Assembly: GCA_015057775.1 (NCBI GenBank)
Contig: SVDT01000006.1
Location: 1 to 47,482 of the forward strand
Source: Paenibacillaceae bacterium
GTDB taxonomy: Bacteria > Bacillota > Clostridia > Lachnospirales > Lachnospiraceae
DNA: 47,482 nucleotides
Direction: 5' to 3'
The position numbers were made by a program, and so were the translations under genes. Within the stretch, counting starts at the first letter, position 1, and each line of letters starts with the position of its first letter. Shown here piece by piece: positions 1-47,482 of the stretch. The notes under the pieces were generated by a model, which was not told the DNA's origin, ran no database searches, and saw only the letters and a program-made list of their open reading frames with translations.

Positions 1-839
1 TGCCCTGCGCTCTTTGCCGATTGAAATTTTAAAACCGTCTCTTTATCCCAGCATGCAATATTATGGGTTATGACATTTTTATAGTTTCTATCTGCAACTT
101 TCTGTTTTAGTTCTAAATAGATATCTTTATCCGCTTCTATAGCAATATATTTTCTGCAGTTTCCTCCGGTTAACTGAAAAAAAGCTTCCATGGTATCTCC
201 ATTGTAGCTTCCGCAATCACAAAAAATTTCATCTGGTTTTAATTTTAATAGTTCCTGGTCAAAATACTGCTCTTCTGAGGGGGAGGATATAAATTCCAGA
301 TATTTATTATCCAAAGAAATCTTGGAGTTCAATATGTTTAAATAAACTTCTTTGGAATGTTTATCTGCCAGGCTGTTATATACCTGCCTGAATTCATCAA
401 AGTGAAATTTTACGATCTGGTAAGCAGTTTCATCTTTGTAAGTATAATAATCATTGGCAACTGTAAAGCCTGCTGTATCAATCATTGAGTCTTCTATCCC
501 CAGTGAGATCAGCTGCTTTCTTATTTCCGGAAAACGCATACTGGCAATAATAATATAAATGGGTCCCTCTTTTGCCTTTTCAGCCACTTCTAAGGGTGAT
601 AATATGGTATACCCATTTTTTTGCATTCCCCAGAGTTCCTTTTTATTATCAGCATAATTTTTTAATCGGGTTAAGCAGTGGAACTCTTTTAAGAATTGAT
701 AAAGTGCATCAGAAGCGCTCCCTGACCCCCAGATGATGATGGTATCTTTGTTACTGATTTTTTCCGCATACCTTCCTGCATTTGTCTTATATAAGTCCTT
801 ATTTAGAATTTTTTCCTCAAATTCGTTTTTACCTGTCAT
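1..839 (-). CDS. FkbM-family methyltransferase, 3' end cut by window edge
   Basis: Read by translating the minus strand from the ATG at 839; 279 codons are visible and the reading frame is still open at base 1. The N-terminal third has a glycine-rich stretch (IIIWGSGSASDAL) like a nucleotide-binding loop. Further on, CDCGSYNGDTMEAF followed by YIAIEADKD is the SAM-binding motif I and acidic loop of FkbM-type O-methyltransferases. The start overlaps the upstream stop as ATGA behind a GGGGGAG ribosome site, so it is translationally coupled to the GNAT-like gene. The family methylates sugars or glycan intermediates; with a polysaccharide deacetylase two genes upstream, a surface or flagellar glycan role is inferred. 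Confidence 0.8.
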   Translation of the reverse strand, partial: MTGKNEFEEKILNKDLYKTNAGRYAEKISNKDTIIIWGSGSASDALYQFLKEFHCLTRLKNYADNKKELWGMQKNGYTILSPLEVAEKAKEGPIYIIIASMRFPEIRKQLISLGIEDSMIDTAGFTVANDYYTYKDETAYQIVKFHFDEFRQVYNSLADKHSKEVYLNILNSKISLDNKYLEFISSPSEEQYFDQELLKLKPDEIFCDCGSYNGDTMEAFFQLTGGNCRKYIAIEADKDIYLELKQKVADRNYKNVITHNIACWDKETVLKFQSAKSAG

Positions 840-1906
840 AGCTCCCCCTGGCCCCCTTGATTTTTCTCCATCATCTTATTTGGCCGATCCTGATCTCCGT
901 CTGCTTTATAAAACAGGGTTCCATCCAGTTTGTAATGGGCCCATATATCAACGTTCTCACGTAAAAATGGTTCAAAATAGTTAGGTATGATATTGGGATC
1001 ATCATCTGACCTGTAAATGAAACCGGCGTCCCATAGATATCGCTCCTCAAATCCATAGTTGTAAAAATCTATATACTCTAAATTCATTTCTTTCATAATC
1101 CCATCAAATGTATTACTCAGCCCGGAAAACAAACGTTGATCTCCTATATAATCCACGATACGAAAGATTCTTGCTCCGTTACATTCAATTAACCGGGCCA
1201 TCATAAGTGCCCCTACTTTGCCGCTCCCGTTTTTTAATCCATAAACAGAATAGTGATAGTAGGGATGACAGAAATATCGTTTGTTTACATACCAGCTGTC
1301 TTTGTATGGGATAGAATTGACGCTCTCGATATTAAAATTTTCTTTTACTTCGTTTATGGAACTTAAAAGCATAATTTTTGTATCAAAATTATTTTCCTGC
1401 AGGATATCCGGCTTCTTTTTAACAAGTGCAATTTTAAATTCTTCAGTTTCAGGATTTAACTTATAATATTGTCTCATGCGGATGGTTCTGTCATGAAAAT
1501 ACAGTCTTCTTAACGGGATTGTGGTGTTGGGGTTCGCTCCGTTACCAATCTGGGTTCGACATCCGGTGATGTCAAAAACCCGCTTTGCCAGCTCTATGCC
1601 TAAAAGAGGCATATTTTCACCCGATTCACGCACTTTCCACATGCTGCCCCAGATATCCATTTTCTTAACATCTTTCGTATCAGAACATTTGATAAAACCA
1701 AAGATACCTTCCAGTAATCGGGTGTTCTTATCAATTGCTACAATAAAATTAATCTGATTTCCATCCTGATACTCATATCGAAACAGGTCTCTGTCTTGGG
1801 ACATGATATGGCCTTTTTTCCAATACTTATCAATGAAATCCATAATCAGATCTATATCAGAGCTATTGGCAAGCCGGATCTCATACCGTGTATCAAACTG
1901 ATTCAT
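836..1906 (-). CDS. GNAT-like acyltransferase-related protein, probably glycan biosynthesis
   Basis: 356 residues. The N-terminus (IRLANSSDIDLIMDFIDKYW) and the later run on self-defence-like strands (FIVAIDKNTRLLEGIFGFI) resemble the N-acetyltransferase fold, but I see no clean acetyl-CoA Q/R-x-x-G-x-G/A loop, so catalysis is uncertain. The C-terminal half may be a second, degenerate GNAT-like repeat. A GGAGG ribosome site precedes the ATG, 18 bases after the deacetylase stop, and its end overlaps the FkbM methyltransferase gene by four bases. This places it in one transcript with two carbohydrate-modifying enzymes. Likely role: acylation of a surface sugar; specific substrate unknown. Confidence 0.6.
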   Translation of the reverse strand: MNQFDTRYEIRLANSSDIDLIMDFIDKYWKKGHIMSQDRDLFRYEYQDGNQINFIVAIDKNTRLLEGIFGFIKCSDTKDVKKMDIWGSMWKVRESGENMPLLGIELAKRVFDITGCRTQIGNGANPNTTIPLRRLYFHDRTIRMRQYYKLNPETEEFKIALVKKKPDILQENNFDTKIMLLSSINEVKENFNIESVNSIPYKDSWYVNKRYFCHPYYHYSVYGLKNGSGKVGALMMARLIECNGARIFRIVDYIGDQRLFSGLSNTFDGIMKEMNLEYIDFYNYGFEERYLWDAGFIYRSDDDPNIIPNYFEPFLRENVDIWAHYKLDGTLFYKADGDQDRPNKMMEKNQGGQGEL

Positions 1907-1924
1907 AGTGTTTCACCTCCTGCT

Positions 1925-2899
1925 TCATGTCCGTTCCTTGTCCAGACGGCATTTGAATTTTTCACTAATAGGCGGAAAATCATTGGTGTCAAGGCGGGGA
2001 ATTGTAAGGTTGCTGCACTCTGATAAATCTGCCACCTTTACCTGAGTGGTAAGTCCCAGTTTACACCCCGTGGATGAGATGTATTGCAAAAGCGCCTCAT
2101 TATAACTGCCATAAGGATAATTCATTACCCAATTTTCAGCGTCTATATATTCCGACATGACATCCAATGCCTGCCTGATATCTTTCTGCATTTCTTCCTC
2201 TGACAAGCGTCCCAGCCAGTAATGGTTATATCCATGCAGTCCAATATACATGCCTTCCTGTTTCATAAGCCTGATCTGATCGGAAGTCAGATACAGTTCA
2301 CCAGCTAATTTATCCTCTGATATTCCTACATACTTTTTAAACAAGTCATCACATATCTTACCTCTTACTTTTTCCGGCAATACAGACTGAAGCATTCGTT
2401 TCACAAAAATTGTTTCTTTGCTGTCAAATCGATTGCCAGATGCATATTCATTAAAAAGCACATTATTATCGGCATATTCGTATTCTGAACCCCGGTAATA
2501 ATCCATGCGTTTTAGAACTGACGGCAATAGAACGTCTATCTGTGTGGTGGCCAGTATATAATGAATTTTATTTACATCCAATAAAACATGCTCTTTTAGC
2601 GTTTTCCCTGAAATAAAAAAAGAGCCCTGTAAATTTTCTGCCTTTAATATTGGAAATACGGAAGTATAATGATCCAGATAACCATCGTCGAATGTGAGTA
2701 AAACTGCTTGTTTGGGCAACTCATACTGGTTATTGCAGGCACAGTTTAATTCCTCCATGGTAATAACCGTAAAGTTTTGTTTTAAATATTCTATCTGTTT
2801 TCTGAAGCAGGCTATATCAAGTCCTTTTATCCGGGGATAACGGCTGTGTTCCAAATCCCTTACATAGTGATACATGATTACGTAAACTTTATTGTCCAT
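1925..2899 (-). CDS. Polysaccharide deacetylase family protein
   Basis: 324 residues of the NodB/carbohydrate-esterase-4 fold. The metal-binding motif 1 is TFDDGY (about residue 70), motif 2 is HGYNHYW in place of the classic H-S/T-x-x-H-P, and motif 3 is NYPYGSYN. There is no signal peptide or membrane segment, so the enzyme is probably cytoplasmic and acts on a glycan precursor rather than finished wall polymer. First gene of the visible glycan operon, followed by the GNAT-like and FkbM genes. The ATG at 2899 has only a poor ribosome site (AAAGATAAAG), and a promoter-like element ends about ten bases before it, so the leader may be very short. Confidence 0.85.
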   Translation of the reverse strand: MDNKVYVIMYHYVRDLEHSRYPRIKGLDIACFRKQIEYLKQNFTVITMEELNCACNNQYELPKQAVLLTFDDGYLDHYTSVFPILKAENLQGSFFISGKTLKEHVLLDVNKIHYILATTQIDVLLPSVLKRMDYYRGSEYEYADNNVLFNEYASGNRFDSKETIFVKRMLQSVLPEKVRGKICDDLFKKYVGISEDKLAGELYLTSDQIRLMKQEGMYIGLHGYNHYWLGRLSEEEMQKDIRQALDVMSEYIDAENWVMNYPYGSYNEALLQYISSTGCKLGLTTQVKVADLSECSNLTIPRLDTNDFPPISEKFKCRLDKERT

Positions 2900-2908
2900 T
2901 CTTTATCT

Positions 2909-2938
2909 TTTATATCTCATTTCTATCATCCTATGCAA
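2909..2938 (-). promoter_or_regulatory. Possible sigma-A promoter for the deacetylase operon
   Basis: On the minus strand TTGCAT (2933-2938) and TATAAA (2909-2914) are 18 bases apart. The expected start would fall only a few bases before the ATG at 2899, giving a near-leaderless message, which fits the weak ribosome site. It could equally be a chance match. Confidence 0.35.
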
Positions 2939-2988
2939 AATGTCCGATGCTTCGTTCCACTCCTGCATATAAGCACAACCGCTGAATA

Positions 2989-3038
2989 CAAAAATGGAGG
3001 TATTGCTTAGTAGACTTATCTACTTATGCAATACCTCC
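2989..3038 (-). terminator. Rho-independent terminator after nagA
   Basis: Perfect 11-base arms GGAGGTATTGC (2996-3006) and GCAATACCTCC (3028-3038) with a smaller inner AGTAG/CTACT pairing, followed on the minus strand by ATTTTTG. It lies 45 bases beyond the nagA stop and separates nagA from the glycan genes. Confidence 0.75.
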
Positions 3039-3083
3039 AATGCTATCAATGCTGCTTTTGTAATAATACCCTTTGCTTGCCTA

Positions 3084-4244
3084 TTAATTATGGGTGGCTG
3101 ATACATCAACCATTCCCACTCCTCTGCAATAGGTCTGAACGACTTCATAGGAATCACTGAGAACCACAAGATCCGCATCGTATCCGGCATTCAGACGCCC
3201 TTTTCTGTCATCCACTCCAAGACACTTTGCAGGGTTTATGGTACAGGAATTGAGAGCAGAATCAAAAGGCACCAAAGCTTCCTCTACCAGAAGTTTTAAG
3301 CCCTTGTTCATCTTCAAGGTACTTCCTGCAATGGTTTCTGTTCCCTTTAAGTAAGCAAGACCATTTTCCCTGACCTCGATATCATGGCCGCCCAGCTGGT
3401 ACTGGCCACCTGCCGGACAGTTTTTAGCCCTCAGGGAATCGCTGATCATGATGGCATAGTCCCTGCCTTTTGCCGTATAATAGTTATTTAACGCTGCCAG
3501 GTGGCTGTGACAGCCATCACAGATGATTTCACCGTAAATATCCCGTACTCTGAGCGCTGTCCCTACCAGCCCCGGATCCCGGTGATGGTAAGGGGTCATG
3601 CCGTTATAGACATGGGTCATGGAGGTGGCACCGTTGGCAATTCCCATGAGAGCCTGGTCATACGTAGCAGCCGAATGCCCCATACTTACCACTACCCCAT
3701 GCTTTTTACAATATTTTGTAAGAGCAAAGTTTTCATCCCGTTCAGGAGCAAGAGTAATATATTTAATCTTTCCTTTTGCTGCCTTTTGATAACTTTCAAA
3801 CTGTTCCACTGAGGGCTTTGCTATGGCTTCCGGAGGCTGTGCTCCTTTGTACTTCATATCCAGATAAGGGCCCTCAAAATGAATTCCCAGGATCTCGGCA
3901 CCCTCATAACCATCATTAACAACATTGGCGATATTGGAAACTGCTTTTTCCAAAACTCCTGGCATCTGAGTCACTGTTGTGGGTAAAAGTGCAGTAACCC
4001 CCTCTTCGGGAATTCTTTTAATCCAATCCCTCAGACCCTGAGGCTCACCGTCATTGGTATCATAGCCATATGCTCCATGAGTATGAATATCGATAAACCC
4101 CGGTACGATCCGATCATTTCCATAATCACAATCGGCTGGCTGGGTTCCATACCCGTTTACTGCTGAAATTTTTCCTTCCGACAGCTCAAGCTGTGCCGGA
4201 ATAAACTGTCCTGCGATCCACACGCGTCTGCTCTGTATTATCAT
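3084..4244 (-). CDS. nagA: N-acetylglucosamine-6-phosphate deacetylase
   Basis: 386 residues, usual family length. Hydrolyses GlcNAc-6-phosphate to glucosamine-6-phosphate and acetate in the cytoplasm, feeding amino-sugar and cell-wall recycling. Amidohydrolase TIM-barrel features are all visible: HTHG metal site (H54, H56), metal-bridging E124 in HFEGPY, H190 in MGHS, H211 in THVYNGM, and the catalytic Asp in ISDS (D269). No nagB deaminase or GntR-type nagR is adjacent, so this copy stands alone with its own promoter and terminator. The ATG follows a GGGG stretch at normal distance. Family assignment is firm. Confidence 0.96.
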   Translation of the reverse strand: MIIQSRRVWIAGQFIPAQLELSEGKISAVNGYGTQPADCDYGNDRIVPGFIDIHTHGAYGYDTNDGEPQGLRDWIKRIPEEGVTALLPTTVTQMPGVLEKAVSNIANVVNDGYEGAEILGIHFEGPYLDMKYKGAQPPEAIAKPSVEQFESYQKAAKGKIKYITLAPERDENFALTKYCKKHGVVVSMGHSAATYDQALMGIANGATSMTHVYNGMTPYHHRDPGLVGTALRVRDIYGEIICDGCHSHLAALNNYYTAKGRDYAIMISDSLRAKNCPAGGQYQLGGHDIEVRENGLAYLKGTETIAGSTLKMNKGLKLLVEEALVPFDSALNSCTINPAKCLGVDDRKGRLNAGYDADLVVLSDSYEVVQTYCRGVGMVDVSATHN

Positions 4245-4310
4245 ATTCGTACCCCTTTTTCTTTCCGAATCACTATACTGATGTGACAGGCCAAACCTGA
4301 CCTTTCTTTC

Positions 4311-4339
4311 AGTATATACAGTTGTTTTCCGGTTTTCAA
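4311..4339 (-). promoter_or_regulatory. Sigma-A promoter for nagA
   Basis: Minus-strand -35 TTGAAA (4334-4339) and -10 TATACT (4311-4316) with an exact 17-base spacer, about 67 bases before the nagA ATG. An imperfect inverted repeat around GTCAGG/CCTGTC lies just downstream (about 4286-4303) and could be an operator. The rest of 4245-4390 is very A/T-rich with no gene. Confidence 0.7.
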
Positions 4340-4390
4340 GAAGTTTCGAAAATTTTTTTTATTTTTTTATTTATAATAAAAAATTTATCC

Positions 4391-6637
4391 TTACATAATT
4401 GGCCAGCGTATGGTTACACGGAATAAATCGGCTTCTGTTTCAACGGTGAGTTTTCCGTTCTGCAGCTCCACAAAGCTTTTGGCTATTGCCATACCAAGAC
4501 CGGACCCTTCTGTATTGCGTGCCTGATCTCCTCTGGCAAAACGTTCGGTTATCTCCTCAGGATTAAAGGTCAGCTCTGCAGCTGATATGTTTTTTAATAT
4601 GATTTCAACCCAGTCATTTTCTTTTCTCATATCGATGTAAGCCCGGGTTCCTGGCATGGCATATTTGATAATGTTGGTCAGCAGGTTATCAAAAATCCGG
4701 TAAGTCTTCTGACTGTCCAGAGAAAGAATAATTTTTTCATCAGGCAGATTCCAGCGAAAATCAATGGTGGATTCCTCGATCTTATCGCTAAGTTCAAAAC
4801 TAACCTCTTTTAACAGACTGACAATATCAACATCCTCCAGATCCAGTGTTACATTGTTGCTGTTGGCCTTGCTGATCTCAAATAAATCTTCAATCAACGC
4901 TTTTAACCGCATGGATTTCTGTTCCAGAATATCGATATAGGCTTTTCGTTGTTCCGGAGTTGCATGATCATCCTTTAATAGATTTACATAGGTTATTATG
5001 GCAGTAAGGGGTGTCTTTAAATCATGAGACATATTGCTGATTAAATCAGTCTTTAACTTCTGGCTTTTGACTTCTTCATCAACGACTCCCTTAAGACCGC
5101 TCTGAATCTTTTGTATTTCTTTTTTAAATGGTTCGAACACACCTAAATCTTCTTCAATTACAACCTCTAAATTTCCTTCCGCTATCTGATTGGTAGCTTT
5201 CAGCAACACATTGTATTTTCTGCTTAAATCAAGATAATATTTTCTCATTACAAAAAACAAAATGATGGAGTAAAGGAACAAAGCACCGATACCCAAAAAC
5301 CAAAGACTGCAAAGAATAGTAAGTACAATAAAATTTACAGCTGCAATTTTAAAGATTGTACGGTCTGATTTTTCCTGTAAATTAATATTTCCCAAATATC
5401 GGTACAATTTTTTCAGGCAATTTACTACCCAGCCACAGAATAACCCGCATAAGGTTCTCTCCTTATAATAACGGGTGATGCCAATGTGAAACACATCTCT
5501 CATACACAGGACTGCCCAGTAAATCACAGCAAAAGGTACTGCCCACCAGAGAAGATTCCATAGCTTAACCATGATATCTGCTGCTTTAGGAATAAAATTG
5601 GCACGTAACAGCGCACTGTACAAATCACCCCGGTTTGTCACTGCAACCAGGCTTGTAAGTCCCGCTCCAAAGGCAACCGAACCGGCTACGATTCCAATCA
5701 CCAGTTCCAATGGGGTTCTTAAAATAGCATTACCATCAGCCAGATTCACATCCATACAGGAAAACAGAAACGCAAGGGCGGCCACGGCGCATACCAGTCC
5801 GATGAAGATGCGGGTAACACTCCCCGAGTTTTCATAAGCAGTCCAGATATTCCCACTGGTATCTTTAAATGATGAGATCTGCTGCTCTGACATACCATAG
5901 GCAAATGACATATTCCGTGGATTGGACAGTTTTATATTACCCTCCTGGAAATAGTCATCATAATAACTTTCCATAGGATCTTTATCTCCAAAATCCTGAA
6001 GTGTATTGAGTAAGTAAGCTGTATTTTCCCCTCTCACACAGCTGATATCCATGCGCCCAAGTTCATCATAATGTAAAACTGCCTGAAATACATAATAACT
6101 GTTATTGGGTATAAACCGCCCTTCTGCATGATCCAGGATCACTTTGCCGTTTTCATCTATCATCTGATAATCAATGGAGTTGCGGATATTTCCGAAATTC
6201 CGGTTCCAGTTTTCAAATTCCCGGATGCTGTTTTTGCGAAGTCCCCTTAAATATTCTGTTCTTTCGTCTTCACCGTCTCCTTCATCTTTTGTTATCTGCA
6301 TTTCTGATGAAGTAGTTCCAGATAATTCAGTGGCTGTGCTTTTTTCGCTTCCATCACTGCTTGCCGCTTTTAGTTCTGCCTCAGCCTCTGGCAAAAAATA
6401 CTGAAAGGGAGAAAGAATTTTATTCTGCTCTTTCTGTGCATCTTCCAATGCCAAAACATAATTGCCGTTTACAAGATGTTTTAAAAAAGTACTTTCTTCG
6501 TAGATTGGAGCCCCATTTCTGGAAGACTCATTTTCAAAATAAGGATAAAGTTCCACCATTGCAAATGCTGCAGCAAGAATAACCATCGCTGCCAGTAATC
6601 CGCTGATGCTATGCCTGTTTTTCAATTTTATATCCAA
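4391..6637 (-). CDS. Sensor histidine kinase with large extracytoplasmic region and about six membrane segments
   Basis: 748 residues, well over twice a minimal kinase. One membrane segment at about 13-32 precedes a long hydrophilic sensor region (about 33-270, with an acidic Ser/Thr/Glu-rich patch near 95-125), then clustered segments at about 275-295, 308-332, 358-382 and 427-463. A HAMP-like linker leads to HisKA with phospho-acceptor H538 in MSHDLKTPL, and an ATPase domain ending in ERFARGD and GSGLGMAIA. The usual G1 box D-x-G is replaced by LKNIS, as known in one group of Firmicute kinases. It overlaps the response regulator gene by 29 bases. The start is TTG at 6637 or, with better ribosome-site spacing from GGGGAG, TTG at 6625. 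Signal unknown. Confidence 0.9.
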   Translation of the reverse strand: MDIKLKNRHSISGLLAAMVILAAAFAMVELYPYFENESSRNGAPIYEESTFLKHLVNGNYVLALEDAQKEQNKILSPFQYFLPEAEAELKAASSDGSEKSTATELSGTTSSEMQITKDEGDGEDERTEYLRGLRKNSIREFENWNRNFGNIRNSIDYQMIDENGKVILDHAEGRFIPNNSYYVFQAVLHYDELGRMDISCVRGENTAYLLNTLQDFGDKDPMESYYDDYFQEGNIKLSNPRNMSFAYGMSEQQISSFKDTSGNIWTAYENSGSVTRIFIGLVCAVAALAFLFSCMDVNLADGNAILRTPLELVIGIVAGSVAFGAGLTSLVAVTNRGDLYSALLRANFIPKAADIMVKLWNLLWWAVPFAVIYWAVLCMRDVFHIGITRYYKERTLCGLFCGWVVNCLKKLYRYLGNINLQEKSDRTIFKIAAVNFIVLTILCSLWFLGIGALFLYSIILFFVMRKYYLDLSRKYNVLLKATNQIAEGNLEVVIEEDLGVFEPFKKEIQKIQSGLKGVVDEEVKSQKLKTDLISNMSHDLKTPLTAIITYVNLLKDDHATPEQRKAYIDILEQKSMRLKALIEDLFEISKANSNNVTLDLEDVDIVSLLKEVSFELSDKIEESTIDFRWNLPDEKIILSLDSQKTYRIFDNLLTNIIKYAMPGTRAYIDMRKENDWVEIILKNISAAELTFNPEEITERFARGDQARNTEGSGLGMAIAKSFVELQNGKLTVETEADLFRVTIRWPIM

Positions 6638-7322
6638 CTCCCCACACCACCTTTAAATATTTCGGTTCCTTCGGATTTAATTCAATCTTTTCCCGGATTT
6701 TCCTTATGTGCACCATAATGGTATCGGTATTAATTGCCCGTTCATTCCATACTCTTTCATAAATTTCTTCCGCTGAAAATACCCTTCCAGGATTTTTCAT
6801 AAGAAGTGCAAGAATTTTAAATTCAATGGGAGTCAGCTTTACCAGCTTTTCATCTACGGTAACCTCCACCGTGTCTTCATTTAATTCCAGCCCTCCTATG
6901 GAATAGACATTGCTTTTCTCTTTTTGTTCTTTTGCTTCCAGCATATCCATATACTTCCTGTACCGTCTTAGCTGGGAATTTACTCTGGCAAGAAGCTCCA
7001 TGGGGGTAAATGGTTTTGCAACATAGTCATCTGCACCAATGTTGAGACCCATAATTTTATCCACCTCTTCTGATTTGGCGGATAGAATAATCACTGGAAA
7101 ATCATGTTTTTCCCGCAGCTTCACAGTCATGGTAATTCCATCCATACGAGGCATCATGACGTCTACAATAGCCAGATGTATTTCCTCCTGCTCCAGAATC
7201 TTTAATCCCTCTACTCCGTCTGCCGCCTGAAACACTTCGTATCCCTGACTTCTTAAGTATATTTCCACTCCCTGCCTGATTTCTTTGTCATCTTCAACTA
7301 ATAAGATGTGGTTTGCGTCCAT
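6609..7322 (-). CDS. OmpR/PhoB-family response regulator
   Basis: 237 residues. Receiver domain (about 4-118) with the acidic pair D11/D12, phospho-acceptor D54 in VDVMMP, the Ser of ILSAKS and K of AKPFTP. The C-terminal winged helix (about 140-235) contains KLTPIEFKILALL and the recognition helix region TIMVHIRKIREKI. First gene of the pair: GGAGAG precedes the ATG by six bases, and its 3' end overlaps the kinase gene, so the two are co-translated. Target genes are unknown; VanR-like proteins are the nearest general comparison. Confidence 0.95.
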   Translation of the reverse strand: MDANHILLVEDDKEIRQGVEIYLRSQGYEVFQAADGVEGLKILEQEEIHLAIVDVMMPRMDGITMTVKLREKHDFPVIILSAKSEEVDKIMGLNIGADDYVAKPFTPMELLARVNSQLRRYRKYMDMLEAKEQKEKSNVYSIGGLELNEDTVEVTVDEKLVKLTPIEFKILALLMKNPGRVFSAEEIYERVWNERAINTDTIMVHIRKIREKIELNPKEPKYLKVVWGVGYKIEKQA

Positions 7323-7378
7323 GTGATCTCTCCTTATCTATCATAATCCGCTGATTTCTCCCAGCGTTCCATGCATTT

Positions 7379-7407
7379 ATTATACCTCACTCTGAATATT
7401 CCTCTAT
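7379..7407 (-). promoter_or_regulatory. Probable promoter of the response regulator-kinase operon
   Basis: A perfect minus-strand TATAAT (7379-7384) stands about 57 bases before the regulator ATG, but there is no good -35 at 16-18 bases. The palindrome GAATATTC falls in the spacer region, so the promoter may need an activator, possibly the regulator itself. Confidence 0.45.
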
Positions 7408-7490
7408 ATTCTAAGGATAAAATACCAATCTTAAAATGATTGTCACAGAAAACGAAAGAAATTCTAAAATTCACTATACCCGTCATTATT

Positions 7491-7530
7491 CAAAAAAGGT
7501 GCTAAGGAAAACAGCCTCCTTAAGCACCTT
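7491..7530 (-). terminator. Rho-independent terminator after yhaM
   Basis: Arms AAGGTGCTTAAGGA and TCCTTAGCACCTT pair with one bulged base, followed by TTTTTTG on the minus strand. It starts within ten bases of the yhaM stop. Confidence 0.88.
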
Positions 7531-7535
7531 ATCAT

Positions 7536-8486
7536 TTAAATTTCGTTTGTAGTCTTTCTGATATTTGTATCCATCAGCCTGTTAAAGCCCAACCAGCCGT
7601 TATTATCTCCAGCCGCTCTCAGCACTTCAATCATAGTCTCCATCTTTGCATCTGTGTTATCTGCAAAATTAAGAGCCAGTGCCTCAATCAGAGCCGGTTT
7701 TTTCGGGGAACCGTATTCCAGTTCTCCATGATGGGCCAGAATACAATGCTTTAATTCGGTAGCGAACTTCTCCGGGAAACCGGGAATGGTACGGATTCTC
7801 TCTCCTATCATCTCAGTTCCGATAATGATATGTCCAAGAAGCTGCCCGTCATCGGTGTAATCATTCTCCGGAAATGTGGAAAGTTCTTTTGTCTTGCCGA
7901 TGTCATGAAACATAGCAGCAGTGAGCAAAAGATCACGGTTAATCAAAGGATAATATCCTGCATAATAATCACAAAGCTTCACTACACTCAGGGTATGTTC
8001 CAGCAGTCCGCCTACAAAGCCATGATGTACGCTCTTCGCTGCAGAATGAAACTGGAATGCCTTGGCAAATGCAGCATCCTCTATGAAAAAGCTTTCTAAA
8101 AGAGCCCGGTAATAAGGACTTTTTACAGAACGGATAAAGCCTGCCAGTTCTTCAAACATCACTTTTATATCTTTACCGGAAACAGGAAGATAATCCCCTG
8201 GGATATATTCTCCTTCTTCCGCTTTTCTGATTCTCTTAATATTCAGCTGATTGGAATTCTGGAACACCGTAACATCTGCATCTATGTATACATAATCCAG
8301 AGTCTCAAAGTTTCCGATACCCGGGGATCCCAAATCCCAAATTTTAGCATCCACAGTGCCGGTTTTATCCTGAAGTATCAGGTTGCCGTACTCCTTTCCT
8401 GACTTTGTCAGGGAAATCTGCCTGTTTTTGCACAAATACACATCAGAAACATGCATTCCTTCCCGGAATGATTCGATATACTTCAT
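7536..8486 (-). CDS. yhaM: 3'-5' exoribonuclease YhaM family (OB fold + HD domain)
   Basis: 316 residues, as in Bacillus YhaM. The N-terminal OB-fold nucleic-acid domain (about 15-95, GTVDAKIWD) is followed by an HD phosphohydrolase domain: HHGFVGGLLEHTLSV, the HD pair in AAMFHDIGKTKE, then GHIIIG and HCILAHHGELEYGSP. The family trims RNA and single-stranded DNA from the 3' end in a metal-dependent way. It lies 46 bases downstream of the HtrA-like gene and probably shares its promoter; a terminator follows immediately. GGAGGA precedes the ATG. Confidence 0.95.
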   Translation of the reverse strand: MKYIESFREGMHVSDVYLCKNRQISLTKSGKEYGNLILQDKTGTVDAKIWDLGSPGIGNFETLDYVYIDADVTVFQNSNQLNIKRIRKAEEGEYIPGDYLPVSGKDIKVMFEELAGFIRSVKSPYYRALLESFFIEDAAFAKAFQFHSAAKSVHHGFVGGLLEHTLSVVKLCDYYAGYYPLINRDLLLTAAMFHDIGKTKELSTFPENDYTDDGQLLGHIIIGTEMIGERIRTIPGFPEKFATELKHCILAHHGELEYGSPKKPALIEALALNFADNTDAKMETMIEVLRAAGDNNGWLGFNRLMDTNIRKTTNEI

Positions 8487-8521
8487 TTTCTTCCTCCATA
8501 TCTCACTGACAGCAACAAGGA

Positions 8522-8542
8522 AGCCAGGATAGTTACCTGGCT
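8522..8542 (-). other. Hairpin over the stop codon of the HtrA-like gene
   Basis: AGCCAGG and CCTGGCT form perfect 7-base arms around a loop holding the TAA stop. There is no T tract after it, so it is more likely a weak attenuator or 3'-end stabiliser between the HtrA-like gene and yhaM than a terminator. Confidence 0.4.
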
Positions 8543-9843
8543 CCGATGGTTACCTGATATTGTATCTTTTTATATTCTTCCCGGCCATTGCGGGATACAG
8601 TCACAGGAATGATCTGTCCCGGACTTGATTTTTCCAAAACCACCTGAAAATCCTTCATGGTAACAATGGTTGCTCCGCCCATCTCAGTGATAATATCACC
8701 GCTCTGTATTCCTGTATTGTAAGCAGGGCTGTCTGTATTCACTTCCACTACATAGACTCCCAGAGGTATACCACTGCTGTTCATGGCTGAGCTTACCTCC
8801 TGTCCTTTGATTCCAAAGTAGGGGAATTGCGCTCCATTGCTTATCTTTTCCAGAATACTCTTGTAATCGGATATGGCCATGGCTGCGGTCATATCTTTAC
8901 TGGTGTCGTTTTTATATTGATCCGTCACCCAGCCAATAATCTGACCGGACGTATTCATAAGAAACGTTCCCACTCCGGCATTCCCTCTGACATCGGTATA
9001 AAGAATTCTGGTCATTCCGTCAATGATCTGAACATTCTTGGTTATAAAAGAAATAAAACCATATCCGGTTGAATGAACCATTCCTGCAGGTCCGCCGATT
9101 GCAACAACAATGTCTCCCTGCTTAACCGAATAAGAGTTGCCAAGTTCAATCGCTTTCACGTCTTCCAGCTGGGTTCTGCTAAGTTCTGCTGTGGAAACGC
9201 TGACAATCGCCATACCAGACAGCTTATCTGTCTGTTTAATCTTTCCCTGAACCTCTGTCCCGTCAGAAAAAGCCACACGAATCGCTTCTGCATCCTCAAC
9301 TGCACCTTCCGGTGTTAAAATGAGAAGCTCCTGATTAGCCAATGAAATGATAACCCCGGAAAAAAGTCCGGAGTTTTCAACCGGGTTATTAAACCAGTCC
9401 GTCTGAGTCTTTACGGAGTGAACCGTAACGATTCCCTTGTCCGCCTTTTGAACCACAGATTTTAAGCTTCCGTAAAGAGTGCTTAAATCATCTACGGAAA
9501 ATGGATACTTTTCCATAGCGGACTTAAGTATATCCTCAATTGGTTCCGTCTCTGCCACAGTTGTAGAAGTTTCAGCAACAGAAGCAACGGTCTCAGGCTC
9601 ATCCTTTGGTATGGTCACCGGAGTCGTCTCACCGGTGGTTTCTCCCACAAGTAATCTCTCAGCTACAGGTTTGGATATGACAAATGTAACCGCCGCAACC
9701 ATTCCGAAAATAACTGCAGTCACTAAAAGACCCAGAAATCTTTTCAGCATATCCTTTTTTGACATGGGCTGTTTTACAATCTTTTCATTGATAAAACGGC
9801 GTGGCTCCGCCTTTTTATCGTCTGGCCCGTTATTTTCCGGCAT
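8533..9843 (-). CDS. HtrA/DegP-like PDZ membrane protein with a dead protease domain
   Basis: 436 residues in HtrA order: short cytoplasmic head, one membrane segment (about 37-57), Thr/Glu-rich linker (65-105), trypsin-like domain (about 125-330) and a PDZ domain (about 340-430, with SPAYNTGIQSGDIITEMGG). The fold is recognisable from VAFSDGTEVQGKI and VVAIGGPAG, but the catalytic triad is gone: the His site (TNNHV in active members) reads TPEGAV with G180, the Asp site reads KLSGMAI with G210, and the Ser site GNSGG reads GNAGVG with A289. It should therefore bind rather than cut extracytoplasmic proteins. A strong promoter and GGAGGG ribosome site precede it; yhaM follows. Confidence 0.9.
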   Translation of the reverse strand: MPENNGPDDKKAEPRRFINEKIVKQPMSKKDMLKRFLGLLVTAVIFGMVAAVTFVISKPVAERLLVGETTGETTPVTIPKDEPETVASVAETSTTVAETEPIEDILKSAMEKYPFSVDDLSTLYGSLKSVVQKADKGIVTVHSVKTQTDWFNNPVENSGLFSGVIISLANQELLILTPEGAVEDAEAIRVAFSDGTEVQGKIKQTDKLSGMAIVSVSTAELSRTQLEDVKAIELGNSYSVKQGDIVVAIGGPAGMVHSTGYGFISFITKNVQIIDGMTRILYTDVRGNAGVGTFLMNTSGQIIGWVTDQYKNDTSKDMTAAMAISDYKSILEKISNGAQFPYFGIKGQEVSSAMNSSGIPLGVYVVEVNTDSPAYNTGIQSGDIITEMGGATIVTMKDFQVVLEKSSPGQIIPVTVSRNGREEYKKIQYQVTIGAR

Positions 9844-9875
9844 ACTTACCCTCCTTTTCAGAAGACCTAAGTACT

Positions 9876-9904
9876 ATTATAAGGTTCTTCCCGGTTTAAT
9901 GCAA
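9876..9904 (-). promoter_or_regulatory. Sigma-A promoter for the HtrA-like gene and yhaM
   Basis: Minus-strand -35 TTGCAT (9899-9904) and perfect -10 TATAAT (9876-9881), spacer 17 bases, about 33 bases before the ATG. Confidence 0.8.
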
Positions 9905-9955
9905 GAAAAACATATGAAACAACCATAATAACAAGGAAAAACAATCACCTGAGGA

Positions 9956-9985
9956 TTGCAGTTTTCGTCTCTCCTATGCTATACT
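9956..9985 (+). promoter_or_regulatory. Possible promoter of mutS2
   Basis: TATACT (9980-9985) with a weak TTGCAG (9956-9961) 18 bases upstream. A direct repeat GCCGGTT-CTCAC-GCCGGTT lies in the leader (about 10008-10026). No gene is seen in 9844-10068. Confidence 0.4.
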
Positions 9986-10068
9986 GTAACCGATCCCATT
10001 ATTCAAGAGCCGGTTCTCACGCCGGTTAAATATCCAGAAAGAAAGCAGAATAATTAAGGTATAAACTT

Positions 10069-12459
10069 ATGAATCAAAAAGCACTGAAAACTTTAGAATA
10101 CTATAAAATAATTGAACAGCTCACCGAATATGCATCCTGTGAATCAGGAAAAGAACTGTGCCGCAAACTGGTACCTTCCACCGATTATGAGGAAATAACC
10201 ACTTCCTTAAGGGAAACCACCGATGCAGTCACAAGAGTCCGTCAAAAAGGCGGAATTTCATTTGGGGGTGTGAAAGATATCCGGGCTTCCTTAAAACGTC
10301 TGGAGGTAGGAAGTTCTCTTGGAATCATTGAGATTTTATCCATCAGCTCCCTTCTTACCGCTTCCGCGAAAGCAAAGGCATACGGCCGCCATGAGGATCA
10401 GGAAATTTCCGAGGATTCTCTGGAAGAATTTTTCCGCATTCTGGAGCCATTGACTCCGGTTAACAACGAGATCAAGCGCTGTATCATTTCTGAGGATGAA
10501 GTTAGTGATGATGCCAGCCCCGGCCTTCACCATGTCAGACGTTCCATGCGTTCTATTAATGATAAGATTCACACACAGATGAACTCCATTTTAAATTCCA
10601 ACCGTTCTTATTTACAGGATGCCGTCATTACCATGCGGGATGGAAGATATTGTCTCCCGGTAAAAGCGGAGCACAAATCCCAGGTAACCGGAATGGTTCA
10701 TGACCAGTCCTCTACCGGCTCCACTTTATTTATTGAGCCTATGGCAATTGTAAAGCTGAATAATGATTTAAGAGCTCTGGAGATCCAGGAACAAAAAGAA
10801 ATCGAGATGATTCTGGCAGATTTAAGCAACCAGCTGGCACCTTATTTAGAAGAGCTGGAGACTAACTTCCATACTCTTACCAGACTGGATTTTATCTTCT
10901 CCAAAGCAGCACTGGCAAAACATTACAACGCCAGTGAGCCAATTTTTAACACCAAACATGAAATTCATATTAAAGACGGCCGTCATCCCCTGCTGGACCC
11001 CAAAAAGGTTGTTCCCATCAACATCCATTTAGGAAAAACCTTTGACCTATTAATTGTTACTGGTCCAAATACCGGCGGTAAGACGGTGTCATTAAAAACA
11101 GTAGGTCTCTTTACCCTGATGGGACAGTCCGGTCTTCACATTCCGGCATTTGACGGGTCTGAGCTATCCGTATTTGATGAAGTGTTTGCTGACATCGGTG
11201 ATGAACAGAGTATTGAGCAGAGCCTTAGTACCTTCTCCTCTCATATGACAAATATTGTGCAGATTTTAAATCAGGCAGACAGCAACTCTCTCTGCTTATT
11301 TGATGAGCTTGGAGCGGGTACAGATCCTACGGAAGGAGCTGCCCTGGCAATCTCCATCCTTTCTTTCCTTCACAATATGAAATGCCGTACTATGGCAACC
11401 ACTCATTACAGTGAATTAAAGGTCTTTGCACTTACTACGCCAGGTGTGGAGAATGCCTGTTGCGAATTCAATGTAGAAACACTGCAGCCCACCTACCGGA
11501 TACTCATCGGCGTTCCGGGAAAAAGTAATGCCTTTGCCATTTCAAAGAAGCTGGGACTCCCGGATTATATTATCGATGAGGCTAAAAACCATCTGGAAGC
11601 AAAGGATGAAACATTTGAAGACCTGCTGACACATCTGGAAGAGAACAGGGTTACTATTGAGAAAGAGAGAATCCAGATTGCCTCCTATAAGCTGGAAGTG
11701 GAGCAGCTGAAAGCCCGCCTGACTCAGAAAGAGGAACGGCTCGACGAGCGCCGGGATAAGATGATAAAAGACGCCAGAGAAGAGGCACAGAGAATTTTAC
11801 GGGATGCCAAGGATACCGCAGATTCCACCATACGTCAGATCAATAAGCTGGCTAGTGAATCCGGAGTGAGTAAAGAGCTGGAAGCTGAGCGAAGCCGGTT
11901 AAGAAACAAGCTACAGGATGTGGACTCTTCCCTCTCTTTAAAGAGAGAACAGAAAAATCCGAAAAAGGGAATTGACCCGAAAAAGCTGAAGCTGGGAGAC
12001 GGGGTAAAGGTTTTAAGCATGAACTTAAACGGAACTGTAAACTCCCTTCCCAATGCCAAAGGAGATTTATATGTTCAGATGGGGATTTTGCGGTCACTGG
12101 TTAACATATCCGACTTAGAGCTCCTTTATGATGATTCGGTTTCTGCACCGTCAGAAAACCGGGCAAAAAAGGCAGGAAGCGGAAGCAGTTCTACCCGTAT
12201 GTCCAAATCCTTCTCCATTTCACCTGAAATTAATTTAATCGGCATGACCACAGATGAGGCAATCCCTCAGCTGGACAAATATTTAGACGACGCTTATCTT
12301 GCCCATCTTCCCCAGGTGCGTGTGGTCCACGGACGTGGTACTGGTGCTTTAAAGAATGCAGTGCATAAGCATTTGAAGAGATTAAAATATGTAAAAGAAT
12401 TCCGGCTTGGCGTCTTCGGTGAAGGTGATTCCGGAGTGACCATTGTCTCATTTAAATAA
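10069..12459 (+). CDS. mutS2: MutS2 ATPase/Smr endonuclease
   Basis: 796 residues, normal length. There is no mismatch-recognition domain. The order is core/lever helices (about 1-290), an ABC-type ATPase with Walker A GPNTGGKT (332-339) and Walker B LFDELGAGTDPTEGAA, a long charged coiled coil (about 515-640), a KOW-like strand region, and a C-terminal Smr nuclease domain (about 720-796) with the HGRGTGAL motif. Known roles of the family are restraint of homologous recombination and, in Bacillus, splitting of collided ribosomes. The response regulator gene follows after 22 bases, so the two probably share a transcript. The ATG has a weak ribosome site. Confidence 0.97.
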   Translation: MNQKALKTLEYYKIIEQLTEYASCESGKELCRKLVPSTDYEEITTSLRETTDAVTRVRQKGGISFGGVKDIRASLKRLEVGSSLGIIEILSISSLLTASAKAKAYGRHEDQEISEDSLEEFFRILEPLTPVNNEIKRCIISEDEVSDDASPGLHHVRRSMRSINDKIHTQMNSILNSNRSYLQDAVITMRDGRYCLPVKAEHKSQVTGMVHDQSSTGSTLFIEPMAIVKLNNDLRALEIQEQKEIEMILADLSNQLAPYLEELETNFHTLTRLDFIFSKAALAKHYNASEPIFNTKHEIHIKDGRHPLLDPKKVVPINIHLGKTFDLLIVTGPNTGGKTVSLKTVGLFTLMGQSGLHIPAFDGSELSVFDEVFADIGDEQSIEQSLSTFSSHMTNIVQILNQADSNSLCLFDELGAGTDPTEGAALAISILSFLHNMKCRTMATTHYSELKVFALTTPGVENACCEFNVETLQPTYRILIGVPGKSNAFAISKKLGLPDYIIDEAKNHLEAKDETFEDLLTHLEENRVTIEKERIQIASYKLEVEQLKARLTQKEERLDERRDKMIKDAREEAQRILRDAKDTADSTIRQINKLASESGVSKELEAERSRLRNKLQDVDSSLSLKREQKNPKKGIDPKKLKLGDGVKVLSMNLNGTVNSLPNAKGDLYVQMGILRSLVNISDLELLYDDSVSAPSENRAKKAGSGSSSTRMSKSFSISPEINLIGMTTDEAIPQLDKYLDDAYLAHLPQVRVVHGRGTGALKNAVHKHLKRLKYVKEFRLGVFGEGDSGVTIVSFK

Positions 12460-12481
12460 ATATTAGAACGGGGGATCCATT

Positions 12482-13192
12482 ATGGCAGAAAAACAGCGGA
12501 TTTTAATTGTGGACGATGACAGCAATATTGCAGAACTCATTTCCCTATATCTTTTAAAGGAATGCTATGAAACAGAAATCGTGGGGGACGGAGAGGAAGC
12601 GCTTCGGGTTTTTCCTGAATTTAAACCCAATCTGGTTCTCCTCGATTTAATGCTTCCGGGCATGGACGGCTATCAGGTCTGCAGAGAGCTTCGCACCGGA
12701 TCCCAGGTGCCCATTATCATGCTGTCTGCAAAAGGCGAGGTCTTTGACAAAGTCCTGGGTCTGGAGCTTGGCGCTGATGATTATATGATCAAACCCTTTG
12801 ATTCCAAAGAGCTTGTGGCACGGGTTAAGGCAGTCTTACGAAGGTATCAGACTTCTCCTGCTGCTACTGCCTCTCATACGGACCAGCAGGGCGACTTTGT
12901 GGAATATCCGGATCTGATTGTCAACTTAACCAATTACTCCGTCATTTATATGGGACATTCCATAGAAATGCCCCCAAAGGAGCTGGAGCTTCTCTATTTC
13001 CTTGCCTCCTCTCCTAACCAGGTATTTACCAGAGAACAGCTTTTGGACCATATCTGGGGGTATGAGTATATCGGCGACACCAGAACCGTGGACGTTCATA
13101 TTAAGCGTCTGAGGGAAAAGATAAAGGATCATTCCGGCTGGTCACTCTCCACGGTGTGGGGGATCGGGTATAAATTCGAAGTGAAACGGTAG
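12482..13192 (+). CDS. OmpR/PhoB-family response regulator
   Basis: 236 residues. Receiver domain with D11-D13, phospho-acceptor D55 in LLDLMLPGMDG, LSAKG and IKPFD, then a winged-helix domain (about 135-235) with MPPKELELLYFLASSPNQVFTREQLL and TVDVHIKRLREKI. It follows mutS2 by 22 bases behind a GGGGG ribosome site, so it probably rides on mutS2 transcription. Its presumed partner kinase begins 166 bases later but is separated by a strong hairpin and has its own promoter. Targets unknown. Confidence 0.94.
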   Translation: MAEKQRILIVDDDSNIAELISLYLLKECYETEIVGDGEEALRVFPEFKPNLVLLDLMLPGMDGYQVCRELRTGSQVPIIMLSAKGEVFDKVLGLELGADDYMIKPFDSKELVARVKAVLRRYQTSPAATASHTDQQGDFVEYPDLIVNLTNYSVIYMGHSIEMPPKELELLYFLASSPNQVFTREQLLDHIWGYEYIGDTRTVDVHIKRLREKIKDHSGWSLSTVWGIGYKFEVKR

Positions 13193-13208
13193 TTTTAAAA
13201 ATATCATA

Positions 13209-13256
13209 AGTGGCTGACGTAAAACGCTCTATGTATTTTACGTCAGCCACTCTTTT
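13209..13256 (+). terminator. Strong hairpin terminator after the response regulator
   Basis: Perfect 16-base arms AGTGGCTGACGTAAAA (13209-13224) and TTTTACGTCAGCCACT (13236-13251) around an 11-base loop, followed by CTTTTAA. The T tract is short, so some read-through is possible. Confidence 0.75.
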
Positions 13257-13302
13257 AACCAACAAAAATAAGGAATGACATGAATACCAAAAAGAGTTAT
13301 AC

Positions 13303-13331
13303 TTGAAGCATTAGACACAGGTAAGTATATA
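13303..13331 (+). promoter_or_regulatory. Promoter for the downstream histidine kinase
   Basis: -35 TTGAAG (13303-13308) and -10 TATATA (13326-13331) with a 17-base spacer, 27 bases before the kinase ATG and after the terminator hairpin. Confidence 0.6.
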
Positions 13332-13358
13332 TCTGCACAATATAGAGGTGAACATTCC

Positions 13359-14765
13359 ATGACACATTCTTTGTATTATAAATTTATTATGGGTTACTTG
13401 CTCTTTGGCCTTTTGGGTTTTGTAACCATTGCATCCTTCTCTTCCAGGATTACCGACCAGTATCTCCTTGGCCAGCAGTCAGAATGTCTGTATGACGAAG
13501 CCAACCAGATTGCCTCATCCTTTAGCAGCATGTATCACGGAAAGGATATGAAGCTTTCCTCTTCCTATCCTGGTCTTGTAAATGAAGCGGATTATCTCCA
13601 CGCCCGCATCTGGATTGTGGACCGCCAGGGCAAGATTGTATCCGACAGCCAGCAGCCAGGTAAGGATGGAGATATGATAGAGAACTTCGACCCTACCATT
13701 ATGGGGAATAAATCCTATACCATCGGTAATTACTACAACGAGTTTCCTTACGATGTATTAAGCGTACATGCTCCCATAACAGGGAACTATACCACCCATG
13801 GATATGTGGTAATTCATCTTCCCATATCCTATTTACAGTCCCAGAGAAACGGTATCTTAAACATCGTATACATTACCTCAGCGGTTGTATTCGGTTTTTC
13901 GCTGATCATCTTGCTGGTTTTTACAAAAAATGTTTATATCCCCCTGAAAAAGATTACAGCCGGCGCCAACGAATACGCACAGGGTAATCTGACTCATCAC
14001 ATTGATGTGAATACAAGGGATGAAATGGGATATCTGGCAGCTACTTTAAATTATATGTCTGATGAGATCAATAAAATGGAGGAATACCAGCGGACCTTTA
14101 TCGCCAATGTGTCACACGATTTCCGTTCCCCCCTCACTTCCATCAAGGGATACTTAGAGGCGATCTTAGACGGCACCATACCGCCCCAGATGCATGAAAA
14201 GTATTTAAACCGGGTGATATCCGAGACAGAGCGGCTCAATAAGCTGACACAGGGCATGCTGACCCTTAATTCCCTTGACTGTAAAGGATATTTAAACCGG
14301 ACGAATTTTGATATTAACCGGGTGATCAAAGATACGGCTGCTTCTTTAGAAGGAACCTGCAATACAAAAAACATTACATTTGACCTGACTTTTTCTGACA
14401 GCATTCAGATGGTCCACGCAGACCTTGGCAAGATCCAGCAGGTTCTTTATAATCTTATCGATAATGCCATTAAATTCAGCCATACGGATTCCACCATATA
14501 TATACAGGCTTCCGGCAAGTATGAAAAAATCTTTATCTCAGTAAAAGATACAGGAATCGGAATTCCAAAGGACAGCATCAAAAAGATATGGGAACGTTTT
14601 TACAAAACTGATCTGTCCAGAGGAAAGGACAAGAAAGGGACCGGACTGGGACTTGCAATTGTTCGGGAAATCATTCAGTCTCACGGAGAAAACATTGATG
14701 TAGTCAGCACAGAAGGGGTTGGATCTGAGTTTATTTTCAGCCTTCCTAAATCAACCAATCTATAG
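13359..14765 (+). CDS. HAMP-containing sensor histidine kinase
   Basis: 468 residues. Membrane segments at about 9-28 and 165-187 flank a sensor region of about 135 residues. A HAMP domain follows (about 188-240, with GNLTHHIDVNTRDEMGYLA), then HisKA with H253 in NVSHDFRSPLTSIKGYLEAI, and an ATPase domain with N box NLIDNAIKFS, G1 DTGIGIP, F box ERFYK and G2 GTGLGLAIV. All catalytic boxes are intact. GAGGTG precedes the ATG. By position it should partner the regulator at 12482-13192, although a hairpin and separate promoter lie between them. A two-way terminator follows directly. Confidence 0.95.
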   Translation: MTHSLYYKFIMGYLLFGLLGFVTIASFSSRITDQYLLGQQSECLYDEANQIASSFSSMYHGKDMKLSSSYPGLVNEADYLHARIWIVDRQGKIVSDSQQPGKDGDMIENFDPTIMGNKSYTIGNYYNEFPYDVLSVHAPITGNYTTHGYVVIHLPISYLQSQRNGILNIVYITSAVVFGFSLIILLVFTKNVYIPLKKITAGANEYAQGNLTHHIDVNTRDEMGYLAATLNYMSDEINKMEEYQRTFIANVSHDFRSPLTSIKGYLEAILDGTIPPQMHEKYLNRVISETERLNKLTQGMLTLNSLDCKGYLNRTNFDINRVIKDTAASLEGTCNTKNITFDLTFSDSIQMVHADLGKIQQVLYNLIDNAIKFSHTDSTIYIQASGKYEKIFISVKDTGIGIPKDSIKKIWERFYKTDLSRGKDKKGTGLGLAIVREIIQSHGENIDVVSTEGVGSEFIFSLPKSTNL

Positions 14766-14783
14766 GAGTTTCTGTGTAATATA

Positions 14784-14839
14784 AAAAGCAGATAAGAACA
14801 GACGCTTTGATGTCTAAACTTATCTGCTTTTGTTTTTTT
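14784..14839. terminator. Bidirectional terminator between convergent kinase and blaI-like genes
   Basis: Perfect 13-base arms AAAAGCAGATAAG (14784-14796) and CTTATCTGCTTTT (14819-14831) with an inner AGAC/GTCT pairing. GTTTTTTT follows on the plus strand and TTTTTATA on the minus strand, so it can stop both convergent genes. Confidence 0.9.
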
Positions 14840-14849
14840 AAGAAATTAA

Positions 14850-15254
14850 TCACTTATGCTCTTCCCGGCTGTCAGATATTCTCTTTTCTTTTTTATCTTT
14901 CAGGATACGTTCCAGTTCTTCGATCTGATCCATTGACAGCTCTTCTTCCAGAAACTTGGCAAAAAGCATATTTAAAGCCCCGTCATAGACCTTTTTTAAG
15001 AAGGTTTCATTCTCAGATCTGATGCACTCTTCTTCCGAGAGCAAAGGATAGTAGTAATAAACTCTGCCCTTCTTTTCAAACCCAATCACTTCTTTTTTAA
15101 TGAGTCTTGTTATAAAGGTTTTTATTGTCTGTGCTGACCACATCATTCTGCCAGATAGCAGGTTAATAATCTCTTCTGAGGTTATGGGGTTAGACTTCCA
15201 TATAAGTTTCATAATTTCCCATTCTGCTTCTGATATTTTTGGAAGTGTGCTCAT
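14850..15254 (-). CDS. BlaI/MecI/CopY-family transcriptional repressor
   Basis: 134 residues. N-terminal winged helix (about 5-75) with ISEAEWEIMKLIWKSNPITS, WSAQTIKTFITRLIKKEVI and the wing KKGRVYYYYPL, then a helical dimerisation tail (about 80-125). In the classical system BlaI represses beta-lactamase genes and is cut after BlaR1 senses the drug; no BlaR1-type metalloprotease or beta-lactamase gene is next to it here, so its inducer and targets are unknown. It is a single-gene unit with a near-consensus promoter and a shared terminator. The sequence TGTA-AGC-TGTA (in plus orientation at about 15281-15291) in its leader resembles BlaI half-sites and might allow self-repression. Confidence 0.92.
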   Translation of the reverse strand: MSTLPKISEAEWEIMKLIWKSNPITSEEIINLLSGRMMWSAQTIKTFITRLIKKEVIGFEKKGRVYYYYPLLSEEECIRSENETFLKKVYDGALNMLFAKFLEEELSMDQIEELERILKDKKEKRISDSREEHK

Positions 15255-15296
15255 ATATATAACTCCTTTTGGGTCTGCATTTGTAAGCTGTATCTT

Positions 15297-15325
15297 AGTT
15301 TAAACCTGCGGAGTATGTTTGTCAA
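15297..15325 (-). promoter_or_regulatory. Sigma-A promoter of the blaI-like gene
   Basis: Consensus -35 TTGACA (15320-15325), 17-base spacer and -10 TAAACT (15297-15302) on the minus strand, about 42 bases before the ATG. Confidence 0.8.
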
Positions 15326-15365
15326 TTCACAATTACAGGGGATTGATACAACTCTTTCATGAAGC

Positions 15366-15414
15366 AGAAAAGCACGCCAGCCTCCCGATTCAGGAAAGAC
15401 AGCATGCCTTTTTT
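15366..15414 (-). terminator. Terminator after the PIN-PhoH gene
   Basis: On the minus strand AAAAGGCATGC pairs with GCGTGCTTTT (one G-T pair), with an inner CTTTCC/GGGAGG stem, and TTTTCTG follows. It begins about 13 bases past the stop. Confidence 0.65.
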
Positions 15415-15426
15415 ATCAACAATATC

Positions 15427-16788
15427 TTATAATCGTTTTACCGCATCCATTGCCAGTACAGACCGTTCGCATTCCTCTGTCTGCAGGGTAATCTGCCAGC
15501 ACAAAGAACTTCCTTTCATATGTTCAGCCGCATAACTGAGTCCATTGGTCCGTTCATCAAGAAAGGGGCGGTCAATCTGATTTGGGTCTCCAAGCAGTAT
15601 GATCTTTGTTCCTTTTCCTGCACGGGTTATAATTCCCTTGACCTGATTGGGTGTCATATTCTGGGCTTCATCGATAATTAAATAAGTCTGAATGATGGAT
15701 CGTCCCCGGATAAATGTCAGCGCCTCTGTTTTAATCAGGCCTCTGGCAAATATCTCTTCGATTTTGCCTGATAGTTCATCCTCATTTTCATATCGCTTCT
15801 CCTCATTGGAATCAATAAGCTGTTCCAGATTGTCAATCACAGGTCTCATCAGCGGAGAGATTTTCTCCTGCTCGTCTCCCGGTAGAAATCCAATGTCAGA
15901 ATCAAACTGGGCATTGGGACGGCTGACTATGATCCGTCTGTATTCTCCGGTTGGATTGTTTAAAAGCTTTTCAAGCCCTACTGCAAGAGAGTAAAAGGTT
16001 TTGGCTGTCCCCGCCATACCTTTAATGATGACTAACGGCGCTATTTCAGCAGGCTGCATCAGGGCTTCCTGGGCAAAATACTGACCCGCATTCCTGGGCG
16101 CAACCCCATAGGGCTTGCTTTTCTGGTAATCAAGAGGGATTATTTTATCTCCGTTTACTCGCCCCAGCACGGTTTTTCTGGTTGACTGATCCGCTTTTAA
16201 TATTACAAACTGATTCTCAAACAGCTTTGGACTGCTTTTAGCACCCGATTCATCAGTTATGTATACCCGCTCGGTTGAAATTCCCTTTTTCTTAAAATCC
16301 TTAAAATTCTCCTCTGGAGCAAAAACCTCAATTCTTCCTGTGTACTGCTCCTCTCGCCCGGATACCTGCTCGGTTGTAAAATCCTCCGCACGGATTCCGA
16401 TAATCTGCGCTTTAATACGCAGCAATATGTCCTTCGTTACCAGTACGACCTCTCCCTCAAGTCCTCTGCATACCTTGAGAATGCGGTTATCCATTTTGTC
16501 GTCGGGAAGATCTGGGGGAAGCACAACATCCACAAAGTTTTTTTCAATCCTGATTGTTCCACCATGCTCCAGTTTTACTCCTGTCAGTAAATCTCCCTGA
16601 TGACGCAGCTGTTCCAAAAGCCTGATGGCCTTTCTTGCATTGGCACCTGTTTCGCCCTCAGCCTTTTTTAAGTGATCCAGTTCTTCCAGTACAGCGACAG
16701 GAAGAACTACCCGGTTATCTTCGAAACAATTGATGGCGTAAGGTGCCTGAATCAGAACATTGGTATCTACCACATAGGTTTTTATCAT
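15427..16788 (-). CDS. ylaK: PIN-domain PhoH-family ATPase (YlaK type)
   Basis: 453 residues in two parts. The N-terminal PIN nuclease-like domain (about 1-140) shows D8 in VVDTNVLIQ, the acidic pair E35/E36 in VLEELDHLKK and VTKDILLRIKA. The C-terminal PhoH ATPase has Walker A GMAGTAKT (257-264), SRPN, then Walker B TYLIIDEAQNMTPNQVK and the sensor LLGDPNQID. Proteins of this arrangement (PhoH2, YlaK) are thought to be RNA-directed helicase-nucleases; no antitoxin-like gene precedes it. Single-gene unit with its own promoter region and terminator. Confidence 0.93.
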   Translation of the reverse strand: MIKTYVVDTNVLIQAPYAINCFEDNRVVLPVAVLEELDHLKKAEGETGANARKAIRLLEQLRHQGDLLTGVKLEHGGTIRIEKNFVDVVLPPDLPDDKMDNRILKVCRGLEGEVVLVTKDILLRIKAQIIGIRAEDFTTEQVSGREEQYTGRIEVFAPEENFKDFKKKGISTERVYITDESGAKSSPKLFENQFVILKADQSTRKTVLGRVNGDKIIPLDYQKSKPYGVAPRNAGQYFAQEALMQPAEIAPLVIIKGMAGTAKTFYSLAVGLEKLLNNPTGEYRRIIVSRPNAQFDSDIGFLPGDEQEKISPLMRPVIDNLEQLIDSNEEKRYENEDELSGKIEEIFARGLIKTEALTFIRGRSIIQTYLIIDEAQNMTPNQVKGIITRAGKGTKIILLGDPNQIDRPFLDERTNGLSYAAEHMKGSSLCWQITLQTEECERSVLAMDAVKRL

Positions 16789-16836
16789 TTACCGGACTCC
16801 TTTGCAATTTCAGAAACTCTGGTCTCTGTAAATCTG

Positions 16837-16865
16837 ATTATACCTTCTGCCAGGGACTGCTGTAA
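16837..16865 (-). promoter_or_regulatory. Possible promoter of the PIN-PhoH gene
   Basis: Minus-strand TATAAT (16837-16842), about 49 bases before the ATG, with a poor -35 (TTACAG, 16860-16865). AAAGGAG precedes the ATG. Confidence 0.45.
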
Positions 16866-16905
16866 TCACAGTATGGTAAAAGAAATGTAAAAACAGATTC
16901 AATTT

Positions 16906-16924
16906 TCTGGAATCCGGTTCCAGA
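16906..16924 (-). terminator. Weak hairpin after the sugar-transport operon
   Basis: TCTGGAA and TTCCAGA form perfect 7-base arms just past the small membrane protein gene. The T tract comes only about 12 bases later, so termination here is uncertain. Confidence 0.4.
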
Positions 16925-16935
16925 TATCCTAAATT

Positions 16936-17211
16936 TTATAATATATGTTCCTGTTCATCTTCATTCCATGACCCGGACTTTTCCGGACCTTTAAAGAGCA
17001 GTCTTTTTAATGACCAGATAATCATAATGGAACCGGTTAGAAAAAACAGGGTCATAAAGACCAGCTGAATCAGATTTCTGATTCCGGAAGAGATAAGAAG
17101 TTCCGGAACCAGCTGAAACGCCAGCCAGACCAGATATCCGCCTCCTACCAGTCTTAACCCCAAAGTAATTGGTGCAGGTGACTCACCCTGCTTCTTTTTG
17201 TCCTCACTCAT
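16936..17211 (-). CDS. Small membrane protein of unknown function
   Basis: 91 residues, family not recognised. A short polar head (MSEDKKKQGESPAP) is followed by two hydrophobic segments at about 18-40 and 47-70, then a charged tail rich in K, E and D. It begins nine bases after the AraR-like repressor stop and is the last gene of the sugar-uptake operon, so it is probably co-transcribed with it. It could be a transporter-associated or stress-related membrane peptide; nothing in the sequence decides this. Confidence 0.65.
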   Translation of the reverse strand: MSEDKKKQGESPAPITLGLRLVGGGYLVWLAFQLVPELLISSGIRNLIQLVFMTLFFLTGSIMIIWSLKRLLFKGPEKSGSWNEDEQEHIL

Positions 17212-17220
17212 GTTATGCTC

Positions 17221-18306
17221 CTATCCTCTGACACGAACGGATTTCCGTTCCACTGCCTCTGAATCAAAAAGATAATTTCCGTTAAAATAGGGATTTTCAA
17301 TCATGCGTATCATGTTTTCCGCTGCTTTTTTTCCCAGTGCCTCCATGGGGTGGGGAAATGAAGTAATGGGTACCTCTCCCAGTGACGCAAGCTCCGAATT
17401 ATCAATGCTAACCAGGGATAGATCTTCGGGAATCATAATCCCCCTTTTCATGCAGATGCCCGACAGCAGATAAGCTACCTCATCGTTATAACAGACCAGT
17501 GCCGTACAATCTTTTAACCGGTCAAACAGATAATCCGACCAGGCTTCCAGATCATTCTGGCTCTCCGAATCAATCCAGACAATCCCCCTTCTGTCTATGC
17601 TGATACCAGCCTGTTTCATTGCCTTTACAAACCCCAGATAACGAAGATGCCCCTGTCCGTCATCACATTTAAAGATCCCCCCGATCTTTTTGTGCCCTGC
17701 ATGAATCAGATACTCGACCGCTTTTTTGGTCACCAGTTCATCATGGAGAGCTACACAGGGAAATGACAGCTGGGGATAACTGCTGTTAAAAAACAGGACG
17801 GGCAACTGCTGTTTTGCCAGCCTGAGGTAGGAATCCAGATTGGGATTTGGCAGCGCACTTTTTGCCGGTTCTACAATCAGCCCGTCTATAAATCCTTTTT
17901 CTAACAGCTTATCAAGAATTTCTCCTTCTTTTTCGATTCTGTTTCCTGTAAATGCCACCTGCATGGTATAGCCTGCTTTTGACAATGTCTTTTCAATCCC
18001 TTTTAATACGGGAGGAAAAATATAGCTGTCTACATAGGTACTGATTACTGCAATGTTCTGGTAGCGTTCTTTTCTCACTTCCCGGTTTCCCACTCCTAAA
18101 TAAGTTCCGCTTCCCCGAATTCTGGTCAGCATGTTTTTCTGTTCCAATACATCAATGGCATGACGGACCGTCTGCCTGCTGAGTTCAAATTCACGGCTTA
18201 GTTCGTTCTCTGACGGCAGCTTATCCCCAGTTTGGAACACTCCGTTTTGGATCTGCTCCATGACCCAGTTTACAACAGCCATATATTTTGCTTCCTGCGA
18301 CTGCAT
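17221..18306 (-). CDS. araR: AraR-like GntR/LacI hybrid repressor
   Basis: 361 residues. The N-terminal winged helix is GntR type (about 5-72; FQTGDKLPSENELSREFELS and TVRHAIDVLEQ), whereas the rest (about 82-355) is the LacI/periplasmic-binding sugar-sensing fold (NIAVISTYVDSYIFPPVLKGIE, CYNDEVAYLLSGICMKRG, DLSLVSIDNSELA). This combination is the hallmark of Bacillus AraR, which releases DNA on binding L-arabinose. It sits 21 bases behind the permease gene, so its own operon is a likely target, and a palindrome resembling an AraR box lies at the operon promoter. The bound sugar could be arabinose, galactose or xylose. Confidence 0.85.
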   Translation of the reverse strand: MQSQEAKYMAVVNWVMEQIQNGVFQTGDKLPSENELSREFELSRQTVRHAIDVLEQKNMLTRIRGSGTYLGVGNREVRKERYQNIAVISTYVDSYIFPPVLKGIEKTLSKAGYTMQVAFTGNRIEKEGEILDKLLEKGFIDGLIVEPAKSALPNPNLDSYLRLAKQQLPVLFFNSSYPQLSFPCVALHDELVTKKAVEYLIHAGHKKIGGIFKCDDGQGHLRYLGFVKAMKQAGISIDRRGIVWIDSESQNDLEAWSDYLFDRLKDCTALVCYNDEVAYLLSGICMKRGIMIPEDLSLVSIDNSELASLGEVPITSFPHPMEALGKKAAENMIRMIENPYFNGNYLFDSEAVERKSVRVRG

Positions 18307-18327
18307 CTTCTCTCCTACTGTCTTAGA

Positions 18328-19494
18328 TTATTTTTTTCTTTTGGATAATAAGTCAACCGTAACCGCTCCTAATAATACAGCTCCTTTTACGATTTTCTGA
18401 ATATCCGTAGACCAGCCGTAAAGAGACATTCCGTTGTTTAAGATTCCCATGATAAATGCTCCAACTACCGCTCCTATGATGGTTCCAATTCCTCCTGAAG
18501 TGGCAGCACCTCCAATATAACAGGAAGCAATGGCGTCCATTTCAAACTGATCCCCTGCTTTCGGTGTTGCTGATGCATTTCGTGCAGAAAGCACAATTCC
18601 TGCAATTGCACACATAATTCCCATGTTGGTATAAACCCAGAAGAAAACTTTTTCTGTATTAATACCGGACAGACGGGCTGCTTTTGCATTTCCGCCTAGT
18701 GCATAGATCTGCCTTCCTGCTACAGTCTTGCTGGTAATAAAGTGGTACAGAGCAACCAGAAGTCCCATAATGACGAGAACAAAGGGAATTCCGTTGTAAC
18801 GTGCCAGTTTATAGAAGAAAAACCACACAATTATCATGATTACTCCCACCTTGACAATTGTCTGCCACAGTGGATTGACCGGAAAATCGTATTTCTTTTT
18901 TGTTTTTATACTTCTGATTTCCGATATGATAATAAAGGCAAATGCAATCAGCGCTGCTCCTATGGATACCAGATCAAGGGTTCCCCCACCAAAGGGTATT
19001 TTAACAGTTGGAAGAAAGCCTGCGCCTATGTATGTATAATTTGCCGGAAGAGGACCTTTGGTCTGCGCCTTTAACAGCGTATAGGTAAGTCCGCGCCCCA
19101 TAAGCATGGTTGCAAGTGTAACAATAAAGGGAGGTATGGAAAGCTTTGAAACAAAAAAGCCAACAAACATACCGGAAAGGGTACCAATGGCAAGAGCTGC
19201 AAGAATCGCAACCCACATGCTGGTTTTATAGTCTACAATCATAATTCCTACAACTGCTCCGCATACGGCAACAATGGAGCCGACCCCCAGATCGATGTTA
19301 CCGGTGAGAACGCAAAGAAGCATGCCTACCGCCAGAATTACAATATAGCTGTTCTGCATGATTAAATTGTTAATGTTTGCCGGTGACATATTCTTACCGC
19401 CGGTCATTGCAGCAAAGATTAAGAAAACCACGATTAGAGCCAGAATCATACCATACTGCTTCATGTTTATATTAACTGTTTTCTTCTTATCCAT
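18328..19494 (-). CDS. gguB: Multiple-monosaccharide ABC transporter permease
   Basis: 388 residues from the ATG at 19494, chosen over an in-frame ATG 36 bases upstream because the AAGGAAG ribosome site lies between them and the chosen start is two bases after the ATPase stop. It is a BPD_transp_2-type permease with about nine or ten membrane segments and the characteristic signature GNAKAARLSGINTEKV plus SCYIGGAATSGGIGTIIGA. The extended loop near ISEIRSIKTKKKYDF is typical of the GguB/MmsB branch rather than RbsC. It forms the channel for the ChvE-like binding protein and GguA-like ATPase encoded upstream. Confidence 0.92.
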   Translation of the reverse strand: MDKKKTVNINMKQYGMILALIVVFLIFAAMTGGKNMSPANINNLIMQNSYIVILAVGMLLCVLTGNIDLGVGSIVAVCGAVVGIMIVDYKTSMWVAILAALAIGTLSGMFVGFFVSKLSIPPFIVTLATMLMGRGLTYTLLKAQTKGPLPANYTYIGAGFLPTVKIPFGGGTLDLVSIGAALIAFAFIIISEIRSIKTKKKYDFPVNPLWQTIVKVGVIMIIVWFFFYKLARYNGIPFVLVIMGLLVALYHFITSKTVAGRQIYALGGNAKAARLSGINTEKVFFWVYTNMGIMCAIAGIVLSARNASATPKAGDQFEMDAIASCYIGGAATSGGIGTIIGAVVGAFIMGILNNGMSLYGWSTDIQKIVKGAVLLGAVTVDLLSKRKK

Positions 19495-19496
19495 CT

Positions 19497-21044
19497 TTAT
19501 TCTTCCTTTCCGTTGTCTTCCATGATACACTTCATAATCTTTTCCTGTGAAACCTCTTCCCTGGTAAGTTCTCCGCAGATATGCCCTCCGTTAATAACAT
19601 AGATGCGGTCACAGGTTCCGATTAACTCCTGAAGCTCCGACGATATGACAAGAATGGCTTTCCCTGCCTTTGCCAGATCATTGATGATGCAGTATATTTC
19701 ATACTTTGCACCAATGTCAATGCCCCGGGTGGGTTCATCAAGAATCAGGATATCAGGCTGAGTCAGCATCCATTTTGCCAGGACCACCTTTTGCTGATTT
19801 CCTCCGGACAGTGAGCTGACTGACTGGTTGATGGAATTCGTCTTAACATTAATTTTCTTCCGGTAGTTTTCTGCGGAAATGATTTCATCATTCTTGTTCA
19901 CAATTCCCTTTTTAGAAAAGAAGTTTCTAAGAGCTGCCAGCGTCATATTTCCTTTTACAGTGTCTATGAGGATCAGGCCGTAATTTTTTCGGTCTTCCGA
20001 AACATATGCCAGCTTGTTATTAATGGCATCCCTGACATTTCTTATGAGAACCTGCTTTCCGTTTATCTTAATGGTTCCGCTGATTTTCTGTCCATAGGAT
20101 CTACCGAAAAGGCTCATTGCCAGTTCCGTTCTTCCTGCGCCCATCAGTCCGGCAAATCCCACTACCTCACCGGCTTTAACATGAAAGGATACATCCTGAA
20201 TGACATGACGGTCCGGATCGTCCGGATGATACGCATTCCAGCTTTCTACCTCAAATATGTTATCTTTGATTTCACTGGTCCGCTCCGGGTAACGATTAGT
20301 CAGTTCCCTTCCTACCATCCCCTTTATGATCCGGTCTTCATTGATTTCATCTTTCCCCTTATCCAGAGTCTCAATGGTTTTTCCATCTCTGATTACGGTA
20401 ATGGAATCCGCAACATAGCTGATTTCATTCAGCTTATGGGAGATCATAATACAGGTGATTCCATGCTTTTTCAGTTCCAGCATAATGTTTAAAAGACGCT
20501 TGCTCTCTTCATCGTTTAACGCTGCTGTCGGTTCATCTAAGATCAGAAGCTCCACCTGCTTTGCCATTGCCCTTGCAATCTCTATCAGCTGCTGTTTGCC
20601 AACTCCAAGGCTGCTTACCGGCACATTTAAGTTTTCATTCTCAAGTCCCACCTTTGCCAGCATTTCCTGTGCCCGCTTATGGGTTTTGGTCCAGTCAATG
20701 ACTCCTTTTTTTCCTGTCTGCTCATTTCCCAGGAAAACATTCTCCGCCACTGACAGATAGGGGCTTAATGCCAGCTCCTGATGAATAATTACAATCCCCT
20801 TTGCCTCGCTTTGTTTAATGTTATGGAACTGGCACACTGCTCCGTGATAGACAATATCACCGCTGTAGGTTCCATAAGGATAAACACCGGAGAGTACGTT
20901 CATAAGCGTAGACTTTCCGGCACCGTTTTCTCCGCAGAGAGCATGGATTTCCCCGCGTTTCACCTTGATATTCACATCATCTAGTGCCTTTACACCATAA
21001 AATTCTTTGGTGATGTGATTCATCTCCAGGATATAATCGGCCAT
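19497..21044 (-). CDS. gguA: Multiple-monosaccharide ABC transporter, double ATPase
   Basis: 515 residues with two ABC domains, as in RbsA/MglA/GguA. The first has Walker [10 protein letters not shown] (38-46), signature SSLGVGKQQ and Walker [12 protein letters not shown]. The second has the degenerate Walker [10 protein letters not shown] normal for these transporters, signature SLSGGNQQK and [12 protein letters not shown]. Supplies ATP hydrolysis for sugar import. It follows the binding-protein gene by 79 bases that hold a stable hairpin, and runs into the permease gene with almost no gap. Specificity is set by the binding protein, not by this subunit. Confidence 0.95.
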
Positions 21045-21079
21045 CTTTCCAACTCCTTTTCTTTTTATCCTTCACGAAA

Positions 21080-21110
21080 ACAGGCGGCAGTCTTTTCCAC
21101 CGCCGCCTGT
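21080..21110 (-). other. Intergenic hairpin between binding-protein and ATPase genes
   Basis: Perfect 9-base G/C-rich arms ACAGGCGGC and GCCGCCTGT with a 13-base loop, followed on the minus strand by only TTTT. Such hairpins between binding-protein and membrane-component genes typically act as partial terminators or block 3' exonucleases, giving more binding protein than transporter. Confidence 0.7.
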
Positions 21111-21123
21111 ATGTACGTCTCTG

Positions 21124-22314
21124 CTACTGTGCCAGCTGTTGTTCTGTATAATAACCGCCATCAATAATGATCTTTTTATAATTGTCCTTGTCAACTGCAA
21201 CCGGTGTACACAGATAAGAAGGAACTACCACCTTACCATTGTTATACTGGGTTGTATCGTTAATTTCAGGTTTTCCGCCTTCTAACACTGCCTGAACCAT
21301 GGTTACGCATTTTTCAGCAAGAAGTCTGGTGTCCTTGTAAATGGACATGGTCTGATAACCGGAAATAACATTTTTTACAGCCATTAATTCCGCATCCTGA
21401 CCAGTGATCAAAGGCCAGTCAACACCTACTTTATAGCCTGCTCCCTCTAATGCAGCCTTGCAGCCATATGCAAAACCATCAAATGCAGATGCACAGATAT
21501 CCAGCTTTTTGTCTGCATAGAAGCCAGTTAAGTAGTTCTCACAGTTTTGCTGAGCTGTTTCCTGAGACCATCTTAAGATACAGGTATCTTCAAAGGAAGT
21601 ACGTCCGGATTCGCATTTTAAGGTTCCGTCATCCAGATATGGCTTTAATACTTCCATTAACCCGTTATAGAGGAACAATGCGTTGTTATCATCAGGAGAT
21701 CCCATAAAGAATTCGATGGTATAGGATTTTCCTTCTGATTTTGCCTTATCTAACTGCTTAGATTCTTTGATGTAATTACCAATGGCTGTACCTACGCCCT
21801 TGTTATCAAAGGTTGCATAATAGGAAACAGCATCTGTATCCATCAGCAGACGGTCATAGGCAATAATCGGAATTCCGGCGCTCTTGGCCTGAGCTTCCAC
21901 GTTGACCAGAGCTGAGGAGTCGATGGATGCAATTACCAGACACTTAACACCAGAAGCAATCATGTTTTCAATCTGAGAAACCTGCATCTGGACATCATCC
22001 TCTGCATACTGTAAATCCACCTGATATCCAAGGGCTTCCAGCTGTTTCTTCATGTTTGCACCGTCATTGATCCAGCGCTCAGAAGACTGGGTTGGCATAG
22101 CCACGCCTACTTTTCCGCCGCTTCCCGCTGCTTTTGCTGCTTCTGTTGTTGCTGCAGCCGCAGCGGTTGTTGCAGCTGTGGTTTCTGCTGCTTTGGTCTC
22201 TGCCGCTTTGGTTGCCGCCGTGGTTGCAGTTGTCTGAGACGAGCTGCATCCAAATAATGCAGATGCCGCCAACACTGCACTAAGCATGACTCCAAGTACT
22301 CTTCGTTTCATCAT
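21124..22314 (-). CDS. chvE: ChvE-like sugar-binding lipoprotein
   Basis: 396 residues. Lipoprotein signal peptide with lipobox LFGC (Cys at residue 23), then a low-complexity Ala/Thr/Lys/Glu linker (about 27-65) that tethers the domain to the membrane, then a type-1 periplasmic-binding fold: VGVAMPTQSSERWINDGANMKKQLEALGY, IIAYDRLLMDTDAV and ITGQDAELMAVKNVISGYQTMSIYKD. The last motifs are those of ChvE/xylose-galactose-arabinose binders. It is the first and presumably most abundant product of the operon, with GGAGGG before two adjacent ATGs. The ligand is an aldopentose or aldohexose by family; which one is not decided. Confidence 0.92.
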   Translation of the reverse strand: MMKRRVLGVMLSAVLAASALFGCSSSQTTATTAATKAAETKAAETTAATTAAAAATTEAAKAAGSGGKVGVAMPTQSSERWINDGANMKKQLEALGYQVDLQYAEDDVQMQVSQIENMIASGVKCLVIASIDSSALVNVEAQAKSAGIPIIAYDRLLMDTDAVSYYATFDNKGVGTAIGNYIKESKQLDKAKSEGKSYTIEFFMGSPDDNNALFLYNGLMEVLKPYLDDGTLKCESGRTSFEDTCILRWSQETAQQNCENYLTGFYADKKLDICASAFDGFAYGCKAALEGAGYKVGVDWPLITGQDAELMAVKNVISGYQTMSIYKDTRLLAEKCVTMVQAVLEGGKPEINDTTQYNNGKVVVPSYLCTPVAVDKDNYKKIIIDGGYYTEQQLAQ

Positions 22315-22341
22315 TTCATACCCTCCTAATAATTACATTTT

Positions 22342-22369
22342 AGTATATACAATTTGCACATATTGCAAA
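22342..22369 (-). promoter_or_regulatory. Promoter of the chvE-gguAB-araR operon
   Basis: Minus-strand -10 TATACT (22342-22347) with -35 TTTGCA (22364-22369), spacer 16. The -35 and most of the spacer are inside a perfect palindrome, so repressor binding would directly block polymerase. Confidence 0.6.
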
Positions 22370-22370
22370 T
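22352..22370. promoter_or_regulatory. Candidate AraR-type operator
   Basis: ATTTGCA-CATAT-TGCAAAT, perfect 7-base arms. Bacillus AraR boxes have ATTTG...CAAAT ends; this one shares the outer bases but has a wider centre. It overlaps the operon promoter, and an AraR-like gene is in the operon. Confidence 0.55.
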
Positions 22371-22384
22371 ATGTATTTTGTTTG

Positions 22385-22405
22385 ATTCGACATGTTTTGT
22401 CGAAT
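22385..22405. promoter_or_regulatory. Second perfect palindrome upstream of chvE
   Basis: ATTCGACA-TGTTT-TGTCGAAT, perfect 8-base arms, centred 34 bases upstream of the first palindrome. It is of different sequence, so it is probably the site of another regulator. The remaining stretch 22406-22618 is A/T-rich and I see nothing else in it. Confidence 0.5.
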
Positions 22406-22618
22406 TGTGGCAGATATAGAATGTGACATTTGTTGTAATATCTTTTTCAACATTCATTTTTATGGTTATTTTTACCAAATTCAGTTATAAATCAAATATA
22501 TAATTTCATCAATGTTTTGTCAATACATTTTTTAACATTTTAAGTATTTTTATTAAGTTGTCTATACAACTATGCGTAATTGATCGGTTTCATACGACAA
22601 TTTTAGACATGAAATTAC

Positions 22619-22654
22619 AAAAAAATGGCTCGTTCTTATAATTAAGAACAAGCC
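22619..22654 (-). terminator. Terminator after the AraC-type regulator
   Basis: GGCTTGTTCTTA pairs with TAAGAACGAGCC (one G-T pair) around a 4-base loop, followed by ATTTTTTT on the minus strand; 32 bases past the gene end. Confidence 0.9.
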
Positions 22655-22686
22655 GTTAAATTATTTCCTTATCATATAAATTCTCT

Positions 22687-23535
22687 TTAATAAATAACAT
22701 GAAGCTTTTTATCGTACGCATTTCCCAAAAGGGTATCTACGTAAGCTGATGGGGTAAATCCAGACATTTTAACAAACTCCTTTATGAAGTGGGATTGATC
22801 ATAATATCCGGATACCAGTGCGGCATCTGCTCCATTTGCACAGTGAATGGTTTCTACCAGTCTGCTCACTGATTTCTGAAAGCGGATAAACCTGATCAGA
22901 TTTTTGGGATTCATGCCAAAATCTTCGTGGATTTTCTGATTTAAATATCGCTCCGAATAGCCTGTATAGCTGCTTAACTCCGAAAGTTTCAGACTTCCGT
23001 CTGACTTTAGTATCTGTTGGTGTATTACGTATTTCAGGCTGTTTTTATCTTCGGCATGATTAAAAAAATATTTCAGATAAAAATCAAGAAATACTTCTGT
23101 TTTTTCATGAAAGGATCCAGCCTCATACATACGCTCCAGCAGCCCTTCCCGTTCTCCTGAACTGGTCAGCATATCTTCCAGACTGATCTCATTATTCACC
23201 AGTTCATTAAGCTTCACGTTACCAGCAACCGGATTGACCCCCGGAAGAAAGCGGACCCCAAAATACTGGCAGTTCAATTCAGTTTTCGCCGTTCCTTTTT
23301 CTAACAGGGTGCCTGCTGCTTTGGCTTTCATTACTCCATCCTTTTCCCAGAACAGCATATCAATACAGGCATCCGGAATCACTCCCATATGGTCTGATTC
23401 GGCAGTAAACTGATAAAAATGAGAAAGATTATATTTCATAATACATTTTTTAGAATAGTTTGTGGTTGCCAGCACAAACTCAGGCTGTCGGGGACTCAGT
23501 GCCGGAACATTTTCTTTTCTCCATTCATTACTCAT
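22687..23535 (-). CDS. AraC-family transcriptional regulator
   Basis: 282 residues. The N-terminal region (about 30-125; VIPDACIDMLFWEKDG, AAGTLLEKG, YFGVRFLPG) matches the effector-domain type often placed before AraC helices. The C-terminal double helix-turn-helix (about 178-272) reads LKLSELSSYTGYSERYLNQKIHE and AALVSGYYDQSHFIKEF, with the conserved closing SGFTPSAY. It is transcribed away from the RidA-to-permease operon across a 292-base shared region, so it is the likely local activator of that operon. Inducer unknown, presumably the amino acid or amine the operon degrades. GGAG precedes the ATG. Confidence 0.9.
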   Translation of the reverse strand: MSNEWRKENVPALSPRQPEFVLATTNYSKKCIMKYNLSHFYQFTAESDHMGVIPDACIDMLFWEKDGVMKAKAAGTLLEKGTAKTELNCQYFGVRFLPGVNPVAGNVKLNELVNNEISLEDMLTSSGEREGLLERMYEAGSFHEKTEVFLDFYLKYFFNHAEDKNSLKYVIHQQILKSDGSLKLSELSSYTGYSERYLNQKIHEDFGMNPKNLIRFIRFQKSVSRLVETIHCANGADAALVSGYYDQSHFIKEFVKMSGFTPSAYVDTLLGNAYDKKLHVIY

Positions 23536-23600
23536 ATTGTCCGCTCCTTTCTGCTCTGTTCTTATTTTTATAGTAAAAGAGACGCATCCTCATTGAAACA

Positions 23601-23640
23601 CAAAAGACACAAAGGGTTTAGAACGCCTTCGTGTCTTTTG
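23601..23640. other. Long hairpin in the divergent regulatory region
   Basis: CAAAAGACAC-AAAGG pairs with CCTT-C-GTGTCTTTTG across a 10-base loop; outer GCATC/GATGC can extend it. It lies 65 bases upstream of the AraC-type ATG. On the plus strand a T-rich run follows about 20 bases later. Could be a leader structure of the regulator mRNA or a weak terminator. Confidence 0.45.
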
Positions 23641-23710
23641 ATGCATTTTATCACTTTCTTTTTTCAAGGTCAAGAAATATTATCATTTACCGCCTGTTAG
23701 TTCTTTCCTT

Positions 23711-23740
23711 TTGACTTCCGATTTTTACAATACCTGTATA
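23711..23740 (+). promoter_or_regulatory. Possible promoter of the Rid-permease operon
   Basis: TTGACT (23711-23716) with a poor -10 TGTATA (23735-23740) 18 bases on. The poor -10 fits an activator-dependent promoter under the divergent AraC-type protein. Confidence 0.4.
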
Positions 23741-23754
23741 CAGTAAAACAGGTA
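23731..23754. promoter_or_regulatory. Inverted repeat at the Rid operon promoter
   Basis: TACCTGT and ACAGGTA form perfect arms 10 bases apart, with a nested perfect palindrome CTGTATACAG (23734-23743). Candidate binding site for the AraC-type or another regulator. Confidence 0.45.
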
Positions 23755-23774
23755 GAATGACAAAAAAGACAGCG

Positions 23775-23808
23775 AGGTCTTATGATTCCATATCATAAGG
23801 CTTTTTTT
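23775..23808 (+). terminator. Intrinsic terminator in the leader of the Rid operon
   Basis: CTTATGAT (23779-23786) and ATCATAAG (23792-23799) pair around TCCAT, extended by G-C and wobble pairs, then TTTTTTT (23802-23808). It sits just before the GGAGG of the first gene. An alternative stem AAGAC (23766-23770)/GTCTT (23777-23781) would use the same 5' arm, so an attenuator is possible. Confidence 0.7.
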
Positions 23809-23827
23809 AATGAAAGGAGGTACATAG

Positions 23828-24220
23828 GTGAAACGTATCAACTTTTCCTCCGGTGCTCCACTAGAAGAGCTGGTGGGATACTCAAGAATGGTAAAAGTCG
23901 GAGAACATATTTATATCGGGGGCACTACTGCCGTCCTGCCGGACGGAACAGTCCACGGTGATACAGCACTGGAACAGGCGGATTATATTTTCAGGAAGTT
24001 TATTAACTTGTTAAATGAGGCAGGAGCAAATGCCAGTGATGTTATAAAAATTAAGGCTTATGTAACAGATATGAGTTTTGCTAAGGAAGTGGGGGAAGCC
24101 TACTCCCCTTATTTTAAAGAAGTCCGTCCTTTGTTTACCATGGTCGAGACACCCAAACTTAACCGCCCGTCTCAAATGGTTGAGATTGAGCTGGAAGCGT
24201 TCATAACTGATGAAAATTAA
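23828..24220 (+). CDS. Rid-family (YjgF/YER057c/UK114) protein
   Basis: 130 residues, GTG start seven bases after GGAGG. The fold is clear: YSRMVKVGEHIYIGGTTAV, the helix QADYIFRKFINLLNEAGANASDVIKIKAYVTDM and the closing strand MVEIELEAF. RidA itself hydrolyses reactive enamines/imines from amino-acid oxidation and needs a conserved Arg (R105 in E. coli). Here the matching position appears to be F103 in RPLFTMVE, so this is a Rid subgroup without that residue and its reaction may differ. As first gene before an amine-oxidising flavoenzyme set, handling of an imine product is the natural inference. Confidence 0.92.
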   Translation: MKRINFSSGAPLEELVGYSRMVKVGEHIYIGGTTAVLPDGTVHGDTALEQADYIFRKFINLLNEAGANASDVIKIKAYVTDMSFAKEVGEAYSPYFKEVRPLFTMVETPKLNRPSQMVEIELEAFITDEN

Positions 24221-24239
24221 GAAAGAAGAGGTAAAACAT

Positions 24240-25376
24240 ATGGCTTATCCTGAGGTTGATTTTATTTATCTGAATGAAGAAGACATGGTAAAAGCAGGCG
24301 TTACGGATATGAAAGGCTGTGTAGAGGCCATGGAAGAAATGTTCCGGCTGTTAAAAGCAGGCGATTTCAGAATGGGCGGTTCCAATGCCAACTCACATGG
24401 TATTATGATGACATTTCCGGAGGCTTCTCCATTTCCAAATATGCCCACAGACGGACCCGACAGACGATTTATGGCAATGCCGGCCTACCTTGGCGGCAAA
24501 TTTGATATGGCTGGTATGAAATGGTACGGTTCTAACACAGAAAACCGAAAAAAGGGACTTCCAAGATCTATCCTTATGCTGACACTGAACGATAAGGACA
24601 CAGGCGCACCACTTGCCTATATGTCAGCAAATATTTTAAGTGCTTTCAGGACAGGAGCAGTGCCCGGGGTTGGAATCAAATATTTTTCAAAAGAAGATTC
24701 CAAAGTGGTAGGTATCATCGGACCAGGCGTTATGAGCAAAACTGCTTTTGATGCCGCAATGGCAGTCAGAGATCAGATTGAAACGGTAAAAATCAAGGGA
24801 AGAAGCCAGAAATCAGTGGACGGATTCATCCAGTATGTCAGGGAGAAATATCCCCAGATCAAAGAGCTGATTGTGGTAGATACGGATGAAGAAGCAGTCC
24901 GGGATGCGGATATAGTAAGTATTGCTACTTCAAGCCCAACCGGAGATCCTTCCCTGTATCCTTACATCAAAGAGGAATGGATCAAGCCAGGTGCCATCCT
25001 GTGCTGTCCGGCAGCTGCCAGATTTGACGATGACTTTATCTTAAACCGGGCAAGAAATGTGGCGGACAACATTCAGTTATACGAAGCCTGGGCAGAAGAA
25101 CTTCCCTATCCTTCCTACAACTCCGTTCCCATACCTGCAGTTCACTGCATGGATTTATTAAAAGACGGACTCATGAAAGCTGATCAGGTGGATGATCTGG
25201 GAGATGTACTTACCGGTAAGGTTCCTGTTCACAGAAAAGAAAATGAAATCGTGATTTATTCCGTGGGAGGAATGCCCATTGAGGATGTGGCGTGGGGGAC
25301 CATTGTTTACAGAAATGCTATGAAAAAAGGAATAGGAACGAAGCTGAACCTTTGGAAAGAACCTTACCTTGCTTAA
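24240..25376 (+). CDS. Ornithine cyclodeaminase/mu-crystallin family protein
   Basis: 378 residues from the ATG at 24240, chosen because AAGAGG lies eight bases before it; an upstream in-frame ATG lacks a site and overlaps the Rid gene. Motifs: AGMKWYGSN, SANILSAFRTGAVPGVG and the Rossmann loop VGIIGPGVMSKTA, later DADIVSIATSS. The family makes or reduces cyclic/linear imines with NAD(P): ornithine cyclodeaminase, alanine dehydrogenase, ketimine reductase. The tail (about 300-378) is longer than in classic members. From memory, some automated annotations name relatives in such operons tyramine oxidase subunit B; I cannot verify that. Acts on the imine or amino acid of this pathway by inference. 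Confidence 0.88.
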   Translation: MAYPEVDFIYLNEEDMVKAGVTDMKGCVEAMEEMFRLLKAGDFRMGGSNANSHGIMMTFPEASPFPNMPTDGPDRRFMAMPAYLGGKFDMAGMKWYGSNTENRKKGLPRSILMLTLNDKDTGAPLAYMSANILSAFRTGAVPGVGIKYFSKEDSKVVGIIGPGVMSKTAFDAAMAVRDQIETVKIKGRSQKSVDGFIQYVREKYPQIKELIVVDTDEEAVRDADIVSIATSSPTGDPSLYPYIKEEWIKPGAILCCPAAARFDDDFILNRARNVADNIQLYEAWAEELPYPSYNSVPIPAVHCMDLLKDGLMKADQVDDLGDVLTGKVPVHRKENEIVIYSVGGMPIEDVAWGTIVYRNAMKKGIGTKLNLWKEPYLA

Positions 25377-25403
25377 AAAAATTCAGGAACAGGAGCTGAC
25401 GAA

Positions 25404-25721
25404 ATGAGAATTGAAGAACACCCAATACTAGGAAAACCGGAAGAAAGAAAAGTCATTTCATTTATACACGACGGTACACCGCTTACTGGTTATGAAGGGG
25501 AACCAATTGCCATGGCTCTGGAAGCTGCAGGCATTATGATTCACCGATACACAAAAAAATACCATAAGCCAAGAGGGGTTTTCTGTGCAATCGGCCGCTG
25601 TACGGACTGCGTTATGGTTGTAGACGGCGTCCCCAATGTCAGAACCTGCATCACTCCCTTAAAAGAAGGTATGGTGATACAAACCCAGTACGGAGTATCG
25701 GCACAGGAGGAATCAACATGA
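25404..25721 (+). CDS. Small 2Fe-2S subunit of an HcnA/HypC-type dehydrogenase
   Basis: 105 residues. Plant-type ferredoxin-like fold with C61, C66, C69 and C82 (CAIGRCTDC and RTC), ligands for one 2Fe-2S cluster. The sequence FIHDGTPLTGYEGEPIAMALEAAGI is that of the N-terminal domain of sarcosine oxidase alpha and the gamma subunit of hydrogen cyanide synthase and D-hydroxyproline dehydrogenase. It would pass electrons from the flavoprotein subunits. The gene overlaps the next by four bases (ATGA), so the subunits are co-translated. Confidence 0.93.
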   Translation: MRIEEHPILGKPEERKVISFIHDGTPLTGYEGEPIAMALEAAGIMIHRYTKKYHKPRGVFCAIGRCTDCVMVVDGVPNVRTCITPLKEGMVIQTQYGVSAQEEST

Positions 25722-27304
25722 ATCGATTTGATTTGATTATTATAGGAGCCGGTCCTGCAGGTCTGTCAGCGGCAATCAGCGCGGCTAAAAACGGACTGTC
25801 TGTAATTGTGTTCGATGAAAATTCCAAACCTGGAGGACAGCTCTTTAAACAGATCCATAAATTCTTTGGTTCGAAAGAACATAAGGCAAAGATCCGGGGA
25901 TTTCGGATCGGAGAAGAATTATTAAAAGAAGCAGAAGATTTAAAGGTAACAGTCGTGTTAAATGCAATTGTTACGGGACTTTATCAGGATAAGGAAATAA
26001 CCGTAAAGATTGGCGAAGAAATCTGCCACTATAAGGGAGATGCCGTGATTGTTGCCACCGGAGCTACGGAAAATATGGTTCCTTTTGAAGGCTGGACACT
26101 TCCCGGTGTCATAGGAGCCGGAGCTTCCCAGACCATGATGAATTTACATCACATTAAACCCGGGAACAGGGTCTTGATGCTTGGAACGGGAAACGTGGGG
26201 TTGGTGGTCAGCTTCCAGCTGCTTCAGGCGGGTTGTCAGGTTGTAGCACTTGTGGATGCCGCTCCCAAAATAGGCGGGTACGGTGTGCATGCGGCCAAAG
26301 TCGCAAGATGCGGTGTTCCATTTTACCTCTCCCATACTATTATTAAAGCTGAAGGTGAGAATCGTGTCACAGGAGTCGTAATTGGAAAGGTGGATTCTTC
26401 CTTTCAATTAATTCCCGGCACCGAAAAGCATTTTGCTGTTGATACGATCTGTCTTGCAGTAGGCCTGTCTCCCATGTCACAGTTGCTTCATATGGCGGGC
26501 TGTAAGATGCGGGATACTCCCCTTGGATATGTTCCAGTGATTGATGAAAATGGCGAAACCAGCATACCCGGCATTTATGCAGCAGGAGATGTTTCCGGTA
26601 TCGAAGAGGCCAGCTCTGCCATGATAGAGGGGCGGATTGCAGGAACAAAAGCTGCGCAGTATCTGGGTTTCCTTTCAGAGGACAAGGCGGGAGAAACAAC
26701 CAAAGAATTAGAACTGGCAATAGACCGTTTAAGAAAAGGTATGTTTGCACCGGAAAACCGGGGAAAGAAAATCACTCTCACCGATGAGGGCATCCCTGTT
26801 TCAGAAAGCCTTTTAACCAATGGATATTTAGACGAGGCGGAATTAGACCGTTTTCCCGGAATTGCAAACGGAAAGGGAATCCACCCAGTTATGGAATGCA
26901 CCCAGAACATTCCATGTAACCCATGTCAGGATGCGTGCCCCAGAAAATGTATTAAAATCGGAGATACCATCACGTCACTTCCTGTCATTGATAAAGAAAA
27001 TATATGCAGCGGCTGTGGTATGTGCGTTGCTTCCTGTTCCGGCCAGGCAATCTTTCTTTTAAATCAGGATTATGAGCCAGGTTATGCTTCAGTTACTCTC
27101 CCCTATGAATTCCTTCCGCTACCGGTGAAAGGGGATACAGGATCCGCTCTTGATCGAAGCGGAAAAGAGGTATGCCAGGCGGAGATTATTGAGGTGAAAA
27201 CGCTGAAATCTTTCGATCATACCTCCTTACTCACCATGAAGGTACCACTTGATATGGCAATGAAAGCAAGGTTTTATAAAAGCAGGGGGTGCAGCCATGA
27301 ATAA
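25718..27304 (+). CDS. HcnB/OoxA-like FAD oxidoreductase fused to a two-cluster ferredoxin domain
   Basis: 528 residues. FAD loop IIGAGPAGLSAAISAA (about 7-22) and PGGQLFKQ, second Rossmann loop MLGTGNVGLVVS (about 154), and the closing FAD motif GIYAAGDVSG. Up to about residue 385 it matches the alpha subunit of HCN synthase, opine oxidase and D-hydroxyproline dehydrogenase. In those the C-terminal part carries a BFD-like cluster; here it is replaced by two cysteine groups, CNPCQDACPRKC with an earlier C394, and CSGCGMCVASC (from C430), consistent with two 4Fe-4S clusters. The BFD-like part is a separate gene directly downstream, overlapping by eight bases. Electron acceptor unknown; the ferredoxin module suggests a low-potential carrier. 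Confidence 0.93.
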   Translation: MNRFDLIIIGAGPAGLSAAISAAKNGLSVIVFDENSKPGGQLFKQIHKFFGSKEHKAKIRGFRIGEELLKEAEDLKVTVVLNAIVTGLYQDKEITVKIGEEICHYKGDAVIVATGATENMVPFEGWTLPGVIGAGASQTMMNLHHIKPGNRVLMLGTGNVGLVVSFQLLQAGCQVVALVDAAPKIGGYGVHAAKVARCGVPFYLSHTIIKAEGENRVTGVVIGKVDSSFQLIPGTEKHFAVDTICLAVGLSPMSQLLHMAGCKMRDTPLGYVPVIDENGETSIPGIYAAGDVSGIEEASSAMIEGRIAGTKAAQYLGFLSEDKAGETTKELELAIDRLRKGMFAPENRGKKITLTDEGIPVSESLLTNGYLDEAELDRFPGIANGKGIHPVMECTQNIPCNPCQDACPRKCIKIGDTITSLPVIDKENICSGCGMCVASCSGQAIFLLNQDYEPGYASVTLPYEFLPLPVKGDTGSALDRSGKEVCQAEIIEVKTLKSFDHTSLLTMKVPLDMAMKARFYKSRGCSHE

Positions 27305-27623
27305 ACGTAACGACCGCTTTACAGACATCGGACCACTGATCCCCCAGCCAGATGATGATATGATTATCTGCCGCTGTGAAGAAATCACAAAAGGCGAAAT
27401 CAGAAAGGCTGTTCATGATGGCATGTTTACTTTAACCGAGATTCGAAGGTATTTAAGAACAGGCATGGGGCTTTGCCAGGGGCAGACCTGCTCAAAATTG
27501 GTAAAGTCCATTATAGCAAAGGAACTGGGGCTTACACCGGGTGATATAGAACCGGCAGTATCCCGTGCGCCTATGAGGCCAGTAGAAATGAAAATTTTAG
27601 GCAATGACAGGAAGGAGGTCTGA
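27297..27623 (+). CDS. BFD-like 2Fe-2S protein
   Basis: 108 residues. The bacterioferritin-associated-ferredoxin-like fold has ligands C25 and C27 in ICRCEEITKGE and C60 and C65 in GLCQGQTC. In related multi-subunit amine dehydrogenases this domain is the tail of the large flavoprotein subunit; here it is freestanding and overlaps that gene by eight bases, so it is almost certainly a subunit of the same complex. The tail PAVSRAPMRPVEMKIL also resembles the extreme C-terminus of the fused versions. Confidence 0.92.
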   Translation: MNKRNDRFTDIGPLIPQPDDDMIICRCEEITKGEIRKAVHDGMFTLTEIRRYLRTGMGLCQGQTCSKLVKSIIAKELGLTPGDIEPAVSRAPMRPVEMKILGNDRKEV

Positions 27624-27627
27624 TGGA

Positions 27628-28755
27628 ATGGAAAACTGCGCAGATGTAATTATCATAGGCAGCGGAATCATTGGAAATGCAACCGCTTATTATCTGGCAA
27701 AGAAGGGCTGTTCTGTCATAGTCCTGGAAAAAAGCGACCATATCGGAGGCGGTGGTTCTTCCAGAAATGGAGGCGGTGTCCGCCAGTCTGGGAGAGACAG
27801 GCGGGAGCTTCCTCTGGCAATGTACGGAGCTTCCAACCTTTGGCCCACCCTTTCTGAAGAGCTTGGAATGGATGTGGAATATTATCAGAAGGGTAACCTG
27901 CGCCTTGGAAAAACAGAAGATCATCTAAAAATATTAAACAGTCTTACTGATCGGGCAAGCGCACAGGGGCTTGGCGTTACCATGATTGATGGGAAAGAAG
28001 CGAAGGAGATCTGTCCTTACCTCTCCGATGAGGTAATTGGAGCAAGCTGGTGTCCCACCGATGGTCATGCCAACCCTATGCTGGCAACGCTTGCTTATTA
28101 CAGAAAGGCGAGACAGTCGGGTGTGCGTTTCATCACTGGAGAGACAGTAATTGAGATAAAAAAATACAAAGGAAAAGCAAGGCAGGTTATTACTGACAAT
28201 GACGTGTATGAAGGAGAAACAATCATACTGGCAGCCGGATATGAAAGCCGTAAGATTGCAGCTTCCGTAGGAGTGGATATCCCCATGACTCAGGCACTTT
28301 TGGAGGTTTTAGTCACAGAGGCCCAGCCCCCAATGTTCTACCAGATGCTGGGCACTGCAATGGCTGATTTCTACGGACACCAAAGCACTCACGGATCTTT
28401 TGTCTTTGGAGGTTCCTCCGGGTTTGAAGACTTTAACAAAAGTAATGGAACCCCTGTAACCAATAGCCAGACTGCCTCCTGCATCTGCCGTGGTATTATG
28501 AAATATTTCCCCTGCCTCTCAAGTGCAAAAATTGTAAGAACGTGGGCAGGATTCATTGATGTCTGCGCCGATCATGTCCCTGTAATCAGCCATGTTGAGG
28601 AAGTACCGGGACTGATTCTTGCCTGTGGGTTTACCGGTCATGGCTTCGGTATTTCTCCTACGGTAGGGACAATTCTATCCCAGATGGCCACTGGAGAGGA
28701 GCCTGTTTTAAGCATAAAAGATTTCCGGTACGACCGGTTTCATACTAAGATTTGA
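27628..28755 (+). CDS. DAO-family FAD-dependent amino acid/amine dehydrogenase (HcnC/HypB-like)
   Basis: 375 residues from the ATG at 27628, preferred because GGAGG lies about nine bases before it and the previous stop is at 27621-27623. FAD loop VIIIGSGIIGNATAYYLAKKG with VLEKS, then GGGGSSRNGGGVRQSGRDRRE, and a C-terminal FAD closure VPGLILACGFTGHGFGISPTVG. This is the glycine/sarcosine/D-amino-acid oxidase fold and the catalytic beta subunit of HCN synthase-type complexes; it would oxidise a C-N bond of an amino acid or amine to an imine. Substrate cannot be read from sequence. Confidence 0.92.
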   Translation: MENCADVIIIGSGIIGNATAYYLAKKGCSVIVLEKSDHIGGGGSSRNGGGVRQSGRDRRELPLAMYGASNLWPTLSEELGMDVEYYQKGNLRLGKTEDHLKILNSLTDRASAQGLGVTMIDGKEAKEICPYLSDEVIGASWCPTDGHANPMLATLAYYRKARQSGVRFITGETVIEIKKYKGKARQVITDNDVYEGETIILAAGYESRKIAASVGVDIPMTQALLEVLVTEAQPPMFYQMLGTAMADFYGHQSTHGSFVFGGSSGFEDFNKSNGTPVTNSQTASCICRGIMKYFPCLSSAKIVRTWAGFIDVCADHVPVISHVEEVPGLILACGFTGHGFGISPTVGTILSQMATGEEPVLSIKDFRYDRFHTKI

Positions 28756-28763
28756 CCCAATGG

Positions 28764-28799
28764 CAAAGACGTCTTATTTTAAGATGTCTTTGTTTTTTT
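28764..28799 (+). terminator. Terminator between the oxidoreductase genes and the permease
   Basis: CAAAGAC-G-TCTTA pairs with TAAGA-T-GTCTTTG (one G-T pair), followed by seven T. Only 30 bases separate it from the permease ATG, so the permease depends on read-through or on a promoter inside or before the hairpin. Confidence 0.88.
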
Positions 28800-28829
28800 A
28801 CTTCACTGACCACATAAAGGAGGAGCTAT

Positions 28830-30248
28830 ATGAACAATAAAAAAATGGGACTTGGAAGCGCAGTTTCTGTATGTGTTGGATTAATCGTGGCAACCAGCTG
28901 TCTGTTATCACTGGGACTTGGTACCGGACTTGCCGGAAAGGGTTTTATTATTGCAATGTTTGTTGTTGTAATCTTAAATATTCTTCTTGCACTTTCTTTT
29001 CGTGAACTTCACAATTTAATGCCGGAGGCTGAAGGCGGACTGGGGCAGTATACGCTGGCGGGACTGGGACCTGTTCCATCCATTGTTTCCAATCTTTCCG
29101 CCTATGTTATTACCAATATGCTGGCTGGTTCCGTAGAACTTGCCATGTGCGGACTGGTCATTCAGGAAACCTTTCTAAAAGGAGTTCCTGTACTGGTAAT
29201 TAGTCTGTCCCTTCTTGCTTTTTTAACCATTGTCAATTATCTGGGAGTTGATATCTTTGCTAAAATACAAAATTTAACTGTTATAGCACTCATCGGTTCC
29301 CTTATACTTCTGGGAGTCATCAGTGCATTTAAATTAGGAGTGGGTACTCCCCTTGCTCCCAGCGCACAGACTCCTCCTGTTGTAACAGGATTTTCAGGAA
29401 TCCTGTCTCTCACTGCATTGGCATTTTGGATGTTTATCGGAATTGAATTTGTCATTCCGGTATCAAAGGATTTAAAAAATCCAAAACGGGATGTTCCACT
29501 TGCCATGATCCTTGGCGTATGTCTTCTTTTTATTGTTCAGAGTTTATTAAGCACCGGTATGAGAAACTACGTTTCACTGGAAGAACTGCGTTCCAGCAGC
29601 ATGCCTCATATTATCTTCGCAGAACGGGTTATGGGAAAAGCCGGCAGCTACTGGATGGGGCTTATCACCATACTTGCCGGGGTCAGTACCATCAATACTG
29701 TACTGGGTAGTGTTACCAGAATCTTAAGCGGCATGGCTGATGCCGGTTTAATGCCATCTTATTTTAGCAAAAAAAATAAAAGCGGAACTCCCACACCAGG
29801 ACTTTTCCTTATGACAGGAGTCATCTCTTTTATATTGGTGAGCGGTATTGCAAACTATTCCGGTTTAACCAATTTCCTGCTTGCTGCTTCCTGTTTCTGG
29901 CTCACCTCCTATATCCTGGTCAATCTTACCGTCCTGGTGCTGCGCAGGCGTTATCCCAATGCACCTGGAAGAGATAAACGGTTTACATTATGGGGAATAC
30001 CTCAGATTATCTGTATCATCGGAGACGTTTATATGATCTGGCATATTGCAGAAGGAGATGCCCGGATATTTATCTATAAAATATATTTTGTACTGCTTAT
30101 TATTACCTTACTTTTCGCTTTCTTCTGGGTAAAAATTGTAAAAAAGGCTGATGCATTCCGTCCCGTTTCTCTGGATGATATCAATGATGTGAAACTGGAA
30201 AACCAGGTTGAGGAAGGTCAGACCTCCCCCTCCCTGATCGTAAACTAA
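28830..30248 (+). CDS. APC-superfamily amino acid permease
   Basis: 472 residues with about twelve hydrophobic segments. Start region MGLGSAVSVCVGLIVATSCLLSLGLGTG has the Gly-rich first helix of APC transporters, and GFSGILSLTALAFWMFIGIEFVIPVSKDLKNPKRDVPLAM is the conserved helix 6 to loop region (F-x-G-x-E, then P-x-R-x-x-P). It ends in an acidic cytoplasmic tail. GGAGGAG precedes the ATG. As last gene of the Rid operon it probably imports the amino acid or amine degraded by the flavoenzyme complex. Confidence 0.92.
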   Translation: MNNKKMGLGSAVSVCVGLIVATSCLLSLGLGTGLAGKGFIIAMFVVVILNILLALSFRELHNLMPEAEGGLGQYTLAGLGPVPSIVSNLSAYVITNMLAGSVELAMCGLVIQETFLKGVPVLVISLSLLAFLTIVNYLGVDIFAKIQNLTVIALIGSLILLGVISAFKLGVGTPLAPSAQTPPVVTGFSGILSLTALAFWMFIGIEFVIPVSKDLKNPKRDVPLAMILGVCLLFIVQSLLSTGMRNYVSLEELRSSSMPHIIFAERVMGKAGSYWMGLITILAGVSTINTVLGSVTRILSGMADAGLMPSYFSKKNKSGTPTPGLFLMTGVISFILVSGIANYSGLTNFLLAASCFWLTSYILVNLTVLVLRRRYPNAPGRDKRFTLWGIPQIICIIGDVYMIWHIAEGDARIFIYKIYFVLLIITLLFAFFWVKIVKKADAFRPVSLDDINDVKLENQVEEGQTSPSLIVN

Positions 30249-30260
30249 CTCCTTATCATA

Positions 30261-30298
30261 AAAAAATACGTCTTTGCCAACGGCCAAGACGTATTTTT
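30261..30298. terminator. Bidirectional terminator between permease and trmL
   Basis: AAAAATACGTCTT-T-GCC pairs with GGC-C-AAGACGTATTTTT around AAC. Long A and T flanks serve both the plus-strand permease and the minus-strand trmL operon. Confidence 0.9.
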
Positions 30299-30299
30299 A

Positions 30300-30794
30300 T
30301 TATTCTTTCCAATGGAGATGATGCAGCTCTCCCTCCATGGTCATACGATCAAATCCATTCTGCCTCAAAGCTTCATAAAGAACAATGGAAACAGAATTAG
30401 ATAAATTCAGGGAACGGATATCGCCCCACATGGGAATTCTCACACAGCGATCCTCATTGTCCACAAGAATCTCTTCTGGTATTCCGGCACTTTCCTTTCC
30501 AAACATGAGAAAGCAATCCGGTTCATATTTTACATCTGAGTAAACATGATGTCCCTTGGTAGTGGCCATATAGATTTTTGCTCCCGGATTCCGGTCTAAA
30601 AAATCCTGATAGTCACTGTACACAGTAACATCTAACTTATCCCAGTAATCAAGTCCGGCCCTTTTGATCAGTTTATCATTCAGCTTAAAACCCAAAGGCT
30701 GAATCAGATGAAGCCTGGTATCCGTGGCCACACAGGTTCTACCGATATTCCCTGTATTCGCCGGCATCTCCGGTTCCAATAGTACAATATTCAT
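30300..30794 (-). CDS. trmL: tRNA (cytidine/uridine-34 2'-O)-methyltransferase
   Basis: 164 residues, normal for TrmL. SPOUT fold with motif 1 MPANTGNIGRTC (about 10-21), motif 2 FGKESAGIPEEIL and motif 3 IRSLNLSNSVSIVLYEALRQ, which forms the SAM-binding knot. Methylates the wobble ribose of certain leucine tRNAs. It is the last gene of the long minus-strand run, five bases after the aminotransferase stop, with a terminator directly after it. Confidence 0.96.
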   Translation of the reverse strand: MNIVLLEPEMPANTGNIGRTCVATDTRLHLIQPLGFKLNDKLIKRAGLDYWDKLDVTVYSDYQDFLDRNPGAKIYMATTKGHHVYSDVKYEPDCFLMFGKESAGIPEEILVDNEDRCVRIPMWGDIRSLNLSNSVSIVLYEALRQNGFDRMTMEGELHHLHWKE

Positions 30795-30799
30795 AGTGA

Positions 30800-31969
30800 T
30801 TACGCCTTTCCATCCAGTCTTTTAATAAAGCGTTCCATACGGCTTAAAGCCTCTTTTAGGTTCTTTAAGGAATACGCATAGGAAATACGAAGATATCCTT
30901 CTCCGCAGTCTCCAAATGCAGTTCCGGGAACAACCGCTACCTTTTCTTCCATCAGAAGCCGGGTGGCAAATTCATCGGAGGTCATACCAAACCGTTTAAT
31001 GCATGGAAACGTATAGAAGGCACCGTTGGGCTCAAAGCATTCAAGTTCCATCTCCTGAAACGCATGCATTAAATAACGCCTTCTCTGATCGTAGGATTCC
31101 CGCATGACTGCCACATCTTTATCGCCGTCCCGCAGCGCAGCAACTGCTGCATACTGACTGGTGGTAGGCGCACACATAATGGCGAACTGGTGGATCTTTA
31201 ACATCTGTTCTAAAATCATTCTGGGTGCAGCGGCATAGCCTAGCCTCCAGCCGGTCATGGCGTAGGATTTAGAAAATCCATTAATTAAAACGGTTCTGTC
31301 TTTCATCCCAGGAAAAGCTGCTATGGTGGAGTGATCTCCGCCATAAGTAAGCTCTGCATAGATCTCATCAGAGATAACGAATAAATCCTTCTCAATTACA
31401 ATGTCTGCGATTTCCTTCAGCTCTCTGGCATCCATGACAGCCCCTGTGGGGTTGTTTGGAAACGGAAGAATGAGAACCTTTGTCTTTGGTGTGATCTTCT
31501 CCAGAAGCTTTTCCTTTGTCAGCTTAAACTGATCCTTTGCTTCCAGATCAATGATCACCGGAACTCCATTGGCCAGAATGGTACAAGGTACGTAGGAAAC
31601 ATAGCTGGGCTGGGGAACCAGCACCTCATCGCCTGGATTTAACATGGCACGGAGTGCAATATCAATGGCTTCGCTGCCGCCAACCGTTACCATCACCTCA
31701 TGATCAGGATCATATGTAACTTCAAAGCGGCGGCTTAAATAGCTGCAGATCTCCGTCTTAAGCTCTTTTAAACCAGCGTTGGAGGTGTAAAATGTCCGTC
31801 CTTTTTCCAGTGAATATATACCCTCTTCCCGGATATGCCATGGCGTGTCAAAATCAGGCTCACCTACCCCCAGAGAAATGGCATCCTTCATCTCACTTAC
31901 AATATCAAAAAATTTACGGATTCCCGAAGAGGGAATCTCTGTTATACGGTCTGATAATGGGTTTCTCAC
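30800..31969 (-). CDS. alaT: Class I/II PLP aminotransferase (AlaT/PatA-like)
   Basis: 389 residues. Fold-type I motifs: SLGVGEPDFDTP, FYTSNAGLKELK, PFPNNPTGAV, DEIYAELTY and the PLP lysine in INGFSKSYAMTGWRLGY, then the C-terminal Arg in YLRISYA. GTG start overlapping the regulator stop as GTGA, so tightly coupled. An Lrp-type regulator followed by this aminotransferase is the arrangement of Bacillus alaR-alaT (yugG-yugH), an alanine transaminase pair; that makes pyruvate/glutamate-alanine exchange the best guess, with aromatic or aspartate aminotransferase as alternatives. Confidence 0.88.
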   Translation of the reverse strand: MRNPLSDRITEIPSSGIRKFFDIVSEMKDAISLGVGEPDFDTPWHIREEGIYSLEKGRTFYTSNAGLKELKTEICSYLSRRFEVTYDPDHEVMVTVGGSEAIDIALRAMLNPGDEVLVPQPSYVSYVPCTILANGVPVIIDLEAKDQFKLTKEKLLEKITPKTKVLILPFPNNPTGAVMDARELKEIADIVIEKDLFVISDEIYAELTYGGDHSTIAAFPGMKDRTVLINGFSKSYAMTGWRLGYAAAPRMILEQMLKIHQFAIMCAPTTSQYAAVAALRDGDKDVAVMRESYDQRRRYLMHAFQEMELECFEPNGAFYTFPCIKRFGMTSDEFATRLLMEEKVAVVPGTAFGDCGEGYLRISYAYSLKNLKEALSRMERFIKRLDGKA

Positions 31970-32448
31970 GGCGTAATCAGCATCCTTTCATCTTGTGTCT
32001 CTTCCGCAAGAACCGTCCCGTGATCTTTATATTTTTTCAAAACAAAATGGGTGGCTGTGCTGAGCACGGATTCCATGGGGGAGAGTTTCTCAGATACGAA
32101 CTGGGCAACTGCTCTCATGGTCTTTCCTTCGATAAATACGGTAAAATCAAAGGCTCCTGACATCAAATAAACTGCATTTACCTCACTGTACTGGTAAATA
32201 CGTTCTGCGATCTTGTCAAAACCCATACCTCTCTGGGGCGTTACCTTAACCTCAATCAACGCAACCACCTTTTCATCGCTGGTATTATCCCAGTTAATCA
32301 GGGTGTGATATCCGCAGATGATATGTTCCTTTTCCATTTCGGCAATCTCGTTTGCAATGGCTGCCTCACTTTCTCCAAGTAGAACCGCCAGATCCTTTAA
32401 ATCAATTCTGCTGTTTTTTTCAATAATTGCCAGTATCTTTTCTCTCAT
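31966..32448 (-). CDS. alaR: Lrp/AsnC-family regulator (AlaR-like)
   Basis: 160 residues. N-terminal helix-turn-helix (about 1-55; IEKNSRIDLKDLAVLLGESEAAIANEIAEME) and a RAM ligand domain (about 63-140; VVALIEVKVTPQRGMGFDKIAERI, AVYLMSGAFDFTVFIEGKTM). GGAGG precedes the ATG. The aminotransferase gene follows with a four-base overlap, as in alaR-alaT of Bacillus. It would sense an amino acid, alanine by analogy, and control the pair. Confidence 0.88.
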   Translation of the reverse strand: MREKILAIIEKNSRIDLKDLAVLLGESEAAIANEIAEMEKEHIICGYHTLINWDNTSDEKVVALIEVKVTPQRGMGFDKIAERIYQYSEVNAVYLMSGAFDFTVFIEGKTMRAVAQFVSEKLSPMESVLSTATHFVLKKYKDHGTVLAEETQDERMLITP

Positions 32449-32462
32449 ATCCTACCTCCGAT

Positions 32463-33038
32463 TTACCTGTTTTGGGATAACACCTTATATAGTTCGTCCT
32501 CTGAAGGTCGGTCAAGATAGCCGTTTCCGTCTTCATGGACAATAATCCGTTTGATTCCATCTGTTACTTTCCCAATGACTGCCGCTTTCATTCCATGCCC
32601 CTTTAAGGCAGATACCAGATCTCCTCCGTTATCCGCCGCCAGCACAAAGCAGCCCTCTGAATAAAGACGGTATGGGTTTAAGTCGTACCGTTCACAGACC
32701 TCTATGGTTTCCTGCCTTACTGGAATTTTATGAAGGTCAAAAGAAATTCCAGTCATATAGGCGCCGGATATATCCCAGAGAGCTTTTAGTATTCCTCCCT
32801 CAAGGACCGGCTCGAATTCCGTAGCCCCCAGATTCTTAAAAAATTCCGGATCATTTACCGGTAATAAAAAATCTCCGGTTAAAATCTGGTCAATATATTG
32901 CGAGGAGAACCACTGATGCAGTTCTCCCTCTCTTTCACTTACTATTTTTAACGTTCCGGCTAATCCAGCATATCCTGCTGCCACAAGATCCTGCCCCGGT
33001 CTCATCGTTCCTGTATTTTCTCTTTCAATCCGTCTCAT
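32463..33038 (-). CDS. AIR synthase (PurM/HypE)-related C-terminal domain protein, half length
   Basis: 191 residues. The middle and end (VLEGGILKALWDISGAYMTGISFDLHKIPVRQETIEVCERYDLNPYRLYSEGCFVLAA, then KAAVIGKVTDG) match the C-terminal domain of the PurM/HypE/ThiL/SelD superfamily. Typical relatives are about 320-340 residues and begin with an ATP-binding N-terminal domain; that half is missing, leaving only a short RPGQDLVAAGYAGLAGT motif that usually joins the two. GGGAGAA precedes the ATG, nine bases after vanW. Either a real single-domain form or the remnant of a longer gene; it is not interrupted by stops. Confidence 0.7.
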   Translation of the reverse strand: MRRIERENTGTMRPGQDLVAAGYAGLAGTLKIVSEREGELHQWFSSQYIDQILTGDFLLPVNDPEFFKNLGATEFEPVLEGGILKALWDISGAYMTGISFDLHKIPVRQETIEVCERYDLNPYRLYSEGCFVLAADNGGDLVSALKGHGMKAAVIGKVTDGIKRIIVHEDGNGYLDRPSEDELYKVLSQNR

Positions 33039-33047
33039 GTTCTGTTT

Positions 33048-34538
33048 TTATTCTCCCGGTCCCACTTGCGGACTATCCACAGCATCTTCCCATTCAGGTA
33101 CTGCCGCGGAAACCGGCTCCTGAGTTGTTTCCTCAGATGGCTGTGTAATAATATCAGAAATCTCAGATGGATGGGTTGGTAATGGTTCTGCAACTGCAGG
33201 TGCTGCCGGACCCACCTTTATAATTGCCTTGGAGGGATTGTAGGTATCCGTATGAAGTATCTCTCTGCTTTGTTCTGCACCATCTACATACACAATCTTC
33301 CAGAGTCTTGATTTCATTCCTGTATGAGCAGACTGAACCTGCTTTCTGGATCCAGGCGGCATGGCAGGATCCACAACCTCTTTTGCAGCCCCCGGATCAG
33401 TGACACTAAGTGTTTCTGATACAAATTCAAAGGTCCGGTTGGCTGGTCTGGTCTCTTTTCCGTATATGGTAAAGGTAAGAGTCTTTCCTGAAGTATAGCC
33501 TTCCACATAAATAGGTGTGCTGTAATTATTGGTAAATTTAATGTCTTTATAGGTTCCTGCGATTGCCGCATCCTCCGACGGCTTTACATAGCTTACCACC
33601 ATGGAGTGATTCTGTCTCTGACTGATCTCTAACTCTGCTCTGAGTGCAGCATTATAAATGGTAGTGGCAATCTGGCATACTCCGCCTCCCACACTGTCGA
33701 CCACCTGACCGTTCTCATAAGCAGCAGCTGTGGCATAACCATTATCAACTGTAAAGGGATGCATGCAGTCATAACCGGACAGGGTCTCTCCAGGCATTAA
33801 CACATGACCGTTTATCTTTCCGGAACCAACCTGCAGGTTTTTGGACCTGGAAGCACCGCTTGATGAGAAATTGGTGGAAAAGGTTCCAAGTACATCCTGA
33901 ATGGTAGATAAATCTTCAGTTGTAATGGCCGGCTTTACTTCGGCAACAACTGCATTAACAGTGATCGGCTCTTTTAAACCATTTGCAAACGCGGCATTAA
34001 GAGCCTGCTTTGTGGCTTCCACATCCACTGTTTTTCCAATCACAGAAGGTGTGACTGTAAATGCTCCGTTCTGGCGGACAATGGAGGCATTCTTTGGCTC
34101 AGCCACTGCAGGTGCACATTTTTCGGCCACAAATGACGCTAACCTGCCATCATCCAAAGAGGTTTCCAAAGGAATGATGACTGGATTGTGTTCGATATCC
34201 TTTTTATTTAAATATCGTTTTAATAAATTCCCCCCCTGCCAGGAGGATGCTGCCTGAGAAACCGCTTCCGGGTTGCTCCAATGAAATCCCAGATCCTTAG
34301 CTGTCGTATCAACCGGTTGTCCGTCCACAACCAGTGTGATTTTCTGATTTTCCATTTCATTAACCAGGCCCTGAACCTTCTGCCCGGCTTCTTCCTCTGT
34401 CAAACCGCCCAGATTATATTCTCCGACATAGATACCGTCCGGAAGCGTATCAGCCATCACGTATGCTGGTGAGAAAAATCCGATTCCCACTGCCAGCATG
34501 GAGGCTGCCAGGCATATGGACAAAGTTTTCTTTTTCAT
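33048..34538 (-). CDS. VanW-family secreted or membrane-anchored protein
   Basis: 496 residues from the ATG at 34538, seven bases after AGAGG; an in-frame TTG six bases upstream is less likely. Signal sequence (about 1-31, hydrophobic core LSICLAASMLAVGIGFF). Two putative peptidoglycan-binding YoaR-type repeats lie at about 35-215, then the VanW domain (about 225-350) with GETLSGYDCM, GGGVCQIATTIYNAALRAEL, QRQNHSMVVSYV, and a G5-like region (about 365-440). Pro/Ser/Glu-rich tail. VanW domains occur in vancomycin-resistance and many unrelated Firmicute wall loci; the exact role is unknown. Confidence 0.92.
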   Translation of the reverse strand: MKKKTLSICLAASMLAVGIGFFSPAYVMADTLPDGIYVGEYNLGGLTEEEAGQKVQGLVNEMENQKITLVVDGQPVDTTAKDLGFHWSNPEAVSQAASSWQGGNLLKRYLNKKDIEHNPVIIPLETSLDDGRLASFVAEKCAPAVAEPKNASIVRQNGAFTVTPSVIGKTVDVEATKQALNAAFANGLKEPITVNAVVAEVKPAITTEDLSTIQDVLGTFSTNFSSSGASRSKNLQVGSGKINGHVLMPGETLSGYDCMHPFTVDNGYATAAAYENGQVVDSVGGGVCQIATTIYNAALRAELEISQRQNHSMVVSYVKPSEDAAIAGTYKDIKFTNNYSTPIYVEGYTSGKTLTFTIYGKETRPANRTFEFVSETLSVTDPGAAKEVVDPAMPPGSRKQVQSAHTGMKSRLWKIVYVDGAEQSREILHTDTYNPSKAIIKVGPAAPAVAEPLPTHPSEISDIITQPSEETTQEPVSAAVPEWEDAVDSPQVGPGE

Positions 34539-34589
34539 ATTCAATCCTCTTACTCTACTGTTTCCGCCTGACGTTTTGTCAGATAAAAA

Positions 34590-34706
34590 CTATCTCATAA
34601 AACTTAACATCATTGGGAGTACCATTGCTATAATCAGTAAAACTACAACTCCGATTAAAACCACTGACATAAACTTCTTGTTGTTCTTATTGTTAAAATT
34701 AATCAT
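34590..34706 (-). CDS. 38-residue single-pass membrane peptide
   Basis: A small reading frame not usually reported because of its length. GAGGTG stands seven bases before the ATG at 34706. The product has a basic, Asn-rich head (MINFNNKNNKKF), one hydrophobic helix (about 14-35, VVLIGVVVLLIIAMVLPMML) and ends MR. It lies between the DnaQ-like exonuclease gene (15 bases after its stop) and vanW, in the same direction, and fills an otherwise empty 183-base gap. Coding is inferred from the ribosome site and the clean membrane helix. Function unknown; a peptide of this type could associate with a membrane complex. Confidence 0.65.
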   Translation of the reverse strand: MINFNNKNNKKFMSVVLIGVVVLLIIAMVLPMMLSFMR

Positions 34707-34721
34707 TTTGTATCACCTCTC

Positions 34722-35429
34722 TTATATTCTTCCATATTGTGCGATGATTTTATCCGTAATTCTGGATATTTCATTTCTGGATAAATGATCCAATTGCACA
34801 GATAAAGCTATTTTATGATATTTTAATAAATCCTGCAAGTGTTCTTTTTGCCGGTTTGACGCCGGTTGTTCCTTTTTTACCTTATAAATCAAGGGGACAG
34901 AGTCAAAGACTTCCGGATTCCTTTCACCGAACTCCCTTTTCATTGTCTGATAGAGCTCATGAGCTGCAATGGCATCAAATCTGGCACGGTGGCTCTGTTT
35001 TATTTCTATCCCGAAATAAGCGCAGGCGGCAGAAAGACTTTTTGATCTGTCTTCCGGCATAAATTTTCTTGCAAGCTTTAATGTATCAATTCCCTGCCGT
35101 TCAAAACTTAATCCTTTATTTACTGCTGCACGTTTTAAAAAACTGTAATCAAAGATGATATGATGTCCCAGAATCGGCAGTTTACCTGCGAAATCAAGGA
35201 AATGGCCAATTATGGATTCGATGCCTGAAGCAGGCTCCAGCTGACTGTCCGTAATACCAGTCAGGGTAATCACATGCTCTTCCAGATTGCGGTAAGGATT
35301 TACAAAGCATTCAAATGTGTCTTCTGCTTTTCCATCTGTCACCCGCACTGCTCCGATTTCAATAATTTTATCCCGCTTTGGGTCAAGACCGGTCGTTTCT
35401 AAATCCACGGCAACATAAGATGATATCAC
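34722..35429 (-). CDS. DnaQ-like 3'-5' exonuclease
   Basis: 235 residues. DEDDh exonuclease domain (about 1-165): ExoI motif AVDLETTGLDP (D9, E11), ExoII region GHHIIFDYSFLKRA, and ExoIII HRARFDAIAAHEL. After it comes a basic tail (about 185-235; ASNRQKEHLQDLLKYHKI) of the kind that recognises DNA or forms a helical bundle. It is not the PolC core. Related proteins act as proofreading-like or repair nucleases. It overlaps nth by four bases (ATGA), pointing to a repair role beside endonuclease III. Confidence 0.92.
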   Translation of the reverse strand: MISSYVAVDLETTGLDPKRDKIIEIGAVRVTDGKAEDTFECFVNPYRNLEEHVITLTGITDSQLEPASGIESIIGHFLDFAGKLPILGHHIIFDYSFLKRAAVNKGLSFERQGIDTLKLARKFMPEDRSKSLSAACAYFGIEIKQSHRARFDAIAAHELYQTMKREFGERNPEVFDSVPLIYKVKKEQPASNRQKEHLQDLLKYHKIALSVQLDHLSRNEISRITDKIIAQYGRI

Positions 35430-36109
35430 GTTTTGTTCTTCCTCTCCTCAATTTCCCCTGTTACAGCACTGGGACACAGCTCCTTTAGGAAGCAGTCTCT
35501 GCATTTGGGACTTCTTGCAATACAGATGGATCTCCCCAGCGTGATAATCTGGATGTTCCACAGGATCCAGTGGTCTCTTGGCAGTATCTCCATTAATTCA
35601 TATTCAATTTTTTCCGGGTCATCTGATTTGGCAAACCCCAGTTTTTTCGATATCCGCTTTACATGGGTATCCACCACAATACTGGGTTGGTTATAAATAT
35701 TGCCCAGTATTACATTGGCGGTTTTCCTGCCAACTCCTGCAAGCCCAGTCAGCTCTTCCATGGTCTTTGGGACTTCGCCTCCATACTTTTCCACCAGATC
35801 CGTACAGCAGGAAATAATATTTTTGGCTTTCATGTGAAAAAATCCAAGGGAGTGGATATCCTGTTCCAGCTCTTTTAAATGAGCATTTGCAAATTTTTCC
35901 GGTGAATCGTATTTTTGAAATAAATCTGCAGTCACCATGTTGACTCTGGCATCGGTACACTGGGCACTTAAAATAACTGCAATAAGCAGCTGCCATGGCG
36001 TTTCATGGTTTAAATAGCAGATATATTCTGTTCCGTATTCCTGGTCAAGAGCATCTAGAACTCTGGTTACTCTGGCTCTTTTTTCTGCTTTTGTCTCTTT
36101 TTTAGCCAT
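35426..36109 (-). CDS. nth: Endonuclease III (DNA glycosylase/AP lyase)
   Basis: 227 residues from the ATG at 36109, which overlaps the upstream stop by one base (TGATG) and has GGAGG five bases before it; an in-frame ATG twelve bases earlier has no ribosome site. HhH-GPD fold with hairpin LTGLAGVGRKTANVILG containing catalytic K129, catalytic D147 in VVDTHVKRIS, and a C-terminal 4Fe-4S loop with four Cys (CIARSPKCRDCFLKELC). Removes oxidised pyrimidines from DNA. Sits between a radical SAM gene and a DnaQ-like exonuclease gene with overlaps on both sides. Confidence 0.96.
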   Translation of the reverse strand: MAKKETKAEKRARVTRVLDALDQEYGTEYICYLNHETPWQLLIAVILSAQCTDARVNMVTADLFQKYDSPEKFANAHLKELEQDIHSLGFFHMKAKNIISCCTDLVEKYGGEVPKTMEELTGLAGVGRKTANVILGNIYNQPSIVVDTHVKRISKKLGFAKSDDPEKIEYELMEILPRDHWILWNIQIITLGRSICIARSPKCRDCFLKELCPSAVTGEIEERKNKT

Positions 36110-37869
36110 CATCTCCTCCATATACCAAGCTCATGGACTGCTGCATTATGGGTAAGCGCATCCCTTTTTTTATAATCAAAAAGAACCGCTCTTCCATCAT
36201 GAAATACCTCCACATGAGCCATCTTGATCAGCTGCCTGGCTTCAAATCCTTCATAACCTTCTTTTAAATAACGATATTGAACCGCCTCATCTGCAAAAAA
36301 TGCTTTTACCTGATCTTTATAAGGCTCCTGATCAGCAGAAAAAGCAGGACGGCTCTTTAAGTTTTCTCTCAGATATAAGTCATACACCAGAAGATCTCTG
36401 TAATAAGACTGTTTGTCAGGAACCATGAGGCTGATAAACGTCTCTAATATCTCGTACCTGGCCATTCGGCTGTGGCTCAGCTTTGACAATTCCTGTTTAT
36501 CATAATATTCAGCCAATGACTCAAACATATCAAAAGGAGTATGAAATTCTTTACGAAATTCTTCTATTGTCGTTTGAAACTGACCGCTGTTGCCATATAC
36601 CTCAAGCATCTCTTCCAGTCCCTTTAGTTTTAGAACCTCACCATAGTCAAGCCATTTGGTGGACAAAACTTCATAGGGAGGCTTTTCCTTATAATGAATC
36701 TCATAATCTTGTGCCTTTTGTGCCATATAGGAACCCTTTAATACCTTTAGAAATCCCAACTGAAGCTGTTCCGGCTTCATATCATAAACCTGGTTGAAGG
36801 AACGTCGGAAGCTTTCATAATTTTCAAAGGGAAGTCCCGCAATCAGGTCCAGATGCTGATGTATGTTTTCATAGCTGTTTATGATCTCCACATTCTTCCT
36901 TAATACAGACAGATCCATACTCCGGTGTATTTCCTTAATGGTGGATTCATTGGTACTCTGCACCCCGATCTCTAACTGGATCAGTCCGGGTCTCATGCGA
37001 GACATCAGCTGTAATTCATCCTGATTCAGTAAATCAGCAGAAATTTCAAAATGAAAATTAGTCACCCCGTTATCATGTTCAATTAAATACTCCCAGATGC
37101 GATACGAGTGATTCCTGCTGCAGTTAAAGGTTCGGTCTACAAACTTCACCTGTGGAACTTTTTTCTGAAGAAAAAAATCCAGTTCCTTTAACACCAGATC
37201 CGTATCACGGAACCGGACAGACTTGTCAACAGAGGAAAGGCAGTAGCTACAGGAAAACGGGCATCCACGGCTGCTTTCATAATAAACAATACGATTTTCA
37301 AACCCCGCCATATCCTCATACAGAAATGGAATCTTGTTTAAATCAACCGGGGATTTTAAAGGATTGATAACCGGTAGTCCATCTTTATCCCGGACAGCAG
37401 TTCCATCTATCTCCTGAAAGGCTGTCTGATCCCACCCCGGAGTTCCTCTCTGCTGATTCAGATAACAACTGACCACTTTTTTAAAGGTTTCTTCCCCTTC
37501 TCCCATCATAATACCGAAAACGTGTGGTTCTTCTTCTAAAATCCGGGCGGCATCGTAAGACACCTCAGGACCTCCCAGCCAGATCTCCACATGAGGGAGA
37601 ACTTTCGGAAGGTCCCGTACCAGTTCTAAAATATAGGAAATATTCCAGATGTAACAGGAGAATCCCACTACATCCGGTTTTCTTCTATAAATATCACTCA
37701 ATATTTCATCCATCTGATTATTAATGGTATATTCCCCAATTTCTATCTCAAACCTTCCGTCGCTAAGTTCCGGCTCTTTCAGCCACGCCTGGGCATAAGC
37801 CTTCAAACTGTAAACTCCAGGATTGGAATGAATATATTTGGCATTCAGCGCCGTCAGTAAAAACTTCAT
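36109..37869 (-). CDS. B12-binding-domain radical SAM protein (DUF4080 type)
   Basis: 586 residues. The N-terminal B12-binding-like Rossmann domain (about 1-140; TALNAKYIHSNPGVYSL, IDVVGFSCYIWN-type strand, IWLGGPEVSYDA, GEGEETF) lacks an obvious D-x-H-x-x-G cobalamin ligand. A radical SAM barrel follows (about 180-400) with the cluster motif RGCPFSCSYC, ISADLLNQDEL and LDLIAGLPFENYESF. The C-terminal region (about 420-586) is the extension typical of this uncharacterised family. Reaction unknown. It starts one base after the dCMP deaminase stop and runs into nth, so it is fully within the operon. Confidence 0.9.
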   Translation of the reverse strand: MKFLLTALNAKYIHSNPGVYSLKAYAQAWLKEPELSDGRFEIEIGEYTINNQMDEILSDIYRRKPDVVGFSCYIWNISYILELVRDLPKVLPHVEIWLGGPEVSYDAARILEEEPHVFGIMMGEGEETFKKVVSCYLNQQRGTPGWDQTAFQEIDGTAVRDKDGLPVINPLKSPVDLNKIPFLYEDMAGFENRIVYYESSRGCPFSCSYCLSSVDKSVRFRDTDLVLKELDFFLQKKVPQVKFVDRTFNCSRNHSYRIWEYLIEHDNGVTNFHFEISADLLNQDELQLMSRMRPGLIQLEIGVQSTNESTIKEIHRSMDLSVLRKNVEIINSYENIHQHLDLIAGLPFENYESFRRSFNQVYDMKPEQLQLGFLKVLKGSYMAQKAQDYEIHYKEKPPYEVLSTKWLDYGEVLKLKGLEEMLEVYGNSGQFQTTIEEFRKEFHTPFDMFESLAEYYDKQELSKLSHSRMARYEILETFISLMVPDKQSYYRDLLVYDLYLRENLKSRPAFSADQEPYKDQVKAFFADEAVQYRYLKEGYEGFEARQLIKMAHVEVFHDGRAVLFDYKKRDALTHNAAVHELGIWRR

Positions 37870-37870
37870 A

Positions 37871-38365
37871 TTAAACCTCGATCTCTATTTTTCTGCCGGA
37901 TGGCTGATATTGATAATAGCGGACTCCTGCCGCATTAAGCATACGCTTGGAAGCATTCACCGCTGGTGTTCCGGCATACTTGTCCGAACCGTATACAATT
38001 GTTTTTATTCCCGACTGTATGATTGCCTTTGCACACTCATTACAGGGGAAAAGGGTTACATAAAGTTTAGAGCCTTCCAGACTTCCTCCCCTGTAATTAA
38101 GAATAGCATTTAATTCACTGTGAGTGGAATAGAAATATTTGGCATTATAGGGATCCTCTGCCTCATTGTCTCTTCCCCATGGAAATTCATCATCGGAACA
38201 CCCAAGTGGAAATCCGTTATAACCCATGGATAAAATTTTATTATCCTGACTGACAATACAGGCTCCTACCTGAGTACTTGGATCCTTGGATCGTTTTCCT
38301 GACAAAACAGCCACTCCCATAAAATACTCATCCCAGGTAATATAATCTTCTCTTTTTCCAGTCAT
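37871..38365 (-). CDS. Deoxycytidylate (dCMP) deaminase
   Basis: 164 residues. Zinc site of the cytidine deaminase superfamily: H and catalytic E in STHSELNAIL, two Cys in FPCNECAKAII. The start YITWDEYFMGVAVLSGKRSKDPSTQVGA and GYNGFPLGCSDDEFPW are typical of dCMP deaminases including Bacillus ComEB. Converts dCMP to dUMP for thymidylate synthesis. It lies 18 bases after the Sua5-type gene and one base before the radical SAM gene. Confidence 0.93.
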   Translation of the reverse strand: MTGKREDYITWDEYFMGVAVLSGKRSKDPSTQVGACIVSQDNKILSMGYNGFPLGCSDDEFPWGRDNEAEDPYNAKYFYSTHSELNAILNYRGGSLEGSKLYVTLFPCNECAKAIIQSGIKTIVYGSDKYAGTPAVNASKRMLNAAGVRYYQYQPSGRKIEIEV

Positions 38366-38383
38366 CCTTCCTGCTCCTCCCTG

Positions 38384-39445
38384 TCAAACTTTAATAATGT
38401 GGTAACCGGCTGCCTTAGTCAGCCGGTTCATGATTGCCTGTCCCAGATGACTTCTGGAAAAGCTCTCAGAAAATATATAGTCAGCATCTAAATCATCAAA
38501 TTCCCGTAGTACTGCATATAAATTGTGAGCGACAGACTCCTCTTTCAGACGGCTGCCGATACTCCTTATAATACCTCCCGGATAAAGATCTGATGTCTCA
38601 TCGGTACAGATCACACCTACCCGGTATCCTGCCTCCAGCTTTTCCTCTGTCAGTTTATTAATGGCAGAAACCACAGCTTCTGTATTTCCCTCAACCAGAG
38701 TAAGATCTGCTTTAGGTGCATAATGCTTATACTTCATTCCCGGTGCTTTTGGTTTTACATCGGCTTTTAACGGGCCTGAGATAATAGCAGGATCCAGACA
38801 AATCTCTTTTCCTAAAACTGCAGATGCCATCTCCTGGGTAACTGCACCTGGTCTTAGTATCATGGGTTCATCTCCCGAAACGTCAATAATGGTGGATTCC
38901 ACGCCGATCCCAACAGCACCGCCATCAACGATCATCTGGATCTTTCCGTTCATATCCTGCCATACATGGTCTGCGGTGGTAGGACTGGGGCGCCCGGATG
39001 TATTGGCGCTGGGAGCTGCTATGGGAACTCCTGCCAGACGGATCAGCGCGCTGGCTGCAGGGTCAGCAGGCATTCGAACCGCTACTGTATCAAGTCCGCC
39101 GGTCGTTCCATAAGGAACCAGACTGCTTTTGGGAAAAATCAGCGTAAGGGGGCCGGGCCAGAATGCTTCCATAAGCTTTCTGCCTGCCTCAGGGACTTTG
39201 GTCACCAGGGGAAGCAGATCGTCAAAATCTGCAATGTGGGCAATGAGAGGATTGTCCGATGGTCTTCCTTTCGCCTCATAGATCTTTTTTGCCGCCTCTT
39301 CGTTTAAGGCATTGGCCCCAAGTCCATAAACAGTTTCGGTTGGGAATGCCACAAGACCGCCTTCCCTTAATATTTTCGCCGGTTCTTTTAACTGTTCTGA
39401 ATCCGGGTTCTCTCTGTCTTTTAATATAATTCGTTTCGTATTCAT
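38384..39445 (-). CDS. ywlC: L-threonylcarbamoyladenylate synthase (Sua5/YwlC)
   Basis: 353 residues from the ATG at 39445. An in-frame ATG at 39475 lies only three bases from the promoter -10, so it cannot be the start. YrdC domain (about 10-200): FPTETVYGLGANALNEEAAKKIYEAKGRPSDNPL cut across the nucleotide site, WPGPLTLIF, TVAVRMP, APSANTSGRPSPTT and GVESTIIDV. A C-terminal Sua5 domain (about 235-353) with GMKYKHYAPKADL follows, so this is the two-domain form. Makes the activated carbamoyl-threonine used for t6A37 in tRNA. First gene of the long minus-strand operon. Confidence 0.96.
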   Translation of the reverse strand: MNTKRIILKDRENPDSEQLKEPAKILREGGLVAFPTETVYGLGANALNEEAAKKIYEAKGRPSDNPLIAHIADFDDLLPLVTKVPEAGRKLMEAFWPGPLTLIFPKSSLVPYGTTGGLDTVAVRMPADPAASALIRLAGVPIAAPSANTSGRPSPTTADHVWQDMNGKIQMIVDGGAVGIGVESTIIDVSGDEPMILRPGAVTQEMASAVLGKEICLDPAIISGPLKADVKPKAPGMKYKHYAPKADLTLVEGNTEAVVSAINKLTEEKLEAGYRVGVICTDETSDLYPGGIIRSIGSRLKEESVAHNLYAVLREFDDLDADYIFSESFSRSHLGQAIMNRLTKAAGYHIIKV

Positions 39446-39477
39446 ATCTCTCTGCTCTTTTCTTTTCACTTCCATTT

Positions 39478-39506
39478 ATCATATCACAGCGTAAAGGCTC
39501 ATGCAA
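39478..39506 (-). promoter_or_regulatory. Sigma-A promoter of the Sua5-to-TrmL operon
   Basis: Minus-strand -35 TTGCAT (39501-39506) and -10 TATGAT (39478-39483), spacer exactly 17, about 33 bases before the ATG at 39445. Confidence 0.75.
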
Positions 39507-39527
39507 TGCTTTTACCCCCGACAAAAC

Positions 39528-39542
39528 GGGCTTTTAAAGCCC
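39528..39542. other. Palindrome between divergent promoters
   Basis: GGGCTTT-T-AAAGCCC, a perfect 15-base inverted repeat lying upstream of the Sua5 promoter and of asnA. Not followed by a T tract on either strand, so more likely a protein site or chance than a terminator. Confidence 0.35.
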
Positions 39543-39556
39543 TATACAAATAGCAG

Positions 39557-39585
39557 TTGTAAGTTTTTCCTATCAATGATACCAT
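39557..39585 (+). promoter_or_regulatory. Possible promoter of asnA
   Basis: TTGTAA (39557-39562) and TACCAT (39580-39585) are 17 bases apart, 32 bases before the asnA ATG. Both boxes are imperfect; TATACG at 39594-39599 is an alternative -10. Confidence 0.3.
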
Positions 39586-39617
39586 AATAACAGTATACGT
39601 TAAAAGAGGAGAAAAAC

Positions 39618-40625
39618 ATGGAACTGATTATACCCAAAAACTATGATCCCAGGCTCTCTGTCCGGGAAACCCAGGAAGCAATTAAATACATAAGAGACAC
39701 CTTTCAAAAGGAACTGGGCAAGGAGATGAACTTAGAGAGAATCTCCGCCCCTTTATTTGTAGAACGAAGCAGCGGATTAAATGATAATTTAAATGGTGTA
39801 GAACGCCCGGTGCAGTTTGATCTTTCAGGAGTTCCCGGCGAAACCATGGAAGTGGTACACTCCCTTGCCAAATGGAAACGTATGGCACTCCACGAATACG
39901 GCTTTCAGCCAGGAGAAGGACTTTACACCAATATGAATGCCATCCGAAGAGACGAAGAACTAGACAATCTTCACTCCTGTTATGTGGATCAGTGGGATTG
40001 GGAAAAAGTAATTACCAGAGAAGAAAGAAACGAAAATACATTAAAAGAGACCGTGAAAATTATTTTCAAGATTATCAAACACATGGAACATGAAGTCTGG
40101 TACAAATATCCCCAGGCAGTCAAAGCCCTTCCTGATGACATTACTTTCATCACCTCCCAGGAGTTGGAAGACCTCTATCCACAACTGTCACCCAAGGAGC
40201 GGGAAAATGCCATCACAAAAGAGCACGGCTGTGTCTTCCTCATGAAAATCGGAGATAAATTAGGCAGCGGAAAACCTCACGATGGAAGAGCACCTGATTA
40301 CGATGACTGGCAGCTTAACGGAGATATTCTCTTCTGGTTCCAGCATTTAAACTGTGCATTAGAAATCTCAAGCATGGGAATCCGCGTAGATGAAACAGCT
40401 CTGTCAGAACAGTTAAGGAAGGCAGGGTGTGAAGACCGCAAGGAGCTTCCTTATCATAAAATGCTTCTAAACGGAGAACTCCCCTATACCATCGGCGGAG
40501 GAATCGGACAGTCACGCCTTTGTATGCTATTATTAGACCGGGCACACGTTGGGGAAGTTCAGGCCAGTATCTGGCCAGACGAAATGCGCAAAGAGTGCAG
40601 AAAGAACAATATATTTTTGCTTTAA
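39618..40625 (+). CDS. asnA: Aspartate-ammonia ligase (AsnA)
   Basis: 335 residues, normal length. Class II aminoacyl-tRNA-synthetase-like fold making asparagine from aspartate, ammonia and ATP. Characteristic blocks: [81 protein letters not shown] and the final [34 protein letters not shown] precedes the ATG. A response regulator gene starts 23 bases after its stop with no terminator, so a shared transcript is likely. Confidence 0.97.
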
Positions 40626-40648
40626 TTCTTACATAGGAAGTGGATGCA

Positions 40649-41356
40649 ATGAACGTATTTCTTTGTGATGACCAGGCAGAGTTTATGCATGGATTTACAA
40701 ATAATCTGGAAGGGTATTTTCGTACACGGAATATCCCCTTCCAGCTTTTCCTTTTTACATCAGGAACAGAGCTTCTGTCCTCCAAAGCTGTGCCTGACCT
40801 TATTTTTCTGGATATTAAGATGGGAGAAGAATCCGGACTGAATACTGCCCGTAAAATCAGAGAGACCAATACCAGGACAAAGCTGGTATTTCTTACTGCT
40901 TATAAACAATATGTATTTCAATCCTTTGATGTGGATGCCTCCCATTATCTCATCAAACCAGTAAGCAGGCAAAAGCTTTATCACGTGCTGGATCATATAA
41001 TCAAACAGCTTAATCTCTTAAAAGAACCTCCCATTATAATAAAATCAGGACAATCCACCATATGTATTTCCTGCTCTGATCTTATGTATCTGGAAGTAAA
41101 TAATAAAACACTTACTCTTCACAACCAAACTAATACCACCGAAGTTTCTGGTAAGCTGGAATCCATTGAAAAGAATCTACCCGCCCGTTTCTTCCGGTGC
41201 CATAGAAGTTACATAGTTAATATGGATTATATTGTCCGGTTTGACCGAATGGATCTTTATCTTGCCAACGGAGAAATAATTCCGGTTAGTAAACGGAAAT
41301 ATCAGGATTTTTCCAGTACCTTCCTCAAATATATGAAAAAGGAGGTATTGTTATAA
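40649..41356 (+). CDS. LytTR-family response regulator (AgrA-like)
   Basis: 235 residues from the ATG at 40649, eight bases after AGGAAG; an in-frame GTG nine bases earlier overlaps the ribosome site. Receiver domain with D7/D8 and phospho-acceptor D55 in IFLDIKMGEESG, T and K in LTAYK and IKPVS. The LytTR DNA-binding domain (about 135-230) has CSDLMYLEVNNKTLTLH, FFRCHRSYIVNMDYI and NGEIIPVSKRKY. Regulators of this type drive bacteriocin, quorum-sensing and fermentation genes. Follows asnA closely, and the kinase gene follows directly. Confidence 0.94.
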   Translation: MNVFLCDDQAEFMHGFTNNLEGYFRTRNIPFQLFLFTSGTELLSSKAVPDLIFLDIKMGEESGLNTARKIRETNTRTKLVFLTAYKQYVFQSFDVDASHYLIKPVSRQKLYHVLDHIIKQLNLLKEPPIIIKSGQSTICISCSDLMYLEVNNKTLTLHNQTNTTEVSGKLESIEKNLPARFFRCHRSYIVNMDYIVRFDRMDLYLANGEIIPVSKRKYQDFSSTFLKYMKKEVLL

Positions 41357-41394
41357 TTCTTCTTACTTTTACCGCTTACGTCCAATATCGTTTC

Positions 41395-42657
41395 TTGAGT
41401 AAGATGTTAAAATGCCGTTTTCACAAGCTTTTAACCTTTATTGGAGTTGTCTTTTTTTCCATGGCCTCCAACTTTATCAACATTAATTGCAGACTTGCCC
41501 TGATCTTTCCACAGGAATTGTTTTATTTAATCACATCCCTGATCATGATCTGGGTATTATTCCAGGCCAGTGCCGCGAAAAAGGTAATGTTAGCTATTTT
41601 CACTGACGGGCTGGGGTATACATGTAATTTTGTTTTTTTGCCTATGACTCAATTTATAAGCAGATATATCATTTATGATCCATCTGCTTATGATTTGGCT
41701 TATAAACTTTGTGATATATTAACCAGTCTGCTTATGGCTGGCATACTGGAATGGGTGGGTAGAAAATGCCGTAATCTCTATAATGATATTACAATGTCAG
41801 AAAACCTGTTTCTTCTGATCTTATGCTTCTTCACCAGACAGACCGTTATTTATTACGGATGGAACCACATCCAATACAACAACACTCTGTTATCAAACAT
41901 GATTGCAACCGCTGTTGCAGTTGGCGGCGTTTCACTAATTACTTTTTCCTCTTACTATGCAGACCGGAAACTAAGTTTACACCTTGCAAACGAGAAAAAT
42001 TCAATGCTGGAAAAACAAATTGCAGCATGGCAGGGTGAGGAAAAACAGCTGTCCGGTTTTCGCCATGACTTTAAGAACCATATGCTGTGCTTAAGGAATC
42101 TCCTCTCCATGAATAAGAATGAAGAGGCTTTTAATTACCTTGATTGTATAACTGGAACGTTTAATACTTTTTATCCCGATTATTCATCTGGCAATGCTTA
42201 TGCAGATGCAATTATCAGGGAAAAGCTTGCGCTTGCCAGAGCATGGGAGATTCGTTTGGATACCGATTTCATTTTTCCCTCCTCCGATCTGATCAATCCT
42301 TCTGACCTGTGTATTATTTTAAGCAATGCTTTGGATAACGCTCTGGAAGCCTGCCAAAAATTAACCCACCGCAATGATCTTCCAGTGATAATAGCAGTTT
42401 CCTGTGTCCAGCGTTCCTTTCTTATGATTGAAATAACCAATCCGGTCCCACATACTGTAAGCCCAGGTATCAGCCCTTTCCAGTCTTCAAAAGAAGACCC
42501 CCATCTTCATGGAATCGGCTTATCCAACATTCGGGATGCAGTTGAACGCTGTAATGGAACTATGGACATGTCAGTCTCAGAGGAGCTATTTCATTTTTGT
42601 GTCATGATTCCGCTTTTTTCCACCATCTCTTTGACAGAAAGACCGTTTATACCGTAA
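41395..42657 (+). CDS. GHKL sensor kinase (AgrC-like), start uncertain
   Basis: At least 420 residues. The only standard in-frame start after the upstream stop is TTG at 41395, which lacks a ribosome site. The frame is open back to 41293, and a strong AAAGGAGG at 41338-41345 points to a start among ATT 41347, ATA 41353 or ATT 41356, which would add a plausible hydrophobic head (IILLTFTAYVQYRF). Five to seven membrane segments (to about residue 190), a coiled linker, the phospho-acceptor region FRHDFKNHMLCLRNLL, and an ATPase domain with the N box ILSNALDNALEAC and GIGLSNIRDAVERCNG. Pairs with the LytTR regulator; no autoinducer genes nearby. Confidence 0.88.
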   Translation: MSKMLKCRFHKLLTFIGVVFFSMASNFININCRLALIFPQELFYLITSLIMIWVLFQASAAKKVMLAIFTDGLGYTCNFVFLPMTQFISRYIIYDPSAYDLAYKLCDILTSLLMAGILEWVGRKCRNLYNDITMSENLFLLILCFFTRQTVIYYGWNHIQYNNTLLSNMIATAVAVGGVSLITFSSYYADRKLSLHLANEKNSMLEKQIAAWQGEEKQLSGFRHDFKNHMLCLRNLLSMNKNEEAFNYLDCITGTFNTFYPDYSSGNAYADAIIREKLALARAWEIRLDTDFIFPSSDLINPSDLCIILSNALDNALEACQKLTHRNDLPVIIAVSCVQRSFLMIEITNPVPHTVSPGISPFQSSKEDPHLHGIGLSNIRDAVERCNGTMDMSVSEELFHFCVMIPLFSTISLTERPFIP

Positions 42658-42737
42658 TCTTTCCCGTCTGCGCCAAAATAATTATATTCCCCCCTCTATC
42701 TGCCGAATAAATAATCAGTACAAAAGGAGGGTATGAG

Positions 42738-43457
42738 ATGTATATTGGTAAAATGGGAAACCAGCCGGCAAAAATAAATATTGCTTCCATCAACCGTTCT
42801 GCTGACAATAAATATGAGGCAATATACGGCAAAAGTAAGGAAAACAAGAAAACCGATGAAGTATCAATTTCTCCTGCCGGGAAAAAACAAAGTATGCTGA
42901 AGCAGCTGATGGATCAGAAGCAAAGGATTATGGAACAAAAACAGTCGATGCTGGACTCCGATCAGGCAAACGGCTCAGAAAGCATGAATGATAAACTGAA
43001 AGAATTTGAGCAACAGCTAAAAGCCATTGATGATCAGATTGCACAGCTTCAGGCGGATGAATCAGATAAATCGGAATCTGATTCCAAAGATGATACCGGT
43101 AAAATTTATAAAAAACCAAAAACTAAAGAAGATGCGCAGGCTGAGCAGATGAGTGCAATCACAAAATTATCATCCGGTGTATCACAGGCAGAAATAATCT
43201 CATCTGCGAAAGACATGATTGATGGAAAAATCAATGTCTTAAAAAGTGAGATTAAACAAGGTTACGGAAATACAGATCAAAAAATCGAGGCTGCATCCAG
43301 ACTTCAAAGCAGATCTGATCAATTAGTAGCAAAAGCTACTGAAAAAATTGGAGAAGTTAATGAGACTGCTGCCGTGCTGTCAAATAGCGCTGCAGAGAAC
43401 ACTGAAACGGAAATGGAACCGGAAACTAAGAAAGATACCGATATCCAGTCTGAATAA
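42738..43457 (+). CDS. Coiled-coil protein of unknown function
   Basis: 239 residues, cytoplasmic, no signal peptide or membrane segment. A DEVSISPAGKK motif (about 40-50) recalls the short N-terminal signature of FlgM- and FlxA-like flagellar proteins. It is followed by a Gln/Met/Lys-rich coiled coil (about 50-80, LMDQKQRIMEQKQSMLD), a second coil (about 84-105), a Ser/Asp-rich linker, more helix (about 140-215) and an acidic Glu/Thr tail. AAAGGAGGG precedes the ATG and a good terminator follows, so expression is likely. A flagellar or surface-structure accessory is a weak inference; no flagellar genes are in the window. Confidence 0.7.
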   Translation: MYIGKMGNQPAKINIASINRSADNKYEAIYGKSKENKKTDEVSISPAGKKQSMLKQLMDQKQRIMEQKQSMLDSDQANGSESMNDKLKEFEQQLKAIDDQIAQLQADESDKSESDSKDDTGKIYKKPKTKEDAQAEQMSAITKLSSGVSQAEIISSAKDMIDGKINVLKSEIKQGYGNTDQKIEAASRLQSRSDQLVAKATEKIGEVNETAAVLSNSAAENTETEMEPETKKDTDIQSE

Positions 43458-43480
43458 CATTGATTCCATCTAAAGACAAA

Positions 43481-43516
43481 AACAGGAACCTGTAAATCAA
43501 GGGTTCCTGTTCTTTA
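43481..43516. terminator. Bidirectional terminator between convergent genes
   Basis: Perfect 10-base arms AACAGGAACC (43481-43490) and GGTTCCTGTT (43502-43511); CTTTATAT follows on plus and TTTTTGTC on minus. Serves the coiled-coil gene and the cwlD-like gene. Confidence 0.85.
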
Positions 43517-43521
43517 TATAT

Positions 43522-44238
43522 TTAGTTATTATTTAGATAGCTCATGATTCCCATATGTATGGTCCACGCTACCCGGTCCTGATAATCTTCATCATTCAAA
43601 AGCTTTGATTCCCTGCTATTGGTTAAGAATCCGCATTCCACGATTACAATCGGTGTCCTCACATGTAGAAGAAGGTAATAATTATCATTGGGTTTTGCAA
43701 GCCTTGTATTCTTATCCCCCAACAAAAAATCGAACCGTTCCTGTATGGTTTCAGCAAGTTTCTTCCCTTTTTCTGACTTTTTATAATAAAACACCTGTCC
43801 TCCGGAGATTTCCTCCTGGTGATAACTGTTTTGATGGATGCTTACAGTCAATGCAGGCTTGGTTTTATTGATGATATCACACCGTTTGGTCATATCCGCC
43901 ATCTTTTTTCTGTTGTCCCTGGCTGAATACAGTCCATTGTCATCATCTCTGGTAAGAACAACATCCACATCCGATGCTTCCAGATACTTTTTCAGTTTCA
44001 TGGTAATCTGCAAATTAATATCTTTTTCCAGAGTACCGTCAATCCCGATCTTTCCAGGATCATTCCCCCCGTGGCCTGCATCAATTACTACCACAGGCCG
44101 ATTCTTTTGTGCAGATGGGGCGTTATTTACTGCTGCCATCTTTCCCGCCTGGCTCGATATAACATAAACCAATATCAGCAAAATCACCGCCATGAACGGT
44201 TCCCATTTTTTTAATTTCACGCTCTTTACCCGATTCAC
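43522..44238 (-). CDS. cwlD: N-acetylmuramoyl-L-alanine amidase (CwlD-like)
   Basis: 238 residues, same length as Bacillus CwlD. One N-terminal membrane anchor (about 15-33), then an Amidase_3 domain with zinc ligands H56 in IDAGHGG, E71 in GTLEKDIN, H135 in SIHQNS and catalytic E201 in IVECGFLTN. CwlD removes stem peptides from muramic acid during spore cortex synthesis, so the gene supports a spore-former. The start is unclear: GTG at 44238 has no ribosome site and a TATAAT lies just upstream, so a nearly leaderless message or a start at a later codon are both possible. Confidence 0.9.
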   Translation of the reverse strand: MNRVKSVKLKKWEPFMAVILLILVYVISSQAGKMAAVNNAPSAQKNRPVVVIDAGHGGNDPGKIGIDGTLEKDINLQITMKLKKYLEASDVDVVLTRDDDNGLYSARDNRKKMADMTKRCDIINKTKPALTVSIHQNSYHQEEISGGQVFYYKKSEKGKKLAETIQERFDFLLGDKNTRLAKPNDNYYLLLHVRTPIVIVECGFLTNSRESKLLNDEDYQDRVAWTIHMGIMSYLNNN

Positions 44239-44249
44239 GTTCTTAATGA

Positions 44250-44255
44250 ATTATA
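44250..44255 (-). promoter_or_regulatory. Possible -10 box before the cwlD-like gene
   Basis: Minus-strand TATAAT about 12 bases before the GTG; no convincing -35 of the vegetative type at 17 bases. Transcription from here would leave almost no leader. Confidence 0.3.
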
Positions 44256-44299
44256 CTTTTTGGTGAATTAAAAAAGAACCGGTACAAGTGACTTTCCTT

Positions 44300-45727
44300 T
44301 TATTTAACGCTTAATGTGTTATAATCTCTGCCGCCATCTGCAGTGATCCACTCCAGATACTGGGATAAAATACTGGGATACCCCTCTTCCTGCCACAATT
44401 TATATCCCTTTTTTGCCATAACCTTCTCACGGATATCCGCTACTTTACCTTCATAACACGCAGAATTCAATTCTGCGTATACCTTAGCCATCATATCCCG
44501 TTGACTTTCCGTCAGACTCTGAAGGGTGTTTAAGCTATTAAACTCATCCTGAGCCTGATTATAAAATACCTTACTCAGATACTTTTTACCATAATTACTG
44601 AAATTCAACAGATTCTTGTCCTTATTACCTGTTTTCTCCGCCCAGGCTTTCATATCAAGAGGTTTCGTATGGTAGTTAAAGGTTCCTTTCGGTCCATACT
44701 CTAATATTCCGTACAAACATGGAGGGGTAGACAAAGAGCCTGTCACTATTTCATAAATTCCAGAATCACCATGGGATCTTTTGTAATGCTGTACATGAAG
44801 ATGTCCGCTTAAAAATAAAGGAACTTCCCAGCTCTCCAGCTGATCAATGAGCTGTTCACTGTGCTCAATGGTACAATCCTGAAGATAAACTTCACTTTCA
44901 TCAAGTAAATTATGATGGGCCACAGGAATCACTTTCATCCCCAGGTTCCAAGCCTCTTCCATCTGCTCCTCAATCCAGGTGTATGTATCATCCTTTATCA
45001 TGCCGCCGACCAGGTTCTTGGGATCATACTGGCAGCTGTCAAGCATCAGAGCTCTGGTTTTATCATTGATCTGGTATACATAGCTTAGGGAAGCCGGGTC
45101 CCGGCTCACCGCCTCACTATATCCATATTCGTCATATATCTCTTCAAATTCTTCTGGTGTAATACTTTCCGTACTATGTATGGACTCTCCCTCAAACCGA
45201 CTGGCATCAGGATTATTAATATCATGGTTTCCAGGAATAACAATTACAGGAATTCCCGCTTCTTCTATGGCCTCCAGTTTACTGGCAAGTTCTATATGGC
45301 TATCCCGCTCTCCGTTATAAGTTAAATCTCCCTCCAATATTACCAGATCCGGCTTTTCTGCTTTTACTTCTTCAATGAACGCATCTGTAATTTCCCAGAT
45401 ATATTTCATTACTTTGCCATCTCCGTGATCAGCCGTATATTCATAGCTCATCTGCATATCGGTTAAATCTCTGGCCAGATAATGAATATCTGTAGCTATT
45501 ATAATCCTGGCGGTTCCTTCCTCAAGTGCCTGGGGTTGTTCTGGCGAAGATTCCTTGGAGGTTTCAGGAACCTGTGCTGTGGAAGGTGTCTGTAACCCCG
45601 TAACGGTTGTCTCCGGCTGCGCCGTACTCTCTTCCTGCGTAAGTTCCTGTGCTCCTTTTTTTAAAGAGCAGCCTGAAGTTACACAAATTGCAGCCGCCAA
45701 TGCTGCCAATAATACCCTTTTTTTCAT
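44300..45727 (-). CDS. Metallophosphoesterase lipoprotein
   Basis: 475 residues. Lipoprotein signal with lipobox TSGC (Cys20), a Thr/Glu/Pro linker (about 25-70), then a calcineurin-like phosphoesterase domain: metal motifs ATDIHYL, ILEGDLTYNGERDS, IPGNHDIN, VAHHNLL and SGHLHVQHYK. It ends in a helical C-terminal part (about 380-475). It should act outside the membrane on a phosphate ester; substrate unknown. It starts 32 bases after the GH18 gene stop and precedes the cwlD-like gene by 61 bases, so a wall-related role is plausible. Confidence 0.9.
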   Translation of the reverse strand: MKKRVLLAALAAAICVTSGCSLKKGAQELTQEESTAQPETTVTGLQTPSTAQVPETSKESSPEQPQALEEGTARIIIATDIHYLARDLTDMQMSYEYTADHGDGKVMKYIWEITDAFIEEVKAEKPDLVILEGDLTYNGERDSHIELASKLEAIEEAGIPVIVIPGNHDINNPDASRFEGESIHSTESITPEEFEEIYDEYGYSEAVSRDPASLSYVYQINDKTRALMLDSCQYDPKNLVGGMIKDDTYTWIEEQMEEAWNLGMKVIPVAHHNLLDESEVYLQDCTIEHSEQLIDQLESWEVPLFLSGHLHVQHYKRSHGDSGIYEIVTGSLSTPPCLYGILEYGPKGTFNYHTKPLDMKAWAEKTGNKDKNLLNFSNYGKKYLSKVFYNQAQDEFNSLNTLQSLTESQRDMMAKVYAELNSACYEGKVADIREKVMAKKGYKLWQEEGYPSILSQYLEWITADGGRDYNTLSVK

Positions 45728-45759
45728 AAACTGACCTTCCTGCTTATCCCTTTCTTCTG

Positions 45760-47421
45760 TTATTCCTTGTCAAGCCGTACTTCATCCCACAAATCAGCCG
45801 GCTCAAATCCCAGCTTCCAGCATGCCACACCTGCCAGATCATACTGCCGGATTAAATTCATCTTCAGACCGATGGAACGTTCTTCCTCAAGCCACACGGT
45901 CTTTTTGCCTTCTTCTGTCTGAAGTTCTCCGTAATACTGTCCCAACTCTTCCTGCCAGTACAGTTTTACATCATTTTTCGTAACCCATTCTTTGGATTTT
46001 GCGATACCAATGGCAGAGGATGAAGTCTTTCCATCTGTTCCTTCCGTCCATATTCTGGTGTAAAAAGGAATACCATTAATAACCTTTTCCTTGGGAACAA
46101 CTTTAAGCGTATTCTTTATTCCATCTTCTACATATTGAATAGAGGACACAGATCCGGCCTCTCCGCCTGCATAATGTTCATCGTAACCCATAATGATCAC
46201 ATAATCAGCGACAATCCCCTGCTCCTTCCGGTTATAAAACTCGTTTCCTGCAACGGGCACATAATTATCCACGGACAGGACAAGCCCCTTCTCTCTGCAT
46301 GGGATGGACAACTCTCTGATAAACTGAATGTAATGGGGACCCGCTTCCTCTTTTATGCCTTCAAAGTCCAGATTAATGCCGTCAAATCCATAGGTCTTTG
46401 CCTCTGCCATCAGGCTATCAATCAGTTTCTTCCTTGTTGATGTTTTAGACATCAGAATCTCCGTATTCACATCGGAACTAAAGTTATTAATCAGTGCCCA
46501 GACCTTCAATCCTTTGTCGTGAGCCTTTTTTACATACCCCGCATCTGCCAGGGAATGAAAACCACCTTCATTATCACTTAATTCATACCATGTTGGTGAA
46601 ATCACGTTAACCCCTGAGGTATTGGCAATCAGGCTGTCAAAGGTAGAATTTCCCTCTGCCGAGGTAACCTGATGCCATACCAGGCAAACCGGCTGATCCA
46701 TGGTTATATTTTTATAAACCGGCTTTGTAAAAGTACTTACGGAAGCCTCTTTTTGCGACTCTCCAAGACGTCTGCGTTCTACATAGCCAATAAAACCATC
46801 CTCTGTCCTGATTTTATCCCATTTGTTCATGGAATCCAGAACCGTCACTTTGCTCCCCTCATTCACATGAGTTGCAATAGGACTCCTGACTCCGCCCTTG
46901 ATACGCACATTACCGTCTTTAACAACGGTAGCCCGTTCTTTATCCGTCCAGTTATTATTAATAAACACCCGCTTATTTACAGCTGAATCATATGCGGTAA
47001 ACTCAGCATCTGTATAGTTAGCAATAAGGCCCAGGGATAAATACACAGTATCCCCTTTCTCCAGAATCAGTGATTTTCCGGAAGAACCTTTTGTATTCTG
47101 GTCTGCATAAACAATGGAATCCGGAAGCGTATACACAAGCAGTTTCTCATTGTTATCCCAGTAAAAACGCTCATTTAAATTTTCATTAATCCAACTGATG
47201 GGTAGATAAGTCTGATCCTCTGCAAAAAGACCTTTGGTTTCCTGAAGATTTTCATTTAAAAAAACCGCTACCTCATCCCCTGTGACCCCAAAAATCTCAG
47301 TCAAATCTGCCTGCTCACTGGATGGAATATACCGTTCCAAAAACCGGACTCCGAAAGAACCGGCCAGAACCAGCAAAATCAATCCCAGCGCCACCATAAC
47401 CGGCACTGCTTTCCTCTTCAT
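45760..47421 (-). CDS. GH18 glycosidase with membrane anchor and SH3-like domain
   Basis: 553 residues. One N-terminal membrane segment (about 6-28), a copper-amine-oxidase-N-like region (about 40-150; TYLPISWINENLNERFYWDN), a bacterial SH3 domain (about 165-215; VRIKGGVRSPIATHVNEGSKVTVLD), then a GH18 barrel (about 235-550) with the catalytic motif FDGINLDFEG including acid E354, MGYDEHY and WKLGFE. This architecture is common in spore-forming clostridia, related to YaaH-type spore-germination glycosidases, which cut cortex or wall glycan. GGAGGA precedes the ATG. The last 61 bases of the window hold only its leader. Confidence 0.93.
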   Translation of the reverse strand: MKRKAVPVMVALGLILLVLAGSFGVRFLERYIPSSEQADLTEIFGVTGDEVAVFLNENLQETKGLFAEDQTYLPISWINENLNERFYWDNNEKLLVYTLPDSIVYADQNTKGSSGKSLILEKGDTVYLSLGLIANYTDAEFTAYDSAVNKRVFINNNWTDKERATVVKDGNVRIKGGVRSPIATHVNEGSKVTVLDSMNKWDKIRTEDGFIGYVERRRLGESQKEASVSTFTKPVYKNITMDQPVCLVWHQVTSAEGNSTFDSLIANTSGVNVISPTWYELSDNEGGFHSLADAGYVKKAHDKGLKVWALINNFSSDVNTEILMSKTSTRKKLIDSLMAEAKTYGFDGINLDFEGIKEEAGPHYIQFIRELSIPCREKGLVLSVDNYVPVAGNEFYNRKEQGIVADYVIIMGYDEHYAGGEAGSVSSIQYVEDGIKNTLKVVPKEKVINGIPFYTRIWTEGTDGKTSSSAIGIAKSKEWVTKNDVKLYWQEELGQYYGELQTEEGKKTVWLEEERSIGLKMNLIRQYDLAGVACWKLGFEPADLWDEVRLDKE

Positions 47422-47482
47422 CTGTTTTCCTCCTGCTTATGGATCATATCTTATGAACTCATTTCTGTAATATCTTCTAGAT

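Follow-up and report, generated by a model that had tools for sequence, protein, structure and literature searches.

Seven genes within a 47,482-nucleotide stretch of DNA (termed here the window) probably specify the catabolism of an amine or an N-substituted amino acid by a five-part iron-sulfur flavodehydrogenase. A fuller account, in which the operon breaks down an amine by way of N-alkylglutamate, is the best explanation that we can offer and is held at slightly below even confidence; N-alkylglutamate as the intermediate is itself a tentative assignment, to be held a little more loosely still.

The operon and its recurrence among anaerobes

An earlier note on this DNA described seven genes in one direction, and this is confirmed by the open reading frames (ORFs) and by a Pfam family for each: all seven lie on the + strand between 23828 and 30248, in a genome that is Lacrimispora-like, and end where the note had placed them. 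The features of the locus are as follows.

22687..23535, - strand: AraC-type regulator, divergent (HTH_18; DUF6597 slightly below cut-off)
23774-23804, + strand: leader hairpin of 13 pairs with T-run; a possible leader ORF of 13 codons (23757-23798) overlaps it
23828..24220, + strand: Rid-family protein (GTG start; Pfam Ribonuc_L-PSP; Lys at the arginine position of RidA relatives)
24210..25376, + strand: OCD/mu-crystallin-family enzyme, or OCD (Pfam OCD_Mu_crystall; NCBIfam NF004848; SbnB the nearest solved relative)
25404..25721, + strand: [2Fe-2S] subunit, Fer2, HcnA-like and gamma-subunit-like (Pfam Fer2_4; Cys-X4-Cys-X2-Cys-X12-Cys)
25718..27304, + strand: HcnB-like FAD/NAD(P) flavoprotein (Pyr_redox_2 plus a sub-threshold Fer4_7 tail; two [4Fe-4S] motifs; extra C-terminal stretch)
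27297..27623, + strand: BFD-type [2Fe-2S] subunit (Pfam Fer2_BFD)
27604..28755, + strand: DAO-type catalytic subunit (Pfam DAO; probable true start 27628; Arg312-X-Trp314, putative FMN motif)
28762..28794, + strand: terminator-like hairpin with T-run in the DAO-APC gap (15 pairs; z -7.15 against shuffles)
28830..30248, + strand: APC-family permease (Pfam AA_permease_2)

The overlaps and short gaps that the note had reported agree with the ORF ends, but in two cases the overlap may reflect a misassigned start: Met9 of the DAO protein (27628) is nearly invariant across 21 rows and is probably its true start, and OCD residues 1-8 have a pLDDT under 50 in the predicted model. Because a hairpin, kept, as judged by eye, in 8/8 aligned rows (the window and 7 Lacrimispora-like loci), separates DAO from APC, the permease may share the transcript only partly. 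Its top NCBIfam model is a basic amino acid/polyamine antiporter, at 113.6 bits (far under the cut-off of 409). The operon does have a regulator of its own beside it, as had been proposed: the divergent AraC-type gene is 85-98% identical in six Lacrimispora-like loci (L023, L024, L025, L027, L028 and L029). The leader hairpin is kept, as judged by eye, in all six aligned rows, and the 13-codon ORF is out of frame in one of them (L027); together they form a possible attenuator, a weak reading because the scan lists no clear promoter ahead of the hairpin. An Rfam search of the window gave 0 matches.

The Fer2, HcnB-like, BFD and DAO genes (termed here the core) keep together as a stable block across Clostridia and in a few anaerobes outside that class. 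Counting the window, there were 126 loci with a core HcnB; removal of near-identical HcnB proteins left 115, and a requirement for more than 6.5 kb on both sides left 78. Neighbours took the label of their best BLAST match above a set identity, if they lay on the same strand as the core and, unless stated, within 7.5 kb. (Among the 115 loci the Fer2 label is absent in 3, the BFD label in 1 and the DAO label in 6.) An OCD-like gene adjoins the core in 69 of the 78 well-flanked, non-redundant loci, window included, a test set beforehand that upholds the view of these genes as one system; hand checks of two loci (L099 and L027) raise the count to 71/78. Because the arrangement recurs in many genera, it is not due to chance. 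A constant seven-gene operon is nevertheless rejected, and with it Rid as a constant member: Rid occurs in only 20/78 loci, and an APC of the window's type in 16/78.

When 291 Clostridia genomes were sampled evenly, the seven HcnB copies of at least 66% identity and the seven OCD copies of at least 48% identity share the same five genomes. The core was found in 32 of 299 Lachnospiraceae genera sampled, about one in ten. Among the named loci, its carriers include several Acetobacterium and many isolates or bins from gut and rumen; these loci are the 80 best matches out of at least 576 relatives and are therefore biased to near kin. Genes for polyamine transport (at least three of PotA-D) lie near the core in 9 of the 115 non-redundant loci, and agmatine deiminase in 3; in L090, agmatine deiminase and N-carbamoylputrescine amidase exceed curated cut-offs. 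Most loci are without a polyamine gene, and the window's operon has neither a polyamine nor an aldehyde gene. No title or abstract start among the papers listed in a literature search describes the operon; the search covered openly available papers and, for two of its larger result sets, the first 20 of 100 and the first 20 of 565, so that a published account may exist.

The flavocomplex and the OCD-like enzyme

The DAO subunit's top PDB match is an archaeal L-proline dehydrogenase (1y56; 201 bits with a profile), chain 1y56_A is the second-best fold match of the HcnB-like subunit, and the two proteins also match sarcosine oxidase beta and alpha, respectively. Residues R312 and W314 of DAO are invariant across 21 rows; Arg-X-Trp is a putative FMN motif of the heteromeric DAO-type family, which includes the archaeal enzyme (dye-linked; PDB 1y56, and a heterotetramer in Thermococcus), according to PMC4575208 (cited here and below from part of its text). 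The gamma-type Fer2 subunit scores 102.7 bits against Fer2_4. The HcnB-like protein has 528 residues versus ~965 in sarcosine oxidase alpha, so that it lacks the remainder of the longer chain; beyond its two [4Fe-4S] motifs lie ~75 residues that match no Pfam family over cut-off and are predicted to form beta strands. Its closest plasmid match (Parabacteroides) sits amid unrelated genes.

HCN synthase, D-hydroxyproline dehydrogenase and opine dehydrogenase (OdhABC) likewise combine DAO, HcnB-like and Fer2-type subunits (PMC4575208). In that three-subunit (alpha-beta-gamma) family, however, a second [2Fe-2S] motif lies inside alpha (PMC4575208), whereas in the window BFD is a separate gene and the HcnB-like alpha holds two [4Fe-4S] motifs and no second [2Fe-2S] motif; its [4Fe-4S] tail and its C-terminal stretch are additions relative to that family. 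The Pyrococcus horikoshii L-proline dehydrogenase differs in carrying its Fer2-like part as the alpha N-terminus, and the available part of PMC4575208 mentions neither an OCD nor an alpha [4Fe-4S] tail for the archaeal enzyme. The earlier statement that known relatives have three or fewer subunits does not hold: an archaeal L-proline dehydrogenase is called heterotetrameric in the title of a reference in PMC4575208, sarcosine oxidase is heterotetrameric by its PDB names, and distant Fer2-HcnB-BFD-DAO sets occur in 11 of the 291 sampled Clostridia genomes. These sets (11 of 12 copies fetched) were rejected as the same system, their DAO being only 26-34% identical, and there is no OCD among their displayed genes. 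Cyanide production was also rejected: the resemblance to hcn is at the family level, and the context of OCD, permease and P-II does not fit.

The OCD scores 605.4 bits over residues 15-387 against NF004848, 'tyramine oxidase subunit B' (curated cut-off 362), a phrase that the literature search did not find and behind whose name no experiment was seen. Among solved relatives SbnB is nearest, both by sequence and by fold, with 203 bits for the OCD profile versus 143 for the next relative and 60 for ornithine cyclodeaminase (1u7h). The region of the catalytic Asp of ornithine cyclodeaminase aligns poorly. Since SbnB is so much nearer, ornithine cyclodeamination is disfavoured, and the ring closure proposed earlier finds no support. 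SbnB entries in the PDB contain, by their titles, N-substituted glutamate or 2-oxoglutarate. Residues R86, K104, R119 and R147 of the OCD are present in 106/106 rows (those spanning more than 85% of the query). At the position of R119, SbnB likewise has Arg, but the other relatives shown have Thr, Ser or Gly. This Arg/Lys set is common to both enzymes, but they are only 23-24% identical in the fold alignment, and SbnB is biosynthetic, making a siderophore precursor. In the cofactor loop SbnB has Asp where the OCD has Gly-Arg/Ser; this replacement is a mark of NADPH use and hence of the reductive direction, in which the OCD would run. SbnB itself, however, runs in the oxidative direction, which speaks against such a role. 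The NAD-type imine enzyme of the earlier note is supported, as an NAD(P)-type member of the imine-reducing OCD family.

A proposed route and its alternative front ends

The substrate, direction, intermediate and acceptor, as we infer them from gene content, conservation, similarity and residues, would be as follows. The permease would import a primary amine, and neighbouring genes in some relatives point to putrescine or agmatine. The SbnB-like OCD would join this amine to a 2-oxo acid, of which 2-oxoglutarate is the likeliest, and then use NAD(P)H to reduce the resulting imine, so forming an N-alkyl amino acid (N-alkylglutamate). The complex, comprising DAO with FAD/FMN, the [2Fe-2S] subunits BFD and Fer2, and the HcnB-like FAD/NAD(P) subunit with two [4Fe-4S] clusters, would then oxidize the alkyl side of the C-N bond, and hydrolysis would yield an aldehyde and glutamate. 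Electrons would pass from the DAO flavin through the iron-sulfur clusters to the flavin of the HcnB-like subunit, and the final acceptor would be NAD(P)+ or ferredoxin, not quinone or O2. The net reaction (amine + 2-oxoglutarate to aldehyde + glutamate) would be nearly redox-neutral and would proceed without PLP. The C-N bond oxidation and the variant suited to a fermenter, both suggested earlier, are supported.

At the site aligned to the RidA arginine, which we take to be the catalytic position, the Rid protein has no Arg: the window's Rid has Lys there, and its relatives have Ala, Met, Gly, Glu or other residues. Because RidA activity needs this Arg (PMC4433059, in the part available), imine hydrolysis by Rid was rejected as a given; an Arg three residues further on is kept in 29/29 Rid rows, so that Rid may yet hydrolyse imines. 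Rid may have a helper role that need not be classical RidA chemistry.

Four anaerobe loci without OCD instead carry genes for a GS-like protein, an amidotransferase, a GXGXG protein and an FMN glutamate-synthase-like protein (termed here Mgs-type loci), and keep the core, Rid and APC; three of the 78 loci (L068, L092, L168) have neither kind of front end, and genome G090 carries both kinds of locus. Relatives of the FMN protein cluster with glnT and sarcosine oxidase subunits in the two plasmid loci opened of 360 records, which is the layout of the N-methylglutamate pathway (PMC6237917 and PMC3160333, each in part). Thus four relatives of the window place GS-like and MgsABC-like genes beside the same core, but the window has OCD where that pathway has GmaS-MgsABC: its operon has no GmaS or MgsABC gene, and no MgsB-like protein was found in its own genome at E 1e-60. 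In trees of 109 DAO rows and of 48 chosen from 108 DAO+HcnB rows, three of the four Mgs-type loci form one clade in the latter, which needs two changes; since a single origin is not rejected (AU p 0.244), the swap counts as one or two events and two independent origins are not claimed.

These loci suggest a broader, rather doubtful possibility, namely a PLP-free transamination of amines in anaerobes in which two interchangeable front ends make N-alkylglutamate (the SbnB-like enzyme, in the part of glutamate dehydrogenase, or the GS/GOGAT-like GmaS-MgsABC set) and the five-part complex converts it to aldehyde and glutamate, handing the electrons to ferredoxin or NAD(P)+. The modular complex might even couple ferredoxin and NAD(P)+ (electron confurcation). 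Against the explanation preferred here, the swap rests on four loci, three of them in one clade, and, because the GS-like protein falls below the curated cut-off of every model matched, the GS/GOGAT-like set might do no more than assimilate the ammonium set free. Further points against it are the three loci with neither front end, the oxidative direction of SbnB, the lack of polyamine genes at most loci and of polyamine or aldehyde genes in the window's operon, the retained Arg of Rid, and a flavoenzyme of one proteobacterial cassette (L199, below) that would suit a plain amino acid too.

A second comparison is provided by proteobacterial plasmid loci, of which 34 records were found and 13, mostly annotated, were hand-picked from the 25 listed (among them two Thioclava strains that share one neighbourhood). 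In 13/13 of those opened, a close OCD homologue (sharing 56-60% identity with the OCD of the window in the eight compared), a Rid gene and a DAO-superfamily FAD oxidoreductase stand in a row, with an APC permease in 9/13 stretches and a gene named AraC family in 10/13. A lone, distant flavoenzyme of ~430 residues (25-28% identity in the 4/8 that align over ~400 residues), however, replaces Fer2-HcnB-BFD-DAO, and Rid is 25-29% identical in the 6/8 that matched at all. An aldehyde dehydrogenase gene directly follows the cassette in two loci (L198, L203), agmatinase, urea carboxylase and allophanate hydrolase stand beside the two like Thioclava loci (L199, L204), and succinate-semialdehyde dehydrogenase lies near that of L193. 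The window thus seems to hold the form that such an amine-type cassette takes in a fermenter, an oxygen-free counterpart with a five-part iron-sulfur complex for the lone flavoenzyme. The objection raised earlier, a homologous operon of known substrate, is half borne out: the proteobacterial cassettes carry the name 'tyramine oxidase subunit B', but no experiment supporting it was seen.

Other readings and significance

That same name, with its cut-off passed, would fit direct oxidation of a free amine to an imine by the complex, the OCD being an accessory reductase or structural subunit; amine- or aldehyde-related neighbours, and tyramine genes (tyn) reportedly described in Pseudomonas putida U, point the same way. 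This is unlikely, given the invariant carboxylate-type residues of the OCD and the loci with GS/glutamate-synthase-like genes in its place, which it leaves unexplained; a structural role is itself improbable because close OCD homologues pair with flavoenzymes so distant. Pseudomonas DauA/DauB is a D-to-L amino acid inversion system, and an equivalent here, with the DAO complex oxidizing a D-amino acid, the OCD reducing the imino acid to the L-form and Rid handling leaked imine, is slightly less probable again. It would account for the joint presence of DAO family, OCD family, Rid and amino-acid permease, for conserved Arg/Lys suited to an alpha-carboxylate, and for the L199 cassette flavoenzyme, which is nearest to L-amino acid deaminases and also fits a plain amino acid substrate; Rid proteins, moreover, are able to speed DauA, by the title of PMC5619798. 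It accords poorly with the agmatine, polyamine and aldehyde genes beside some relatives, with an OCD nearest SbnB and not alanine dehydrogenase or ornithine cyclodeaminase, and with a Rid lacking Arg at the RidA position, and the exchange of OCD for GS/glutamate-synthase-like genes is hard to explain by it.

The least probable of these alternatives is that the cell imports an opine, or some other amino acid with an N-substituent, which the complex splits, and that the OCD handles the freed amino acid. The heteromeric DAO family includes opine dehydrogenases, octopine operons have an ocd gene, and the archaeal L-proline dehydrogenase beta subunit nearest to the window's DAO is reportedly close to one type of opine dehydrogenase (PMC4575208); polyamine transport, agmatine genes and the GS-like front end indicate a free amine as the start, and the OCD is far nearer SbnB than ornithine cyclodeaminase.

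In our judgement, little is understood of how polyamines and other biogenic amines are broken down anaerobically in the gut. If true, the N-alkylglutamate route would put a name to one such pathway and to an intermediate that can be searched for by mass spectrometry, and it would explain why OCD-like and Rid genes occur in the aerobic amine ('tyramine oxidase') cassettes.

Conservation of the gene set among anaerobes

An operon of seven genes for Rid, OCD-like, Fer2, HcnB-like, BFD, DAO and APC proteins had been described on the + strand at 23828-30248; open reading frame calls together with Pfam and NCBIfam profiles confirm all seven at those positions, each in the family proposed. The genome of the window comprises 4.56 Mb in 428 contigs. 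Relatives of the HcnB-like protein number at least 576 in genome contigs; among the best 80, which were used here, the nearest named relative is that of Lacrimispora xylanisolvens, with 96% identity over the full length. Adding further genomes brought the loci with a core HcnB to 126, and to 115 once near-copies were removed. The other core genes are labeled at nearly all of these non-redundant loci (BFD at 114/115, Fer2 at 112/115 and DAO at 109/115).

Conservation of the OCD-like gene was scored at the 78 loci flanked by more than 6.5 kb on either side, counting same-strand genes no more than 7.5 kb away. By this measure it occurs at 69 of the 78, or at 71 when two further loci are included: L099, where two OCD genes lie slightly beyond that range, and L027, where a single OCD is broken into two frames. 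Four of the remaining seven carry instead a GmaS-MgsABC-like set (termed here Mgs-type loci), three (L068, L092 and L168) carry neither, and OCD and this set occur together at none of the 115 loci. Within an evenly drawn sample of 291 Clostridia genomes, OCD is found in 12 (E 1e-30) and HcnB in 16 (E 1e-100), and the close copies of each--OCD at 48% identity or more (n = 7) and HcnB at 66% or more (n = 7)--fall in the same five genomes; OCD lies within 5 kb of six of the seven close HcnB copies, while the remaining copy (G090:C1:825390) sits in the Mgs-type locus L174. At E 1e-180 the core is present in 32 of 299 sampled Lachnospiraceae genera.

Among the same 78 loci Rid occurs at 20 and a P-II protein at 32, every one of the latter with the second APC type; the P-II gene also precedes PotA in several Pot-type loci. 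Its position beside the APC permease (L065, L081, L089 and others) hints at a possible nitrogen control of amine uptake.

Two hairpins followed by T-runs accompany the gene set of the window:

23757-23804, + strand: leader hairpin of 13 pairs before Rid, with an overlapping possible 13-codon open reading frame; kept, by eye, in 6/6 Lacrimispora-like rows; window z -2.8
28762-28794, + strand: terminator-like hairpin of 15 pairs between DAO and APC; kept, by eye, in 8/8 Lacrimispora-like rows; window z -7.2

Judged from sequence, the former could be a transcription attenuator and the latter may lower APC expression. A scan of the region gave 15 terminator-like sites (6.7 expected) and no clear promoter before the leader hairpin.

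Residues, cofactors and format of the subunits

The OCD-like protein scores 605 bits against the NCBIfam model for 'tyramine oxidase subunit B' (NF004848; cut-off 362), and far lower against the SbnB (176 bits) and alanine dehydrogenase (151 bits) models. The best match of a profile of 22 OCD rows is SbnB (203 bits; next best 143), whose structure entries include, by their titles, 4m54 with N-(1-amino-1-carboxyl-2-ethyl)-glutamic acid and 4mpd with alpha-ketoglutarate. R86, K104, R119 and R147 are present in 106/106 OCD rows and R85 in 104/106; all five are kept in 8/8 proteobacterial rows. In the printed alignments, R119 corresponds to Arg in SbnB, whereas alanine dehydrogenases, pyrroline-carboxylate reductase and 7rbp have Thr, Ser or Gly there. 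The cofactor-loop Asp of SbnB, alanine dehydrogenase and pyrroline-carboxylate reductase is Gly197 in OCD (106/106), followed at position 198 by Arg in 74/80 rows and by Ser in 26/26 rows of the second OCD type. Replacement of this Asp by Gly-Arg or Gly-Ser is a mark of NADP(H) use.

At the position aligned to the RidA arginine, the Rid of the window has Lys and its relatives have other residues. Because RidA-type imine hydrolases are recognized by this arginine, according to PMC4433059, Rid would not be expected to act as a classical imine hydrolase; an Arg three residues beyond that position is, however, kept in 29/29 rows, so Rid may still hydrolyse imines.

The HcnB-like protein has eight Cys in two [4Fe-4S]-type patterns (C394/C400/C403/C407 and C430/C433/C436/C440), invariant in 23 rows, and beyond them a further conserved stretch:

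27065-27304, + strand: C-terminal stretch of the HcnB-like protein, residues about 450-528, conserved, comprising some 75 residues after the Cys motifs

A Pfam search with these roughly 75 residues gave no family above cut-off, and a structure model predicts beta strands there. Ferredoxin is a possible acceptor of the complex, since the protein has two putative [4Fe-4S] clusters; NAD(P)+ is likewise possible, because its second GxGxxG motif (G156, G158 and G161) is invariant. The genome of the window also encodes an RnfC homologue. The DAO subunit keeps the Arg-X-Trp motif that PMC4575208 describes for the heteromeric DAO family.

Twelve distant HcnB copies occur in 11 further genomes of the 291-genome sample. 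Among the 11 retrieved with their neighbours, HcnB is in two open frames in every case, accompanied by Fer2 in 10, BFD in 8 and DAO in 10 (26-34% identical to that of the window). Their neighbours are presumably sodium symporters, aldehyde ferredoxin oxidoreductase-like proteins and DapA-like proteins; at L181, L183, L184 and L191 what we take to be aldehyde ferredoxin oxidoreductase-like genes adjoin Fer2-HcnB-DAO sets, with presumed sodium symporters in some. Because these sets pair with divergent DAO subunits and other neighbours, Fer2-HcnB-BFD-DAO is a broader clostridial format in which DAO subunits are exchangeable. This agrees with PMC4575208, where opine dehydrogenases are said to show 'subunit exchange'.

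Two further arrangements were seen. Locus L173 (G360:C24, 4525-12598) holds a tandem pair of core sets, whose differing DAO subunits share 37% and 27% identity with the DAO of the window, followed by an iron-type alcohol dehydrogenase. Within the genome of the window, L115 (G000:C184, 9178-11899) begins with a DAO-family gene (22%), after which come an HcnB-like gene (31%) and one small gene; as a guess, this trio may encode an anaerobic glycerol-3-phosphate dehydrogenase.

A putative second front end beside the core

The four Mgs-type loci (L076, L161, L174 and L176) encode an APC permease, a GS-like protein, an amidotransferase, a GXGXG protein and an FMN glutamate-synthase-like protein, followed by the core and Rid; the APC of L174 and the APC of the window share 57% identity. 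Counterparts with 47% identity to the FMN protein lie in one Sphingobium and one Rhizobium plasmid cluster (two examined of 360 records), which also hold glnT, a glutamine amidotransferase, glxC/GXGXG and sarcosine oxidase subunits. Among the Lachnospiraceae sampled, outside genome G343, no match of the FMN protein exceeds 43%. As trees indicate, the swap of front ends represents one or two independent events.

Sets of this layout are described in PMC6237917 and PMC3160333 as GMA synthetase plus N-methylglutamate synthase and are compared there to GS/GOGAT; the N-methylglutamate dehydrogenase of that pathway is sarcosine-oxidase-like. An alternative is that the GS/glutamate-synthase-like set serves plain ammonium assimilation. 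The GS-like protein itself falls under the cut-off of every model matched, including type III glutamate-ammonia ligase (326 vs 469.6) and gamma-glutamylputrescine synthetase (303 vs 650). By analogy with that N-methylglutamate pathway, the chemistry proposed here is that the core would act on an N-alkylglutamate, and that OCD, absent exactly at Mgs-type loci, would make the same N-alkylglutamate in one step--a proposal that is bold yet testable.

An aerobic counterpart on proteobacterial plasmids

A tblastn search of plasmids with the OCD of the window gave 34 records, 25 of them listed, and 13 loci were examined: Shinella, Falsirhodobacter, Martelella, Gemmobacter, Aminobacter, Pantoea, Sphingobium, Thioclava (two), Rahnella, Acinetobacter, Chimaeribacter and Sagittula. 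All 13 carry OCD, Rid and an FAD-binding oxidoreductase in a row, with an APC permease in 9 and a gene named as AraC-family in 10. For eight of them the proteins were compared with those of the window: OCD is 56-60% identical; Rid is 25-29% identical in six and without a match at E 1e-4 in two; and four of the flavoenzymes align with DAO along about 400 residues, at 25-28% identity, the other four in pieces. The flavoenzyme of one Thioclava locus (L199) comes closest to L-amino acid deaminases, scoring 250 bits to 5hxw against 131 to 1y56_B.

Neighbours in some plasmid loci hint at amines. Agmatinase, urea carboxylase and allophanate hydrolase occur at L199 and L204 (two Thioclava strains, hardly independent), and succinate-semialdehyde dehydrogenase and an iron-containing alcohol dehydrogenase lie near L193; an aldehyde dehydrogenase directly follows the flavoenzyme at L198 and L203 and is a few genes off at L194 and L196. 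The remaining loci of the 13 have no telling neighbour. Plasmid pSH1 of Sphingobium xenophagum carries both an N-methylglutamate-type cluster (L177) and an OCD-Rid-flavoenzyme cassette (L198), the latter adjoined by genes named for nicotine breakdown.

Among the 115 anaerobe loci, at least three of PotA-D adjoin the core at 9, an iron-type alcohol dehydrogenase occurs at 19, and agmatine deiminase (on either strand) occurs at 3, with N-carbamoylputrescine amidase, both scoring above curated cut-offs at L090; most of the 115, and the operon of the window, have no polyamine, agmatine or alcohol dehydrogenase-type gene.

The clearest result is that an OCD-Rid-flavoenzyme kit, often with APC and AraC, is shared between phyla, and that its most divergent part is the flavoenzyme, a single chain in the proteobacterial cassette but of five parts in anaerobes. 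The operon of the window thus looks like a well-conserved amine-type cassette whose flavoenzyme has been rebuilt for anaerobes.
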